Shown piece by piece: positions 1 through 64,000 of a DNA stretch of 64,000 bases. The notes under the pieces were generated by a model. The model did no database searches and was not told the DNA's origin. It saw only the letters and a list, made by a program, of their open reading frames with translations. This DNA is from an uncultured Clostridia bacterium (lineage in GTDB: Bacteria; Bacillota; Clostridia; UBA1381). Position numbers and translations under genes: made by a program. The stretch covers positions 1 to 64,000 of the forward strand of contig CANQIP010000003.1 of the NCBI GenBank assembly GCA_947623955.1, given 5' to 3'. Position 1 is the stretch's first letter. Each line of letters starts with the position of its first letter.

Positions 1-1
1 G

Positions 2-145
2 ACCTACAATATTTCTTACGGCATCGCCTTCGGCGTGATTTCTCATGTGCTTATCAGCGTGTTTACCGGAAAGGCAAGGAACGTAAAGATAGGAACATGG
101 GTAATCGCTGCACTCTTTGCCGTCATGTTCTTTGTGACGCATTAA
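2..145 (+). CDS. C-terminal fragment of an NCS2-type purine permease (truncated by window start)
   Basis: Open frame from base 2: TYNISYGIAFGVISHVLISVFTGKARNVKIGTWVIAALFAVMFFVTH*, which resembles the NCS2 permease C-terminus. Confidence 0.65.
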   Translation, partial: TYNISYGIAFGVISHVLISVFTGKARNVKIGTWVIAALFAVMFFVTH

Positions 146-220
146 GAACCGTCACGAAATAATTATATGTATACCGTTCCCGTATACTGTTCAAATATAC
201 CGTTTGCGGATTTTTGACTC

Positions 221-249
221 TTGCATTTCGCGGACAAATATGGTATACT
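221..249 (+). promoter_or_regulatory. Sigma-A-type promoter for the cobalamin riboswitch transcript
   Basis: TTGCAT (221-226), 17-bp spacer, TATACT (244-249). Confidence 0.6.
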
Positions 250-296
250 GTAAAAAATATAATATTTCACACAAAGTGTCGGTTATACCGCAAATA

Positions 297-467
297 ACAG
301 GTATAATCGGTGAAAAGGGAATGGGGTGCAAATCCCCTGCGATAACTGTCGGTGTGTGTGTCGAAGCTTTTATGTTCGTCGGCGAAAGCCGGTCATTGGG
401 AAACTGAGAAGGCGGAGCGTAAAAGCGCGGGGTTACTACCCTATACGGCATAAGCCACAAGACCTGC
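297..467 (+). promoter_or_regulatory. Cobalamin (B12) riboswitch
   Basis: Contains GGTGAAAAGGGAA...GGGTGCAAATCCCCTGCGATAACTGT and the 3' B12-box-like AAGCCACAAGACCTGC. The 5' CAGGT can pair with the 3' ACCTG. Confidence 0.85.
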
Positions 468-570
468 TTTGATGTTGCTCCGTAAGCGGCTCGCGCCGTA
501 GGAGTAATGTTTCCGCATATTTATATGCTTATTTGTCGTGTGCGGATTGTGATTTGTCGCGGGAAAACTC

Positions 571-606
571 AGCTGCGATGACTTTTCGGTCATCGCGGCT
601 TTTTTA
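571..606 (+). terminator. Rho-independent terminator (riboswitch expression platform)
   Basis: AGCTGCGATGAC-TTTTCG-GTCATCGCGGCT followed by a T-run, between the riboswitch and the ATG at 640. Confidence 0.85.
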
Positions 607-639
607 ATATTTAATAAACATCAACGGGAGGAATTAACC

Positions 640-3600
640 ATGAAAAAACAACTGAGAAAACCACTCGCGCTGCTTTTGGCGCTATGTATGCTCTTTGCCG
701 CACTGCCGCCTATCGCGCTCGCGACGGACGGCGTACTTGAAGGCAGCGGAACGGAAGACAGCCCATATCTGATCGCGGACGCGCAGGATTTGGCAGCGTT
801 CCGCGATATGGTAAACGGCGGAACATCGCTTGACGCACACGCAAAGCTAACGGCTGACATCGAGCTTACAGGCGACTGGTCGCCTATATATCCGACGAGC
901 GGATACGTTACGAATATGTACGCGGGCGTATTTGACGGCGATTTCCACACGATAAGCGGTCTGTATATCAACTCTACCGAGTCAAATCAGGGGCTTTTCG
1001 GAGGAATTAACGGTGCAACCGTTAAAAATCTGAAGGTCATAGGCGACGTCACGTCGTCGAACAATTATGTCGGCGGTATCGTAGGCAAATTGGTTAAGGG
1101 AGCGATTGAAAACTGCAGCTTTGAAGGAAACGTCACGACAACAAAAAGCGGCGGTTACGCCGGAGGTATAGCGGGTTACACGGGTAACGGCTCGACGCAA
1201 ACAGGCAGCATTATAAACTGCTCCAATTCCGCAGCCGTTACAGGCGGTTATGCCGGAGGAATTACAAGCTACGCAAAGTATTCGACAATCACTGAGTGCT
1301 ATAACGTCGGTAAAATCACCGGCACGGGTAACACGGGCGGTATCGCCGGACAGATTATGAATAACACCGTCATTTCAAACTGCTACAGCATCGGTGAAGT
1401 AACGAGCAGCGGCAACGCCGGCGGTATTGTTGGCTTTAACGGCGTAGCGAACGGTATCACAAACTGCTACTGGACAAATCCCGACGTCTGCTTTGTGGGC
1501 GGCACGGGGTCGGCTGACGGCAGTGAAAAAATCACGTCGCCCGACGGTTTGACCGAAAAACTCGGCGACGCGTTTGTCGAGGACAGCGGCAGCATAAATG
1601 GCGGCTACCCGATTTTAAAATGGCAGCAGGGCGGGGAACCTGTTCCGAAAAATCCGCATATTACAATCACGGGCAGCACCGTTCTGCAAATGCAAAATAA
1701 CGGGGCCGTACCTCAGACAACGTTGTCGGTAAATTATATCGACATGGACGCCGCGCCCGTTACGTGGGACACGGACAGCGACATTATCACGCTCGAAGAA
1801 CCGACTGACGCGGACGAGAACAACAGCAAAATTATAGTTAAAGCGCAAAAGCCGGGTAAAGCTGTCGTAACCGTTTCGACAACGGACGGAGCATATACGG
1901 CAGAGCAGAAAATTACCGTAATGCCGTTTGTCACCGTTGCGGAAATTGAAGGCGACGTTGTTGTCGGCGAAACGGTACGCGCGAAGGTGTACGTACTCGG
2001 CGGCGACGAGTACGACTACGATAATTATCCCGAGCTTGCGTTCCGATGGAAATATCTCACCGCTGGGGATTATTTAAGCGGCAACACAGGCTCAACGTCG
2101 TATCACATTATTGAGGGCGCAACAAATCGTGAATTTACGATTACCGACGACTTAAAAGGATGTTATCTGTCGTTTGAATTTTACTATAACGGCGAGTACA
2201 AAACTCCGTCAAGTCCGCAGAAAATCCATTCGGCAAGCTATAGTCAGCTTTTGTCAGACTGTGAAAACCTCAGTATCGCGACGGACGACATCAAGGAAAA
2301 TACAGTAATCGACCTGCCGTCCGCAGGTGAAAACGGCTCCGTTATCACGTGGAAGAGCAACCACCCCGAAATCATAGACACAAACGGAAACGTCACGCTG
2401 CCCGATGAAACGACGACGGAGGTCACGCTCACGGCTACGCTGTCGCTTGAAGGTGAAACGACGGTAAAGACATTTAAAATCAAGGTATATTCAAAAAAAG
2501 CCGTCGAGGATGAGCAAAAAGAGGAGCAGCGCGAGAAGGATTTAAACAAGCTTGACAAAATAAAGATCGCGCTCGGCAATTTTTACAAAATAACGCCCGT
2601 ATACGGAACGGACACGAATATCGTTGACATACTGAAAGCAGACATCGCGAAAAAGTCGGACGATTATTCGGACTGCGCCGTTTCGTTATCTAAAGTTGAA
2701 ATGGTTTACGGCGGCGCGAATATTGCAGGCAACGGCGATATTACATATTTTTACGCCGACCCGAACACAACGCCCTCGATTAAAATGGGCAGTTTCAGGG
2801 CGACGTTTACTCTGACGATAGGCGAGGCGGAAACCACGCTCGAAGTTCCCGTAATCGTGTACTGGGATCAGGACAGGGTAAAGGAAACGATGAGGTCGGA
2901 AATCCTCAGTTCCGTCACCGCAACGAGCATTTTGGGCGGCAACACAGCCGCCGACCACGTCACGGACAATCTTGTTCTGCCGAAAGTCGTCGACGGTAAA
3001 AAGTGGACGCTGATTTCGTGGCAGTCATCTGATAACGGTGTGATTTCAATCAGTAGTGAAAACCAGAGTACGGCTGACACGCTGTTTGACCCGTACGTCG
3101 GCAAGGTTAAGCGCGGCGCGGAGGACAAAACCGTAACGCTTACCGCGATATTTACGTTTCAGCTTACGAACGACATAACCGGCAGCGAAACACCGATTAC
3201 GATGAGCAAAACGTTCGACGTTACCGTCAAGGCTGTCGGCGCGGAGCAGATTGAGGCGATACAGGCTGATTTAAATGCGAAACTCGACGCGGGCTTTGAA
3301 AAGGCGGGCATTACGGACGCGGTGACGGGCGATAAGCTTAGCCCTGACGACGGCGTGTACACCGCGTACAATGACATTCAATTCCCGACCACGCGCGATT
3401 TCGGCGTGGACGGAAAATATTGCCCCGTAACGCTTTCCTCGGACAACGCCGAGACTGTCATAGCGCCTGACGTCAACAACGCGGCGCGTGTCGAGGTGTA
3501 CCGTCCGGCTGTCGGAAACGCGGGCGCAGGCGCAACGGTAACGCTCACAATAACCGATACAAACTCAAACGTTTCGGTGTCGAGAAAGTTTAATTTTACC

Positions 3601-5151
3601 GTTCCCGCGCTTACCGCCGAAGAGGTTGAAACGGAAAAGGCGCTGATGCACAAGGTCAGGGCGGCGTATTTTGACGGCATTAAGGGCAATAACACCGACG
3701 CGGGAGATATAAGCTCGAACCTCAGTCCGTTTATCGAGGTTTACGAGGACAAGGGCTCTCTTGTGTGGGTGCGCGATAACGCGGAAAGAACAAATCACGG
3801 TATTGTCACCGAACCCATCGAAGGCTGGGAGGAATTGGAAGTATGGCGGCTGTTCCGTTCATCCAACCCCGCAGCTGTCACGCACGAAAATCTTCTTGTA
3901 ACGCAGCAGAAGAAGGATAAAGCCGTAACGGTAGACAGCGTTTTGTCGAGTGAAACGCTCGGCAGGTACGGGGAATTGTACGGCAAAGACCCAATAAAAT
4001 ACGCGTCCTACGCCGACCTTGCGGAGCTGTACCGTCAGCCCGTAAGCGCGGAGCTTGTTGTAAGAGGTACGTCTACTCCCATAAACGTGCGTCCGACGGC
4101 GGTTGAGGAAAAGGTAGGCGTGACGTTCAGACTTCAGTCTGCCGACGGTATGCTGATTGACACCGTTCGGTACAGGGATTTGAAGGAGGGAACGACCGTA
4201 TTCGACATATTCAAAAAAGCCATGGACGAAAACGGGTACACATACAAAAAGCACGGCAGCTACGTGTATTCAATCACAACGCCCGACGGCACGGAAATAA
4301 AGGAGCTTGATGAGGGTAAAAATTCGGGGTGGCTCTATAAGGTGAACGGTGAGATACCCGATATGCAGATGGCTGCTTACGGGCTGCACGACGGCGACAG
4401 TATTGTGATGTTCTTCTCGAAGGATTTCACCGAGGACACCGGTTACGACCGTCCGAGCGGTTCATCGCGCGGAAGGGGAGGCTCGTCAGGTACGCCCAAA
4501 CCCGACGCGAGCGCGTCTCCCACGCCGTCACCGTCTCCGACAGACGACGCTGACGCAAGCCCCACCTCCGCCAAAACGCCCGCGCCCGATAAAGCCGCGA
4601 CGTATTCAGACATTGACGGTCACTGGGCGCAAAACTCCATAATATTCGTAACGGAGCAAAGGCTTATGTACGGCACGGAAAACGGCAAATTTGACCCCGA
4701 TCTGCCGCTTACGCGCGCGATGATGGCAGTCATAATTTACAGGCTTGAGGGCGAACCCGAAACGGCAAGCGAAAGCGCGTTCGCCGATGTTGAAAGCGGC
4801 TCGTATTACGAAAACGCCGCCGCGTGGGCGAACGGTAACGGTATAGTAAGCGGCACGTCGGAAACGGAATTTTCACCGACGCGCAATATCACAAGAGAAC
4901 AGGCGGCCGCGCTTTTGTACAGATACGCGCTGTATAAGGGTTATGACGCAAGCGTCGGCAGTGACTCGGATATTTCGGCGTATACCGACGCGGAGGAAAT
5001 CTCCGATTACGCCTCCGAGGCGATGCGTTACGCGCTCGGCAGCGGTCTTATGACCGGCAGAACGGAAAACACTTTAAATCCAAAAGACAATATGACAAGA
5101 GCCGAAACGGCTGAAATCTTCCGCAGATTTACGGAAACGAATATAGGATAA
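640..5151 (+). CDS. Secreted S-layer-anchored protein: signal peptide, GLUG-like repeats, bacterial Ig-like domains, DUF4430 (transcobalamin-like C-terminal) domain, SLH domains
   Basis: 1503 aa; RBS GGGAGGA. N-terminal GGIAG/GGIVG repeats; repeated VITWKSNHPEIID-type Ig-like motifs; VFDIFKKAMDENGYTYKKHGSYVYSI...NSGWLYKVNGEIPDMQMAAYGLHDGDSIVMFF (DUF4430-like); Pro/Ser linker; C-terminal SLH repeats (SDIDGHWAQNSI...). Confidence 0.85.
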   Translation: MKKQLRKPLALLLALCMLFAALPPIALATDGVLEGSGTEDSPYLIADAQDLAAFRDMVNGGTSLDAHAKLTADIELTGDWSPIYPTSGYVTNMYAGVFDGDFHTISGLYINSTESNQGLFGGINGATVKNLKVIGDVTSSNNYVGGIVGKLVKGAIENCSFEGNVTTTKSGGYAGGIAGYTGNGSTQTGSIINCSNSAAVTGGYAGGITSYAKYSTITECYNVGKITGTGNTGGIAGQIMNNTVISNCYSIGEVTSSGNAGGIVGFNGVANGITNCYWTNPDVCFVGGTGSADGSEKITSPDGLTEKLGDAFVEDSGSINGGYPILKWQQGGEPVPKNPHITITGSTVLQMQNNGAVPQTTLSVNYIDMDAAPVTWDTDSDIITLEEPTDADENNSKIIVKAQKPGKAVVTVSTTDGAYTAEQKITVMPFVTVAEIEGDVVVGETVRAKVYVLGGDEYDYDNYPELAFRWKYLTAGDYLSGNTGSTSYHIIEGATNREFTITDDLKGCYLSFEFYYNGEYKTPSSPQKIHSASYSQLLSDCENLSIATDDIKENTVIDLPSAGENGSVITWKSNHPEIIDTNGNVTLPDETTTEVTLTATLSLEGETTVKTFKIKVYSKKAVEDEQKEEQREKDLNKLDKIKIALGNFYKITPVYGTDTNIVDILKADIAKKSDDYSDCAVSLSKVEMVYGGANIAGNGDITYFYADPNTTPSIKMGSFRATFTLTIGEAETTLEVPVIVYWDQDRVKETMRSEILSSVTATSILGGNTAADHVTDNLVLPKVVDGKKWTLISWQSSDNGVISISSENQSTADTLFDPYVGKVKRGAEDKTVTLTAIFTFQLTNDITGSETPITMSKTFDVTVKAVGAEQIEAIQADLNAKLDAGFEKAGITDAVTGDKLSPDDGVYTAYNDIQFPTTRDFGVDGKYCPVTLSSDNAETVIAPDVNNAARVEVYRPAVGNAGAGATVTLTITDTNSNVSVSRKFNFTVPALTAEEVETEKALMHKVRAAYFDGIKGNNTDAGDISSNLSPFIEVYEDKGSLVWVRDNAERTNHGIVTEPIEGWEELEVWRLFRSSNPAAVTHENLLVTQQKKDKAVTVDSVLSSETLGRYGELYGKDPIKYASYADLAELYRQPVSAELVVRGTSTPINVRPTAVEEKVGVTFRLQSADGMLIDTVRYRDLKEGTTVFDIFKKAMDENGYTYKKHGSYVYSITTPDGTEIKELDEGKNSGWLYKVNGEIPDMQMAAYGLHDGDSIVMFFSKDFTEDTGYDRPSGSSRGRGGSSGTPKPDASASPTPSPSPTDDADASPTSAKTPAPDKAATYSDIDGHWAQNSIIFVTEQRLMYGTENGKFDPDLPLTRAMMAVIIYRLEGEPETASESAFADVESGSYYENAAAWANGNGIVSGTSETEFSPTRNITREQAAALLYRYALYKGYDASVGSDSDISAYTDAEEISDYASEAMRYALGSGLMTGRTENTLNPKDNMTRAETAEIFRRFTETNIG

Positions 5152-5155
5152 AACA

Positions 5156-5190
5156 AAAAGGACGCGCCGAGCATTTTGGCGCGTCCTTTA
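5156..5190. terminator. Bidirectional terminator between convergent genes
   Basis: GGACGCGCC ... GGCGCGTCC stem flanked by A-rich and T-rich runs. Confidence 0.8.
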
Positions 5191-5204
5191 AATTTGAATT
5201 ACAG

Positions 5205-5723
5205 TTATGGTTTTTTTGAGATTTTTTCCGCGAGACGCAGCGTCGAAATAATCGGCACAATCAAAATCCCGCATACAAAATTGCTTACGCCGTGAATACA
5301 ATCCCACGGCAGTCCCGCGATGATCCACGCTATCATTCCTTTAAAGCTCAGCCCGTACAAAAGAGCCTGCGCCGGCGCGTACAGCGTGCCGTACAAAAAT
5401 CCGTGCGCCGAGCATACAGCCATATAGACGAGTGGTTTTACCTTCGGGTTCATGTTCTTCGGCAGCGGCATGACCGCCGCCCAGAGAACAGTCCATATGT
5501 ACAGATACGGAACCCACCACGCCGCAAATCCGCAGAAAATACCCGTTAAAATCACGAAAACGTAAATCGGATATAACGCCTTTTTCCCGTACACGACGGT
5601 AAACGCGACCGTGAACACGCCAAGCAAGTGGACGTTCGGTAAAACTTCCGTAAGCAGCTTTGACGCGTACATAATCGCGCCCAGAACTCCGAATACGGCG
5701 ATTTCCTTTGTTGTAAGCTTCAT
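5205..5723 (-). CDS. ECF transporter S component-like membrane protein
   Basis: 172 aa, multi-TM: MKLTTKEIAVFGVLGAIMYASKLLTEVLPNVHLLGVFTVAFTVVYGKKALYPIYVFVILTGIF..., typical of ECF substrate-binding S subunits. Its ATG directly abuts the stop codon of the upstream gene. Confidence 0.75.
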   Translation of the reverse strand: MKLTTKEIAVFGVLGAIMYASKLLTEVLPNVHLLGVFTVAFTVVYGKKALYPIYVFVILTGIFCGFAAWWVPYLYIWTVLWAAVMPLPKNMNPKVKPLVYMAVCSAHGFLYGTLYAPAQALLYGLSFKGMIAWIIAGLPWDCIHGVSNFVCGILIVPIISTLRLAEKISKKP

Positions 5724-6170
5724 TTACTCAACCCTCAGGGAATAGCTTGCGCCTTCTTCCACAGGCGTCAAATCTATGCCGGACGACGCGTATTCTCCAT
5801 TAACGTAAAACGCCCAGTAAACGCCGTCCTTATCGTAATCGGCTGTTATGCCGTTCACCGTTTTCACGTAAAGACCGTACGCGCCCTCCTCGCCGTCAAT
5901 AAGCCCAAGTTCGCTCAGTGCGCCGCCGACCGTTTCCTTGTCCGTATGTATCTCAAAATTTGTCTCGTTTCCGTCCTTGTCCGCCACGGTAAGAGCAAAC
6001 CGGACGCTGCCTTCTCCGAGTACGGTGTCGGCCGGTTGAGTTGCCGCCGTTTCAACGGGCGCGGGCGCGCTCACTTTGGAATTGCCGCAGCCCGTCACCG
6101 AAAAAGCCGCTGCCGCGATAAGCGCCGCGCAGATTATAAACGATTTTGCCTTTGTAAATAATGTATTCAT
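5724..6170 (-). CDS. DUF4430 (transcobalamin-like) lipoprotein
   Basis: 148 aa from the ATG at 6170 with RBS AAGGAGGA. Lipobox VTGC; ETVGGALSELGLIDGEEGAYGLYVKTVNGITADYDKDGVYWAFYVNGEYASSGIDLTPVEEGASYSLRVE. Confidence 0.8.
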   Translation of the reverse strand: MNTLFTKAKSFIICAALIAAAAFSVTGCGNSKVSAPAPVETAATQPADTVLGEGSVRFALTVADKDGNETNFEIHTDKETVGGALSELGLIDGEEGAYGLYVKTVNGITADYDKDGVYWAFYVNGEYASSGIDLTPVEEGASYSLRVE

Positions 6171-6458
6171 AAAAATTCCTCCTTGCTTAATTATACGCCC
6201 CGATACGCGCGTTGTCAATAATAAAGACGGGGGATTTACGCGAAACGTACCGTAAAAATCGGCGCAAAAATCCTAAGACGGTGTTATGGATTATATTAAA
6301 TTTTTATTCAGACGCGGACGCGGGCAAAACAAATTCACGCAATTCCCACTATTGCTTTTATGCGTCATAAATGATAAAATAAAATATATGTGCATTTCGC
6401 CGTCACGGAAACGTATCGGCAATGCGATGGGTTGGTTTTTAATCACGGGGAGGTTAAA

Positions 6459-9400
6459 ATGAAAAAAGCAATTTCTCTTGCACTCGCGCTGACCGTTCTT
6501 ATATCAGCCGCGCCGTGCAATATCAAAACCGCGGAGGCTGCCGGAGAAATTCCCGCATTTCCGGGCGCGGAGGGCGGCGGCATGTACGCCACGGGCGGAC
6601 GCGGCGGCACGATCGTACACGTCACAAATTTGAACGACTCCGGCGCGGGTTCGCTGCGCGACGCGGTGTCGCATTCGGGAAGAATAGTCGTATTTGACGT
6701 GGGCGGCACGATAAATTTAAAATCCGATATTTCCTGCGCCGGAAATATTACCGTCGCGGGACAGACAGCTCCCGGAGGCAAGGGGGTTACGCTTAAGGGC
6801 GGGAAATTCGCGCTCGGCGGCGATAATACCATTGTGAGATTTATTTCCTCGCGTCCGGGCGAAAAGGGCGTGGAGTCTGATTACGACGCGTGGGGAGGCT
6901 CGAAGGGTTCAAATTCCATAATCGACCACTGCTCCATCGGCTGGGCGAACGACGAGCAGTTCGGCTTGTATTCGGCAAACAGCCAGACGGTGCAGTACAC
7001 TATTATAGGCCCGTCCAACTGCGTGTCGTATCATTCAAAGGGCGCGCACGGTTTCGGCGTTATGTTCGGCGCGGCGAACAACTCATGGCACCACAATCTT
7101 CTGTGCCACTCGCTTTCGCGTAATTTCCGCGGCAAGGTGAGCGGCTCAAATCCTATGGAATTTGTAAACAACGTAATATACGACTGGGGATACCAGACCG
7201 CCTACGGCACTATGGGGCATCTGAATTATGTGGGGAATTATCTTAAAATGGGACCCTCGACAAAGGGCGGTCAGCGGTTTATAAATTTGTCGAGCGGGTC
7301 GCATTACGAGCTTTTCAGATTTTATCTTACGGGAAATAAAATCACAAAGCCGAACGGCTCGCCGTATTCCGACGCGGTAAACGCGAATAACTGGAACGGC
7401 GGCGTAAGCTATAACAGCCACGGCGCGGAAAGCGACTACCGCGTTGACGCGTATTTCCCGATAAGCGCGTCAACGGGCGCGGACGTGTCTATGGCGAAAT
7501 CGCCGGAAACGGCTGACGATGCGTTTGAAAAAGTCGTGTCATACGCAGGCGCGTCGATAAATCCGGCTGACAACTCGCAAAACGGATATAATTACAGTTC
7601 CGACGATACCCGCACGAAAATCGACGCGCAGGTGCTTTACGAAACGCGCACCGGCACAGGCTCGCTCACGGGCGGACGCGATTTCTCGACCGTGACGGAC
7701 AGTGCGGTAAAGAGCGCGATCGACACCTACGGCATACAGTACTGCGACTACAATTCCTATTACCCCGGCGCGGTCACGGAAAAAACAATAACCGATACCG
7801 ACAACGACGGTATGCCGGACGAATGGGAGCTTGCGCGCGGTCTCGATCCGAATAACGCGGCGGACGCCAAGAGCGACTATCTCGGCGACGGCTACAATAA
7901 TATCGAATATTACATAAACGACTTGACGGTCAACGCGTTCCCGAAGGGCGTTGTAACGGTTTCGCCGACGACTGTCGATTTGGGTGAGGATTACGCCCAC
8001 GCAAAGGCTGACGCTGACGCGATAACGCTTTCGCCGACGGTTATAAAGACAGCCGATGACCTGACGCTCCCGCAGACGGGCTCAATACACGGCTCAAAAA
8101 TAGTGTGGAGCAGCAGCTCGTCCGCGATCCTCATGCAGAACAATCGGATTTCCGAGGTTATCCGTCCCGACAGCGCGAACGAGGCTGTGACGCTTACGGC
8201 AAGCGTTACCGTCGGAGACTTTACGATAAGGCGCGGCTTTACCGTAACGGTGCTCGCGCTGCCGAAAAAGTTTGACTTCGGTAACGGCGCGGTACAGGAC
8301 GGTTTTACGAAGGTCACGGGGGATACAAAGTATTCGGCTCAAAGCAGTTTCGGCTTTGAGGGCGACGCGTCCGATATGACCCGCGCCCCGGGCGGTATTC
8401 CGGTTGGGTACGAAAATCTCTACAACGACCAGGTAAACTGCGAGACGAAATTCAGGGCGGAGGTTCCGAACGGAACGTATACGGTTGTAATTCACTACGG
8501 AAGTTGGAACGAGAATTTTGGTACAAGCTACACCGTCGAGGGCGTTTCGTCCGGCAATCTCGCGTCAACCGCGGCGGCGCAGTACGAGACGGAGGTCGAA
8601 ATTACCGACGGTGTGCTCGACGTGGAGATAAAGAAAGGAGACAAGAAATACGGCGGCTACATAAACGGTCTTGAAATTTTGAGCGATGCGGTGGCTCCCG
8701 ACCCGATATATCATTTCGATTTCGGCGACGGCGAGGTGCAGGACGGCTACACCGCCGTCACATCATCGACGGCGTACTCGCTCATGACGCGCTACGGCTT
8801 TACCGACGGCACGCATGACGCGATGACCCGTGCGCCCGGGGATATTCCGTCCGGCATGGAAAACCTCTACAACGACCAGATTAACGGCGTTTCAAAATTT
8901 AAAGCCGACGTTCCGAACGGAAAATATATCGTAACAATTCACTACGGTAGCTGGAATGACGGATTTGGCACAAATTACACCGTTGAGGGCATCGTTTCGG
9001 GCAATCTCGCGTCAACCGCAGCGGCGCAGTACAGAACAAAGGTTGAGGTCGCCGACGGCGCGCTCGATGTGGAGATAAACAAGGGCGCAAAACAATACGG
9101 CGGATATATAAGCGGCATTGACATAGAACCGCTGCCGACGCTGCCGTATCATTTCGACTTCGGCGAAGGCGCGGCGCAGAAGGGTTATACCGCCGTAAAG
9201 CCTTCAACAATTTATTCGGAGGAAACGGGGTACGGCTTTGCCGAAACAAATCTAGGAGGCATGACGCGTGCGCCGGAAGAGTTCACTCCGGGCTTTGACG
9301 AATTATACAACGATCAGATTTTGAACAACGAGGTGAACGCGCCGTTTACATTTAAGGCTGGCGTTCCGAACGGGAAATATAAGGTCGTAATACATTACGG

Positions 9401-9875
9401 CTCGAACAACAAGGATTTCAGCTCCGATTACTCTGTTGAGGGCGCGCTTTCGGGCAGTCTCAATTCACTCACAGGCACAACGTATGAAACCGAAACCGAG
9501 GTCGCGGACGGGGTGCTTGACGTTATTATAAATAAAGGCAGGAAATCATGGGGCGGGTATATAAGCGGTATGGACGTGATCCCGATTACAGCGCCGCCCG
9601 TAACAGACCCGCCCGGCGAAGATCCGCGTATAGAAACGGAGCTTTCTCCCGACAAGACAATGCTCACCGCGTCGCCCGTATACTGCGGCGGCGGTACGCT
9701 TATCTGTGCGCTCTACACCGGCGGCAGGCTGATAAAATGCTTTGCCGAGGAATACTCGGGCGACGATATGGATTTTGACGTTGTAAGCGGCGCGGATAAG
9801 GCGGTCGTCATGCTGTGGAACAGCTTTGACAAAATGACGCCCGTGTGCGAAACGGGGCAGCTTGCAATACGTTAA
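6459..9875 (+). CDS. Secreted pectate lyase family protein (PL1-like) with Ca-binding TSP3-like segment and three copies of an RGAE-associated-type carbohydrate-binding-like domain
   Basis: Signal peptide MKKAISLALALTVLISAAP; FPGAEGGGMYATGGRGGTIVHVTNLNDSGAGSLRDAV...; DTDNDGMPDEWE; threefold FDFG.G..Q.G[FY]T...GYGF-type repeat. Start taken at 6459. Confidence 0.85.
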   Translation: MKKAISLALALTVLISAAPCNIKTAEAAGEIPAFPGAEGGGMYATGGRGGTIVHVTNLNDSGAGSLRDAVSHSGRIVVFDVGGTINLKSDISCAGNITVAGQTAPGGKGVTLKGGKFALGGDNTIVRFISSRPGEKGVESDYDAWGGSKGSNSIIDHCSIGWANDEQFGLYSANSQTVQYTIIGPSNCVSYHSKGAHGFGVMFGAANNSWHHNLLCHSLSRNFRGKVSGSNPMEFVNNVIYDWGYQTAYGTMGHLNYVGNYLKMGPSTKGGQRFINLSSGSHYELFRFYLTGNKITKPNGSPYSDAVNANNWNGGVSYNSHGAESDYRVDAYFPISASTGADVSMAKSPETADDAFEKVVSYAGASINPADNSQNGYNYSSDDTRTKIDAQVLYETRTGTGSLTGGRDFSTVTDSAVKSAIDTYGIQYCDYNSYYPGAVTEKTITDTDNDGMPDEWELARGLDPNNAADAKSDYLGDGYNNIEYYINDLTVNAFPKGVVTVSPTTVDLGEDYAHAKADADAITLSPTVIKTADDLTLPQTGSIHGSKIVWSSSSSAILMQNNRISEVIRPDSANEAVTLTASVTVGDFTIRRGFTVTVLALPKKFDFGNGAVQDGFTKVTGDTKYSAQSSFGFEGDASDMTRAPGGIPVGYENLYNDQVNCETKFRAEVPNGTYTVVIHYGSWNENFGTSYTVEGVSSGNLASTAAAQYETEVEITDGVLDVEIKKGDKKYGGYINGLEILSDAVAPDPIYHFDFGDGEVQDGYTAVTSSTAYSLMTRYGFTDGTHDAMTRAPGDIPSGMENLYNDQINGVSKFKADVPNGKYIVTIHYGSWNDGFGTNYTVEGIVSGNLASTAAAQYRTKVEVADGALDVEINKGAKQYGGYISGIDIEPLPTLPYHFDFGEGAAQKGYTAVKPSTIYSEETGYGFAETNLGGMTRAPEEFTPGFDELYNDQILNNEVNAPFTFKAGVPNGKYKVVIHYGSNNKDFSSDYSVEGALSGSLNSLTGTTYETETEVADGVLDVIINKGRKSWGGYISGMDVIPITAPPVTDPPGEDPRIETELSPDKTMLTASPVYCGGGTLICALYTGGRLIKCFAEEYSGDDMDFDVVSGADKAVVMLWNSFDKMTPVCETGQLAIR
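8268..9582 (+). repeat. Three tandem in-frame copies of a ~140-aa domain within the pectate lyase gene
   Basis: KFDFGNGAVQDGF..., YHFDFGDGEVQDGY..., YHFDFGEGAAQKGY...; each contains IHYGS.N..F...Y(T/S)VEG...GNL/GSL and ends GGYI(N/S)G. Confidence 0.85.
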
Positions 9876-9913
9876 AGAATATGATAAGATAAACAAAAAG
9901 GAGGCGGACAACC

Positions 9914-12900
9914 ATGAAGAAAGTTATTTCCCTGTTCACCGCGATGTCAATTGCGCTCGGCATAACCGCATCGGTCACCGTTTCGGCGCAGAATGATGAA
10001 AATCTTTACGCGCTCTACACGTTTAACGAAACGATGAGCGGTGAGAGCCGCACGACTGCCGCCGACAGGAGCGGCAACAATCATACCGCGACGCTTCACG
10101 GAAACGCGAAGTATGAGGCTGACGCGGAGCGCGGGAGTAAGGCGCTCTACACGATCGGCTTAAGCGGCACGTATATGGAATTTCCGCTCCCGACAGACGA
10201 TAACGGAAATGTTCTCGAAACGTTTACCGTTTCGATGGACATGAAAAACCTCACAAACGGAAATTATTTCAATTTCTATGTCGGTGACGGCTCATCGGGC
10301 GGCACGGGAAAAAATTATTTCGGCTACAAAATGGCGTCCGATATTCTCCTGTCGGCTATGACGTCGACCGAGAAAAAGACAACGCTTACAGGCAAGGGCA
10401 AGCAGGGCGAGTGGACGCACGTTGATTTTGTTTTAAATAACGGTACGGGCACGATTTACGTTGACGGCGCAAGCGCGGGTTCGCTCACGGGTTACACGAT
10501 GAGCGCGATCGGCGCGAAGGTGGCGAGACTAAGTTTCAGCGCGTGGTCGGCTGACGCTTACGCGAAGTGTTATTACGATAACGTAGCCGTTTACAGTAAG
10601 GCGTTTACGGCTGCGGAACTCAATGAACTCCCCGAAATCGACGACCCCGAGGACAACTACGATGAGAAGGAAAGCGGCGAGCAGTTTAAGATAACATCAC
10701 AAAAGGGCGTTGATATTCAACAGAACATGATAGGTCTGTTTTTCGAGGACATAAACTACGCGGCGGACGGCGGTCTGTACGCGGAAATGATTGAAAATCG
10801 CTCGTTCGAGTCGAGAAAGTACATAAGCGACTCAAACACGAGCTATGACGGCTTGTACTCGTGGAGCGTTTATCCCTCAACCGGCAGCGGCGCGAGTGTT
10901 ACAACATCGTCGAGTGGCGGGCTTAATACCAATAACCCCAATTACGCCGTATTCACCGCGTCCGACACGCAAAAAGGGCTGAAAAACAACGCCTACGACG
11001 GTGTTCTGATGGAAAAGGGCAAGAAGTATAACGTGTCGCTTTACGCGAAATCCGCCGATTACACGGGCGGTATAAGCGTGAGCGTGTACAAGGACGGCGA
11101 GAAGGTCGCGGGCGCGAATGTGACGAACGCTGTTACAGGCGAATGGAAAAAATACAGCGTCCAAATGACCGCCGACAAAACGGCGCGCTGCGCGGATTTC
11201 GTTGTCGAGCTTGACGGCGCGGGCGAGGTTTCGCTCGATATGGTTTCGTGTATGCCCGACGACGCGGTCGAGGGTATTTTCAGAAAGGACTTAGCCGAAA
11301 AGCTAAAGGCTATAAACCCCGGTTTCCTGCGTTTTCCGGGCGGCTGCATAATCGAGGGCTACAACCTCGCCAACCGCTACAACTGGAAGGACACGCTCGG
11401 CGACATTTCCGAGCGCAAGCAAAACTGGAGCCGCTGGGCTGCGCACACGAATGACGGACTTGACGGCGGCTACAAGCACTACAACCAAACATACGGCTTG
11501 GGCTTTTACGAGTATTTCAAGCTTTGCGAGTACCTCGACTGTGAGCCTGTGCCTGTCGTGAACGTCGGTATGGCGTGCCAGTATCAGTCAAAAGAGGTCG
11601 TTGACGTAAACAGCGACGCATTTCAGCAGTACATACAAGACGCGCTCGATTTGATAGAGTTCGCCAACGGTACGGACACGAGCAACGAATGGGTTCAAAA
11701 GCGTATCAGTATGGGACACACCGAGCCGTTCAACCTGCATATTATCGGCATAGGCAACGAGCAGTGGCAGGAGAACGGCAACAACTGGTTCACGCGCTAC
11801 GAAGAATTTGAAAAAGCGATACACGAAAAATACCCCAATATAAAGCTTGTCGCGACAAGCGGCCCGGGTGTGCAGGACGACAACTACAATGCCGCTTGGA
11901 GCTGGATCAGAGAAAAGGCGGCAAGCAACAGTAATTTCGCGTATGTTGTTGACGAGCATTATTACAGAGAACCGGACTGGTTCTATTCGAATATGAATTT
12001 CTACGACAACTACCCGCGTGACGTGAAGGTGTTCGCGGGCGAGTACGCGTCGCGTCAGCGGAACCGGTCGAACGACCCCGCCTCAAATTCGTGGGAGGCT
12101 GCGCTTTCCGAGGCGGCGTACCTCACGATGGTCGAGCGCAACGCGGACGTTGTATATATGGCGTCCTACGCGCCGCTGTTCGCGAGAATAAATTACACGC
12201 AGTGGTCGCCGGACATGATTTGGTTTGACGATGCGAACAGCTACGGTTCGCCGACGTATTACGTGCAAAAGCTCTACTCAAATAATCTCGGCGACTACAC
12301 GCTTAAATCCACCTTAAAGGACTACGGCTTTGAAACGGGCGTTTATTCAAGCGCGTCGTATGACACGGAAACGGGCGATATAATCGTAAAAATCGTAAAT
12401 TCAAACGCGAGCGAAAAAACAATTCCGATTGAGCTTGACGAGAACTTTGATATAAACGGCACGGCGTCGGTTGAGCAGATTGCCAGCTTTCCGGTGACGC
12501 TGTGGAACACCATAGCCGACCCTGAAACGGTATATCCGAAAAAGAACGCAATTTATGATTTCACGTATAACTACGATTATACCGTTCCGCGAAGCTCGTT
12601 TACGGTTCTGAGAATCGGAACAACAGACGAAAAGCACAAGCCGTTTCCCGACGAGTTTCAATATCTCACAGAGCGTGAGCCGCTGACGGACACATATCAG
12701 GCTATGGTATACACCACCGGCACGGACGCAGCGGGCGGCAGTATACATATCGCAATATCGGGCGACGGCGGAGAGACGTTCGAGGATGTAAACCACGGTT
12801 TCGGCGCGATTACCGCTCCGTCCGAAAACGGCTCTGCAAGGGCGCTGCGCTCGCCGTCGGTGTTTAAAATGGACGACGGTAAATACGGCATTGTCGCGAT

Positions 12901-14353
12901 ACGCACCGACCCCGCGCAGGACGCGGCTGCCGACTGCGATAACCGCGACGGCTCGTTCATATTGTACACCACGACGGATTTTGAGCATTTCACAAACGAG
13001 GGCTTTAAGACGATCGGTATAAAGCGGCTTAAGGATATATCGTGCAACAGGCTTGACGACGGAACCTATAACATTTCGTGGAGAGATGAAAAAGCGGGCG
13101 ATAAAAGCGAGCGATACAGCGTCACCACAACCGATTTTGAAAGCTTTTCCGAGCCGATAAACAGAAACGTGTATGACCGCGAATATGTCAGCGGCATAAG
13201 CGGCGCAATATCTTCAAGCGCGGTTGGCATTACAAAGGAAATGTACGACGCGCTTAAAGCAAGCAGCGAGGAAACGAAGTATAACGAATACGGTGTTGAC
13301 TTAAACCACGTGAACGGCAGAATTTTGCCCGACTCGTGCTCGGCAGTGTTCGACGCGTCAAAGATAAGCGGAACATATAATGATTACGACATATCGAAGG
13401 ACGGGAACGGTATTCTTTCCGGCTGGTCAAGCACATGGAATGTCTCAAAAGACGAGACAATAACGTCAAAGCAGATGAATTGCAACTTTATCACAGTTGG
13501 CGGCAAGCAGTATTTCCAGTTCTACGGACCCGACAAAACCGATCCGGTATCGCTGTACACGCCCGGTTACGCCGCCGACGCGGACTGGTTCGCGGTTGAG
13601 TTTACTTTAAATTCGAGCGCAACGGTCGGCTGCCACGACTCGATTTTACTCGATAACGACAAAAAACCGTTCTTCGGCTATGCGTATGCAAAGTACAACG
13701 ACGGATTTTTCCCCGGCGACGGCGAGCGTCACTATAACGACGACGGCACAGGCAACGACGGCACAAGTGGTGGCGACCTCGGAAATTTCCTCGGCGAAGC
13801 GGGCGGAGCAAGCTGCACATACACCAACGGTCAGACCGTTGTAAGAATTATAGTCGATAACGGCGCGAAATACAACGATACCGACGCGTATGCCGTAACG
13901 ACCGCGTACAGCAACGACGGAGTGAATTTCACACCCATAAACACGCGCTATTACAGCGGCAGCGTGAACGGTTTCGGCGGTATCACCGTCGGCGCGCTCG
14001 CAAACAGCACTAATTGGTACGACAATACGCGTTACGGCAATATGAAGGTGTACGTTCCGAAGAATGACGATAATCCGGCCTCATATACAATTAATGACGT
14101 CACATATGAGACAAACGTCATAAAAGCGGATATAAGCGGCGAGGCGGGTATAATATCTGTAATCGCAGCCGCGTATGACAGTGACGGAAAGCTGATAAAG
14201 ACGGCTTTAAAGGAGACAAATTTCCCCGGCGGCACAAGCGCGGTGACAATACCCGACTTTGACGCCGACACAGCCGCCGGTATAAGCGTGTTCGTATGGA
14301 ACAGCATATCCGATATGAAACCGCTCGGTGAATGTTTTAAAAAAGAATTATAA
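9914..14353 (+). CDS. Secreted multidomain alpha-L-arabinofuranosidase (LamG-like + GH51-like catalytic domain + beta-propeller/GH43-like region)
   Basis: 1479 aa; GLFFEDINYAADGGLYAEMIENRSFE, FLRFPGGCIIEGYNLANRYNWKDTLG, IIGIGNEQWQENG (GH51 landmarks). N-terminal LamG-like domain; C-terminal HIAISGDGGETFEDVNHGF / ILYTTTDFEHFTNEGF blade-like repeats. Confidence 0.85.
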   Translation: MKKVISLFTAMSIALGITASVTVSAQNDENLYALYTFNETMSGESRTTAADRSGNNHTATLHGNAKYEADAERGSKALYTIGLSGTYMEFPLPTDDNGNVLETFTVSMDMKNLTNGNYFNFYVGDGSSGGTGKNYFGYKMASDILLSAMTSTEKKTTLTGKGKQGEWTHVDFVLNNGTGTIYVDGASAGSLTGYTMSAIGAKVARLSFSAWSADAYAKCYYDNVAVYSKAFTAAELNELPEIDDPEDNYDEKESGEQFKITSQKGVDIQQNMIGLFFEDINYAADGGLYAEMIENRSFESRKYISDSNTSYDGLYSWSVYPSTGSGASVTTSSSGGLNTNNPNYAVFTASDTQKGLKNNAYDGVLMEKGKKYNVSLYAKSADYTGGISVSVYKDGEKVAGANVTNAVTGEWKKYSVQMTADKTARCADFVVELDGAGEVSLDMVSCMPDDAVEGIFRKDLAEKLKAINPGFLRFPGGCIIEGYNLANRYNWKDTLGDISERKQNWSRWAAHTNDGLDGGYKHYNQTYGLGFYEYFKLCEYLDCEPVPVVNVGMACQYQSKEVVDVNSDAFQQYIQDALDLIEFANGTDTSNEWVQKRISMGHTEPFNLHIIGIGNEQWQENGNNWFTRYEEFEKAIHEKYPNIKLVATSGPGVQDDNYNAAWSWIREKAASNSNFAYVVDEHYYREPDWFYSNMNFYDNYPRDVKVFAGEYASRQRNRSNDPASNSWEAALSEAAYLTMVERNADVVYMASYAPLFARINYTQWSPDMIWFDDANSYGSPTYYVQKLYSNNLGDYTLKSTLKDYGFETGVYSSASYDTETGDIIVKIVNSNASEKTIPIELDENFDINGTASVEQIASFPVTLWNTIADPETVYPKKNAIYDFTYNYDYTVPRSSFTVLRIGTTDEKHKPFPDEFQYLTEREPLTDTYQAMVYTTGTDAAGGSIHIAISGDGGETFEDVNHGFGAITAPSENGSARALRSPSVFKMDDGKYGIVAIRTDPAQDAAADCDNRDGSFILYTTTDFEHFTNEGFKTIGIKRLKDISCNRLDDGTYNISWRDEKAGDKSERYSVTTTDFESFSEPINRNVYDREYVSGISGAISSSAVGITKEMYDALKASSEETKYNEYGVDLNHVNGRILPDSCSAVFDASKISGTYNDYDISKDGNGILSGWSSTWNVSKDETITSKQMNCNFITVGGKQYFQFYGPDKTDPVSLYTPGYAADADWFAVEFTLNSSATVGCHDSILLDNDKKPFFGYAYAKYNDGFFPGDGERHYNDDGTGNDGTSGGDLGNFLGEAGGASCTYTNGQTVVRIIVDNGAKYNDTDAYAVTTAYSNDGVNFTPINTRYYSGSVNGFGGITVGALANSTNWYDNTRYGNMKVYVPKNDDNPASYTINDVTYETNVIKADISGEAGIISVIAAAYDSDGKLIKTALKETNFPGGTSAVTIPDFDADTAAGISVFVWNSISDMKPLGECFKKEL

Positions 14354-14368
14354 AGAAGTATTTAAAAA

Positions 14369-14405
14369 AAGAGCCATGGGGCGTTAACGCCTCATGGCTC
14401 GATTT
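14369..14405 (+). terminator. Rho-independent terminator
   Basis: GAGCCATG...CATGGCTC stem after the stop codon, followed by a T-rich run. Confidence 0.7.
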
Positions 14406-14556
14406 GTTTTCAGTCTATTTCATATCCGCAGTTCGTACAATTTCCCTTAATTACGCGTCGTTACACTAACCAAACATAAAATCCCGTTAGGGTCAAATTA
14501 GGGTCAAAATAAAAAGAAAACGGCTCAAAACCGCAGTTTCAAGCCATTTCCTGTGG

Positions 14557-14644
14557 CGGAGAAGGAGGGATTTGAACCCTCGCGCCGGTTTCCCGACCTA
14601 CACCCTTAGCAGGGGCGCCTCTTCGGCCTCTTGAGTACTTCTCC
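14557..14644 (-). tRNA. tRNA-Ser (anticodon GCT)
   Basis: Reverse complement GGAGAAGTACTCAAGAGGCCGAAGAGGCGCCCCTGCTAAGGGTGTAGG...GGTTCAAATCCCTCCTTCTCCG; long variable arm; 7-bp acceptor stem. Confidence 0.93.
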
Positions 14645-14736
14645 GTAAAGACGGCATACGGTGATTTTCGGGCAGCCGCCGCTTTAAAAAGCAGCCCGCG
14701 CCGTACGCAGTACCGATATATAATTGTAATGAATGG

Positions 14737-14821
14737 AGGAGAGAGCGGGATTCGAACCCGCGAGCGCTCGCACGCTGCCGGTTTTCAAGACCGGTGCTTT
14801 CAACCACTCAGCCATCTCTCC
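14737..14821 (-). tRNA. tRNA-Ser (anticodon TGA)
   Basis: Reverse complement GGAGAGATGGCTGAGTGGTTGAAAGCACCGGTCTTGAAAACCGGCAGCG...GGTTCGAATCCCGCTCTCTCC; long variable arm. Confidence 0.93.
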
Positions 14822-15068
14822 GCTTTCGAGCCAAATTCACTGACGCAGACTATTATAACAAAAACGCGATTTAATGTCAATAGTTTTTTACAAAACTTTT
14901 AACCCTCATACATATTGAGATGTCGGAAGAATTCCCGAATTGTTGCAAATTTTACCGAAAACTATTTTGTATATTATTTTAGCTTGCGTGCAAAATAGTA
15001 TCAGTGTCGATGAAATTCGACACGATTTAAATAGATTTGGGACTTTGAATGTGAAGGAGGGAACAGAA

Positions 15069-15260
15069 ATGGCAAAGAGCAAAATCAACATTCCGCAGGC
15101 AAAGCAGGCTATGGATCAGTTCAAGATGGAGGCTGCCCGCGAGGTAGGCGTTAACCTTTCGCAGGGCTACAACGGCGACATCACTGCTAAACAGGCAGGT
15201 TCCGTAGGCGGTCAGATGGTTAAGAAGATGATCGAGGATTACGAAGGCAGACTTAAGTAA
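15069..15260 (+). CDS. Alpha/beta-type small acid-soluble spore protein
   Basis: 63 aa MAKSKINIPQAKQAMDQFKMEAAREVGVNLSQGYNGDITAKQAGSVGGQMVKKMIEDYEGRLK; RBS AAGGAGGG; internal to ORF 14940..15260. Confidence 0.93.
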   Translation: MAKSKINIPQAKQAMDQFKMEAAREVGVNLSQGYNGDITAKQAGSVGGQMVKKMIEDYEGRLK

Positions 15261-15302
15261 TTAAGCCGTGCAACAATTCAAATCTTTAATTTGAACCGCG
15301 AT

Positions 15303-15348
15303 AAAAAAGGTTATTAAAAATGACTGCATTTTTAATAACCTTTTTCCT
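15303..15348. terminator. Terminator between convergent genes
   Basis: AAAAAAGGTTATTAAAAATG-ACTG-CATTTTTAATAACCTTTTT long inverted repeat. Confidence 0.85.
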
Positions 15349-16499
15349 TATTTGACTTTATTGCCGTCTATAAATACCATAACGCATTTCGCGTCAAACC
15401 GCGTCGGCAAATCGGTAAACACCGCTATGTCCGCGTCCTTGCCGACCTCTAAAGAGCCGACTCGGTCGTCTATGCGGCAGTTTTTCGCCGCGACGCTCGT
15501 TATCGCCTTTAAAGCCTTATCCTCGTCCATGCCGTGCTTTACCGCCATAGCGGCGCAAAGCGGCAGATGCTCTATCGTTATTTCGGGGTGGTCGGTAATA
15601 ATTGCCGCGTCGATGCCGCGCTCCGACAGATTTCTGTACGTGTCGAACGTGAGGTTTTTAAGCTCCGGCTTACTCCTGTCGGAAAGCGTCGGGCCGAGCA
15701 TTACGGGGATTTTTTCGCGTTCGAGTATCGGCGCGACCGCGTCGCCGTCGGAACAGTGCTCGATCGTAACGTCCACGTTAAATTCCTTGCCTATTCTTAT
15801 CGCGGTACAAATATCGTCCGCGCGGTGGGCGTGGATTTTAACGGGAATTTCACGTTTAAGTACCGGTATCATCGCGTCAAGCTTAATATCGAACTCCGGC
15901 TTTTCGTTATTCTCACTGTCGGTGGTATAAGCGTCAAGCTTTTCCATGTAATCCCTTGACTTGATAAACAGCTCGCGTATCAGCGCGACCGTACCCATAC
16001 GCGTGACGGGAGCCTCCTCCTTTTCGCTGTATACCGCCTTCGGGTTCTCGCCGAGAGCCATTTTCATCGCGGCGGGAGCCTTTACGATCATATCGTCAAT
16101 ACATATGCCGTGCGTCTTTACAGCCGCGAACTGACCGCCCACGGGGTTCGCGCTGCCCGGACCGGTTACGACCGTGGTAATGCCCGCGCTGCGCGCCTCT
16201 TTAAAACCTCGGTCAAACGGATTTATGCCGTCGATTGCGCGGAGGTGGGGCATAACGGGGTCGCTGTCCTCGTTGCCGTCATCTCCCTCGAACCCAATGG
16301 AGTCCTCAAACATACCGACGTGACAATGCGCGTCGATAAGACCGGGCATAACGACCATACCCTCCGCGTCAATAACTATGTCGGCGGGTTGTTCAGCCTC
16401 ACCGACGTATAAAATCTTTTCGTCAAACAGCACGCAGCCGTTTTCGATAACGTCACCCGCCATGGTGACGACTTTTCCGTTTTTGATAAGTGTTTTCAT
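15348..16499 (-). CDS. Amidohydrolase family protein
   Basis: 383 aa; VVMPGLIDAHCHVGMFED, VKIHAHRADDI, ITDHPEI, GSLEVGKDADIAVF. Confidence 0.85.
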   Translation of the reverse strand: MKTLIKNGKVVTMAGDVIENGCVLFDEKILYVGEAEQPADIVIDAEGMVVMPGLIDAHCHVGMFEDSIGFEGDDGNEDSDPVMPHLRAIDGINPFDRGFKEARSAGITTVVTGPGSANPVGGQFAAVKTHGICIDDMIVKAPAAMKMALGENPKAVYSEKEEAPVTRMGTVALIRELFIKSRDYMEKLDAYTTDSENNEKPEFDIKLDAMIPVLKREIPVKIHAHRADDICTAIRIGKEFNVDVTIEHCSDGDAVAPILEREKIPVMLGPTLSDRSKPELKNLTFDTYRNLSERGIDAAIITDHPEITIEHLPLCAAMAVKHGMDEDKALKAITSVAAKNCRIDDRVGSLEVGKDADIAVFTDLPTRFDAKCVMVFIDGNKVK

Positions 16500-17428
16500 A
16501 CGCTTTTAATTCCCAATTCATTCACATAATTTATCGCGCTGTTCGCCGCGACCGCGCCGTCTGCTGCAGCGGTTATTACCTGCCGCAGCGGCGACACTCT
16601 TACGTCACCGGCGGCGTAAATGCCGCGAATATTCGTCGCGAGGTACATATCGGTCTTTATAAATCCTCTCTCGCACAGCGTTATACCCGTTTCACCCGCG
16701 AGCGCCGACGACGGCACAATGCCTATCGCCACGATCGCGCCCGACGCTTGCAGCACGCTTTTTTCACCCGTTACCACATTCTTAACCGACACGCTTTCAA
16801 GCGACGATGCGCCGTTAAATCGTTCGACAACGGTATCGGTAAGAATTGTTATTTTACCGTTCGACCTTGCTCTTTCGAGAAGTGACGCGCTCGCCTTGAA
16901 CCGCTTTGAACGGTTTAATACGTACACCTTCGAGCAGAGCGTCGAGAGGTAAATCGCGTCCTCCATAGCCGTGTTGCCGCCGCCCACGACGCATACCGCC
17001 TTGTCCTTAAAGAACGCGCCGTCGCACGTCGCGCAGTACGACACGCCCGCGCCCGTAAGCTCCGTTTCACCTATTACGCCGAGCGTTTTCGGCTCCGCAC
17101 CCGTCGCGAAAATCACAGCCTTAGTCATGTACCTGTTTCTGCGCGTGTGTATGACCTTAACGTCGTATTCGGCGTTTTCTATCGACCGCACATTGTCGCG
17201 CTCAAATGTAACGTCGTACTTTTTCGCGTGCTTTTCAATCGCCGCCGCGAGTTCTTCGCCCGTGGGATTGTCCGCAAAACCGGGGTAATTGTCTATTTCG
17301 TGCGTCTTTAAAACCTGACCGCCGCACGCGAGCTTTTCAAGCACAAGCGTTTTCATGCCGCCCCTTGCCGCGTAAATCGCCGCGCTCATTCCCGCCGCGC
17401 CGCCGCCAATTATCGCCACATCATACAT
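16496..17428 (-). CDS. trxB: Thioredoxin-disulfide reductase-like FAD oxidoreductase
   Basis: 310 aa; VAIIGGGAAGMSAAIYAAR, CATCDG redox motif, CVVGGGNTAMEDA, GIYAAGDVR. Confidence 0.9.
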   Translation of the reverse strand: MYDVAIIGGGAAGMSAAIYAARGGMKTLVLEKLACGGQVLKTHEIDNYPGFADNPTGEELAAAIEKHAKKYDVTFERDNVRSIENAEYDVKVIHTRRNRYMTKAVIFATGAEPKTLGVIGETELTGAGVSYCATCDGAFFKDKAVCVVGGGNTAMEDAIYLSTLCSKVYVLNRSKRFKASASLLERARSNGKITILTDTVVERFNGASSLESVSVKNVVTGEKSVLQASGAIVAIGIVPSSALAGETGITLCERGFIKTDMYLATNIRGIYAAGDVRVSPLRQVITAAADGAVAANSAINYVNELGIKSV

Positions 17429-18392
17429 CGCTATCGCCCTCCTCGTTCACATACGCCTCGATAATATACCTCGGTCTGCGCTTGACCTCCTTGTAGAGCT
17501 TACCTATATACTCTCCGATAAGCCCCACCGCCAAAAGCTGCACGCCGCCTATAAACCATATCGACATCATAAGCGATGCCCAGCCTGCGCCTGTGTTGCC
17601 GAGCAGCTTTTCCACAAGCGCGTACACAGCCATAGCGAACGCGAACACGCACACAACCGCACCGAGCGCGCTTATCATACGTATCGGACTTATCGAAAAC
17701 GACGTTATACCGTCGAACGCGAACGACAGCATCTTTTTAAGCGGGTACTTCGACTCGCCCGCGAACCGCTCCGCTCTGTCGTAATATACGCTCGTTGACT
17801 TAAATCCCACAAGCGGCACCATTCCGCGCAGGAACAAATTACGCTCGGGGAAATCCGCGAGCGCGTCAAGTGCGCGCTTGCTCATAAGACGGAAGTCGGC
17901 ATGGTTAAACACAATCTTAACGCCCATAAAATTCATCAGCTTGTAAAACGCCACCGCCGTCGTGCGCTTGAAGAACGTGTCGGTGTCGCGCTTGTTCCTC
18001 ACGCCGTACACCACGTCGTACCCGTTTTTAAAATTCCTGACCATTTCGTGAATGACGTTTATATCGTCCTGCAAGTCCGCGTCGATCGAGACGGCGCAGT
18101 CGCACTCGTCCCTGACTGTCATAAGACCGCCGTAAAGCGCGTTCTGATGTCCGGCGTTATGCGCGAGCTTTATTCCCAAAATCTCCCTGTGTTCATGCGC
18201 GAGCGTGCTTATAATATCCCACGTGCCGTCGCGTGAACCGTCGTCCACAAACACGATACGGCTCTTATTGCTTATAAGACCCTTCTCGGTCATGCTGCCG
18301 AACAGCTCCAGCATACGCTTTGACGTTTCGGGCAGCACAGCCTCCTCGTTGTAGCAGGGAACAACCACATATAATTTTACGCTTTTGTCCAT
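17421..18392 (-). CDS. Glycosyltransferase family 2 (GtrB/DPM1-like) with C-terminal TM segments
   Basis: 323 aa; YVVVPCYNEEAVLPETSKRM, VFVDDGSRDGTWDII, SIDADLQDD. Confidence 0.88.
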   Translation of the reverse strand: MDKSVKLYVVVPCYNEEAVLPETSKRMLELFGSMTEKGLISNKSRIVFVDDGSRDGTWDIISTLAHEHREILGIKLAHNAGHQNALYGGLMTVRDECDCAVSIDADLQDDINVIHEMVRNFKNGYDVVYGVRNKRDTDTFFKRTTAVAFYKLMNFMGVKIVFNHADFRLMSKRALDALADFPERNLFLRGMVPLVGFKSTSVYYDRAERFAGESKYPLKKMLSFAFDGITSFSISPIRMISALGAVVCVFAFAMAVYALVEKLLGNTGAGWASLMMSIWFIGGVQLLAVGLIGEYIGKLYKEVKRRPRYIIEAYVNEEGDSDV

Positions 18393-18559
18393 ATCTCTAC
18401 CTCTGTAAATAAATCATATACAATAATTATACTACATTTTTCCTGCTTTAACAAGAGTATCGGCAAAAAAATCATTTTGTCAACAAAACTTTTATTATTT
18501 GTAATGGTAAGTCGGCGCGTTATGTGGTAAAATTATAGGTATAAATAACGAAATCGGGA

Positions 18560-19033
18560 ATGATATATATGATAAGACGAATGAAAAAAAGCGAAACGCG
18601 TGACGTAATGGATTTGTGGCTGCGCACCTCAAATTACTCCAACTCCTTTGTGGAGTCGGACTTCTGGACAATGCACTACGAGTACGTAAAGCAAAAATAC
18701 ATAGACAAGAAAGACACCTTCGTGTATATTAAGGATAATAAAATAGTAGGATTTACTGTCGTGGACGGCGGCAGCGAGATATGCGGGCTGTTCGTAGACC
18801 CCGAATACCAGAACGAGGGAATAGGCAGGGAGCTTATAACGTTTCTGAAATCCGAGTACACGCGCCTTCACATTGATATTTATGCGCGGAACAGAAAGGC
18901 GTTCGCGTTTTCGCTGCAAATGGGCTTTGTTGTGGACAGCGCGTCGCGGCAGGCGAACAACAACGAGCTTATGTACACCATGGCATGGGGCGAGGACGAA
19001 ACCGAGGACGACGTAAAAATATGGAAAAGATAG
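18560..19033 (+). CDS. GNAT family N-acetyltransferase
   Basis: ICGLFVDPEYQNEGIGRELITFLKSEY...RKAFAFSLQMGF. Confidence 0.8.
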   Translation: MIYMIRRMKKSETRDVMDLWLRTSNYSNSFVESDFWTMHYEYVKQKYIDKKDTFVYIKDNKIVGFTVVDGGSEICGLFVDPEYQNEGIGRELITFLKSEYTRLHIDIYARNRKAFAFSLQMGFVVDSASRQANNNELMYTMAWGEDETEDDVKIWKR

Positions 19034-19043
19034 GGAATAGTAA

Positions 19044-19078
19044 AAGCTGCGCGGCAACAGGTGCCGCGCAGCTTAAAT
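19044..19078 (+). terminator. Rho-independent terminator
   Basis: AGCTGCGCGGCA-ACAGG-TGCCGCGCAGCT stem. Confidence 0.75.
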
Positions 19079-19133
19079 TTTATGTTGCAAAACGGAACGA
19101 TATGTGCTACAATACTGCATTGAGGTGAAAAAA

Positions 19134-19766
19134 TTGAAGGGAGCAATATTTGACGTTGACGGCACGCTGCTCGACTCTATGAAAATGTGGTACGAGCTTG
19201 TTGTGCGGTTTTACGATGAACACGGCGTACAGGCTGACGCGGACGAGGCGTTTAAGTACATGGATATGACGCTTGAGGAGTCGATACCGATTATCACAGA
19301 GAAACTGGGTCTCGACATGACTTTTGACGAGATACTTGACTGCCTTAAAAGAATGGCAGCCGATTACTACAGGGAGAGCGTTTCCTTCAAGGACGGCGCG
19401 GCTGAATATATGAGGAAACTTCACGGTGCGGGCGTTAAAATAGCAATTGCGACTTCCGGCTACGAGGAACTTTGCAAAGCGGCGTTCACGCGTCTCGGCG
19501 TGTGGGATTTGATAGACGCGCGAGCGTACTCGGCTGAGGTCGGCGTGAACAAGTCAAACCCCGACATATACCTATTGGCGGCGGAAAGGCTCGGCGTCGA
19601 ACCCGCCGACTGTACCGTGTACGAGGATATAGCGGTAGGTATCGAGGGCGCGAAAAAGGGCGGCTTTAAAACGTGCGCCGTATACGACGACTCAAACAAG
19701 GACGACACGGAGCTTTTAAAAGAGACCGCCGACCGTTACATCACGGGCTGGCGGGAGCTTATATAA
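19134..19766 (+). CDS. HAD family phosphatase (beta-phosphoglucomutase-like)
   Basis: KGAIFDVDGTLLDSMKMWYEL... ; KSNPDIYLLAAERLGVEPADCTVYEDIAVGIEGAKKGG. Start likely TTG at 19134 after GAGGTG (ORF listed from 19104). Confidence 0.8.
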   Translation: MKGAIFDVDGTLLDSMKMWYELVVRFYDEHGVQADADEAFKYMDMTLEESIPIITEKLGLDMTFDEILDCLKRMAADYYRESVSFKDGAAEYMRKLHGAGVKIAIATSGYEELCKAAFTRLGVWDLIDARAYSAEVGVNKSNPDIYLLAAERLGVEPADCTVYEDIAVGIEGAKKGGFKTCAVYDDSNKDDTELLKETADRYITGWRELI

Positions 19767-19781
19767 CAAAGGAAGGTTAGT

Positions 19782-21614
19782 ATGACGGAAAGAGAAAACA
19801 TAAGAAATATAGCGATAATCGCGCACGTTGACCACGGCAAAACAACGCTTGTCGACGCGATGCTCGCGCAAAGCGGCACGTTCCGCGAGAACGAGCAGGT
19901 CGACGAGCGCGTAATGGACTCGAACGACCTCGAACGCGAGAGGGGTATTACAATTCTCGCGAAAAACACGTCGCTCGACTACAAGGGTACGAAGATTAAC
20001 ATTATAGACACCCCGGGACACGCCGATTTCGGCGGCGAGGTGGAGCGCGGACTCGAAATGGCTGACGGCGTTCTGCTTTTGGTTGACGCGTTCGAGGGCT
20101 GTATGCCGCAGACGAGATTTGTGCTGTCAAAGGCGCTCGCGCTCGGCTTAAAACCTATTATAGTAGTAAACAAAGCCGACCGCCCCAACGCGCGTCCGTA
20201 TGAGGTTGGGGACGAGGTGCTTGAACTGTTCCTCGACCTCGGCGCGAGCGAGGAACAGATAGACACGCCCGTAATATACGCGTCGGGACGCGACGGCTGG
20301 GCGAGCGCGGAATACAATCCCGAGCAGCCGAACGGCGACCTTACGGCGCTTTTCGACCTTATCGTAAGCTATATACCTTGCCCCGACTGCGAGGACGACG
20401 CGCCGTTCCAAATGCTCGTTTCAAACATAGATTACGACGAATACACGGGACGTATAGCAGTCGGCAAGATACAGCGCGGCAGCGTCACGACAAATATGCC
20501 GCTGTCTGTGTGCCGTCAGGACGGAACGGTCGCGCACGCCAAGGCTACAAAGCTTTACACCTTCGACGGACTAAAAAAATCGGCTGTCGACGAGGCGGGC
20601 GCGGGCGACATCGTCGCGATCTCCGGCATAGCCGACATAAACATAGGCGAAACGGTGTGCGACACAAACAATCCCGAGCCGCTGCCGTTCGTGAAAATAG
20701 ACGACCCCGTTCTGTCCATGACGTTCAGCGTCAACGACAGCCCGTTCGCGGGCCGGGACGGCAAATTCGTAACGTCGCGCCACCTCCGTGACAGGCTTTT
20801 CCGCGAGCTTGACTCAAACGTGAGCCTTCGTGTTGACGAGACGGACACGACCGAAAGCTTTGTAGTGTCGGGACGCGGCGAGCTGCACCTTTCCGTGCTT
20901 ATAGAGAATATGCGCCGCGAGGGGTACGAGTTTCAGGTATCGAACCCGGTTGTAATATACAAAACGATTGACGGCGTAAAGTGCGAGCCGATAGAGCGTC
21001 TGACGGTCGATGTGCCGGACGAGTATACGGGAACTGTAATGGACGGCATTATACAGCGCAAGGGAGAAATGACGAATATGACCCCCGCGTCGGCGGGCTA
21101 CACAAGGCTTGAATTTCTTATCCCGTCGCGCGGTCTTATCGGATACCGTAACGAGCTGCTCACAGCCACAAAAGGCACCGGCGTAGTAAACAGTATTTTG
21201 GAAGGCTACGAGCCGTACAAGGGCGATATGCCCGAGAGGAGCAGGGGAGTGCTTATCGCGTGGGAGAACGGTACAACGATAACGTACGGACTTTTTAACG
21301 CGCAGGAGCGCGGTACGCTCTTTGTCGGACCGGGCATAGAGGTGTACGAGGGAATGATAGTCGGCGAAAGCTCGCGCCTTGAAGATATTACGGTAAACGT
21401 GTGCAAGAAAAAGCACGCCACAAATACACGCGCCTCGGGCAGCGACGACGCGCTTAAACTCACGCCGCCGAAGGATATGAGCCTCGAAGAGTGTCTCGAA
21501 TTTATCGTCGGCGACGAGCTTGTCGAGGTAACCCCCAACCACCTCCGAATGAGAAAGCGTATCCTTAACACATCCCTCCGCGCCAAAGCGGAAAGCAGGA
21601 AAAAACAGCAGTAA
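19782..21614 (+). CDS. typA: Translational GTPase TypA/BipA
   Basis: 610 aa; NIAIIAHVDHGKTTLVDAML, ERERGITILAKNTS, DTPGHADFGGEVER; C-terminal BipA features. Confidence 0.95.
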   Translation: MTERENIRNIAIIAHVDHGKTTLVDAMLAQSGTFRENEQVDERVMDSNDLERERGITILAKNTSLDYKGTKINIIDTPGHADFGGEVERGLEMADGVLLLVDAFEGCMPQTRFVLSKALALGLKPIIVVNKADRPNARPYEVGDEVLELFLDLGASEEQIDTPVIYASGRDGWASAEYNPEQPNGDLTALFDLIVSYIPCPDCEDDAPFQMLVSNIDYDEYTGRIAVGKIQRGSVTTNMPLSVCRQDGTVAHAKATKLYTFDGLKKSAVDEAGAGDIVAISGIADINIGETVCDTNNPEPLPFVKIDDPVLSMTFSVNDSPFAGRDGKFVTSRHLRDRLFRELDSNVSLRVDETDTTESFVVSGRGELHLSVLIENMRREGYEFQVSNPVVIYKTIDGVKCEPIERLTVDVPDEYTGTVMDGIIQRKGEMTNMTPASAGYTRLEFLIPSRGLIGYRNELLTATKGTGVVNSILEGYEPYKGDMPERSRGVLIAWENGTTITYGLFNAQERGTLFVGPGIEVYEGMIVGESSRLEDITVNVCKKKHATNTRASGSDDALKLTPPKDMSLEECLEFIVGDELVEVTPNHLRMRKRILNTSLRAKAESRKKQQ

Positions 21615-21646
21615 AAAAGAAGGTCGTAAGACCTTCTTTTTGCGTT
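21613..21646. terminator. Terminator
   Basis: AGAAGGTC-GTAA-GACCTTCTTTTT. Confidence 0.85.
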
Positions 21647-21654
21647 TGGAATTT

Positions 21655-21936
21655 TTACTTATCGTTATAATGACCTTTGCATTGCTTGACAATTATCATT
21701 CCGTCGGACACTTCGTAAACAAGTCTGTCCTTGCCATTTATCCGTCTGCTCCAATTAACAGTATTACGCAGATGTTCGGGCTTGCCCTCGCCAGTAAATG
21801 GTTCGCGTTGTATGCTTTTAAGCAGTGAATTTATCTTTTTCAGCGTCTTTTTATCGTGGAACTGCCAATACAGGTACTCGTTCCACGCGTCCTCGGCAAA
21901 TGTAATCTTACTCAATTTCCATTGCCTCCAATTCAT
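21655..21936 (-). CDS. YoeB/Txe family toxin
   Basis: KITFAEDAWNEYLYWQFHDKKTLKKINSLLKSIQREPFTGEGKPEHLRNTVNWSRRINGKDRLVYEV...KGHYNDK. Alternative TTG start near 21915. Confidence 0.88.
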   Translation of the reverse strand: MNWRQWKLSKITFAEDAWNEYLYWQFHDKKTLKKINSLLKSIQREPFTGEGKPEHLRNTVNWSRRINGKDRLVYEVSDGMIIVKQCKGHYNDK

Positions 21937-22180
21937 CCATTGTTTTCACAACAACCCTTCCCGTGCTAACCTGTTCGTCAGCCCTGCGTATTTGAGCCAT
22001 ATTACTCTCCGAATAAAACGGGTCGGCGGTAATTTCAAAAGGTATTCTTTTTTCTCTGCTCACTTTTTTTGCGAATATTGTAAAAGCGGTCGTCATGCTC
22101 ATACCCATTTCGGTACACACCTGTTCCATTGACTTTTTCAGGTTTTCATCCATGCGGAAATTCACCATTGTCTGCGCCAT
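21908..22180 (-). CDS. RelB/DinJ-type antitoxin
   Basis: MAQTMVNFRMDENLKKSMEQVCTEMGMSMTTAFTIFAKKVSREKRIPFEI...; 3' end overlaps the toxin start. ORF shortened to the ATG at 22180. Confidence 0.85.
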   Translation of the reverse strand: MAQTMVNFRMDENLKKSMEQVCTEMGMSMTTAFTIFAKKVSREKRIPFEITADPFYSESNMAQIRRADEQVSTGRVVVKTMDELEAMEIE

Positions 22181-22204
22181 ATATATCACTCCCTTCACAA
22201 TACT

Positions 22205-22249
22205 ATTATACACATTTGTAAAGCATTTGTCAACACTTTGCTTTACAAA
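22205..22249 (-). promoter_or_regulatory. Consensus promoter with embedded operator for the toxin-antitoxin operon
   Basis: On - strand TTGACA (22233-22228), 17-bp spacer, TATAAT (22210-22205). Perfect 10-bp inverted repeat TTTGTAAAGC (22215-22224) / GCTTTACAAA (22240-22249) flanks the -35. Confidence 0.8.
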
Positions 22250-22352
22250 AATAAAAAATTACTTGCGTTATTAAATATTTCATCAAAACCGAAAAAAATA
22301 CTTGATTTTTCAAAATATATGTGGTAAAATACCACGGTATGCAAAATACACA

Positions 22353-22414
22353 CGTCCGCGGATTGTGCGAATGTTGCCCTTTTGCCGGGGTGTTCGCGCA
22401 AGTTGAAACGGGCG
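22353..22414 (+). ncRNA. Structured 5' leader upstream of rpsB (candidate)
   Basis: Nested stems CGTCCG/CGGGCG and TTGTGCGAA/TTCGCGCAA between a likely promoter (TTGATT-N17-TAAAAT) and the rpsB RBS. Confidence 0.45.
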
Positions 22415-22443
22415 GAGGAACAAAAAACAAGGAGGAAACAAAA

Positions 22444-23187
22444 ATGGCAAACGTAATTTCAATGAAGCAGCTCCTCGAAGCGGGAGTTCACTTCGGACAC
22501 CAGACGAGAAGATGGAACCCCAAAATGGCTGAATACATCTTCACGGAGAGAAACGGCATCTACATCATCGACCTTCAGAAAACGGTAAAGAAGGTTGAGG
22601 AGGCGTACTACTTCGTAAGAGACGTAGCGGCGTCGGGCGAGGACATCCTTTTCGTCGGAACAAAGAAACAGGCTCAGGACTCCATAAAGGAGGAGGCCGA
22701 GAGAGTAGGCATGTACTACGTAAACGCGAGATGGCTCGGCGGTATGCTCACAAACTTCAAGACGATCAAGCAGAGAATCGAAAGACTCGCGCAGATAAAC
22801 GCGATGGAGGAGGACGGCACATTCGACGCGCTCCCCAAGAAGGAAGTTATAAAGCTAAAGGCGCAGAGAGATAAGCTCGAAAAGTATCTCGGCGGCATTA
22901 AGGAAATGAAGAAACTCCCGGGCGCTATGTTCGTCGTAGACCCGAGAAAGGAAAAGATAGCCATATCAGAGGCTCACAAGCTTAACATCCCCGTAGTCGC
23001 AATCGTTGACACCAACTGCGATCCGGACGAGGTTGACTATGTGATCCCCGGTAACGACGACGCTATAAGAGCGGTAAAGCTTATCGCGTCAACAATGGCG
23101 AACGCCATAATCGAAGGCAAGCAGGGCGAGGACAGCGCGGCTGAGGAAACGGCTGAAGAAGAAACCGAAACGCCCGTTGAGGAATAA
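22444..23187 (+). CDS. rpsB: 30S ribosomal protein S2
   Basis: [47 protein letters not shown]...; start corrected to 22444 after AAGGAGGA. Confidence 0.96.
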
Positions 23188-23206
23188 TTTATAGGAGGAA
23201 ACCGTA

Positions 23207-24103
23207 ATGGCATTTACAGCTAAGGACGTTAAAGAATTAAGAGAAATGACAGGCTGCGGCATGATGGACTGCAAGAAGGCTCTCACCGAGACCGACGGCG
23301 ACAAGGATAAGGCTGTCGAGTACCTCAGAGAAAAGGGTCTTGCGACCGCCGCGAAGAAGGCTGGCAGAATAGCCGCCGAGGGTATAGTTAAGGCATACGT
23401 AAACGGTAACATCGGCGTACTCGTCGAGGTAAACTCGGAGACCGACTTCGTTGCGAAGAACGACGAGTTCCAGCAGTTCGTTTCGGACGTTGCAAAGACA
23501 GTGGCTGAAACAAATCCTGCCGACGTTGAGGAATTAAAGGCGACCAAGTGCGGCGACACGACGATCGGCGAAATGCTCACCGCAAAAATCGCGAAGATAG
23601 GCGAGAACATGAACATCAGACGTTTTGCGAGAATTGAAACGACCGGCGCGGTTGTTGAGTATATTCACGCGGCGGGTAAGATAGGCGTACTCGTTGAGGC
23701 TGACGCGGAGAACAACGACGCGACGAAGGAATGTCTCAAAAACGTTGCGATGCAGGTAGCGGCGTTAAATCCGAAGTACCTCTCGTCCGACGACGTTCCC
23801 GAGGACTACAAGGAGCACGAGAAGAAAATCCTTATCGAGCAGCTTAAAAACGACCCGAAGAACGCGTCAAAGCCCGAGAACATCATCGAGAAGATGATTA
23901 CCGGACGTCTCGCGAAGGAGCTTAAGGAAATCTGCCTGCTCGAACAGGAGTACGTTAAGGCTGAAAATAAGGAGACCGTCGCAAAGTACGTTCAAAGCGT
24001 CGGCGGTATCACATTAAAGCAGTTCGTACGTTTCGAGACCGGCGAAGGTCTTGAAAAGAAGGAAGAAAACTTCGCTGACGAAGTTGCGTCAATGATTAAG
24101 TAA
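23207..24103 (+). CDS. tsf: Elongation factor Ts
   Basis: MAFTAKDVKELREMTGCGMMDCKKALTETDGDKDKAVEYLREKG... Confidence 0.96.
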   Translation: MAFTAKDVKELREMTGCGMMDCKKALTETDGDKDKAVEYLREKGLATAAKKAGRIAAEGIVKAYVNGNIGVLVEVNSETDFVAKNDEFQQFVSDVAKTVAETNPADVEELKATKCGDTTIGEMLTAKIAKIGENMNIRRFARIETTGAVVEYIHAAGKIGVLVEADAENNDATKECLKNVAMQVAALNPKYLSSDDVPEDYKEHEKKILIEQLKNDPKNASKPENIIEKMITGRLAKELKEICLLEQEYVKAENKETVAKYVQSVGGITLKQFVRFETGEGLEKKEENFADEVASMIK

Positions 24104-24126
24104 GTTTTTTCATTAAAATACCTCAA

Positions 24127-24170
24127 AAAACCTCGAAAACGGCATTTTGTCGGGTTCGGGGTTTTTGATT
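24127..24170 (+). terminator. Rho-independent terminator after tsf
   Basis: AACCTCGAA...TTCGGGGTTTTT. Confidence 0.6.
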
Positions 24171-24290
24171 TGAAAAAAATAAAAAGCAACCGAAAAACAG
24201 TTGCAAATATAAAAAAATGTGGTATACTATTGTTAAGGAGATGATGCGGCGTATGGGTAAGAAAGAGGTTTTGGAAAAGGAGGGATTGAT

Positions 24291-24623
24291 ATGAACAATC
24301 TTCTTGAATATAAAGATTATCTCGGCACTGTGGAATATTCATCGGCGGATAAGCTTTTATACGGTCAAATTTTGGGCATAAACGGATTGATTTCATACGA
24401 AGGCGACAGCATTGAAAGTCTGCAGGCGGATTTTGAGGCTGCCGTAGACGATTATCTCGATATGTGCGCGGAGCAAAATATTGAGCCGCAAAAAACCTAT
24501 AAGGGAACATTTAATGTCAGAATATCTCCCACACTGCACAAATCGCTCGTTTTGTTCGCCGCGTCAAACCACAAAAGCTTGAACGCGACTGTTGAGGACG
24601 CAATACGTGCGTATGTGGAATAA
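24291..24623 (+). CDS. HicB-family antitoxin-like protein (no intact HicA seen)
   Basis: YSSADKLLYGQILGINGLISYEGDSIESLQADFEAAVDDYLDMC...KGTFNVRISPTLHKSLVLFAASNHKSLNATVEDAIRAYV (HicB core plus RHH-like C-terminus). Confidence 0.8.
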   Translation: MNNLLEYKDYLGTVEYSSADKLLYGQILGINGLISYEGDSIESLQADFEAAVDDYLDMCAEQNIEPQKTYKGTFNVRISPTLHKSLVLFAASNHKSLNATVEDAIRAYVE

Positions 24624-24642
24624 TAATTTCCAATAAACGGTT

Positions 24643-24671
24643 GAAAAACCACGCGGTGCATGTTATAATTA
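24643..24671 (+). promoter_or_regulatory. Promoter upstream of araA
   Basis: TTGAAA-N17-TATAAT. Confidence 0.65.
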
Positions 24672-24729
24672 AAAGAGTATCACCGTTCGTTTTTTATACA
24701 AGCGGACGAGTTAAAAGGAGCTGATAAAA

Positions 24730-26211
24730 ATGAAATCAATAAAGGAATTTGAGTTTTGGTTCGTCACCGGCAGCCAGCACCTTTACGGACAGGAAACGCT
24801 CGACCAAGTCGCCAAGGATAGCGCGGCAATGGTTGAGGGCTTAAACGCGTCGGGCAAGCTGCCGTGCAAAATCGTGTTAAAGCCGACGGTTAAAACACCG
24901 GACGAGGTTACGGCTGTGTTCAAGGACGCGTCGCATGACGATAAGTGCGCGGGCGTTATCGCGTGGATGCACACGTTCAGCCCGTCGAAGATGTGGATCA
25001 ACGGTCTGAAGCATTTCAAAAAGCCGTACTGCCATTTCCACACGCAGTTTAACCGCGAGATCCCGTGGGACGAGATCGACATGGACTTTATGAACCTCAA
25101 TCAGTCGGCGCACGGCGACCGCGAGCACGGCTTTATCGGTTCGAGACTGCGTATGCCGAGAAAAATCATCGTAGGCTACTGGCAGGACGACGAGCCGCAG
25201 AAAAAGCTCTCGGACTGGATGAGGAGCGCGTGCGGCTACGCTTTGAGTCAGGAGCTTAAAATGGTTCGTTTCAGCGACAATATGCGCCAGGTAGCCGTTA
25301 CCGAGGGCGACAAGGTCGAGGCGGAAATCAAATTCGGCTGGGATATAGAGTACCGCGCCGTAGGCGACCTCGTTGACGTGCTTAACGAAGTGACCGACGC
25401 GGAGGTTGACGCGAAAATGGCGGAGTACAACGAGCGTTATACTATGGACACGGACAATATCGATGCCGTTCGCTATCAGGCGAAGGAGGAAATCGCGATA
25501 AGAAAGATTTGCGAAAAGTACGACTACAGCGCGTTTGTGACGCATTTTGACACGCTCCACGGCCTTGAACAGCTCCCCGGTCTCGCGGCGCAGAACATGA
25601 TGGCTGACGGCTACGGTTTCGGCGCGGAGGGCGACTGGAAGGTCGCGGCGATGGACGCTATAATGAAGGCTATGGCTGAAGGCATGGACGGCGGCACGGC
25701 GTTTATGGAGGACTATACATACCACCTCGAAAAGGGCAACGAACATATCTTAGGCGCACATATGCTGGAAGTTTGTCCGCTTGTCGCGGCGGACAAGCCG
25801 AAAATTCAGGTTCATCCGCTTAGTATAGGCGACAGAAACGACCCCGCGAGACTTGTGTTCGACTCGAAAAACGGCGACGCTATCGTCGCGTCACTCGTAG
25901 ACATGGGCGGCAGAATGCGTCTTATCGTAAACGACATCAAGGCTTGCAATCCGTTAAAGCCTATGCCGAAACTGCCTGTTGCGGGAGTTATGTGGAAACC
26001 GCTGCCGTCGCTCGAAACGAGCGCGACCTGCTGGATCTTGGCGGGCGGCGCGCACCACAGCGTGCTTTCGTACGACGTAACGGCTGAAATGATGAAGGAC
26101 TGGGCTGCGATGATGGATATAGAGTTCGTACACATCGGCGCGGACACCACCGTTGAATCGTTCGAGAAGGAACTCCTCTGGAACGACATCGCATACAAAA
26201 TAGGCAGATAA
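24730..26211 (+). CDS. araA: L-arabinose isomerase
   Basis: 493 aa; FWFVTGSQHLYGQETL, WMHTFSPSKMWINGL, FHTQFNREIPWDEIDMDFMNLNQSAHGDREHGFIGSR. Confidence 0.95.
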   Translation: MKSIKEFEFWFVTGSQHLYGQETLDQVAKDSAAMVEGLNASGKLPCKIVLKPTVKTPDEVTAVFKDASHDDKCAGVIAWMHTFSPSKMWINGLKHFKKPYCHFHTQFNREIPWDEIDMDFMNLNQSAHGDREHGFIGSRLRMPRKIIVGYWQDDEPQKKLSDWMRSACGYALSQELKMVRFSDNMRQVAVTEGDKVEAEIKFGWDIEYRAVGDLVDVLNEVTDAEVDAKMAEYNERYTMDTDNIDAVRYQAKEEIAIRKICEKYDYSAFVTHFDTLHGLEQLPGLAAQNMMADGYGFGAEGDWKVAAMDAIMKAMAEGMDGGTAFMEDYTYHLEKGNEHILGAHMLEVCPLVAADKPKIQVHPLSIGDRNDPARLVFDSKNGDAIVASLVDMGGRMRLIVNDIKACNPLKPMPKLPVAGVMWKPLPSLETSATCWILAGGAHHSVLSYDVTAEMMKDWAAMMDIEFVHIGADTTVESFEKELLWNDIAYKIGR

Positions 26212-26217
26212 ATATAC

Positions 26218-26249
26218 GAAAAGAGAACCGCACGGTTCTCTTTTTTGTG
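26218..26249 (+). terminator. Terminator after araA
   Basis: AGAGAACCGCACGGTTCTCTTTTTT. Confidence 0.85.
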
Positions 26250-26268
26250 TATTATATTAACAGTACGC

Positions 26269-26297
26269 TTGACAATACCTTTATTCGGTGGTATATT
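26269..26297 (+). promoter_or_regulatory. Near-consensus sigma-A promoter in the araA/LMW-PTP intergenic region
   Basis: TTGACA (26269-26274), 17-bp spacer, TATATT (26292-26297). Confidence 0.75.
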
Positions 26298-26303
26298 ACA
26301 GTA

Positions 26304-26465
26304 TAAGCTGTATCAGTAACTACGTCTTGGGCGTGCAACTGGGGCGAATTATCTCGCATTATCAGTGCTTGCTGCTCTACAGCATAAGCGGTATCAGCAG
26401 GCTCGTTTCGGACGTGAGCGACGGGGCTTTGTGCATCTCGCACCTGCTGTGCCGCTTTATTTTTA
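26304..26465 (+). ncRNA. Candidate two-domain structured ncRNA built from an imperfect ~81-nt tandem repeat, with terminator-like 3' end
   Basis: Repeat TACAG(T/C)ATAAGC(T/G)GTATCAG(T/C)A at 26297 and 26378. Domain 1 closed by GCTGTA (26307-26312)/TACAGC (26378-26383); domain 2 by AAGCGG (26386-26391)/CCGCTT (26452-26457) plus CAGCAGG (26395-26401)/CCTGCTG (26443-26449); then TTTATTTTT. Confidence 0.55.
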
Positions 26466-26564
26466 TGCGCTGAAATAAAAAGTAAAAACATACAAATAAT
26501 ACTGGAAATTTTCTCTTATATGTGGTATACTAAAACGGTATAAACATATCGGAGGAATACAAAA

Positions 26565-27014
26565 GTGAGCAAGAATATACTTTTTGTCTGCACCGGCAAC
26601 ACGTGCCGCAGCGCGATGGCTGCCGCGCTTATGGACAAAATCGCGACCGAGCAGGACTTGGACGTGCGTATCGAATCGGCGGGGCTGTTCGCCGCCGAAG
26701 GCGAAAAAGCTAGCGATAACGCGATAAAAGCGATGATACCGTACGGCATTGACCTCACAAATCACCTGACGCAGCCGGTGACGGAGGATTTAATAAAGCA
26801 GTGCGACCTTATTCTCACCATGACGGCGGCGCACAAGGCGGTGCTCGAACCGATTGCGAAGGGTAAGGTTTACACGCTGTCGGAGTACGCGCGCGACGGC
26901 GGCGACGTGTCCGACCCTTACGGCGGCGGACTTGAAGAGTACAACGAGTGCGCACGTGAGATCTATAGCCTGCTCACGGACGTTGCGGAGAGATTAGCGG
27001 AAGAAAATGATTGA
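26565..27014 (+). CDS. Low-molecular-weight phosphatase family protein, YwlE-like (possible protein arginine phosphatase)
   Basis: ILFVCTGNTCRSAMAAALM active-site loop; C-terminal VSDPYGGGLEEYNEC. Confidence 0.85.
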   Translation: MSKNILFVCTGNTCRSAMAAALMDKIATEQDLDVRIESAGLFAAEGEKASDNAIKAMIPYGIDLTNHLTQPVTEDLIKQCDLILTMTAAHKAVLEPIAKGKVYTLSEYARDGGDVSDPYGGGLEEYNECAREIYSLLTDVAERLAEEND

Positions 27015-27456
27015 GATAACGAGAATGACGCGTGACGACGTACCCGAAATCGCGGAGCTTGAAAAAATATGCTTTACGCTGCCGTGGTCGGAGAAATCCT
27101 TCCGCGACGAAATGGCGAACAGGCTCGCGGTATACTTTACCGCGAAGGATAACGGCAAGTGCGTCGGGTACGCGGGATTTTGGAACGTGTCGGGCGAGGG
27201 CGACGTAACGAATGTCGCGGTGCTGCCCGAATACCGCCGCAGGGGAGTGGGCAGCTCGCTTGTCGCGGAAATGATAAAAACAGCCGAAAAATTAAAGCTT
27301 GAAATGCTGACGCTCGAAGTGCGCAAAAGCAACACTGCGGCGCAAAAGCTTTACGAAAAATTCGGCTTTGAAATACTCGGAGAGAGGAAACGCTACTACA
27401 GCGATAACGGCGAGGACGCCTATATAATGACAAAGACGTTTTTGCCGAAAGGGTGA
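27007..27456 (+). CDS. rimI: Ribosomal protein S18-alanine N-acetyltransferase
   Basis: GNAT fold motifs [41 protein letters not shown]; adjacent to tsaD. Confidence 0.88.
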
Positions 27457-27460
27457 TAAA

Positions 27461-28462
27461 ATGCTTATACTCGGAATAGAAAGCTCGTGCGACGAGACAG
27501 CCGCAGCGGTTACACGCGACGGCAGAGATGTGCTGTCGAGCGTGATAAACACGCAGATAGCCATTCACAAAAAATTCGGCGGCGTTGTGCCGGAGGTCGC
27601 GTCGCGGCGGCATATAGAGGTAATCGACGACGTGATAGACGAGGCTCTCGGCAAGGCGAACGTGACGTTTGACGACATTGACGCTATAGCCGTGACGTAT
27701 GGGCCCGGTCTTGTCGGCGCACTGCTCGTCGGCGTATCGACGGCAAAGGCGCTCGCTTACGCCTTAGATAAGCCGCTGATACCCGTACACCACATTAAAG
27801 GGCATATAACCGCAAATTACGTCGCGCATAAGGATTTGGAGCCGCCGTTCGTGTGTCTTGTAGCGTCGGGCGGTCACAGCCATATCGTGTACGCCGAGGA
27901 CTATACGCATTATGAAATAATGGGCAGAACGCGTGACGACGCGGCGGGCGAGGCGTTTGACAAAATCGCCCGCGTGCTGGGACTCGGTTATCCCGGCGGG
28001 CCCTTGATAGACAAGCTTGCGAAGGAGGGCGACCCGAAGGCTGTCGCGTTCCCACGCGTAAGAATGGACGGCGCGTCGCTCGACTTTTCGTTCAGCGGCG
28101 TTAAGACCGCCGTGCTTAACTATCTCCACAAGCTTGACCAAAACGGCGAAACGTACAATAAAGCCGATATTGCCGCAAGCTTTCAGGACGCGGTAACGGA
28201 CGTGCTGTGCGAGCATACGATCGAGGCGGCGATTATGAAGAACAGTAAAATAATAGCGATAGCGGGCGGCGTCGCGGCAAACAGCGCGCTGCGTGCAAAA
28301 ATGACGGAAAAGGCGGAAAAGAAGGGGATACGCGTGCTGTACCCCGAACCGGTGCTGTGTACCGATAACGCGGTGATGATAGCCTGCGCGGGATATTACG
28401 AATACCTTGCCGGTACCCGCGCCGACCTGACATTGAACGCCGTGCCGTCATTGAGGCTGTAG
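27461..28462 (+). CDS. tsaD: tRNA N6-adenosine threonylcarbamoyltransferase
   Basis: [25 protein letters not shown]...; HHIKGH metal-binding motif; [10 protein letters not shown]. Confidence 0.96.
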
Positions 28463-28495
28463 AGTAAATGCGGGACGTCGCGGGCGCCGTCCCCT

Positions 28496-28612
28496 ACGGA
28501 AGGCTCCCCTTGAGGGGAGCTGTCGCCGAAGGCGACTGAGAGGTGGTTTTAAAAATCCATTGCCACCTCTCCGTCATCGCTTCGCGATGCCACCTCTCCT
28601 CAAGGAGAGGCT
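28496..28612. repeat. REP-like mosaic palindromic repeat (type A)
   Basis: GGCTCCCCTTGAGGGGAGCTGTCGCCGAAGGCGACTGAGAGGTGG ... CCACCTCTCCGTCATCGCTTCGCGATGCCACCTCTCCTCAAGGAGAGG. Confidence 0.85.
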
Positions 28613-28637
28613 CACGATGTGCGCCGCACGCCGTATG

Positions 28638-28785
28638 GCTCCCCTACTAGGGGAGCTGTCAGCGTAGCTGACTGAGGGGTTTTTACGGGCGACCGCGAGG
28701 GTCGCCCCTACAACACGTTGATATTTTGTTATTTGATACGGATAACATATATTGTTTATCCGTAGGGGCGAACCGTGTTCGCCCA
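28638..28785. repeat. REP-like repeats (GGGGAGCTGTCAGCGTAGCTGACTGAGGGG and GGGCGACC.CGAGGGTCGCCCCTAC / TAGGGGCGAACCGTGTTCGCCC families)
   Basis: Multiple nested palindromes in non-coding DNA between tsaD and aroB. Confidence 0.75.
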
Positions 28786-28788
28786 TTA

Positions 28789-28904
28789 GCCTCCCTTGTC
28801 AAAGGGAGGGGGACCGCCGAAGGCGGTGGAGGGATTCATTGTAAAAATCTAAAAGGAATCCCCCAGTCACGCTCCGCGTGACAGCCCCCTTTGACAAGGG
28901 GGCC
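28789..28904. repeat. REP-like mosaic repeat (type B, intact copy)
   Basis: GCCTCCCTTGTCAAAGGGAGGGGGACCGCCGAAGGCGGTGGAGGGATTCATT...AAAAGGAATCCCCCAGTCACGCTCCGCGTGACAGCCCCCTTTGACAAGGGGGCC; second copy at 57108-57280. Confidence 0.9.
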
Positions 28905-28913
28905 TCACTGTAT

Positions 28914-28968
28914 GCCTCCCCTACTAGGGGAGGTGGCGCCGCAGGCGTCGGAGGGGTTTAATCCCACA
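28914..28968. repeat. REP-like repeat, partial unit
   Basis: GCCTCCCCTACTAGGGGAGGTGGCGCCGCAGGCGTCGGAGGGGTTTAATCCC. Confidence 0.75.
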
Positions 28969-28999
28969 CCCCACAAAAAACCACGGAGGACACAAAACC

Positions 29000-30079
29000 A
29001 TGGAAAAACTACACGTAAACTTAGGCGAAAACTCATACGACATAAAATTCACCGACAGCTTTACCGCGCTGCCGGACGCGATGCGCGAAATAAACGCGCC
29101 GAAAAAGCTGCTGATCGTTACCGACACGAACGTCGAAAAGCTGTACGCCGACGATGTCAAAGCACTGCTCTGCGAAAACGGCTACGACGCGCAGGTATAC
29201 GCGTTCCCCGCTGGCGAGGAGCACAAGAGTATGGACGCGATACTCGGTATATGCGCCGCGTGCATAAATCACGGTCTTGACAGAAAGAGCATGATTGCCG
29301 CGCTCGGCGGCGGCGTGGTCGGCGATATGGCGGGCTTTGCCGCGGCGATATATATGCGCGGCATAGACTTTATCCAGATACCGACGACGCTCCTTTCACA
29401 GTCCGACAGCTCCGTCGGCGGCAAGACGGGCATTGACTTTATGGAAAGCAAAAACATACTGGGCGCGTTCCGTCAGCCGCGCCTTGTGTACATCAACGTG
29501 TCAACGCTTAAAACACTGCCGCAGGAACAGTTCGTGTCGGGCATGGGCGAGGTCATAAAGCACGGAATAATCCGCGACGGCGACTTCTTCCGATACCTCG
29601 AACAAAACGCCGACAGCGTAAAGGCATTAAACGCCGACACGCTTATAAAAATGGACAAAATAAACTGCTCGATAAAAGCGGCTGTGGTCGAGACGGACGA
29701 GAAGGAAAACGGACTTCGCGCAATACTGAATTTCGGTCACACGATAGGTCACGCGGTCGAGTCGGCGTTCGACTTCAAAATGACGCACGGCGAATGTGTG
29801 GGCTTGGGCATGATAGGCGCGTCATATATAGCAAAAGAGCGCAATATGATAGATATGGAAACTCTTTCGCGCATAGAAAAAATACTCAGCCTGTACGGCA
29901 TTAAAACGCGTGTAAAGCTGCCGCCGGCGGAGACGGTCATTGAATATATGCAGAAGGACAAGAAAAAAATCGCGGGAAAGCTGAAATTTGTACTGCCGAC
30001 GGAGATAGGCACGGTTTTGCAGACAACGGACGTCACGCGTGACGAAATACTTTCCGCGCTCGAATATATAGGTGAATAA
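29000..30079 (+). CDS. aroB: 3-dehydroquinate synthase
   Basis: MIAALGGGVVGDMAGFAAAIYMRGIDFIQIPTTLLSQSDSSVGGKTGID; GHTIGHAVES. Confidence 0.95.
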   Translation: MEKLHVNLGENSYDIKFTDSFTALPDAMREINAPKKLLIVTDTNVEKLYADDVKALLCENGYDAQVYAFPAGEEHKSMDAILGICAACINHGLDRKSMIAALGGGVVGDMAGFAAAIYMRGIDFIQIPTTLLSQSDSSVGGKTGIDFMESKNILGAFRQPRLVYINVSTLKTLPQEQFVSGMGEVIKHGIIRDGDFFRYLEQNADSVKALNADTLIKMDKINCSIKAAVVETDEKENGLRAILNFGHTIGHAVESAFDFKMTHGECVGLGMIGASYIAKERNMIDMETLSRIEKILSLYGIKTRVKLPPAETVIEYMQKDKKKIAGKLKFVLPTEIGTVLQTTDVTRDEILSALEYIGE

Positions 30080-30081
30080 AT

Positions 30082-30555
30082 ATGATTTGGCTTGTTATAA
30101 GTATACTTACGGCAGCAGCCGACCAAATAACGAAATACCTCGTCGCGTCGAATATGACGGTCGGCGAAACGGCGTTTTCCGCGGGACTTTTCGATATAAC
30201 CTACGTCAGGAACGAAGGCGCGGCGTTTTCGCTCATGTCGGGCAGAATGTCGCTTTTAAGCGTAATATCGGTCGCGTTCTGCGCAGCGGTCGTCATATGG
30301 TGGATAAAGAAAAAACCGGCCCACCCCATGCTTTGCACTGCCATGACGCTTTTATTTGCGGGCGCGCTCGGCAACGCGATAGACCGAATAGCGCGCGGGT
30401 ACGTCGTGGATTTTATCCGCGCAACGTTCGTGCATTTCCCGATATTCAACGCAGCCGACATAGCGATTACCGTCGGCGCGCTGCTGCTCATTGTGTACGA
30501 GATATTTTTTAACAAAGAGGATAAGTATGAGGACAATAACACTGAAACCGACTGA
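30082..30555 (+). CDS. lspA: Lipoprotein signal peptidase II
   Basis: ISILTAAADQITKYLVA, YVRNEGAAFSL, GNAIDRIARGYVVDFI, FNAADIAITVGALLL. Confidence 0.94.
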   Translation: MIWLVISILTAAADQITKYLVASNMTVGETAFSAGLFDITYVRNEGAAFSLMSGRMSLLSVISVAFCAAVVIWWIKKKPAHPMLCTAMTLLFAGALGNAIDRIARGYVVDFIRATFVHFPIFNAADIAITVGALLLIVYEIFFNKEDKYEDNNTETD

Positions 30556-31444
30556 TGAAAATGTCGGAGAACGCCTTGACAAATTCATATCCGACGTTTC
30601 CGATCTTTCCAGAAACCACGCCGCAAAGCTGTGCGAGGATGGCTTTGTCACGCTTGCGGGTAAGCCGCTTACGAAAAAATACAAAATAACGGGCGGCGAG
30701 GAAATAACGGTGACAGTACCCGAGCCGGAGGAAATGACGGCGCAGCCGGAGGATATACCGCTTGATATAGTGTACGAGGACGACGACGTAATAGTCGTGA
30801 ATAAGCCGCAGGGTATGTGCGTACACCCCGCCGTCGGCAACGAGAGCGGCACGCTCGTAAACGGGCTTATGTATCACTGCAAGGGCTCGCTGAGCGCAAT
30901 AAACGGCGTGATACGTCCGGGAATAGTACACCGCATAGACAAGGACACGTCGGGACTACTTATAGCCGCGAAGAACAACAAAGCGCACCTCGCGCTGTCC
31001 GAACAGCTTAAGGAGCGCAAACCGATGCGCAAATACACGGCGCTCGTAAACGGCAACATAAAAGAGGACGAAGGCACAATAAACAAGCCGATAGCGCGCC
31101 ACCCCTCCGACCGCAAGAAAATGGCGATCGTACAGGGCGGACGCGAGGCAATAACGCATTTTAAGGTGCTGGAACGGTTCGGCGGTTATACGCTCGTAGA
31201 ATGTACGCTCGAAACGGGTCGCACGCACCAGATACGCGTCCACATGGCGTCGATCGGTCACAGCATAGTCGGCGACCCCCTTTACGGAGCAAAAAAAGAA
31301 AAATTTTCGCTAAACGGTCAGCTCCTGCACGCGCGGACAATAGGTTTTGTCCACCCGTCAACGGGTGAAACGATGGAATTTACGAGCGAACTTCCGGAGC
31401 ATTTTTGCCGTATTTTGGAAAAGCTTCGAAAAAATACGACATAA
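30527..31444 (+). CDS. RluA-family 23S rRNA pseudouridine synthase
   Basis: S4-like N-terminus; HRIDKDTSGLLIAAKN; ETGRTHQIRVHM. Start corrected to 30527. Confidence 0.92.
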   Translation: MRTITLKPTDENVGERLDKFISDVSDLSRNHAAKLCEDGFVTLAGKPLTKKYKITGGEEITVTVPEPEEMTAQPEDIPLDIVYEDDDVIVVNKPQGMCVHPAVGNESGTLVNGLMYHCKGSLSAINGVIRPGIVHRIDKDTSGLLIAAKNNKAHLALSEQLKERKPMRKYTALVNGNIKEDEGTINKPIARHPSDRKKMAIVQGGREAITHFKVLERFGGYTLVECTLETGRTHQIRVHMASIGHSIVGDPLYGAKKEKFSLNGQLLHARTIGFVHPSTGETMEFTSELPEHFCRILEKLRKNTT

Positions 31445-31512
31445 TACTTGAATTTTCGCGCAAAAAAAGCTATACTGTATATAAGTATGTTTAACGGGAG
31501 GAAATACATAAA

Positions 31513-32571
31513 ATGAAAAAGCTGTGCGTCATATTCGGCGGCAGGTCACCGGAGCATGACATTTCAAGGAAATCGGTAACCTCTGTACTCAATAATCTCG
31601 ACAAATCCAAATACGATATATATGTAATAGGCATAACGAAAAAGGGCGCGTGGTATCTTTACACCGGCGATATTAAAAATATAGAAGACGGCGAGTGGGA
31701 GAAGGACACGGCGAATAAAAAAAAGGCAATCATATCGCCCGACAGCGAGGACAGAGCCATACTCGTCATTGACGAAAACGGAGTGGAAAAAATACATACA
31801 GACGTTATTTTCCCCGTGCTCCACGGCGAGTACGGCGAGGACGGAACGGTTCAGGGACTTTTCGAGCTTTCGGGTATACCATACGTGGGCGCAGGCGTAA
31901 TGGCGTCGGCAAACGGCATGGACAAAACCTCGTCGAAGATCGTGTTTGAAAGCGCGGGCATACCGCAGGCTGACTGGGTTGTCGTAAACAGGAACGACGA
32001 CTTTGAGGAAAAGATGAACGAGATAGAAAACCGTCTCGGTTATCCGTGTTTCGTAAAACCCGCGAGAACCGGCTCGTCTGTCGGCGTAGGCAAGGCTCAC
32101 GACAGAGAGGAGCTTAAAAACGCGCTTGAAAACGCGGCGAAGTTTGACAGAAAAATCCTCGCTGAGGAAAATATAGACGGACGCGAGGTGGAGTGCGCCG
32201 TACTCGGCAACGATGACGTGAAGGCGGCGACGGTCGGCGAGATAATGCCGACGGTCGAGTTTTACGATTTCGACGCGAAGTACAACGACAATTCCACAAA
32301 GCTGCAAATACCGGCTGACCTTCCCGAAGAAACGACAGAGACGATAAGAGAGTACGCGGTGCGCGCGTTTAAGGCGCTTGACGGCGACGGACTGTCGAGA
32401 GTTGACTTCTTTGTGAGGAACTCCGACGGAAAGGTGCTGTTAAACGAAATAAACACGCTGCCGGGCTTTACGAATATAAGCATGTATCCGAAGTTGTGGG
32501 GCGCTGTGGGCATAGAATACGGCGAACTTCTGGACAGACTGATAGAGCTTGCGCTCGAAAGGGTTAAATAA
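31513..32571 (+). CDS. ddl: D-alanine--D-alanine ligase
   Basis: KLCVIFGGRSPEHDISRKSV; LHGEYGEDGTVQGLFEL; LLNEINTLPGFTNISMYPKLW. Confidence 0.95.
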   Translation: MKKLCVIFGGRSPEHDISRKSVTSVLNNLDKSKYDIYVIGITKKGAWYLYTGDIKNIEDGEWEKDTANKKKAIISPDSEDRAILVIDENGVEKIHTDVIFPVLHGEYGEDGTVQGLFELSGIPYVGAGVMASANGMDKTSSKIVFESAGIPQADWVVVNRNDDFEEKMNEIENRLGYPCFVKPARTGSSVGVGKAHDREELKNALENAAKFDRKILAEENIDGREVECAVLGNDDVKAATVGEIMPTVEFYDFDAKYNDNSTKLQIPADLPEETTETIREYAVRAFKALDGDGLSRVDFFVRNSDGKVLLNEINTLPGFTNISMYPKLWGAVGIEYGELLDRLIELALERVK

Positions 32572-33380
32572 TGAATAATAAGAGCATAGGCGTTTTTGAC
32601 TCGGGACTTGGCGGACTCACCGCCGTAAAGCAGATAATGCAGGAACTCCCGAACGAAAACATCATATATTTCGGCGACACGGGCAGAGTGCCGTACGGTA
32701 CGCGCTCGCGTGACACGATTTTGAAGTACACGCGCGGCGACATACGGTTTTTAAAAACGTTCGACGTTAAAATAATCGTCATAGCCTGCGGTACGGCGTC
32801 AAGCGCGGCGCTGCCGATGATAAAAAACGAGTTTGACGTTCCGATAGTCGGCGTTATAGACGCAGCCGTTTACGCGGCGGTAAGAGCGACGAAGAACGGT
32901 AAAATCGGCGTAATAGGCACGTCGGGAACGATAAAAAGCGGCGAGTACGAAAAGCAGATAAAAGCCTACGACGGCAATATGGAGGTATATTCCAAGGCGT
33001 GTCCGATGTTTGTGCCACTCGTCGAGAACGGCTACTTTGACTCGCCGGTGACTAAACTCATAGTCGAGGAGTACCTCGAAGAAATACGCTCAAAGGGCGT
33101 AGACACGCTCATACTGGGCTGCACGCATTACCCGCTGCTTGCGAAAACGATAGGCGAGTACATGGGAGATGGCATTACGCTCATAAATTCGGGCGCGGAG
33201 GTCGCGAAGTACCTCAAAAAGAAATTCGACCGTGAAATGATGCACTCCTCCGTTACCGACGAGGAACAGTACCGCTACTATGTGAGCGACGACATTTCAA
33301 GCTTTGAGGAACTCGGCGGCATTTTCCTTGAACGGGAAATAAACGGACAGGTGAGTAAAATTGACATTGAAAAATACTGA
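32571..33380 (+). CDS. murI: Glutamate racemase
   Basis: SIGVFDSGLGGLTAVKQIMQELPNENIIYFGDTGRVPYGTRS; ACGTASSAAL; LGCTHYPLL. Confidence 0.95.
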   Translation: MNNKSIGVFDSGLGGLTAVKQIMQELPNENIIYFGDTGRVPYGTRSRDTILKYTRGDIRFLKTFDVKIIVIACGTASSAALPMIKNEFDVPIVGVIDAAVYAAVRATKNGKIGVIGTSGTIKSGEYEKQIKAYDGNMEVYSKACPMFVPLVENGYFDSPVTKLIVEEYLEEIRSKGVDTLILGCTHYPLLAKTIGEYMGDGITLINSGAEVAKYLKKKFDREMMHSSVTDEEQYRYYVSDDISSFEELGGIFLEREINGQVSKIDIEKY

Positions 33381-33792
33381 TAATTCGTATAAAATAGTAG
33401 TCAGAAACACACAGACGATAGACGGTGAGCAAAATATTGTCGAGGAAACGGCTCTCGGCAGCTACCGTGAAAAAAACGGCAAGCAGTACATAACGTACCG
33501 CACCGATGAAACAAAGGAAAGCGAAAGCACGTCGTCAACGCTGATAATCGACGGCGACAGCCTGACGATACGTCGGCGCGGAAACACAAGTTCGCATATG
33601 GTATACAGAGCCGGACACAGGCACTCGTTCCCGTACGCCACGCCGTACGGCACGATAGACATGGAACTTGAAACGGACAGGCTTATATCATATCTGTCCG
33701 AGCATGGCGGCACGATAGAGCTTGCGTACACGCTCACGATACAAGGCGAAAAATACCTTAACGATATGAAAATTACAGTGGTAAAGGGGTAG
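33361..33792 (+). CDS. DUF1934 domain-containing protein (YwiB-like)
   Basis: 143-aa beta-barrel-like protein downstream of murI; YREKNGKQYITYRTDE...LTIRRRG. Confidence 0.7.
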   Translation: MTLKNTDNSYKIVVRNTQTIDGEQNIVEETALGSYREKNGKQYITYRTDETKESESTSSTLIIDGDSLTIRRRGNTSSHMVYRAGHRHSFPYATPYGTIDMELETDRLISYLSEHGGTIELAYTLTIQGEKYLNDMKITVVKG

Positions 33793-33797
33793 AAGAA

Positions 33798-35249
33798 ATG
33801 AAAATGAAGAAAATTGCGGCGATTATACTGGCTGTTTCGATGATGTCCTCCGCGTCCGTTTTCGCGGCGCCGGAGAAAACAACCGAACCCGAAATAGACT
33901 ACAGCGGCGAATATATGGCGTTTGACCAGATAGCCGACTATATATCGAGGCTTTACATAGACGAGTACAGCAAGGATTACATCATGGCGCAGGGCTTGTC
34001 GGAGCTTTTGCGCGGCGACGACGAAACGCTTGTACAGCTTTTAAAGAACACGCTCAGAAGTCTTGACGAGTACAGTGAGTTTTACACTGCGGAGGAATAT
34101 AAGCAGTTCGAGGACAATCTGTCGCATACCGAGTACGGAATCGGAATATTGATGCGCGAAAACGAGGACGGGCTTTTCGAGGTCACGGATTTTGCCGAGG
34201 GCAACGACAACGCGAAAAATGCGGGAATAGAAATCGGCGATATAATTATAAAAGTTGACGGCAAGGACATAAGCGGACTGGGTATGGCTGCTGTGCGCGG
34301 TATGGTGGTCGGCGAGGACGGCAGCGAGGTTACGATAACCGTTCTTCGCGGCGGCAAGGAAATTGACATAACCGTGACGCGCGGCGTATCGGTGAACATG
34401 GGCACAGTGTTCTCATACATATACGACGACACCATAGGATATATACAAATTCAATCCTTCGGTATCGGCACAAGCGATGAATTTACCGAGGCGCTTGACT
34501 TTATGCGCGAGAACAATATTAAAAAGTTAATTATTGATTTACGCGATAACGTCGGCGGCGTGACAGCCGAGGCAATCTCGATCGCGCAGCAAATCGTGCC
34601 GAAGGGTAAAATAATCGACGCGAAATTCAGGGTGGCGGCTGATAACGCGACATACACGTCGTCGCTTACGAAGAAAGAGTTTGACATTGCGGTGCTTGTA
34701 AACGAATACACAGCGTCGTCGTCGGAAATTCTCGCCAGCGCAATTCAGGACTCAAAGGCGGGAACGCTTATCGGCACACAAACCTTCGGCAAGGCTGTCA
34801 TACAGGGCGTATACCCCCTCCAGAACGGCGCCGTATTTAAGATTACCACGGGAAAATATATCACACGCAACGGCAGAGAGATAAACAAGGTCGGTCTGAC
34901 GCCGGACGAGTATGTTGAAAATGAGGTTACAAAATTTGACACGACCGATTATACACAGTTCGACTACAACACAAGCGTATCGCTCGGACAGTCGCACCCG
35001 AATGTCACGGCTGCGAAAGAGCGTATGAATCTCATGGGCGCTTACGACGGCGAGATAAACGATGTGTTTGACACGGATTTTTACGACGCGGTAAAAACGT
35101 TTCAGAGTATGAACGACATATTCTCCTACGGAGTGCTTGACGCGGTGACGATGGAAATGATCGAAAGCATTATTTCGGAATTTGACATAATTAGAGATTT
35201 GCAGTTTGAGACCGCGTACACAAAATTCGGCGGAAAACTTGAGGAATAA
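33798..35249 (+). CDS. S41 family C-terminal processing peptidase with PDZ and peptidoglycan-binding domain
   Basis: Signal peptide; PDZ EIGDIIIKVDGKDISGL; LIIDLRDNVGGVTAEA; EYTASSSEILASAIQD; C-terminal PG_binding_1-like repeat. Confidence 0.9.
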   Translation: MKMKKIAAIILAVSMMSSASVFAAPEKTTEPEIDYSGEYMAFDQIADYISRLYIDEYSKDYIMAQGLSELLRGDDETLVQLLKNTLRSLDEYSEFYTAEEYKQFEDNLSHTEYGIGILMRENEDGLFEVTDFAEGNDNAKNAGIEIGDIIIKVDGKDISGLGMAAVRGMVVGEDGSEVTITVLRGGKEIDITVTRGVSVNMGTVFSYIYDDTIGYIQIQSFGIGTSDEFTEALDFMRENNIKKLIIDLRDNVGGVTAEAISIAQQIVPKGKIIDAKFRVAADNATYTSSLTKKEFDIAVLVNEYTASSSEILASAIQDSKAGTLIGTQTFGKAVIQGVYPLQNGAVFKITTGKYITRNGREINKVGLTPDEYVENEVTKFDTTDYTQFDYNTSVSLGQSHPNVTAAKERMNLMGAYDGEINDVFDTDFYDAVKTFQSMNDIFSYGVLDAVTMEMIESIISEFDIIRDLQFETAYTKFGGKLEE

Positions 35250-35268
35250 ACAATATCGGAGCATACAA

Positions 35269-35302
35269 AGCCCCCGGACATGCTGTTCGGGGGCTTTTTT
35301 TG
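35269..35302 (+). terminator. Rho-independent terminator
   Basis: AAAGCCCCCGGACATGCTGTTCGGGGGCTTTTTTT. Confidence 0.9.
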
Positions 35303-35388
35303 CGTAAAAGTACAGGCTCGCGTGCGCGGGAGCAAGCATATAATACAAGAGCAAAACATAAATATAGACATGGAAAGGAAAGGTTTTT

Positions 35389-35613
35389 ATGAACAGAATT
35401 GAGCAGCTATTAAAAGACTTCGACCAAAATCAGCTCAGAGAAATAAACAAATTTCTTCAAAGCGCGGAGGGAGAGAGATTAAAAACGCAGATTTCAAACG
35501 CCGACAAAGACCGTCTCATACGCGAGTTTTCAAGGCTTGACCAATCCGAAATACAGAAACGTATAGCGGGACTTAAATCCTCGGACATCAAAAAAATAAT
35601 GAGAAATATGTGA
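35389..35613 (+). CDS. Small helical hypothetical protein
   Basis: 74 aa with RBS GGAAAGG; co-directional with two further small genes. Confidence 0.7.
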   Translation: MNRIEQLLKDFDQNQLREINKFLQSAEGERLKTQISNADKDRLIREFSRLDQSEIQKRIAGLKSSDIKKIMRNM

Positions 35614-35623
35614 GGTGTTGAAA

Positions 35624-35923
35624 ATGGCTGACATATCCGAAACCATTAAAAGCTTACTTGACAGCGACGCGGGCGACTCGATAAAGAGTATGGTAAACTC
35701 TCTTTCGTCCGGCGGCGGCAAGACGCCCGACGCGGACAGTCTCGCGTCAATAGGGCAGCTTAAGAGTATCGCCGAAAATCTTGCGAACAACCATTCCGAC
35801 CCGAGAACGAACCTACTGCTGTCATTAAAACCGTATATGCACGGCGGCAGACGTCAGACGATAGACGGCATGGTAAAAATGATAGGCGCGGTGAACATTA
35901 TAAAAGCGATGGGGTATAAATAA
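35624..35923 (+). CDS. Small hypothetical protein
   Basis: MADISETIKSLLDSDAGDSIKSMVNSLSSGGGKTPDADS...; start corrected to 35624. Confidence 0.7.
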   Translation: MADISETIKSLLDSDAGDSIKSMVNSLSSGGGKTPDADSLASIGQLKSIAENLANNHSDPRTNLLLSLKPYMHGGRRQTIDGMVKMIGAVNIIKAMGYK

Positions 35924-35946
35924 GCCTGCAAAGGGGGAGGAACGGT

Positions 35947-36234
35947 ATGTACAGAACCTACAGCTATAAGGATATGCCGGTCGTAAGACAGCAGCAGCGG
36001 GGGAACACGGGAAACACGGGGGACACTAAAATGCCAAGCGTCGGGGACACTAAAACGACAAAAGGGGACACTAAAATAAAAAAGAGGGACACTAAAACAC
36101 TGCCGTTTCTCGGAGACCTTTCAAGCGATGAGATAATCATACTTGCCGTCGCGATTATCCTTCTCGCCGACGGATGCGACGACAAGCTGCTTATAGCCGC
36201 GCTTGCGTTTTTGTTTATCTCAGACAGGCTTTAG
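35947..36234 (+). CDS. Small putative membrane protein with GDTK repeats and hydrophobic C-terminus
   Basis: 95 aa; GDTKMPSVGDTKTTKGDTKIKKRDTKT...DEIIILAVAIILLADGCDDKLLIAALAFLFI; RBS GGGGAGGA. Confidence 0.65.
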   Translation: MYRTYSYKDMPVVRQQQRGNTGNTGDTKMPSVGDTKTTKGDTKIKKRDTKTLPFLGDLSSDEIIILAVAIILLADGCDDKLLIAALAFLFISDRL

Positions 36235-36297
36235 TATAATTCTCCGTAAAATGTAAATAATAACACATATGATAATTAAACGTCACGGAGGACGAAA

Positions 36298-36684
36298 ATG
36301 GTATACGAGCCCAAATTTTACCGCTGCGCCGAATGCGGCGCGATTTTGGAGGCGATAACGCCCCAGTGCTGCGACGAGCTTTACTGCTGCGGACACGAAA
36401 CGCAGCTTATGCGCGCGAACGAGCTTAGTGACCTTCGGGAAAAGCATATGCCGATAGTTACGCGCTGCGATAAAAGTCTTACGGTAAGCGTCGGCGGAAC
36501 GCTCCACCCGATGAGCAGCGAGCACAGCATTCTGTGGATCGAGGTCAAGAGCAAGTACCGCACGCGCCGCGTCATGCTCAAAAAAGGCGACGACCCGGTG
36601 GTCACTTTTAAAATCCCCATAAACATACCGGTGAAGGTTTATTCATACTGCAACAAGCACGGGCTATGGAAAGCGACGGCGTAA
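36298..36684 (+). CDS. Desulfoferrodoxin / superoxide reductase
   Basis: FYRCAECGAILEAI..CC, EKHMPIV, LHPMSSEHSILWIEV, YCNKHGLWKA. Confidence 0.92.
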   Translation: MVYEPKFYRCAECGAILEAITPQCCDELYCCGHETQLMRANELSDLREKHMPIVTRCDKSLTVSVGGTLHPMSSEHSILWIEVKSKYRTRRVMLKKGDDPVVTFKIPINIPVKVYSYCNKHGLWKATA

Positions 36685-36687
36685 AAA

Positions 36688-36718
36688 CAAAAGCGTACCC
36701 TCGGGTGCGCTTTTTTGC
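36688..36718 (+). terminator. Rho-independent terminator
   Basis: AAGCGTACCCTCGGGTGCGCTTTTTT. Confidence 0.8.
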
Positions 36719-36849
36719 TGCCATGAAATACCCGATATGTAACCTTTTTGCATGCGCGGATTTTGTCGTAACATTTTTTATGTTCGACAACCGTATTTGA
36801 CATTTTTCTTACAGCGGCGGGAGTATAATACATCATAGAGGTGGTCAAA

Positions 36850-37689
36850 ATGATTGTGTACGCCGACGTGTTGTTTCTGATAAATTTCATATCGTCGTAC
36901 ATCATGCTCCGCCTCATCGAACGCCTTATATTAAAACGGCGCGTAAAAACGGTTCGGATGGTTATTGCGGCGGCGGTAGGCGGTATGGCGTCCGTGGTAA
37001 TTTTCTGCGCGGGTCTGCCGGACGCGCTTTTACTGCCGATTAGGACATTATCCGCCGTAATAATGGTTTTTGCGGCATTTTTCACCCGAGGAGGACATAT
37101 TTTTCGCACCGTTTTATGGCTTTTCGCGCTGTCGGGTATGACCGTCGCAGCAGCGATAATGCTTACGATGCTGCTCGGTCAGGCGACCGGAGCACTCGTA
37201 AAATGCGGCACCGTATACTTCGACCTTCCGTCGGGAGTGTTTTTAACGATTTTTATATTGTCGTATGCGGCTATGGCGTTTTTTATGAAAACACTTCAAA
37301 ACCGCCGCGCAAAAAGACGATATTCGGTGACAATATCGTTAGGCGGCAAAAAAATCACCGTTACGGCATTGTTCGACAGCGGCAATCTTCTGCGCGACCC
37401 GCTTTCGGGTAAGTGCGTGAGCGTGCTCGAATGGGATAAGGCTAAGGAACTTATCGGCGCGGATTACAGCTACGACGCGCTTTTGGAACATACGGACGAC
37501 GTGATTGTAAGAGCCGTGCCGTACCGCGGCATAAACGGCACGGGCGGTATAATATACGTCTTTACAGCCGACGCGCTTGAAATACCCGAGGAAAAGAAGT
37601 CGGCGGAAAACACGCTTATAGGACTATACAACGGACGGCTGTCGCCGGACGGTGAATATAACGCGCTCGTGAATTCGGCGCTATTGTGA
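36850..37689 (+). CDS. spoIIGA: Sigma-E processing peptidase SpoIIGA
   Basis: [27 protein letters not shown]...; C-terminal aspartic-protease-like [16 protein letters not shown]; immediately upstream of sigE. Confidence 0.9.
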
Positions 37690-37703
37690 AGGGAGCGAAG
37701 AAA

Positions 37704-38417
37704 ATGGAATTGCTGGATACGCTGAAAAGGACGTTTATGTTTATCGGTTCAAATCCTTTAAAATGCGACGAGGTATACTATATCGGCGGCAGCGACACGC
37801 TCCCGGCTCCGCTGTCGAAGGATGAGGAAGCGCGTCTTATCGCGAGACTCGCCGAGGGGGATTTGTCTGTAAAAACGACGCTGATTGAGCATAATCTCCG
37901 CCTTGTTGTATACATTGCGCGTAAATTTGAAAATACGGGCATATACGTCGAGGATTTAATCTCGATAGGCACGATAGGACTTATAAAGGCGATAAACACC
38001 TTTAAGCCCGACAAGAACATAAAACTCGCGACATACGCGTCAAGGTGCATAGAAAACGAGATACTGATGTACCTGAGGAAAAACTCAAACATGCGCAGCG
38101 AGATTTCGATTGACGAACCGCTGAACGTGGACTGGGACGGCAACGAACTTCTGCTGTCGGACATACTCGGCACGGACAGCGACGTCATATGCAAAAACAT
38201 CGAGGACGAGGTTGACAAGGCTTTGCTCGCCGACGCGCTTTCAAAACTCACGAGCCGGGAACAGCAGATTATGAAAATGCGTTTCGGTCTGGGCAAGGAA
38301 AAAGAAAAAACGCAGAAGGAGGTAGCCGACATACTCGGCATATCACAGTCATATATATCGAGACTTGAAAAAAGAATAATCGGGAGGCTGAAAAAAGAGA
38401 TAGTAAAGATGTCATAA
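37704..38417 (+). CDS. sigE: RNA polymerase sporulation sigma factor SigE
   Basis: [30 protein letters not shown]...; [36 protein letters not shown]. Confidence 0.93.
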
Positions 38418-38483
38418 TACATATCCGCGTCATATTCTTATACATACCGTGCGCCGCACGGGAATAACAAGGAGGTAAGGGAT

Positions 38484-39254
38484 ATGACAAACAAGGTGGA
38501 AATCTGCGGAGTAAACACATCTAAACTTCCGGTACTGTCGAGAGAAGAAAAGAACGCGCTGTTCATAAAAATAAAGCAGGGGGATAAAGAGGCACGCGAG
38601 ACATTTGTAAAAGGCAATCTTCGTCTTGTGCTGAGCGTTATACAACGGTTTAAAAGCAGGGGAGAGAACCCCGACGATTTGTTTCAGGTCGGGTGCATAG
38701 GACTTATAAAAGCAATCGACAACTTTGACCTGTCGCAGAACGTTCAGTTTTCAACATACGCCGTACCGATGATAATAGGAGAAATACGGCGTTACCTTCG
38801 CGATAACAACGCCATACGCGTGAGCCGTTCTTTAAAGGATATAGCCTATAAGGCAATGCACATAAGGGAAAAGCTTATAAACGCAAACTCAAAAGAGCCC
38901 ACAATAACGGAGATCGCAAATGAATTAAATCTGCCGAAAGAAGAGGTCGCGCTCGCGCTCGACGCGATAGCCGAACCGGTATCGCTGTTTGAGCCGGTGT
39001 ACCATGACGGTGGCGAGGCAATATACGTAATGGATCAGGTCAAAGACTCAAAAAACGTGGACGAAAACTGGCTCCGCAGCATAGCGTTAAGCGAGGCTAT
39101 GAAACATCTCGGAGCAAGGGAAAAACACATCCTGAACCTGAGATTTTTCAAGAGCCGGACGCAGATGGAGGTGGCGAAGGAAATAGGAATATCTCAGGCG
39201 CAGGTGTCGCGGCTCGAAAAAAACGCCTTAAAGCAGCTTAGGAAATATATATAA
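38484..39254 (+). CDS. sigG: RNA polymerase sporulation sigma factor SigG
   Basis: MTNKVEICGVNTSKLPVLSREEKNALF...DDLFQVGCIGLIKAIDNFDLSQNVQFSTYAVPMIIGEIRRYLRDNN. Confidence 0.94.
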   Translation: MTNKVEICGVNTSKLPVLSREEKNALFIKIKQGDKEARETFVKGNLRLVLSVIQRFKSRGENPDDLFQVGCIGLIKAIDNFDLSQNVQFSTYAVPMIIGEIRRYLRDNNAIRVSRSLKDIAYKAMHIREKLINANSKEPTITEIANELNLPKEEVALALDAIAEPVSLFEPVYHDGGEAIYVMDQVKDSKNVDENWLRSIALSEAMKHLGAREKHILNLRFFKSRTQMEVAKEIGISQAQVSRLEKNALKQLRKYI

Positions 39255-39358
39255 TAAAAAATATGTCAAAAAAATCAATGTCGCTCTTGCAATTCGGTAA
39301 AATTTCGTGTATAATAGACATATACGTGTAACAAATGCGAAAAGATGGAGGAATGACA

Positions 39359-40444
39359 ATGATTAGCAAGGCGTTTCAAGATATAGTAAGTCAGATGTCC
39401 GAGGTGTTCCCGAAGAAATTCGGTATAGCGGACTCGCACGGTCTCGTGCTTGCGTCAAACGGCTCGGAGCCGTCGGGCGACACTGTGGACGATTTGGTAA
39501 ATGTCGCGGCAAACAGCGACAAACTGCTTTTTAAGGACGGCTATACGGTGCGCGCGGTATCGAACAAGCCGTACACCGAATACATGGTATATGTCGAGGG
39601 TACGGATGAGGTATCAAAATACTGCTGCAACTCTCTCGTTGTAGCCGCCAATAACGTGCGTCATTACTATGATGAAAAATACGACAAAAACAATTTCATG
39701 CAGAACATTATATTCGATAACATTCTTCCGTTCGATTTACACCAGAAAGCGCGCGAACTTCACGTTGAAATAGACGTTCCGCGTGCGGCGTATTATATAA
39801 AGGTGCTTGACGAAGGCGAAAACGGCATTTACGATGTTCTCCGCAACATGTTCCCCGACAAGGAAAAGGATTTTGTTATCAATATCGACACGACAAATCT
39901 CGTGCTTATAAAGGAACTTCACGAAGGCGACGGCTCGGAAAAGCTGGAGGAGACGGCTCAGGCAATCGTTGATACGGTAAATGCGGAAACAATGCTCACC
40001 GTTTGCGTCGGAGTAAGCACCGTCGCGCACAATATCGACCGCATAAACGGCGCGTACAAGGAGGCGCAGATTGCGATCGAAGTCGGAAAGGTGTTCGACG
40101 ACGAAAAGTATATATTAAACTACGACAGCCTCGGCATAGGCAGACTTATATATCAGCTGCCCATTAAGCTGTGCGAGCTGTTCCTTAAAGAGGTATTCAA
40201 GAAGGGCGACATCTCAACGCTTGACGACGAGACCATTCTCACCATCAACAAATTCTTTGAGAACGACCTCAACGTCAGCGAAACGTCAAGACAGCTTTTC
40301 GTACACAGAAACACGCTCGTGTACAGACTTGAAAAAATATATAAGCTGACGGGTCTTGACCTGCGCAAATTCGACCAGGCAATAGTATTCAAGGTAGCCA
40401 TGATGGTTTACAAATATCTCGAATCAAATTCGATGAAAATATAA
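39359..40444 (+). CDS. CdaR/PucR-type transcriptional regulator (sugar diacid regulator-like)
   Basis: N-terminal diacid-recognition-like segment; C-terminal HTH LNVSETSRQLFVHRNTLVYRLEKIYKLTGLDLR. Confidence 0.85.
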   Translation: MISKAFQDIVSQMSEVFPKKFGIADSHGLVLASNGSEPSGDTVDDLVNVAANSDKLLFKDGYTVRAVSNKPYTEYMVYVEGTDEVSKYCCNSLVVAANNVRHYYDEKYDKNNFMQNIIFDNILPFDLHQKARELHVEIDVPRAAYYIKVLDEGENGIYDVLRNMFPDKEKDFVINIDTTNLVLIKELHEGDGSEKLEETAQAIVDTVNAETMLTVCVGVSTVAHNIDRINGAYKEAQIAIEVGKVFDDEKYILNYDSLGIGRLIYQLPIKLCELFLKEVFKKGDISTLDDETILTINKFFENDLNVSETSRQLFVHRNTLVYRLEKIYKLTGLDLRKFDQAIVFKVAMMVYKYLESNSMKI

Positions 40445-40459
40445 ATTAAAAATATCTTT

Positions 40460-40507
40460 GGCTGCCGCGTAAACTTTTAAGTGAATGCGCGGCAGTCGTT
40501 TTTTTAG
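40460..40507 (+). terminator. Rho-independent terminator
   Basis: GGCTGCCGCG...GCGCGGCAGTCGTTTTTTT. Confidence 0.75.
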
Positions 40508-40517
40508 GGAGAAGATT

Positions 40518-41717
40518 ATGGAGACAAAGGGAAAGACTGCGGCTGCGGTTGCCGTAACGGCAGTGGTGACGTTTGCGGTAACGGCGTTCGTGTGCGTGCG
40601 TTTCGCGTTTCCGTTTGTGATTGCGGCATACGGGGCGAACGACAAGCTGAGCCTTGTAAAATCCGTACTCGACAATAACTATCTTTACGATTACGACAAA
40701 AACGAGGCGGACGAATATTCGGCTATGGCATACGTCGCGTCGCTTGACGAACCGTACACCGCATATTATCCCGCCGATGTGTTCCGTTCATACAACGATG
40801 CGATAAACGAGGAATATACGGGTATCGGAGTTATTGTCACCGTAAACGACAACAACGAAATAGAGGTAATATCGGCGTATGAGGACGGACCGGCGTACAA
40901 GGCGGGAATACTCACGGGCGATATAATCAAAGCCGTTGACGGCGAGGAGTACGACGGCGGTATGCTCGATTACGCCGTGGAGCATATACGCGGCGGCGAA
41001 ACGGGTACGGCAGTGGAACTCAAAATCATAAGGAACGGCTCGGAGGAAATAAACATGACCGTCGAGCGCGGCGCAATATCTCAGCAATCGGTAAAATCGG
41101 AGCTTATAGAGGACGGCGTCGGCTATATAAGAATAAGCAACTTTAACATATCGTCCGACGACAGCAAAACCGATACGGCTGACGAGTTTATTCAAGCCGT
41201 CGAGGGTCTTAAAGCCGTCGGCGCGGAGCGCATTGTTCTCGACCTTCGCGGCAATCCCGGCGGCGTGCTTGACGAGGCATGTGAAATAGCGGACTACCTT
41301 TTGCCGGAGGGCATTATAACATACACCGAGGACAAACAGGGCAAACGAACCGACTACACGTCCGACGCGGAAAACGAGCCTATCCCCATGACGGTTCTGA
41401 TAAACGGCGGCAGCGCGAGCGCGTCGGAGGTGCTTACGGGCGCGCTGAAGGACTACGGCAGAGCCGAGGTAATAGGCGAAACAAGCTACGGCAAAGGAAT
41501 CGTCCAGAACGTTTACGGTTTCACGGACGGTTCGGGCATATCCGTCACATCGGCGAAATACTATACTCCGAACGGCGTGTGCATACACGAAAAGGGTATA
41601 GAGCCGGATATAACGGTCGGGCTGCCGGACGAGTATGAGAACGAGTACGTGCCGAACATTGACAGAAGTGAGGATGCGCAGCTTATAAAAGCGGTGGAAA
41701 GGGTAAAGGAACGATAG
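40518..41717 (+). CDS. S41 family C-terminal processing peptidase (CtpA-like)
   Basis: PDZ GILTGDIIKAVDGEEY; LDLRGNPGGVLDEACEIADY; NGGSASASEVLTGALKDYGRAEVIGETSYGKGIVQ. Confidence 0.93.
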   Translation: METKGKTAAAVAVTAVVTFAVTAFVCVRFAFPFVIAAYGANDKLSLVKSVLDNNYLYDYDKNEADEYSAMAYVASLDEPYTAYYPADVFRSYNDAINEEYTGIGVIVTVNDNNEIEVISAYEDGPAYKAGILTGDIIKAVDGEEYDGGMLDYAVEHIRGGETGTAVELKIIRNGSEEINMTVERGAISQQSVKSELIEDGVGYIRISNFNISSDDSKTDTADEFIQAVEGLKAVGAERIVLDLRGNPGGVLDEACEIADYLLPEGIITYTEDKQGKRTDYTSDAENEPIPMTVLINGGSASASEVLTGALKDYGRAEVIGETSYGKGIVQNVYGFTDGSGISVTSAKYYTPNGVCIHEKGIEPDITVGLPDEYENEYVPNIDRSEDAQLIKAVERVKER

Positions 41718-41736
41718 ATAATTTTCCGGAGGGGTA

Positions 41737-43671
41737 TTGATGATAAAGCTGAAAAAATGGCAGTATGTGCTTGCGGGTACAGTCGCGGCTCTTGCATTGT
41801 GGACGTTTGTCGGAGTCGGAACAAGCCTTTTTACGACGGACGGAGTGTTTGAGTACTTCGCGTATATTTCATCGTATATTTTGGTGTTATGCTTTTGGGG
41901 ACTTGCGGTATTGGACTTTAACATATCGGAGAAACTGAAAAGAAATGTGGGTATTGCGCTGTTTGCGCTGACCCCCTTTTTCTGCATGCAAATATCAATG
42001 ACGCTCGCCGGTAAGCCGGAATATTCGTTTCTCATATTTTTTATAAATATGATGTTTTATGCGTCGTTTGCGGCGATTGTGCTTGCCGCGACGAGAAGCT
42101 TCCGCGCAAGCGCGATAGCGGCTGTCGGCGCGTCGTACTTGTTTAATCTCGCGTGCTTTGTGATAAACATACTGCGCGGCACTCCGCTTATACCGGGCGA
42201 CATACTCGCCATAGGCACGGCGGCGCAGGTGGCGCAGCACTACACGTTTGAAATGCGCTATCCGATAATCGCCGCCACAGTCACGACTGCGACAGTTATC
42301 GCGCTTTTGGTGAAATTCCCGTATAAACCCAAATTCAGATTGAAAAACGTCATTCTGCCCGCAAGCGGCGTACTGTTCGCGGCAATATTTATTGCAGCCA
42401 TATCGTTTCAGGATTACTCGGAGATAGATATGGACTTTTTCGACCAGTACCACGCGAACAACACCCACGGCACGGCGTACAGTTTCTACATAAACGCGCG
42501 GCGCATGACTCTCGAAAGACCTGACGGCTACGACAGCGAGAAGGCGGAGACGCTGCTTGCGGAGGACGGCGCGCCGTTCCCTGCCGATGCGGACAAGCCC
42601 AATATAATCGTCATAATGAACGAGAGTTTTGCCGATTTAAAGTCGGTCGGCGATTTCAAAACGAGCGAGGACTATATGCCGTTCACGCGTGAACTTACCA
42701 ACAACGCGATAAAGGGTGAACTTCTGGTGTCACCGTTCGGCGGGTACACCTGCAATACGGAGTTTGAATTTCTGACGGGTCTTTCCATGGGACTGCTCCC
42801 GTCCGGTGCAACGCCGTATCTGCAGTATATATCGAAACCGTTCCCGAGTGCGCTGCCGGAGTATCTTTCGGAAAACGGATACAAGTCGGTCGCGCTGCAC
42901 CCGTACTACGCACGCTGCTGGAACAGGAAAACGGTGTACCGCAATCTGGGGTTTGATGAATTTGTAAGCATGGACAACATGAGCGAGCTTGTGCCGGAGG
43001 ACGAATGGGAGTATGTGCGCTATTATTTGAGCGACCGCACCTCGTACCGCACAATAGAGAAGTGCCTTGAAAACAAGGAAAAGGACAAGCCGCTGTTCCT
43101 CTTTAACGTTACAATGCAGAACCACGGCGGCTACACGTACGACGGCGCGGAATTTCCGACCGTTACCATAACGGATATGCAGGGCAGTTACGCGGAAACG
43201 GAACAATATTTGTCGCTCATAAAAGAAAGCGACAGCGCGTTTGAAGAGTTTATAATGAATATGAAAAACTACGGCGAGAAAACAATAGTCGTAATGTTCG
43301 GCGATCATCAGCCCGCGGTTGAACAGGCGTTTTTTGAGGAACTTTACGGCAGACCGCTGCTCGACATTTCGGCTGAGGAACTGCAAAGACGCTATACTGT
43401 GCCGTTCGTGATATGGGCGAATTACGATGTAAAGGAACAGACAGGGATAAAAACAAGCCCGAATTATCTCTCAGACCTTGTGCTGGACACGGCGGGTCTG
43501 CCGAAAAGCGCGACCGGTAATTTCACCTCGCGGCTCAGCAAGGAGATACCGCAGATTAACGTAATGGGTCATTATGACGCGGGCGGAGTATGGCATGAAA
43601 ACGACGTAAACGAGTCCGACAGCCTGCGCGATTATAACTATATCGAATACTATCAGCTTACGAACAAATAA
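41737..43671 (+). CDS. LTA synthase family sulfatase-fold membrane protein
   Basis: N-terminal TMs; PNIIVIMNESFADLKSVG, GGYTCNTEFEFLTGLS, NVTMQNHGGYTY, VVMFGDHQPAVEQ. Confidence 0.9.
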   Translation: MMIKLKKWQYVLAGTVAALALWTFVGVGTSLFTTDGVFEYFAYISSYILVLCFWGLAVLDFNISEKLKRNVGIALFALTPFFCMQISMTLAGKPEYSFLIFFINMMFYASFAAIVLAATRSFRASAIAAVGASYLFNLACFVINILRGTPLIPGDILAIGTAAQVAQHYTFEMRYPIIAATVTTATVIALLVKFPYKPKFRLKNVILPASGVLFAAIFIAAISFQDYSEIDMDFFDQYHANNTHGTAYSFYINARRMTLERPDGYDSEKAETLLAEDGAPFPADADKPNIIVIMNESFADLKSVGDFKTSEDYMPFTRELTNNAIKGELLVSPFGGYTCNTEFEFLTGLSMGLLPSGATPYLQYISKPFPSALPEYLSENGYKSVALHPYYARCWNRKTVYRNLGFDEFVSMDNMSELVPEDEWEYVRYYLSDRTSYRTIEKCLENKEKDKPLFLFNVTMQNHGGYTYDGAEFPTVTITDMQGSYAETEQYLSLIKESDSAFEEFIMNMKNYGEKTIVVMFGDHQPAVEQAFFEELYGRPLLDISAEELQRRYTVPFVIWANYDVKEQTGIKTSPNYLSDLVLDTAGLPKSATGNFTSRLSKEIPQINVMGHYDAGGVWHENDVNESDSLRDYNYIEYYQLTNK

Positions 43672-43681
43672 GGGGCGGACT

Positions 43682-44890
43682 ATGAGTATTTACAATATAG
43701 CCGACTACGGCGCACGACCTGACGGCAAAACGGTATGCACCCGCGCCGTACAACGCGCCATAGACCTTTGCGGCAAGGGTGATACCGTATACGTGCCCGA
43801 GGGTACGTTTGTAACGGGCGCGCTGTACCTTAAAAGCGACATGACGCTGTACCTCGAAAAAAATTCAAAGCTGTTGGGCAGCGGCGACCTTAACGATTTC
43901 CCAATCATAGGCTGTCCGTTCGAGGGATACGAGCAGCTTTGCTACGCGTCGCTTATAAACACCGACGGAGCACCGTGCCGCAATATAACGATAGATGGCG
44001 AGGGTACGCTCGACGCGAACGGCGTTGAACTGTTTCACAGGGAAATGAGCGAGGGTAAGGGAAAACGCGGCAGGATAGTCTGCATAAGGAACTGTGAAAA
44101 TCTGACAATTCGCGGCGTGACGCTGCGCCAATCTCCCGCGTGGGGACTGCACCTCGTCTACTGCAAAAACGTGCTTATAGAAAATATCGGCGTTCATACA
44201 AAATACGACGAGAACGGCGAAAAATACAAGGACGTGTACAACTGTGACGGCATAGACATTGACTCGTGCGGCGGCGTTGTGATAGGCAATTCGCTCATAT
44301 CGAGTCAGGACGACTGCATAGCGGTAAAGTCGGGCAGGGACGCAGTCGGACGCAGAGTAAATATACCGTCCGAGAACATAACGATTGAAAACTGCGAATT
44401 TAAAAGCGGTTTTGGCGTCGCGATGGGCAGCGAGATGTCGGGCGGCGTAAAGGACGTGTACGTGCGTGACTGCCGCTTTACCGACACGCACTCAATAGCG
44501 AGCGTTAAGACCGTGCGCGGACGCGGCGCGTACATAAGGAATGTGCATTACGAAAACTGTACGCTCGACAACAACAATACGGAGATAACCGACAGTAAAT
44601 GGTTCCGCGGCGCGCTCTACATAGACGCGTTTTACGGCGAGGACGTATTTGACGCGGACGCTCCCGCGCCTGTCGATGAGACAACGCCCACCATTGAGGA
44701 CATATATTTTAAAAACATCAGCCTCAAAACGGCTGCGGGAAACGCGATATACATCTGCGGACTGCCGGAAAGACATCTTCGCAATATACATTTGGAGAAT
44801 ATCACGGCGCACGGCAGGTACGGCATGAAAACGAAAAACGCCGACAACCTCACCGCCGTAAACGTCCGCGTAACGAGCGACGGGGACTAA
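43682..44890 (+). CDS. GH28 family polygalacturonase-like glycosidase (no signal peptide)
   Basis: YGARPDGKTVCTRAVQRAIDLC; NCDGIDIDSC, SSQDDCIAVKSG, GVAMGSEMSGGVKDV. Confidence 0.92.
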   Translation: MSIYNIADYGARPDGKTVCTRAVQRAIDLCGKGDTVYVPEGTFVTGALYLKSDMTLYLEKNSKLLGSGDLNDFPIIGCPFEGYEQLCYASLINTDGAPCRNITIDGEGTLDANGVELFHREMSEGKGKRGRIVCIRNCENLTIRGVTLRQSPAWGLHLVYCKNVLIENIGVHTKYDENGEKYKDVYNCDGIDIDSCGGVVIGNSLISSQDDCIAVKSGRDAVGRRVNIPSENITIENCEFKSGFGVAMGSEMSGGVKDVYVRDCRFTDTHSIASVKTVRGRGAYIRNVHYENCTLDNNNTEITDSKWFRGALYIDAFYGEDVFDADAPAPVDETTPTIEDIYFKNISLKTAAGNAIYICGLPERHLRNIHLENITAHGRYGMKTKNADNLTAVNVRVTSDGD

Positions 44891-45741
44891 ACGCCGCACC
44901 GTTCAAAGAAGTCGGCTGACGTAAGCCCCGACGGACGGTTAAACCGTTTAAGCATAAAAAGCGAGTCGGGATTGTTTGTGATAACGTTTATACCCTCGGT
45001 GCATGAAAGGCTCATTTTAAAGCCCATATCCCGCAGCCATTCGGTCGTACCCTCGCTGTACGCGCCGAAGGGATACGTGTAAATAATCGGCGCGAAACCG
45101 GTCTTTGACAGAAATCGGTTTTGCGCTTTTTCCGTATCGGCGCAGAAAACGCGCTTGTAATCCGCTTTGCTTTCACCCTTCTTTCTCTGCGCGCCGTTTC
45201 TGCCCTTATCGACGGAGTGAAAGTCATACGAGTGATTGCCCACCTCGACGCGGTTCGACAAATACATATCGTACACCTCGCTCCACCGCATATAGCCGTA
45301 GGTCGTGTTTTTAATATTGCTCTCGCTGAACTCGTCCGTATAACTCCCCACAACGGACGACACGGCTTTCGCGCCCGTTTCTTCGAGTATGGGCATGACG
45401 TGGCTGTAGAAGTTGTAATGACCGTCGTCGAACGTCAGCATGACCGGCTTAACGGGCAGGGGAGTACCGCGCTCGGAGTAGTCGATAACCTCCTGCGCGC
45501 TTACAAAAGAATATCCCTCGTTTTTCAGATACATAATATCATCCCGCACGGTGTCGGGAGTTACGACGTATTTGCCCGACTTTGAAGAATCGGCGATCAC
45601 GCTGTGATACATAACTATCAAAAGCTCTTTGCCGCCGCCCGATGTTACGGTATAGCCGCCGCGCCGCATGAAAAAGACTGCCGCGCAGCATATAACGGCT
45701 GCCATTGCGGCAAAAGCAAGGATAAAGCGTATTTTTTTCAT
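44887..45741 (-). CDS. Polysaccharide deacetylase (NodB homology)
   Basis: Membrane anchor; LLIVMYHSVI; VKPVMLTFDDGHYNFYSHVMPILEETGAK; GNHSYDFHS; YTYPFGAYSE. Confidence 0.9.
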   Translation of the reverse strand: MKKIRFILAFAAMAAVICCAAVFFMRRGGYTVTSGGGKELLIVMYHSVIADSSKSGKYVVTPDTVRDDIMYLKNEGYSFVSAQEVIDYSERGTPLPVKPVMLTFDDGHYNFYSHVMPILEETGAKAVSSVVGSYTDEFSESNIKNTTYGYMRWSEVYDMYLSNRVEVGNHSYDFHSVDKGRNGAQRKKGESKADYKRVFCADTEKAQNRFLSKTGFAPIIYTYPFGAYSEGTTEWLRDMGFKMSLSCTEGINVITNNPDSLFMLKRFNRPSGLTSADFFERCGV

Positions 45742-45751
45742 AAAAATAACA

Positions 45752-45776
45752 CCCCCTGTTATAGTATGACAGGGGG
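45752..45776 (-). promoter_or_regulatory. Hairpin overlapping the Shine-Dalgarno of the polysaccharide deacetylase gene (possible terminator / SD sequestrator)
   Basis: On - strand CCCCCTGT-CATACTATA-ACAGGGGG-TGTTATTTTT-ATG. Confidence 0.7.
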
Positions 45777-45795
45777 CGTACTGTTATGCCGTAAA

Positions 45796-46659
45796 TCAAG
45801 CCTTGCCTACGGAGCCGAACAGCTCCATCTTTTCCTTTACGATTACCTTTATAGCCTCCGTGCCGGGAGCCAAAAGCTTTCTCGGGTCAAAGCCCTTACC
45901 TTCAAGGTCTTTGCCCGCCTCGATGTACTTTCTCGTTGCCTCTTGGAAATAGAGTTGGCACTCGGTATTAACGTTGATTTTCGCAACGCCGAGCGAGATT
46001 GCCTTCTTGATCATATCGGCGGGTATACCCGTGCCGCCGTGAAGGACGAGAGGAAGGTCGCCGATAAGCTCCTTCGTCTTTGCGAGCGCGTCAAAGTCAA
46101 GACCTTTCCAGTTTGCGGGGTACTTGCCGTGAATGTTTCCGATACCCGCAGCAAGGAAGTCAACGCCGAGATCCGCGATTTTCTTGCACTCGTTCGGGTC
46201 GGCAATTTCACCCATGCCGACAACGCCGTCCTCTTCGCCGCCTATCGAGCCCACTTCAGCCTCGATTGACATACCCATGGCGTGGCTTACCTTTACAAGT
46301 TCCTTTGTCTTTTCGATATTTTCCTCGATGGGGAAGTGCGAGCCGTCGAACATTATGGACGAGAACCCTGCCTTTATGCACTTGTAGCAGCCCTCATAAG
46401 TACCGTGGTCAAGGTGCAGCGCGACGGGAACGGTTATGTTCATTTCCTCGATCATAGCCTTAACCATTGCCGCGACAGTCTTAAAGCCCGTCATATATTT
46501 TCCCGCGCCCTCGCTTACGCCGAGAATAACGGGCGACTTGTTCTCCTCCGCCGTGGCGAGAATTGCCTTTGTCCATTCAAGATTGTTGATGTTAAACTGA
46601 CCGACCGCGTACTTGCCCGCTACGGCTTTGTTCAACATTTCTGTAGCTGAAACTAACAT
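45796..46659 (-). CDS. fba: Class II fructose-1,6-bisphosphate aldolase
   Basis: VSATEMLNKAVAGKYAVGQFNINNLEW; VALHLDHGTYEGCYKCIKAGFSSIMFDGSH; GGTGIPADMIKKAISLGVAKINVNTE. Confidence 0.95.
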   Translation of the reverse strand: MLVSATEMLNKAVAGKYAVGQFNINNLEWTKAILATAEENKSPVILGVSEGAGKYMTGFKTVAAMVKAMIEEMNITVPVALHLDHGTYEGCYKCIKAGFSSIMFDGSHFPIEENIEKTKELVKVSHAMGMSIEAEVGSIGGEEDGVVGMGEIADPNECKKIADLGVDFLAAGIGNIHGKYPANWKGLDFDALAKTKELIGDLPLVLHGGTGIPADMIKKAISLGVAKINVNTECQLYFQEATRKYIEAGKDLEGKGFDPRKLLAPGTEAIKVIVKEKMELFGSVGKA

Positions 46660-46715
46660 TTCAACATGCCTCCTTAATAAATTTTGATAAAATATATGTT
46701 AATTTAAATATATTT

Positions 46716-47324
46716 TCAGTTCCCTATAATAATCCGTTCCGTGTTTAACACACGCGTAAGGTTGTCCTCGGTGGCTGCTATTGTTTTCGACCTTCCGCAC
46801 CGCGGACAGGAAATAACAATGTTACCCTCTTTCACGTTTACCAAAACCTTTTCGCATCCGCATACACATTCTATACGGTGCGCGTCGGAAAGCCTGTTCA
46901 GGCGTTCTATTATCGAAAAAAGAATGTTAAAGACCATGTCGTCCTCGTTATCATACTCGTCAATTATGTCCGAGTAAATATCGGTGCTGTCCTCAAGAGT
47001 TTTTTCAACCTCTTTTTTCTCGCCCGCGAAAAATATATCCATGCCGGCGGCAGGGCATTTATATGATATAAGCTTTTTCTTCCAGAACCCGCTTTTCGAC
47101 GACGTGTAGCTGTGATTTCCCCCGCAAAGCGGACACTCGACGTTGATTTTGTAGCCCGCGCCTTTAACCGAGATTGTGACGCACTTCTCGCGGCAGCCGT
47201 GGGTGGGACATACAAACGTCGCTTTGCCCGCGCCCGAAAAATCGAATATCGTTACATATTTTGATGATATGTTTGAGCAGACTGGGCATATATAAGCCAC
47301 CGTCCGTTTCATTTCAACAACCAT
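46716..47324 (-). CDS. Hypothetical zinc-ribbon-rich protein
   Basis: 202 aa with several Cys-pair motifs (CPVC, CPTHGC, CPLCGG, CVCGC, CPRCGR). Confidence 0.65.
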   Translation of the reverse strand: MVVEMKRTVAYICPVCSNISSKYVTIFDFSGAGKATFVCPTHGCREKCVTISVKGAGYKINVECPLCGGNHSYTSSKSGFWKKKLISYKCPAAGMDIFFAGEKKEVEKTLEDSTDIYSDIIDEYDNEDDMVFNILFSIIERLNRLSDAHRIECVCGCEKVLVNVKEGNIVISCPRCGRSKTIAATEDNLTRVLNTERIIIGN

Positions 47325-47334
47325 TTATACAACC

Positions 47335-48207
47335 TCACTGTAATCCTATTTTTTCCTCGCGCGCGTAGAAAAACAAATACTGTTGCGCGAACCCGCCGAG
47401 AGAGCCGAATTTCTTTTCCGCAAACTCGGAAACCGCGCCGATACTCGTTTCGCCCTCGAAGTAGCAATACTCCATGATACGCTTTATCCACACGTCCACG
47501 GGGAACGCCTCGGTGTGCGAAAGCCCGAAAAGCAGTATGCAGTTCGCGACCTTGTTACCCACGCCGTTTATACGCATAAGCTCTCTTTTCGCGCCCTCCG
47601 CGTCAAGCGAGCGTATGTACTTTTCGTCAATATCGCCCGAAGCGAACCGTCTTGCCGCGTCGATAATATACTTGTCGCGGAACCCCGCGCGTATCGGGGC
47701 TAAATCCTCAGTTTTAAGGCGCGAAAGCGTCTCAAAGTCGGGGAAGGAGTAATATATTTCGCCCCCGTACTCGATTTCACTGCCGTAAAGCGCGCACAGC
47801 CGTTCGATTATGCCCTTTATGCGCGGTATGTTGTTGCTCGCCGATATAATAAACGACACGACCGTTTCCCACAAATCCTGGTTGAGTATGCGTATACCTC
47901 CGCCGTACTCAACGGCTTTGCGCATAACGTCGTCCGCGGCAAGAGCCTTTTTTATTCCGCCGTAATCCCTGTCAAGGTCGAAATACCCGCGCCAGACGTT
48001 TTGAAAATCCTTTTCGCTCGTATCAAAGAGCGTGACGGTATCGCCGCTTTGACGGATTTTAAGCGCCCTGCCGAGCGCGACGCCCGTGTACGAGCCGTCC
48101 GCGTCCGCGTTCCAGCGAAAGCACTGACCGCAGTCGAATATATGCTTTAAATCAAAATCCTTAAGCCCCGTTACAACGAGGTCTTTTCCCATCGTTTGCG
48201 TATTCAT
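47335..48207 (-). CDS. 8-oxoguanine DNA glycosylase-like (HhH-GPD superfamily)
   Basis: FDCGQCFRWN; ILNQDLWETVVSFIISASNNIPRIKGIIERLC; LMRINGVGNKVANCILLFGLSHTEAFPVDVWIKRIM. Start corrected to 48207. Confidence 0.9.
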   Translation of the reverse strand: MNTQTMGKDLVVTGLKDFDLKHIFDCGQCFRWNADADGSYTGVALGRALKIRQSGDTVTLFDTSEKDFQNVWRGYFDLDRDYGGIKKALAADDVMRKAVEYGGGIRILNQDLWETVVSFIISASNNIPRIKGIIERLCALYGSEIEYGGEIYYSFPDFETLSRLKTEDLAPIRAGFRDKYIIDAARRFASGDIDEKYIRSLDAEGAKRELMRINGVGNKVANCILLFGLSHTEAFPVDVWIKRIMEYCYFEGETSIGAVSEFAEKKFGSLGGFAQQYLFFYAREEKIGLQ

Positions 48208-48383
48208 AGATACAGTATACCACATTTGGTATATTTTATCAATAATATAAAGATAGAAATTTAACAAAAGCTTTTGTACATTTTGATAAGCCTAATTGCG
48301 CCGCACCACTTGACACGATAGGATAAAAATAGTAAAATAATTACGTATGTTCTTATATAACGAAAGGAGAAACCGACAAAATT

Positions 48384-50156
48384 ATGGATACGATGCAGGG
48401 ACTTAAACGCACAAATTACTGCGCCGACACCGAGGGCATAGGCAAAGAGGTAACGGTCGGCGGCTACGTGCAGAAAACGAGAGATTTGGGAAACCTTATA
48501 TTTATAGATTTACGCGACCGCAGCGGAATAGTACAGCTTGCGTTCGACGACGCGACCGACAGGGAAATATTCGAGAAAGCGTCGAAGTGCCGCGCCGAGT
48601 ATGTGCTCATGGCAAAGGGTACGGTGCGTGAGCGCGAGAGCAAGAACCCCGACATTAAAACGGGAGATATAGAAATATTCGTAACGGATCTGCGCGTGCT
48701 CGCTGCGGCGCAGACGCCGCCGTTCGAGGTGGCAGACGACACGAACGTAAACGAGGAGCTGAGACTGCGCTACCGCTATCTCGACCTCAGACGTTCCGTA
48801 CTGCAGAAAAACCTCATAACACGCGGCAAAATAGCGAAATCGGCGCGTGATTACTTCTACGAGAACGGCTTTATCGAGATTGAAACGCCGATGATGATAA
48901 AATCCACGCCCGAGGGCGCACGAGACTACCTCGTGCCGTCACGCGTGCATAACGGCAGCTTTTACGCGCTCCCGCAGTCGCCGCAGATGTACAAGCAGCT
49001 TTTGATGGTTGCGGGCTATGACCGCTATATACAGCTTGCGCGCTGTTTCCGCGACGAGGATCTGCGCGCCGACAGACAGCCGGAGTTTACACAGATAGAT
49101 ATGGAAATGTCGTTTGTCGATGTTGAGGATATACTCGAAATCGGCGAGGGCATGATAAAAAGAGTGTTTAAGGATGTGCTTAACGTCGATATTCCCACGC
49201 CGCTGCCGAGACTTACGTATAAGGATGCGATGGAGCGTTACGGCTCGGACAAGCCCGACACGCGTTTCGGCATGGAAATTTGCGACCTCTCCGACCTTGT
49301 GAAAAACAGCGGTTTTGGCGTGTTCTCGTCGGCAATCGGGGCGGGCGGCTCTGTGCGCGCCATAACGGCGAAGAACGCAGCCGCAACCTTAACGCGCAAG
49401 GAAATAGACAAGCTTACCGAATACGTGCGCGGCATAGGCGCGAAGGGGCTGGCGTTTATCCGCTGGATTGACGACGCGCCGTCGTGCGGCTTTGCGAAAT
49501 TTTTAGCCGAGGGCGAGCTTGACGCGATACTGCAAAGAACGGGCGCGGAAAAGGGCGACGTTGTGCTTATCGTAGCCGACAAGGACAGAGTAACGCTCCC
49601 TGTACTCGGCGCACTGCGTCTCACCGTCGCTAAAAAACTCGACATAATCCCCGACGGCTACAACTTCCTCTGGATAACGGAGTTCCCGTTCTTCGAGTAC
49701 GACGACGAGACAAATTCATGGATAGCGATGCACCACCCGTTTACGATGCCGATGGACGAGTGTATACAGTACCTCGACACAGACCCCGGAAAGGTCACGG
49801 CTAAGGCTTACGACCTCGTATTAAACGGTACGGAGCTTTCAAGCGGCTCGATCCGCATAACGAATGCGGAACTGCAGGAGAAGATGTTTAAGGCTCTCGG
49901 ACTTACCGAAGAGGAAATAGAAGCGAAATTCGGATTTCTCGTTGAGGCGTACAAGTACGGAGCTGCGCCGCACGGCGGTATGGGTATAGGTCTTGACAGA
50001 CTGGCAATGATAATGACCGGTAGCGAGAGCCTTAGGGACGTAACGGCGTTCCCGAAGGTACAGAACGCGTCCGAGCTTATGTCAGGCGCACCCGGCGGCG
50101 TGGACGAAACACAGCTTGAAGAACTCGGAATAAGGCTTATAAAGAAAGACGAGTAA
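48384..50156 (+). CDS. aspS: Aspartate--tRNA ligase
   Basis: GNLIFIDLRDRSGIVQLAFD; LRYRYLDLRR; IETPMMIKSTPEGARDYLVPSR; GMGIGLDRLAMIMTGSESLRDVTAFPKVQ. Confidence 0.96.
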   Translation: MDTMQGLKRTNYCADTEGIGKEVTVGGYVQKTRDLGNLIFIDLRDRSGIVQLAFDDATDREIFEKASKCRAEYVLMAKGTVRERESKNPDIKTGDIEIFVTDLRVLAAAQTPPFEVADDTNVNEELRLRYRYLDLRRSVLQKNLITRGKIAKSARDYFYENGFIEIETPMMIKSTPEGARDYLVPSRVHNGSFYALPQSPQMYKQLLMVAGYDRYIQLARCFRDEDLRADRQPEFTQIDMEMSFVDVEDILEIGEGMIKRVFKDVLNVDIPTPLPRLTYKDAMERYGSDKPDTRFGMEICDLSDLVKNSGFGVFSSAIGAGGSVRAITAKNAAATLTRKEIDKLTEYVRGIGAKGLAFIRWIDDAPSCGFAKFLAEGELDAILQRTGAEKGDVVLIVADKDRVTLPVLGALRLTVAKKLDIIPDGYNFLWITEFPFFEYDDETNSWIAMHHPFTMPMDECIQYLDTDPGKVTAKAYDLVLNGTELSSGSIRITNAELQEKMFKALGLTEEEIEAKFGFLVEAYKYGAAPHGGMGIGLDRLAMIMTGSESLRDVTAFPKVQNASELMSGAPGGVDETQLEELGIRLIKKDE

Positions 50157-50176
50157 AGAGTGGAGTGAGACAGAGA

Positions 50177-51142
50177 ATGATTACCGTATCAAATCTGACG
50201 AAAAAATACGGGCAGAAAACCGTACTCGACAACGTGAGTTTTGACGTTAAAGAAGGCGAGATCGTAGGATTTCTCGGACCTAACGGCGCGGGTAAGTCCA
50301 CGGTTATGAACATTATAACGGGTTACATTTCAGCCACCGAGGGCAGCGCACAGACAGACGGTCACGATATAGCCAAAGAGCCCATCGAGGCGAAAAAACG
50401 CATAGGCTACCTTCCCGAAATACCGCCGCTTTACGTCGATATGACCGTGAGGGAGTATCTCGAATTTGTATGCGAACTGAAAAAGGTAAAAAAAGCCGAT
50501 ATGAAAGCGCATATCGACGGCATAATCGAGACGGTGAAAATAGCCGATGTTGAGAACAGGCGTATCGGCAATCTCTCAAAGGGTTACAGACAGAGAGTCG
50601 GTCTTGCGGGCGCACTTATCGGCGACCCGCCCGTTATAATACTCGACGAGCCGACCGTCGGACTTGACCCGAAACAGATAGTCGAAATGAGAAACGTCAT
50701 CAAAAGTTTGGGCGAAACAAAGACGGTCATATTAAGCTCGCACATACTGAGCGAGATAAGCGCCGTCGCCGACAGGGTAATCATTATAAACAGAGGCAAG
50801 ATCGTCACGGAGGACACTCCTGAGAACCTTCAGAAACGTCTCGGCAAGTCGCACCGCGTACTGCTTACCGTTTCGGGCGACCGCGAAAAAGCCGAACAGC
50901 TTTTAAAATCGTTTGACGGCGTGAGCGACGTCGTATGCACCTCGTCAAACGGCGACGAGCATAGCTTTGAATTTGAAACGCAGCTTAGCGCGAACGACAG
51001 AAAAAAGATTTTCTTCGCGTTCGCAAAGGAGAATATGGCGATAATTTCACAGCAGGACAAGCGGCTCACGCTTGAAGAAATATTCCTGTCGGTAATTGAT
51101 AACAATGGAAAGGATAGTGGTGACAATGAAAGCGATATTTAA
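50177..51142 (+). CDS. ABC transporter ATP-binding protein (GldA-like)
   Basis: FLGPNGAGKSTVMNIITGYISATEG, LSKGYRQRVGLAGALIGDPPVIILDEPTVGLDPKQ. Confidence 0.93.
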   Translation: MITVSNLTKKYGQKTVLDNVSFDVKEGEIVGFLGPNGAGKSTVMNIITGYISATEGSAQTDGHDIAKEPIEAKKRIGYLPEIPPLYVDMTVREYLEFVCELKKVKKADMKAHIDGIIETVKIADVENRRIGNLSKGYRQRVGLAGALIGDPPVIILDEPTVGLDPKQIVEMRNVIKSLGETKTVILSSHILSEISAVADRVIIINRGKIVTEDTPENLQKRLGKSHRVLLTVSGDREKAEQLLKSFDGVSDVVCTSSNGDEHSFEFETQLSANDRKKIFFAFAKENMAIISQQDKRLTLEEIFLSVIDNNGKDSGDNESDI

Positions 51143-51839
51143 GAGAGAATTAAACGCGTACTTCACATCGGCTCTCGGCTATGCGTATTTGTTCCTGTTC
51201 CTTTTTTTCGATGGGCTTGTATTCTTTGCAACGTCTATAATTTTGGGACGGTCAACACTTTCACTATATTTTCAAGGTATAGCTTTCCTGTCACCACTTT
51301 TTTTGCCACTTCTTACCGTGCGAATATTCGCAGAGGACAAAAAGCTTAAAACCGACCAGCTTCTGCTTACCGCGCCCGTATCGACAACAGGCGTCGTGCT
51401 CGGCAAATTCCTTGCCGCATTCGCGATGTTCGGCATAGGTCTTGCGGTAACAATAATATATCCGCTCATACAGTCGCGCTACGGCGCTGTACCCGTGGCG
51501 GAAACGGTATGCGAGTACATCGGATTTATACTGTTCGCGGCTCTTATACTGGCTGTCGGAGCGTTTATTTCATCAATGACGGAAAATCAGATAACCGCAG
51601 TTGCTATTACGTATGTTGTTATATTTGCTGTTGTGGTAGTGGCTATAAAAAGATTTGGGGCAGATAGAATACCAAATGAAACAGTTGCAAATGCTGTGCT
51701 GTGGTTATCACCGATTCACAGATTTCTGAACCTTCTTCACGGCAGATTTAACATAAACGACGCGGTTTACCTCGCAAGTGTATCAGGACTGTTTCTGTTC
51801 CTCACGGTAGAAACGTTCGAGAAACGCAGACTGGGATAA
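51126..51839 (+). CDS. ABC-2 type permease (GldF-like)
   Basis: MKAIFKRELNAYFTSALGYAYLFLFLFF...FAEDKKLKTDQLLLTAPVSTTGVVLGKFLAAF. Start corrected to 51126. Confidence 0.88.
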   Translation: MKAIFKRELNAYFTSALGYAYLFLFLFFDGLVFFATSIILGRSTLSLYFQGIAFLSPLFLPLLTVRIFAEDKKLKTDQLLLTAPVSTTGVVLGKFLAAFAMFGIGLAVTIIYPLIQSRYGAVPVAETVCEYIGFILFAALILAVGAFISSMTENQITAVAITYVVIFAVVVVAIKRFGADRIPNETVANAVLWLSPIHRFLNLLHGRFNINDAVYLASVSGLFLFLTVETFEKRRLG

Positions 51840-51854
51840 CGGGAGGGAAACAAG

Positions 51855-53210
51855 ATGAATAATCGTAAAAAATTCGGAATAAGCCTCACAGTCTCGGTCA
51901 TCGCGGCGGTCGCGCTTGTGGCTGTCGTCAATGTGTTCGCAACCGTTCTCCAGAACCGTATGTCAATAATCACAAGCGACGCATACGAGCTTTCCGACAG
52001 GACGAAGGATTACCTCAAAACTTTTGACACACCCACGCACATCTACATCTTCGAGAGCGCGGCAAAGCAGGACGCGAACATTACGAACGTTTTAAAGCGT
52101 TACGGCGAGCTTAACTCAAATATAAAGGTTGAAAATGTAAACCCGATGGAGGATCCGACATTCGGAAGTAAATACACGGAAAAAGGCGAGTCACTCCCCG
52201 CGAACTCCGTCATTGTCGCGTCCGACACGCGTTACCGCACTTTTACGCTGACCTCGCTCTACGAGGGTACGTATTTTAGCGTTGAAAACAAGATAACGCC
52301 CGCGCTCGAATACGTTTCGGGCGACGCTGATTTAAAGGCGTGCTTTGTGACGGGTCACGGCGAGATTGACGCGCAGGGGATGAAAAAGAAACTCACCGAT
52401 GAAACGTATGTTGTCGAGGAATGGGACAGCCTTATGACGGACGTTCCCGAGGACACGTCGCTCGTCGTATGTTTCAGACCGCTTAACGATTTTACCGAGG
52501 AGGAAATAACAAAGCTTGACGCGTACCTCGAAAAGGGCGGACACTTCCAGCTTTACACCGACAACGACACAAAGGCTCTCACGAACCTTTACAAATATAT
52601 GGAGTCGTGGGGCATGGGCTTTACCGACACAATGGCAGCCGACACGAACAGCGACAACTACCTCTATAACGGCAGCACGCAGCTTATGTACGCCGACGTA
52701 CAGCCCACTCCGTTTACGGACGATATAATTTCGGGCGACCGCCGCGTGGCGTACCTGCCTTACGCGAAAGCGCTCGACTTGATTTTTGAATCAAACGGCT
52801 CACGAACGGTTATGCCGGTGCTTGCCACGACCGATATGACGTACACGATAGAGGGTGACACGCTTGAAACGGTTGAGGACGTGCCTATGGGCGCGAGAAT
52901 GATAGCCGGACTTGCGAGCGACACCGACACGGGCGCGTCTGTATATGCGGCGGGCGCGACGTTCTTTATGAACTACAACGAGGAGGACATCACAGGCTCG
53001 GTAAACTACGAGTATTTCGACAACCTCATAAATTATATGCTCGGCACCGACGCGAGCTTCACCGTAAACGGAAAATCGGCATACAGCGGCATACTTATGA
53101 TGAGTGAGTCACAGAAGATTTACGTAATGATCCTTGTTGTTTTTGTAATACCGCTGATTGTGCTTGTATGCGCTGTAGTTGCGCTTTTGAAAAGGAGAAA
53201 GTTGAGATGA
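51855..53210 (+). CDS. GldG-like ABC-associated protein
   Basis: N- and C-terminal TM; KDYLKTFDTPTHIYIFESAAKQDANITNVLKRYGELN...; follows GldA/GldF-like genes. Confidence 0.8.
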   Translation: MNNRKKFGISLTVSVIAAVALVAVVNVFATVLQNRMSIITSDAYELSDRTKDYLKTFDTPTHIYIFESAAKQDANITNVLKRYGELNSNIKVENVNPMEDPTFGSKYTEKGESLPANSVIVASDTRYRTFTLTSLYEGTYFSVENKITPALEYVSGDADLKACFVTGHGEIDAQGMKKKLTDETYVVEEWDSLMTDVPEDTSLVVCFRPLNDFTEEEITKLDAYLEKGGHFQLYTDNDTKALTNLYKYMESWGMGFTDTMAADTNSDNYLYNGSTQLMYADVQPTPFTDDIISGDRRVAYLPYAKALDLIFESNGSRTVMPVLATTDMTYTIEGDTLETVEDVPMGARMIAGLASDTDTGASVYAAGATFFMNYNEEDITGSVNYEYFDNLINYMLGTDASFTVNGKSAYSGILMMSESQKIYVMILVVFVIPLIVLVCAVVALLKRRKLR

Positions 53211-54583
53211 ACAAGAAACTGCTGACGGTCGTAATAGCCCTAATAGTACTGTTCGCGGGAGCGACGGCGTTTCTTCTGCTGACGGGCGATAAAGAGCCCG
53301 ACACGCAGGGAACGGAAACGGAGGGCGAAACATACACGCTGTTTGACATTCCCTCCGCGTCACTCAAAGAAGTCGAGGTAAACGCGGCTGACTTTAACAT
53401 AAAAGCCGTAAACACGGGCGACTCCGAGTGGACGATAGACGGCGAGAACGCCGAGGAAATATCGCCGCAGAAGGCGTTCGGGCTTGCGGGTACGGTGTCG
53501 AACCTTATGTCGCAGAACAAGTATGAAAAGCCGGACGACTTGTCCGCTTACGGTCTCGATAACCCGTCTATAACGGTCACGCTCCGCCTAAAAGACGGAA
53601 CGGAAAACAAGCTGTATATAGGCGATTTGAGCGCGGCTCTCGGCGAGTATTTCGCCATGAAGGACGGCGACGACGCGGTTTACACGGTCTATAAGCACAA
53701 GGTTGACGCGATGCTCGAACCCGTATCATACTACAAGGAATTTGACCGTCTCACGCTTAACGCGGACGATATAATGGGCGTTCGTATTAAACGCGGCACG
53801 GACAGTATAAATATAAGAATACGTGACGACATAGACGAGTTCACGCCTGTGGTTTGGGAAATGACCGAGCCTTACGAAAGCTCGGCGAACGACGATTACA
53901 TCGACGGTGAGATCCTTGACCCGATAAGCGGTCTGGAATTCACATCACCCATAGAAAACGCGGACGGCGGCTTTACGGACAACTCTCCCGAGGTGACGCT
54001 TACGGTACTCACGCACGATGAAGAGTCGGGCGAGCTGAACGGCGGCAGCTATACGGAAACCTTTACCGTCGGCAAAGCCGAGGGCGACAACACCTACGTA
54101 AAATACGGCGGCAAGGTGTTCCTCGTTCCGACCGAAAACGTCGCGTTCGCAAACGACAGCGCGTTTAATATAGTGAGCAAGCTGCAGCTTATGGAAAATA
54201 TCGCCAATATTAAGAGCGTAACCGTTGAGTACGGCGGCGCGGGCCATAAAATCGAGGTGTCGCGCGACAGCAATAACAAGTATAGCTTTAAGACCGACGG
54301 CAAAGACGCCGACACCGAAAAGTCGCAGACAATTTACGAAAGCCTTATAAGTCTGTCCGCAGACAGCGCATACACGGGCGGCGACCTCGGCGAAACGGCT
54401 CTCAAAATCACATATGAGGGCGCGGACGGAAACGACAGCACCGTCATAGAGGTAAAGCGCGTCGGCGACATCAACTGCGCTATCGTAAAGAACGGCAAAA
54501 CGGACTTCATGATAAGATACGCGAAGATACAGGGATTTACGGAGGAATTCGACGAGTACCTCCGCGGCTTTACGGAAGAATAG
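53207..54583 (+). CDS. DUF4340 domain-containing protein
   Basis: MNKKLLTVVIALIVLFAGATAFLLLTG...FNIKAVNTGDSEWTIDGENAEEISPQKAFGLAGTVSNL; overlaps the stop codon of the previous gene. Confidence 0.8.
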   Translation: MNKKLLTVVIALIVLFAGATAFLLLTGDKEPDTQGTETEGETYTLFDIPSASLKEVEVNAADFNIKAVNTGDSEWTIDGENAEEISPQKAFGLAGTVSNLMSQNKYEKPDDLSAYGLDNPSITVTLRLKDGTENKLYIGDLSAALGEYFAMKDGDDAVYTVYKHKVDAMLEPVSYYKEFDRLTLNADDIMGVRIKRGTDSINIRIRDDIDEFTPVVWEMTEPYESSANDDYIDGEILDPISGLEFTSPIENADGGFTDNSPEVTLTVLTHDEESGELNGGSYTETFTVGKAEGDNTYVKYGGKVFLVPTENVAFANDSAFNIVSKLQLMENIANIKSVTVEYGGAGHKIEVSRDSNNKYSFKTDGKDADTEKSQTIYESLISLSADSAYTGGDLGETALKITYEGADGNDSTVIEVKRVGDINCAIVKNGKTDFMIRYAKIQGFTEEFDEYLRGFTEE

Positions 54584-54593
54584 GAGGATAAAC

Positions 54594-55391
54594 ATGGAAA
54601 GCTTATGGAACGGCGAAATGCCCTACAAAAACGACAGCTTTATCGAGGACGGCGAAACATCCCACCGTATGCCCACGATAACGGCGTACCCGTCAAAATC
54701 GAGCTGCGCCGTGATAATTTTTCCCGGCGGCGGCTACGCTATGCGCGCCGAGCATGAGGGAAAGGGGTACGCGGAGTGGTTCAACTCCATAGGCGTGACG
54801 GCGTTCGTGGTAGATTACCGCGTCGCGCCGTACAAGCACCCCGCGGAGCTTACGGACGCTATGCGCGCGGTAAAGTACGTGCGGGCGTTCGCCGACAGGT
54901 ACGGCGTGGATAAGGATAAGATAGCCGTAATGGGTTCGAGCGCGGGCGGTCACCTTGCCGCGAGCGTGTCGGTGCATTACGACAAGGACTTCTACACCGC
55001 CACCGACAACATCGACCGCGAAAGCTGCCGCCCCGACGCGACAATCCTATGCTATCCCGTAATAGATATGTACGAGTACCGCCACGACGGCTCACGCGCC
55101 AATCTCATAGGCGACCGACCGTTTGACAGCGACAAGACGTTTATGTCGCTCTATAACCACGTAACGGTCAACACGCCGCCGGCGTTTATTTGGCACACTG
55201 CCGAGGACAGCGTTGTGCCGTGCGAGAACTCGCTCCTGTACGCCGAGGCTTTGAGCAAATACCATGTGCCGTTCGAGCTGCACATTTACCCCGAGGGTCA
55301 CCATGGTCTCGGACTTGCCGAGGAAGTGCCGCACACGGCGCAATGGTCTGCCGCGCTTAAAAGCTGGCTCGAAGATATAAAATTTATATAA
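54594..55391 (+). CDS. Alpha/beta hydrolase (acetyl esterase-like, BD-FAE type)
   Basis: AVIIFPGGGYAMRAEHEGKGYAEWFNSIGVTAFVVDYRVAPYKHPAEL; VMGSSAGGHLAASVSVHY. Confidence 0.9.
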   Translation: MESLWNGEMPYKNDSFIEDGETSHRMPTITAYPSKSSCAVIIFPGGGYAMRAEHEGKGYAEWFNSIGVTAFVVDYRVAPYKHPAELTDAMRAVKYVRAFADRYGVDKDKIAVMGSSAGGHLAASVSVHYDKDFYTATDNIDRESCRPDATILCYPVIDMYEYRHDGSRANLIGDRPFDSDKTFMSLYNHVTVNTPPAFIWHTAEDSVVPCENSLLYAEALSKYHVPFELHIYPEGHHGLGLAEEVPHTAQWSAALKSWLEDIKFI

Positions 55392-55407
55392 CCGAATTTG
55401 ACATATT

Positions 55408-55444
55408 AAAAGAGAGCGTATCATACGATACGCTCTCTTTCTGC
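55408..55444. terminator. Bidirectional terminator
   Basis: AAAGAGAGCGTATC-ATAC-GATACGCTCTCTTT. Confidence 0.9.
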
Positions 55445-55450
55445 CATTTA

Positions 55451-57043
55451 TCAGCCTTCAATATGCGCTATATAATCCGGCTGTGCGGAGCGGACAATAT
55501 CCAATGTCATAAGAAGCTCTATCGCATCATAAACCTGTTGCTTGCCTGCAGTGTTCAATCCCAACAGATAAATCCCGCATGGCTTGACCTCTTCTTTGTC
55601 ACCGGGCACCAATTGGTTGCAGTATTTTAAATCAAGCTCGGGCAGCTTCTCGTTCAAGTAATTAAGATAGAAACTTCCCGCATCTCCGGTCATTTCCGGA
55701 ACGTCATATATAGCAGCGAGAACCCTGTCCTCTAAAAATTTGGCGTCGGAGGATATGGTACGCGTTTGTGCAAGCGGCGTTGCCATGCCCAAGCCGTCCC
55801 ATACGAACGCCTTGACCGTCTCTATCAGTTCGTCCGTTTTGGGAATATTCACGCCGCACGAAAAGCTTGTACCCGTCGGCAAATCGGCTTTTATGTAGTT
55901 CAGGCTCACGAGCGCGCCGTTCTCACCGTATGCCGCGACGATAAAGTAATCCTGCCCACTGCGGTCGGCAACCTTGGTAACGTCCATGTCCACTATAAAG
56001 CCCGTGTCGGTCGGGATTTCATCGTATTCCTCGCCGCTTGCGGAAACGAGCTTTAGTGAATTTATCGTGTACGGGTACGTTTTTGGATTTACCTCCGTAA
56101 GCTGCACTATATTGTTTTCACCGTTTATAATCTTGTATTCTTCGTTGTCGCTGTGGAAGTACGCGCTGTAATCTTCGCCGTTTGCTCCGGTAACGCTTAT
56201 CGGGTTACCTATTGTAGGCACAGCCTCAACGCTTACGCCGATATATGAGCCTTCCGAAAGAGGCTCGGCTATCGTAACGGTTCGACCCTCCCTCAATTCA
56301 AGATTGCAGCTTTTTCCGTCCGCGTTCACATTACCGCATATTGTCGTTGCGCCGCCGATTTTAAATTCGCTTGATACGCGCACGGCGCTGTCACATCTGT
56401 TTGCGCATATAATACAGTCGCGCAGCTCCACGGGCGATATGGCGTTAAGCGCGTGCCAACCGGTATTGCCGGTAAGTATACAGTTTTCCAAAAGGACATT
56501 TCCTCTGCTGTAAAGGAAAACTCCTCCGCCGTCGTCGCCGACCGCGTTTATGTTATACATTTCAAACATAATGTCCGAGGCGATAAGCATACTGCCGATA
56601 ATCGTGCCGCCCTTAATCGTTCTGTCGCCGTTTTCCTCGTCGAGTGTCCACAGCCCGTCCTCGCCAACGCTGAATTTGTGATCGGTACGGGTGCAGTCGG
56701 TAAGCCCGCAGTTGTCGCAGGCTGGCGTCGCTGTCAACGCTACAGAGCCTGCGCCGACGCTTTGTATAATATGACCGTTCAGACAAATATACACTCCGTC
56801 GATAACATTCACGCCGTTTTCCGTTATAATGTCATTTGTGAGATAATAATATCCCGCCTCGTTCGGCAGCTCGGACGAGCTTTCCCACGCCGTCCACGTT
56901 TTGACCTCGTGATTGTCAGCGCAGTCCGCGTCAACGCATATCGTATGCGTGTGCGGCTCGTCCTCGGTGCGCGCTCCGACCGTGACCGGTACCAATGCCA
57001 TTGCAAGCAGCAGTGCAAGTAACCCTGAAATTTTTTTTCTCAT
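55451..57043 (-). CDS. Secreted right-handed beta-helix-like protein with C-terminal WN/WD-type module
   Basis: Signal peptide MRKKISGLLALLLAMALVPVTVGA; GVYICLNGHIIQS, VLLENCILTGNTGWHALNAISPVELRDCIICANRC; VKAFVWDGLGMATPLAQ; KQQVYDAIELLMTLDIVRSAQPDYI. Start corrected to 57043. Confidence 0.7.
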   Translation of the reverse strand: MRKKISGLLALLLAMALVPVTVGARTEDEPHTHTICVDADCADNHEVKTWTAWESSSELPNEAGYYYLTNDIITENGVNVIDGVYICLNGHIIQSVGAGSVALTATPACDNCGLTDCTRTDHKFSVGEDGLWTLDEENGDRTIKGGTIIGSMLIASDIMFEMYNINAVGDDGGGVFLYSRGNVLLENCILTGNTGWHALNAISPVELRDCIICANRCDSAVRVSSEFKIGGATTICGNVNADGKSCNLELREGRTVTIAEPLSEGSYIGVSVEAVPTIGNPISVTGANGEDYSAYFHSDNEEYKIINGENNIVQLTEVNPKTYPYTINSLKLVSASGEEYDEIPTDTGFIVDMDVTKVADRSGQDYFIVAAYGENGALVSLNYIKADLPTGTSFSCGVNIPKTDELIETVKAFVWDGLGMATPLAQTRTISSDAKFLEDRVLAAIYDVPEMTGDAGSFYLNYLNEKLPELDLKYCNQLVPGDKEEVKPCGIYLLGLNTAGKQQVYDAIELLMTLDIVRSAQPDYIAHIEG

Positions 57044-57107
57044 GTTCTTTACCTCCGTAAATATATTAGTATGATTGTGTGTTTGCGGGTAAGACCCTCT
57101 CATGTCA

Positions 57108-57280
57108 GCCTCCCTTGTTAAAGGGAGGGGGACCGCCGTAGGCGGTGGAGGGATTCATTATAAAACGGAAAAGGAATCCCCCAGTCACACTTCGTGTGAC
57201 AGCCCCCTTTGCTACGGCGTTTGTTGCTGCACAACACGCCTACAACACGCAAGCGTGTTGTTCACTTTGACAAGGGGGCC
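57108..57280. repeat. REP-like mosaic repeat (type B) interrupted by a 53-bp insertion
   Basis: Matches 28789-28904, but with CTACGGCG...GTTGTTCA (57212-57264) inserted between duplicated CTTTG (57207-57211 and 57265-57269). Confidence 0.88.
57212..57264. mobile_element. 53-bp palindromic insertion with 5-bp putative target-site duplication (nested in REP-like repeat)
   Basis: Flanked by direct CTTTG; absent from the paralogous repeat copy; contains ACAACACGC-AA-GCGTGTTGT and GGCGTTTGTTGCTGCACAACACGCC hairpins. Confidence 0.6.
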
Positions 57281-57326
57281 TCACGGATGAATACGGTTTG
57301 TCCCATCATATTCCCGCATTTTGCAA

Positions 57327-57494
57327 TAAAAAAGTGCGCCGCGCATAAATCTTTTGGCGGCGCACCTAAAAACGCCACCTTGATTTTATGCTGCGACACA
57401 CTTTCATACTAACAATCTCTTTAGGTATGATAATCAAAGCGTGCGCCTTTAGCAAAGCGCAAGCCTAAGAGACTGTTAAGTATAGTATGTCGCA
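57327..57494 (-). ncRNA. Candidate independent structured small RNA (about 165 nt) with promoter and intrinsic terminator
   Basis: Minus strand TGCGACATACTATACTTAACAGTCTCTTAGG ... CCTAAAGAGATTGTTAGTATGAAAGTGTGTCGCA imperfect closing helices (57494-57464 / 57425-57392), inner GCGCTTTGCTAAAGGCGC hairpin, terminal GTGCGCCGC/GCGGCGCAC + T6 terminator. Confidence 0.6.
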
Positions 57495-57500
57495 ATTATT

Positions 57501-57529
57501 ATAATATCATACTTTTTTGCGGTTGTAAA
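57501..57529 (-). promoter_or_regulatory. Promoter for the minus-strand structured RNA
   Basis: Minus strand TTTACA (57529-57524), 17-bp spacer, TATTAT (57506-57501); predicted start near 57494, at the first helix base. Confidence 0.6.
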
Positions 57530-57562
57530 TATTTTTAACGCAATTTTGTGCTTTACCGCAGA

Positions 57563-57602
57563 CAAAAAAGCGGTACAAAACGGTTTAAAGCCGCTTTGCG
57601 CC
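57563..57602 (-). terminator. Terminator downstream of the spoVM-like ORF
   Basis: Minus strand AAGCGG...CCGCTTTTTT. Confidence 0.6.
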
Positions 57603-57637
57603 GCCGATCACCTCGCTCCGCCCACGGGCGGAGCTCA

Positions 57638-57706
57638 TCACATTTTAAACATCTTCCGCACGATACCTCTCATAAATTTCGGCACTTCCAAGATTACTAC
57701 TTTCAT
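57638..57706 (-). CDS. spoVM: SpoVM-like 22-aa sporulation peptide
   Basis: MKVVILEVPKFMRGIVRKMFKM; RBS AAAGGAG. Amphipathic helix with the PKF..GIVR core seen in SpoVM. Below the ORF-track size cutoff. Confidence 0.75.
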   Translation of the reverse strand: MKVVILEVPKFMRGIVRKMFKM

Positions 57707-57722
57707 TTCCGACAGCTCCTTT

Positions 57723-57887
57723 CTACCACTTAAAAAGACATAAATACCCGAATACCGCAAGCACCGCCAGTTCAAGCACCGCAATCCAGAACGGCGGTAC
57801 GCACCGCCCGACTATTATTCCGACGCACAGTGCGAGAATGGCAAGACCCGCGGCCTTCACAAACCCTTTCATGCAGACGTTAAGCAT
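57723..57887 (-). CDS. 54-aa putative membrane protein upstream of the spoVM-like ORF
   Basis: MLNVCMKGFVKAAGLAILALCVGIIVGRCVPPFWIAVLELAVLAVFGYLCLFKW; RBS GAGGTG; two TM-like segments. Confidence 0.65.
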   Translation of the reverse strand: MLNVCMKGFVKAAGLAILALCVGIIVGRCVPPFWIAVLELAVLAVFGYLCLFKW

Positions 57888-58069
57888 TTTTATCACCTCA
57901 CGCGTTGTTTAGTTTATAATATGCTCACGTTAAAATTGTGTGCCGGAAAGGTAAATTATGTTTTTGCCGCGCATGTGCGATAATTTTTTGCGAGGAACAT
58001 AAAATAAATAATACTTGCAAAAACAATAACAATGTTATATACTGATAAAAGGAAAGAGGTGAGACGCGT

Positions 58070-58507
58070 ATGGATATGACGGTATGGATATGGCTGCTCG
58101 GAATAGTCGCGTTCGTAATTCTCGAAAGCGCGACGTACCAGCTTATAAGCATCTGGTTCGCCATAGGAGCAGTGGGCGGTCTTATCGCGAAGGCGTGCGG
58201 GGCGGGATTTGTTGTCCAGCTTTCGGTCTTTATAGCGGTATCCGCGCTGTGCATCATATGCCTTAGACCGCTGTCGAAAAAGCTTATTAAGGGCAAAGAG
58301 GTCAAAACAAACGCCGACGCGCTTGTCGGCGAGGAAGTACTCGTCACAAAGGAGATAAACAACCTGCGCGGCGAGGGTGAAGGCAGGGTCGGCGGCATGA
58401 CGTGGACGCTGCGCTCCGCGCTCGACGAGACAATCGCAGCGGGAGAAACTGTAATATGCGAAAAAATAGAGGGCGTAAAACTCATAGTTAAGAGAAAGGA
58501 AGATTAA
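58070..58507 (+). CDS. NfeD family membrane protein
   Basis: FVILESATYQLISIWFAIGAVGGLIAKACG; C-terminal OB-like ALVGEEVLVTKEINNLRGEGEGRVGGMTWTLRS. Confidence 0.88.
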   Translation: MDMTVWIWLLGIVAFVILESATYQLISIWFAIGAVGGLIAKACGAGFVVQLSVFIAVSALCIICLRPLSKKLIKGKEVKTNADALVGEEVLVTKEINNLRGEGEGRVGGMTWTLRSALDETIAAGETVICEKIEGVKLIVKRKED

Positions 58508-58508
58508 A

Positions 58509-59417
58509 ATGGGAATGGCTGTAGTAATTATAATTTTGCTTATAATTCTGCTTATAATACTCGTATCGAACATTAAAATCGTACCGCAGGCGCACTCGTA
58601 CATCATAGAGCGTCTCGGCGCGTACCATTCAAGCTGGGGAGTGGGACTGCACGTAAAAATCCCGTTCGTGGACAGAGTGGTAAAGAAGGTAAATTTAAAG
58701 GAACACGTCGCGGACTTCCCGCCGCAGGCTGTTATAACGAAGGATAACGTAACGATGCAGATAGACACCGTTGTGTACTATCAGATTACCGACCCCAAGC
58801 TGTTCGCATACGGCGTTGAGCGTCCGATGATGGCTATGGAAAACCTCACCGCGACGACGCTCCGTAATATAATCGGCGACCTGGAACTTGACGAAACGCT
58901 CACCTCGCGCGACACGGTAAACACGAAGATGCGCGCGATACTCGACGAGGCGACCGACCCGTGGGGAATAAAGATAAACCGCGTGGAGCTTAAGAACATA
59001 ATGCCGCCGAAGGAAATTCAGGACGCTATGGAGCGTCAGATGAAGGCGGAGCGTGAAAGACGCGAGAGCATTTTAAGAGCCGAGGGTGAGAAAAAGAGCG
59101 CAATACTCCGCGCCGAGGGTGAAAAGGAAAGCGCGATCTTACGTGCCGAGGCTAAGAAACAGGCGGCGATAAGAGAGGCGGAAGGTCAGGCGGAGGCGAT
59201 CATAGCCGTAAGAACGGCTGTCGCCGAAGGTATAAAGAAGATAAATGAGGCGAAACCGAGCGAGGCGTTCCTTACAATAAAATCGCTCGAAAGCTTTGAA
59301 AAAGCCGCCGACGGCAAGGCTACAAAGCTTATAATCCCGTCCGACATACAGGGCATAGCCGGACTTGCCGCGTCGCTCACGGAAATAATAAAATCCGACA
59401 ATCCGAAACAAAACTAA
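58509..59417 (+). CDS. SPFH/band 7 (stomatin/QmcA-like) protein
   Basis: IVPQAHSYIIERLGAYHSSWGVGLHVKIPFVDRVVKKVNLKEHVADFPPQAVITKDNVTMQIDTVVYYQITDPKL. Confidence 0.93.
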   Translation: MGMAVVIIILLIILLIILVSNIKIVPQAHSYIIERLGAYHSSWGVGLHVKIPFVDRVVKKVNLKEHVADFPPQAVITKDNVTMQIDTVVYYQITDPKLFAYGVERPMMAMENLTATTLRNIIGDLELDETLTSRDTVNTKMRAILDEATDPWGIKINRVELKNIMPPKEIQDAMERQMKAERERRESILRAEGEKKSAILRAEGEKESAILRAEAKKQAAIREAEGQAEAIIAVRTAVAEGIKKINEAKPSEAFLTIKSLESFEKAADGKATKLIIPSDIQGIAGLAASLTEIIKSDNPKQN

Positions 59418-59426
59418 ACCGAACGT

Positions 59427-59462
59427 CAAAAAACCATTCCCGCTGCGGAATGGTTTTTTATT
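59427..59462. terminator. Terminator
   Basis: AAAAAACCATTCCCGCTGCGGAATGGTTTTTT. Confidence 0.88.
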
Positions 59463-59581
59463 TACGGCGGTTCATCATCGTCATTATCGCGCGTAAGAAC
59501 CGCCCACAACTCACGCGCCGCGGTGTAAATGCCGATAGAAAAGAATACCGCGACAATCGCCGTAAAAATCACATGAGCCAT
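59462..59581 (-). CDS. 39-aa putative single-TM micro-protein
   Basis: MAHVIFTAIVAVFFSIGIYTAARELWAVLTRDNDDDEPP*; purine-rich RBS-like GGGGGCG upstream; below ORF-track cutoff. Confidence 0.45.
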   Translation of the reverse strand: MAHVIFTAIVAVFFSIGIYTAARELWAVLTRDNDDDEPP

Positions 59582-59779
59582 ACCGATCGCCCCCTTTGTG
59601 TATAATATGCGCTGGGTTACGTCTCCGACAAACAAATTTCCTCGTTAAAAAAGGGTTTTGACTGTCAAATGTTGTATTATAAAGGGTGCGGTAAAGACGA
59701 TTGATAATTTATTCACAAAAATTGTTATAAAAAGCGAAAACGGGGGTAAATATTTATTGTGCGGAAGGGAGGCGCGCGT

Positions 59780-61585
59780 ATGGCAGGAAGAATACCCGAA
59801 GACATAGTAGCGAAAATATACGACGAGAATGACATCATAGACTATGTGTCGCAGTACGTGACGCTTAAAAAGACGGGACGCGACTATATGGGTCTGTGTC
59901 CGTTCCACCACGAGAAAACGCCCTCATTCCACGTAAGCCGCGAAAAGCAGCTTTTCCACTGTTTCGGCTGCGGCGCAAGCGGTAACCTCGTGCAGTTTGT
60001 AATGCGCAGCGAGAACCTTGACTTTATGGACGCGCTGCACATGCTTGCCGACAGGGCGGGAATAGTGATACCCGAAAACGGCGCGGTGGAGAATGACGCG
60101 CAGCACGAAAAGAAAAAACGCATACTCGCGATGAACAAGGACGCGGCGCGTTTTTTTCACGGCTGTCTAAAGGACGAGAAAACAGGCTCGAAGGCGCGCG
60201 AGTACTTCCAAAAGCGCGGAATATCGGCAAAAACTATCACCGCCTACGGTCTGGGCTACGCGCCCGAGGGCAGAGACGCGCTGATAAAGCATCTTCTGTA
60301 TAAAGGTTACACAGCCGCCGAAACGGTCGAGGCGGGACTCGGCGTAAGCCGCGATGGACAGATACGCGACAAATTCAGAGGACGCGTCATGTTCCCGATA
60401 ATCGACGTGCGCGGCAACGTCATAGGTTTCGGCGGACGCGTCATGCACAACGAAAAGGAAATAAACGGCTACACTATACCGAAATATTTAAATTCACCCG
60501 AAACCCCCGTGTTCGACAAGGGTAAAAATCTGTTTTCACTGAACCTCGCAAAAAATTCGTCCGAACAGGACATAATATTGTGCGAGGGGTATATGGACGT
60601 TATCTCGGTGTATCAGGCGGGCGTCAAGAATATAGTCGCGACGCTCGGCACGGCGATAACGGAAAACCAGGCGCGGCTCATGCTGCGTTACGCGAGCGAG
60701 ATACTCATATGCTACGACATGGACGAGGCAGGCACAAAAGCCGCTTTGCGCGCCATAGACGTGATTTCGGACGCGGGCGGCAGGTCGAGAGTAATACGGC
60801 TCAAAAACGCGAAGGATCCCGACGAATACATAATAAAAAACGGCGTGGAGAAATTCAGGGAGGCGGTGCGTAACGCCGTGCCGTCAACCGAGTTTAAAAT
60901 TTCGCTCGTAAAAAACCGCTACGACACCACCACAGCCGACGGCAAGGTATTATTTATCGACGAAACGGTTAATATCTTTATGGGGATAAAGGACGCGGTG
61001 GAGGTCGACGCGTATATAACGAAGGTTGCCGAGGACGTCGGAATAAGCCGCGACGCGATACTCGCGAAATACCGTGAGAAATCGTCGCGCAATAAGTTCC
61101 GCAGCCGAATACCGCAAAAAAGCGAGTACCAAAAGCGCGCGGAGCGAGAAACGCGTCGGACGGTCAGGGAGGAAAACACGTCCTCAAAGCTCATGGAGGC
61201 CGAGAAACGTCTTTTGGGACTTATCTCACGCAGCCGCAAGCTGTACAAAGCGGCAAGCGAAAAAATGAGTCCGGACGATTTTTCGACGGATGTATACAGA
61301 CGCGTGGCAAAGCGCATGTACCAATGCTTTGAAAACGGCGAGACACCGGAGCCTGCCATGATTTTAAACGATTTTGAAGGCGGCGACCTTGATACCGCGA
61401 GCAGCGTGTTCTACAACCTCGAAGTCTACGACGGCGACGAGGAAACCGTGAAAGAACTTTTGTATACAATCAGGCTTGAAAGGCTTGATTTAAAAATAAA
61501 AAAAGAAACAAACCCCGCCGAACTGTCAAAGCTTTTTGGGGAGAGGGAAACGCTCTTGGCGGAAAAAAATACTTGGGAGGAATAA
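59780..61585 (+). CDS. dnaG: DNA primase
   Basis: [38 protein letters not shown] zinc-binding domain; [22 protein letters not shown]. Start corrected to 59780. Confidence 0.95.
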
Positions 61586-61589
61586 CGTA

Positions 61590-62747
61590 ATGCTTGAAAG
61601 GAAAAAGCAAATCAAAAAGGAGCTTATAGAAAAGGGCAAGCAGAAGGGGATGCTCAGCTATAAGGAAATAAACGACGCGTTCGACGAGGTGGAGATTACT
61701 CCCAACGAGATAGAAACGCTCTACGACAGGTTTGAAAAGGAAGGAATAGAGCTTGTCGAGGATCTCGATAAGGAGCTTGAAGAAATCGAGGTATCAAAAG
61801 AGGAACTCGAGGATCTTTCCGTGCCGGAGGGCATAAACATTGACGACCACGTAAAGATGTACCTCAAAGAAATCGGCAAGGTAGACCTTCTCACAGCCGA
61901 GGAGGAAATGAGCCTCGCGAAACGAATGGCAGACGGCGACGCGGCAAAACTGCGGCTCGCGGACGAGGACGAAGACCTTGACGACGCGCAGCGCGCCGAG
62001 CTGGAGGCGCTCGTAAATGACGGAGAACAGGCGAAAAAGAACCTCGCCGAGGCTAACCTCCGCCTTGTCGTAAGTATAGCCAAGAGATACGTCGGACGCG
62101 GCATGCTTTTCCTCGACCTTATACAGGAGGGTAACCTCGGTCTCATAAAGGCGGTGGACAAGTTCGACTACACGAAGGGCTACAAATTCTCGACGTACGC
62201 GACATGGTGGATACGTCAGGCAATAACGCGCGCGATAGCCGATCAGGCGCGCACGATACGTATACCCGTACACATGGTTGAAACGATAAACAAGCTTGTG
62301 CGCGTGTCGCGTCAGCTTGTGCAGGAGCTCGGACGCGAACCCACGCCGGAGGAACTTGCAAAGGAACTCAATATGTCGGTGGAGAAGGTGCGCGAGATCT
62401 CAAAAATATCACAGGAACCCGTATCGCTCGAAACACCGATAGGCGAGGAGGAGGACAGCCACCTGGGCGACTTTATACCCGACGACGACGCGCCCGCACC
62501 GTCGGAGGCGGCAAGCTTTGTGCTTTTAAAGGAACAGCTCGGCGACGTGCTTTCAACGCTTACGCCGCGTGAGGCAAAGGTTTTGAGACTGCGTTTCGGT
62601 CTGGACGACGGACGCGCGAGAACGCTCGAAGAAGTCGGCTCGGAATTCGGCGTAACGCGTGAGCGTATACGTCAGATTGAGGCAAAGGCGCTCCGTAAGC
62701 TGCGCCACCCGTCGAGAAGTAAAAAACTGAAGGATTTTCTTGATTGA
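61590..62747 (+). CDS. rpoD: RNA polymerase primary sigma factor RpoD/SigA
   Basis: [74 protein letters not shown]. Start corrected to 61590. Confidence 0.96.
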
Positions 62748-62804
62748 TTTACACCGGGGCGGTATATTTTGTGCCGCCTCGTATTCATATAACGGAGGAT
62801 AAGC

Positions 62805-63770
62805 ATGAACTGGATAAAACTGACAATATACACATCTCACGAGGGTATAGAGCCGGTAAGCGGCAGACTGTACCGTCTCGGCATAACAGGTCTTGAAATA
62901 GAGGACGCGGAGGAATTTGACGACTTTCTTGAAGAAAGCAAACCGTACTGGGATTATGTGGACGAAGGACTTGTCGAGAAAATGCACGGCGAAACAAAGG
63001 TTAAGGCGTACATAAGCGACGACACCGCCGGACATGAATTGTTGCTCGGTATAAAATCCACGCTCGCCGAACTGAAAAGAATGGATAGTGACGGCGCGTT
63101 CGGACGTCTTGAAATTGACATGGATGGCATGACCGAGCAGGACTGGGCGAACAACTGGCGCAAATACTTCCACCCCATAGAAATAGGCGAGAAGATAATG
63201 ATAAAGCCCGTGTGGGAGGAACTTACCGAGCCCACCGACCGCACAGTGTTCAACATAGAACCCGGTATGAGTTTCGGCACAGGTTCGCACTACACAACGC
63301 AGCTTTGCCTTGAAACGCTTGAAAAATACATAAAGTCGGGCGATAAAATGCTCGACCTTGGCTGCGGCAGCGGTATACTGTCGATTGTCGCGCTCATGCT
63401 CGGCGCGTCTGAGGCCGTCGCGGTTGACGTTGACCCCGTCGCGGTCGATACGGCGTACCAAAACGCCGAGCGCAACGGCATAGACAAATCGCGCTATACC
63501 GTCATAAGCGGCGACGTTGTGAAGGACAGCGGCGTTCAGGACGTAATATCGAGGAACAAGTACAACGTCGTATGCGCGAATATCGTTGCCGACGTTATAA
63601 TCGGTCTCGCGCCCGTTGTAAGGCAGTACATGGCTGACGGCGCGGTATTTATAACGTCGGGCATAATCGAGGACAGAATAAACGATGTGACGGCTGCGCT
63701 TACCGAAAACGGTTTTGCCATAACCGAAATAAACCGCAGAAAGGATTGGGCGTCAATCGTATGCAAGTAA
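62805..63770 (+). CDS. prmA: Ribosomal protein L11 methyltransferase
   Basis: MSFGTGSHYTTQLCLETLEKYIKSGDKMLDLGCGSGILSIVALMLGA; VVCANIVADVIIGLAPVVRQYM. Confidence 0.94.
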   Translation: MNWIKLTIYTSHEGIEPVSGRLYRLGITGLEIEDAEEFDDFLEESKPYWDYVDEGLVEKMHGETKVKAYISDDTAGHELLLGIKSTLAELKRMDSDGAFGRLEIDMDGMTEQDWANNWRKYFHPIEIGEKIMIKPVWEELTEPTDRTVFNIEPGMSFGTGSHYTTQLCLETLEKYIKSGDKMLDLGCGSGILSIVALMLGASEAVAVDVDPVAVDTAYQNAERNGIDKSRYTVISGDVVKDSGVQDVISRNKYNVVCANIVADVIIGLAPVVRQYMADGAVFITSGIIEDRINDVTAALTENGFAITEINRRKDWASIVCK

Positions 63771-64000
63771 GTGAGAATATATACCGTATCGGCGGCGCGT
63801 ACCTTGTCATAGGCGGCAAAACCGCGCTTATTGACACCGCGCCGTGCGGCGGTGAAAGTGCGCTCGTACAAAGCGTCGGGGAAATTCTGCGTGACAGGCG
63901 GCTCGACTATGTAATTTTAAACCACACCGAGGCGAACAGGTCGCATGGGCTTTGCGCGGTGATTGAGCGTTACCCCGACGCGGAGGTTATCGCCACCGTC
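63761..64000 (+). CDS. Metallo-beta-lactamase/flavodiiron (FprA-like) protein, N-terminal fragment truncated by window end
   Basis: MQVSENIYRIGGAYLVIGGKTALIDTAPCGGESALVQSVGEILRDRRLDYVILNHTEANRSHGLCAVIERYPDAEVIATV... Confidence 0.65.
   Translation, partial: MQVSENIYRIGGAYLVIGGKTALIDTAPCGGESALVQSVGEILRDRRLDYVILNHTEANRSHGLCAVIERYPDAEVIATV

Follow-up and report, generated by a model that had tools for sequence, protein, structure and literature searches.

Gut communities are shaped by competition for vitamin B12, and in transcobalamin an alpha/alpha toroid and a beta domain together enclose the vitamin. In 2007, Burroughs et al. predicted a role in B12 scavenging for surface transcobalamin-like SLBB domains and proposed that animal transcobalamin derives from bacteria (PMC1796856). 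The clade they described consists of secreted or wall-anchored beta-grasp domains of Gram-positive bacteria. Some of these are fusions with an alpha/alpha toroid, another extracellular SLBB paralogue frequently accompanies them, and their operons contain genes resembling CbiO and CbiQ; the clade occurs in bacteria without B12 synthesis, and the anchor noted was a Gram-positive LPXTG-type motif. Searching the main text of that paper turned up neither SLH domains nor riboswitches nor S components. A proven B12 S subunit is that of ECF-CbrT from Lactobacillus delbrueckii, which takes both cobinamide and cobalamin (PMC5997447, citing Rodionov et al. 2009 for the prediction of CbrT). In Bacteroides, B12 is captured by the surface lipoproteins BtuG and BtuH (PMC6143338, PMC8941943), and we found no experimental report in the literature of surface B12 capture in Clostridia.

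Here we present a locus in a 64-kb stretch of the genome of a gut Clostridia bacterium (hereafter the window), which is probably the corrinoid (B12) scavenging system of an organism that carries MetH and has no detectable corrin-ring synthesis. Like the SLBB clade, it combines a surface SLBB domain with a membrane paralogue for a predicted role in B12 scavenging; unlike that clade, the window has an SLH anchor, a riboswitch, a putative CbrT-type S component and a wall domain without a toroid. The general idea of scavenging B12 at the surface is thus already published (PMC1796856), and SLH anchoring, riboswitch control and the link to CbrT appear to be additions to it. With ECF-CbrT the locus has in common a predicted S subunit with homology along almost the entire chain, a shared (group II) ECF module and, in L. 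intestinalis, a DUF4430 gene at the cbrS position, whereas the S component is about 25% identical to a CbrT orthologue over the aligned region and the riboswitch stands at the wall gene of the window, none being mentioned in PMC5997447. The likeness to BtuG and BtuH, surface-exposed B12 capture feeding a transporter, is one of analogy and not of membership; those are other proteins with an outer-membrane partner, BtuB, and the Pfam domains in the window differ. Animal transcobalamin, haptocorrin and intrinsic factor share the beta-domain fold, and some relatives of the locus add a toroid with weak similarity to PF01122, but the proteins described here are bacterial, tethered to wall or membrane, and toroid-less in the window. 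We know of no wall protein associated with the ECF-CbrT system.

The proteins of the locus

An earlier note on this DNA had described a riboswitch and terminator ahead of an SLH-anchored protein of 1503 aa with a DUF4430 domain near its C-terminus and, on the opposite strand, a lipoprotein that is almost only DUF4430 abutting an ECF S component. All of these genes and domains, and their layout, were recovered (Table 1).

Table 1. Features of the locus, with positions in the window.
Feature	Position	Strand	Evidence
Cobalamin riboswitch aptamer (RF00174)	257..485	+	cmscan 46.6 bits, E 1.6e-8, model positions 1-189
Intrinsic terminator, expression platform (13-bp stem, T tract)	571..600	+	fold z -3.3
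Secreted S-layer-anchored protein, 1503 aa	640..5151	+	Pfam scan
DUF4430 (transcobalamin-like SLBB) of the wall protein	4189..4419	+	PF14478 43.6 bits
Three SLH domains, cell-wall anchor	4600..5148 (start approximate)	+	PF00395 E 3.8e-30
Hairpin with T tracts both ways, likely shared terminator of the convergent genes	~5159..5189	.	sequence reading
Predicted ECF S component, CbrT type, 172 aa	5205..5723	-	41-sequence profile, AF2 model
Lipoprotein, almost only DUF4430, CbrS-like	5724..6170	-	PF14478 37.5 bits, AF2 model
Sigma-70 consensus promoter for lipoprotein and S genes	6190..6218	-	TTGACA-17-TATAAT, 12/12 matches

In the Pfam scan, the wall protein carries Glug repeats, aBig_2, DUF4430 (residues 1184-1260) and three SLH stretches, and a signal peptide read from the sequence together with the SLH domains makes it an S-layer-anchored protein; aBig_2 is present too in a neighbouring secreted pectate-lyase-like protein. 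Both DUF4430 scores in Table 1 exceed the PF14478 gathering score of 23.8 bits, and the wall copy reached 48.9 bits in the genome search. It was aligned with 24 other wall-anchored copies. A PDB search with the profile of these wall-anchored domains gave no transcobalamin match, but the profile does match that of the lipoprotein DUF4430 domains (E 4e-10); the wall copy is connected with transcobalamin through Pfam and through this match to the lipoproteins. The wall protein of the window has no alpha/alpha toroid.

The lipoprotein has the lipobox VTGC. Its profile matches haptocorrin 4kki (E 3.5e-4), and structure prediction, which the earlier note had called for, bore out the relationship: by Foldseek, the AF2 model matches haptocorrin (E 3.1e-4), transcobalamin (from 8.1e-4) and intrinsic factor (4.9e-3), as well as the isolated transcobalamin beta domain in its apo and CNCbl-bound forms (5no0/5np4) and 3u7z, deposited as a putative metal-binding protein. 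As modelled, the lipoprotein DUF4430 domain is computationally shown to have the beta-grasp fold of the transcobalamin beta domain. Gene order points to this protein as the counterpart of “CbrS” in the Lactobacillus operon nrdJ-cbrS-cbrT-pduO, and we found no published function for CbrS; on an L. intestinalis plasmid the order is nrdJ, DUF4430, CbrT (E 6e-63 to 6fnp) and adenosyltransferase, which matches the published one (PMC5997447).

The S component has no Pfam or NCBIfam match of its own, and a single-sequence phmmer search against the PDB returned nothing, so a profile was needed. With 41 sequences, the profile reached significance in the PDB for CbrT 6fnp alone (E 2e-4, residues 5-167), and no other solved S component was matched; the grouping with S components for substrates other than B12, which the earlier note had set against its reading, did not occur. 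An hhalign comparison with L. intestinalis CbrT gave E 3e-6. The AF2 model has a pLDDT of 86.9, and its better structural matches by Foldseek (TM about 0.5-0.65), none with a significant E-value, are S components for riboflavin (TmRibU, TM 0.65) and biotin (BioY, 0.52). Profile evidence makes the open reading frame at 5205-5723 a predicted S component, and its relation to CbrT is shown computationally at the level of sequence profiles.

Regulation, gene neighbourhood and the transport module

The leader, which the earlier note had marked for a check against Rfam Cobalamin, matches RF00174 over the full-length model and above the gathering score of 31.5 bits, its E-value in Table 1 referring to the 64-kb window; no second cobalamin riboswitch was detected in the genome. 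The hairpin with its T tract, between the aptamer and the 1503-aa open reading frame, is a strong terminator. Predicted control by the riboswitch holds for the wall protein and does not extend to the lipoprotein and S pair, which is inverted and convergent with the wall gene, has its own promoter, and is separated from it by the two-way terminator; the leader between that promoter and its gene is too short for a riboswitch, and none lies upstream in the window. In the window, then, the wall protein alone is predicted to be under B12 control, and this variant would separate capture, controlled by the riboswitch, from import, which is apparently constitutive and would use a shared ECF module.

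Among relatives, the lipoprotein and S genes are adjacent in 79/80, and nhmmer places a cobalamin riboswitch directly upstream of the pair in about 55/80, with 20 confirmed at the Rfam gathering score. Schaedlerella arabinosiphila DSM 106076 and Roseburia hominis An869, two relatives that can be cultured, have the gene pair. A strict B12-box pattern misses most Lachnospiraceae riboswitches, which Rfam and nhmmer recover; the reading it would have suggested, that the pair is not B12-regulated in relatives, was overturned by these two methods. In 70 family genomes, a cobalamin riboswitch was found no more than 15 kb from 51/77 DUF4430 stretches, where about 1.2 would be expected by chance. The survey of other genomes for SLH-DUF4430 near ECF S genes, which the earlier note had proposed, found such neighbours in family operons and in a congener (L012, G019), where riboswitch, SLH-DUF4430, lipoprotein and S component all lie on one strand and the three genes form one run behind that single riboswitch. 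In another genome (G004) the wall-protein half and the importer pair are on different contigs. Many relatives have a fuller operon of riboswitch, SLH-DUF4430, SLH-toroid, membrane DUF4430, EcfT and an EcfA-A'-S fusion, with CobA also present in three of these loci, and the S domain of the fusion matches CbrT 6fnp at E 3.3e-14. The toroids match PF01122 weakly and below its cut-off, and their profile recovers squalene-hopene cyclases and no transcobalamin, so we claim no full transcobalamin homologue.

The toroid protein and the fused ECF genes are absent from the locus in the window. As the earlier note had remarked, no EcfA/A'/T genes adjoin the S component; a complete EcfA-EcfA'-EcfT set lies elsewhere in the genome (G000:C29), a group II arrangement without a dedicated module, and the S component of the window would use this shared set. 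A dedicated EcfT is absent from the genome, and CbiC was not detected in it; of the five family genomes with this S component, four gave no CbiC. Absences in the window genome are provisional because it is only 87.6% complete.

Proposed mechanism and alternatives

In the mechanism we propose, a drop in B12 would let transcription through the terminator, and the S-layer-anchored protein would be made and displayed on the wall. Its transcobalamin-type beta domain (DUF4430/SLBB) would bind and capture corrinoid and hand it to the membrane-tethered CbrS-like lipoprotein, whose domain of the same type would bind it in turn and pass it to the CbrT-type S subunit, powered by the shared EcfA-EcfA'-EcfT module of the cell. 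The earlier note's reading of the locus as a surface corrinoid-capture system is mostly supported, and none of the computable findings that it had set against itself appeared. What weakens a B12 relay is that the wall profile finds no transcobalamin, the toroid is absent and the Foldseek matches of the S model are non-significant, and also that the riboswitch of the window does not control the pair and that some DUF4430 genes, as on a Priestia plasmid, lack a nearby B12 gene. We put at about even the chances that Clostridia have a multi-stage transcobalamin-like relay spanning their thick wall, in which corrinoids go from S-layer SLBB domains (with or without a toroid) by way of a membrane-tethered SLBB domain to the CbrT-type S subunit; it would be the Gram-positive equivalent of BtuG-BtuB capture.

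The wall protein might instead be mainly an adhesin or carbohydrate-binding protein, with B12 status serving only as a signal and the pair importing B12 separately. Glug and aBig_2 do suggest an extended surface protein, aBig_2 recurs in the pectate-lyase-like neighbour, and in the window the two halves converge and have separate promoters, as they lie on different contigs in G004; however, the single run of three genes behind one riboswitch in G019, and the frequent position of the wall DUF4430 gene at the head of a complete EcfT/EcfAA'S operon, make this unlikely. Slightly less likely still, the wall protein would be a sink or store that keeps corrinoids at the cell surface, also from competitors, and does not pass them straight to the lipoprotein. 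Some relatives have several DUF4430 copies per wall protein (three in L086/L087), and some loci have riboswitch and wall protein without an adjoining importer (L092, L097, L101), but transfer is favoured by the operon, frequent in the family, that adds a membrane-anchored DUF4430 protein and a transporter. Least probable, in our judgement, is that S component and DUF4430 proteins serve some other ligand linked to B12 status, for instance a corrinoid precursor, a lower-ligand base or a cobalt chelate, and not complete cobamides: although CbrT accepts cobinamide too (PMC5997447), B12 riboswitches lie beside cobalt-transport-like genes in relatives (L107, L110) and 3u7z carries its metal-binding label, CbrT alone was recovered among S subunits, the DUF4430 model matches B12 carriers, and the Lactobacillales gene order includes NrdJ and cobalamin adenosyltransferase.

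Under the preferred reading of corrinoid scavenging, the locus and its relatives connect DUF4430, so far unstudied, with B12 riboswitches and with an importer family whose B12 transport is proven, and CbrS gains a likely function. The small soluble DUF4430 domains are directly testable. In some relatives, toroid, beta domain and wall anchor occur in a single chain, which bears on the proposal of a bacterial origin for animal transcobalamin.

Surface and membrane components encoded in the window

An earlier note had proposed that corrinoids are captured at the cell surface and then imported, a reading that our analysis supports and extends, the general idea having been predicted beforehand. The riboswitch and terminator expected ahead of the wall protein gene are both present, the SLH-anchored DUF4430 architecture of that protein is borne out by its domains, and the opposite strand carries both the DUF4430 lipoprotein and the small membrane protein, here called the pair. 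Searches of the genome (2.13 Mb, 87.6% complete) found no second cobalamin riboswitch and, besides the wall protein and the lipoprotein, no further DUF4430 protein.

Features of the capture and import locus
Feature	Position	Strand	Evidence or content
Cobalamin riboswitch	257-485	+	46.6 bits (Rfam Cobalamin)
Terminator, 13-bp stem	571-600	+	Downstream of riboswitch, before ORF 640-5151
Wall protein ORF	640-5151	+	Glug, aBig_2, DUF4430, three SLH stretches
S component, membrane protein, 172 aa	5205-5723	-	Profile evidence
DUF4430 lipoprotein	5724-6170	-	Directly upstream of S gene
Promoter of lipoprotein and S pair	6218-6190	-	Perfect consensus

A profile of 35 lipoprotein relatives matches 3u7z and human haptocorrin (the latter at E 3.5e-4). 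The model of the window lipoprotein's own DUF4430 domain (pLDDT 89.7) finds 3u7z first (ranks 1-2), followed at ranks 3 to 18 by haptocorrin, transcobalamin and intrinsic factor. Among these matches is the isolated transcobalamin beta domain, and because that domain was solved with as well as without cyanocobalamin, a DUF4430-type domain may be able to hold B12 without the alpha/alpha toroid.

The single S-component sequence matched nothing in Pfam, NCBIfam or phmmer searches; as a profile of 41 relatives it has one significant PDB match, the proven B12 S subunit CbrT (6fnp, E 2e-4, residues 5-167), which supports its assignment to the B12 type. In hhalign the same profile aligns at E 3e-6 with the CbrT orthologue carried on a Lactobacillus intestinalis plasmid, which itself matches 6fnp at E 6e-63. 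AlphaFold predicts the structure with confidence (mean pLDDT 86.9); Foldseek returned nothing significant for this model, the better structural matches being the S components TmRibU and BioY (TM about 0.5-0.65).

Conservation and regulation in relatives

Judged from sequence, the pair is conserved and B12-regulated across relatives. Among 80 loci from named genomes, for the most part Lachnospiraceae, the lipoprotein gene lies directly upstream of the S gene in 79, and a nucleotide profile made from Rfam-confirmed switches places a cobalamin riboswitch in 57, about 55 of them directly upstream of the pair; 20 of these attain the Rfam gathering score. The Lactobacillales order of nrdJ, DUF4430, S component and adenosyltransferase corresponds to the nrdJ-cbrS-cbrT-pduO arrangement published for L. 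delbrueckii (PMC5997447), and from this gene order CbrS is probably a DUF4430 lipoprotein of this type. In another Clostridia genome (L227), a distant S component and DUF4430 relative adjoin a MetH gene. No B12 gene lies near the DUF4430 gene of a Priestia plasmid (L234 3905-4279), which may thus depart from the B12 association.

Across 70 family genomes, a riboswitch is found within 15 kb of 51 of the 77 DUF4430 stretches, where chance would give about 1.2. Many loci hold a longer operon of SLH-DUF4430, SLH-toroid, membrane DUF4430, EcfT-like and single-chain two-ATPase and S-domain proteins, the fused S domain matching CbrT (E 3.3e-14). This chain of about 880 aa joins EcfA, EcfA' and the S domain (L085 8423-11071; also L100, L088, L098), and such three-part fusions look unusual. 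At three loci (L083, L084, L078) a cobalamin adenosyltransferase gene (CobA/BtuR) lies inside or ends the riboswitch-EcfT-EcfAA'S operon. Some relatives unite a toroid-like region, DUF4430 and SLH in one protein (L082 5774-8068, L103 1902-3980, L094 2716-5442), which gives the domain order of transcobalamin plus a wall anchor; two of these chains (L082, L103) show weak, sub-threshold similarity to PF01122, the cobalamin-binding domain of eukaryotes. Riboswitches at L107, L110 and L114 adjoin tetrapyrrole and cobalt-transport-like genes, and these relatives may make B12.

Burroughs et al. 2007 defined the domain clade of DUF4430, described its wall anchors, fusions to toroids, pairing of paralogues and CbiO/CbiQ operons in Gram-positives without B12 synthesis, and predicted B12 scavenging (PMC1796856); when its main text was searched, neither riboswitches nor SLH nor S components turned up. 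A literature search, with most subscription journals outside its coverage, found no experimental paper on DUF4430.

Proposed mechanism and genome setting

We propose that low B12 would release the terminator, that the wall protein would take up corrinoids at the S-layer and hand them to the lipoprotein at the membrane, and that the CbrT-type S subunit would then import them. In transcobalamin, B12 is enclosed by the toroid and the beta domain together, so the lack of a toroid on the window's wall protein is the main weakness of this mechanism. The window system lends itself to direct testing.

The congener (G019, L012) has its riboswitch and the SLH-DUF4430, lipoprotein and S genes all on one strand; relative to this order the pair is inverted both in the window genome and in its sister (G028). 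The window's pair has its own consensus promoter, whose leader is too short to hold a riboswitch, and a likely two-way terminator separates it from the wall gene. On this basis capture appears to be B12-controlled and import constitutive. A dedicated EcfT was absent from the 87.6%-complete window genome, which encodes one ordinary EcfA-A'-T set, so this shared module is the likely motor for the S component. MetH is encoded and CbiC was not found in this assembly, consistent with B12 scavenging.

Between the lipoprotein gene and two serine tRNA genes (14557-14821, minus strand; anticodons UGA and GCU, read by eye) lie two large secreted carbohydrate-active proteins (6390-14353), one pectate-lyase-like with AGA-YXIM domains and the other an alpha-L-arabinofuranosidase with CBM4_9. 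The sister genome (L118/L015) lacks the roughly 8 kb present in the window, its tRNAs directly adjoining the lipoprotein gene.
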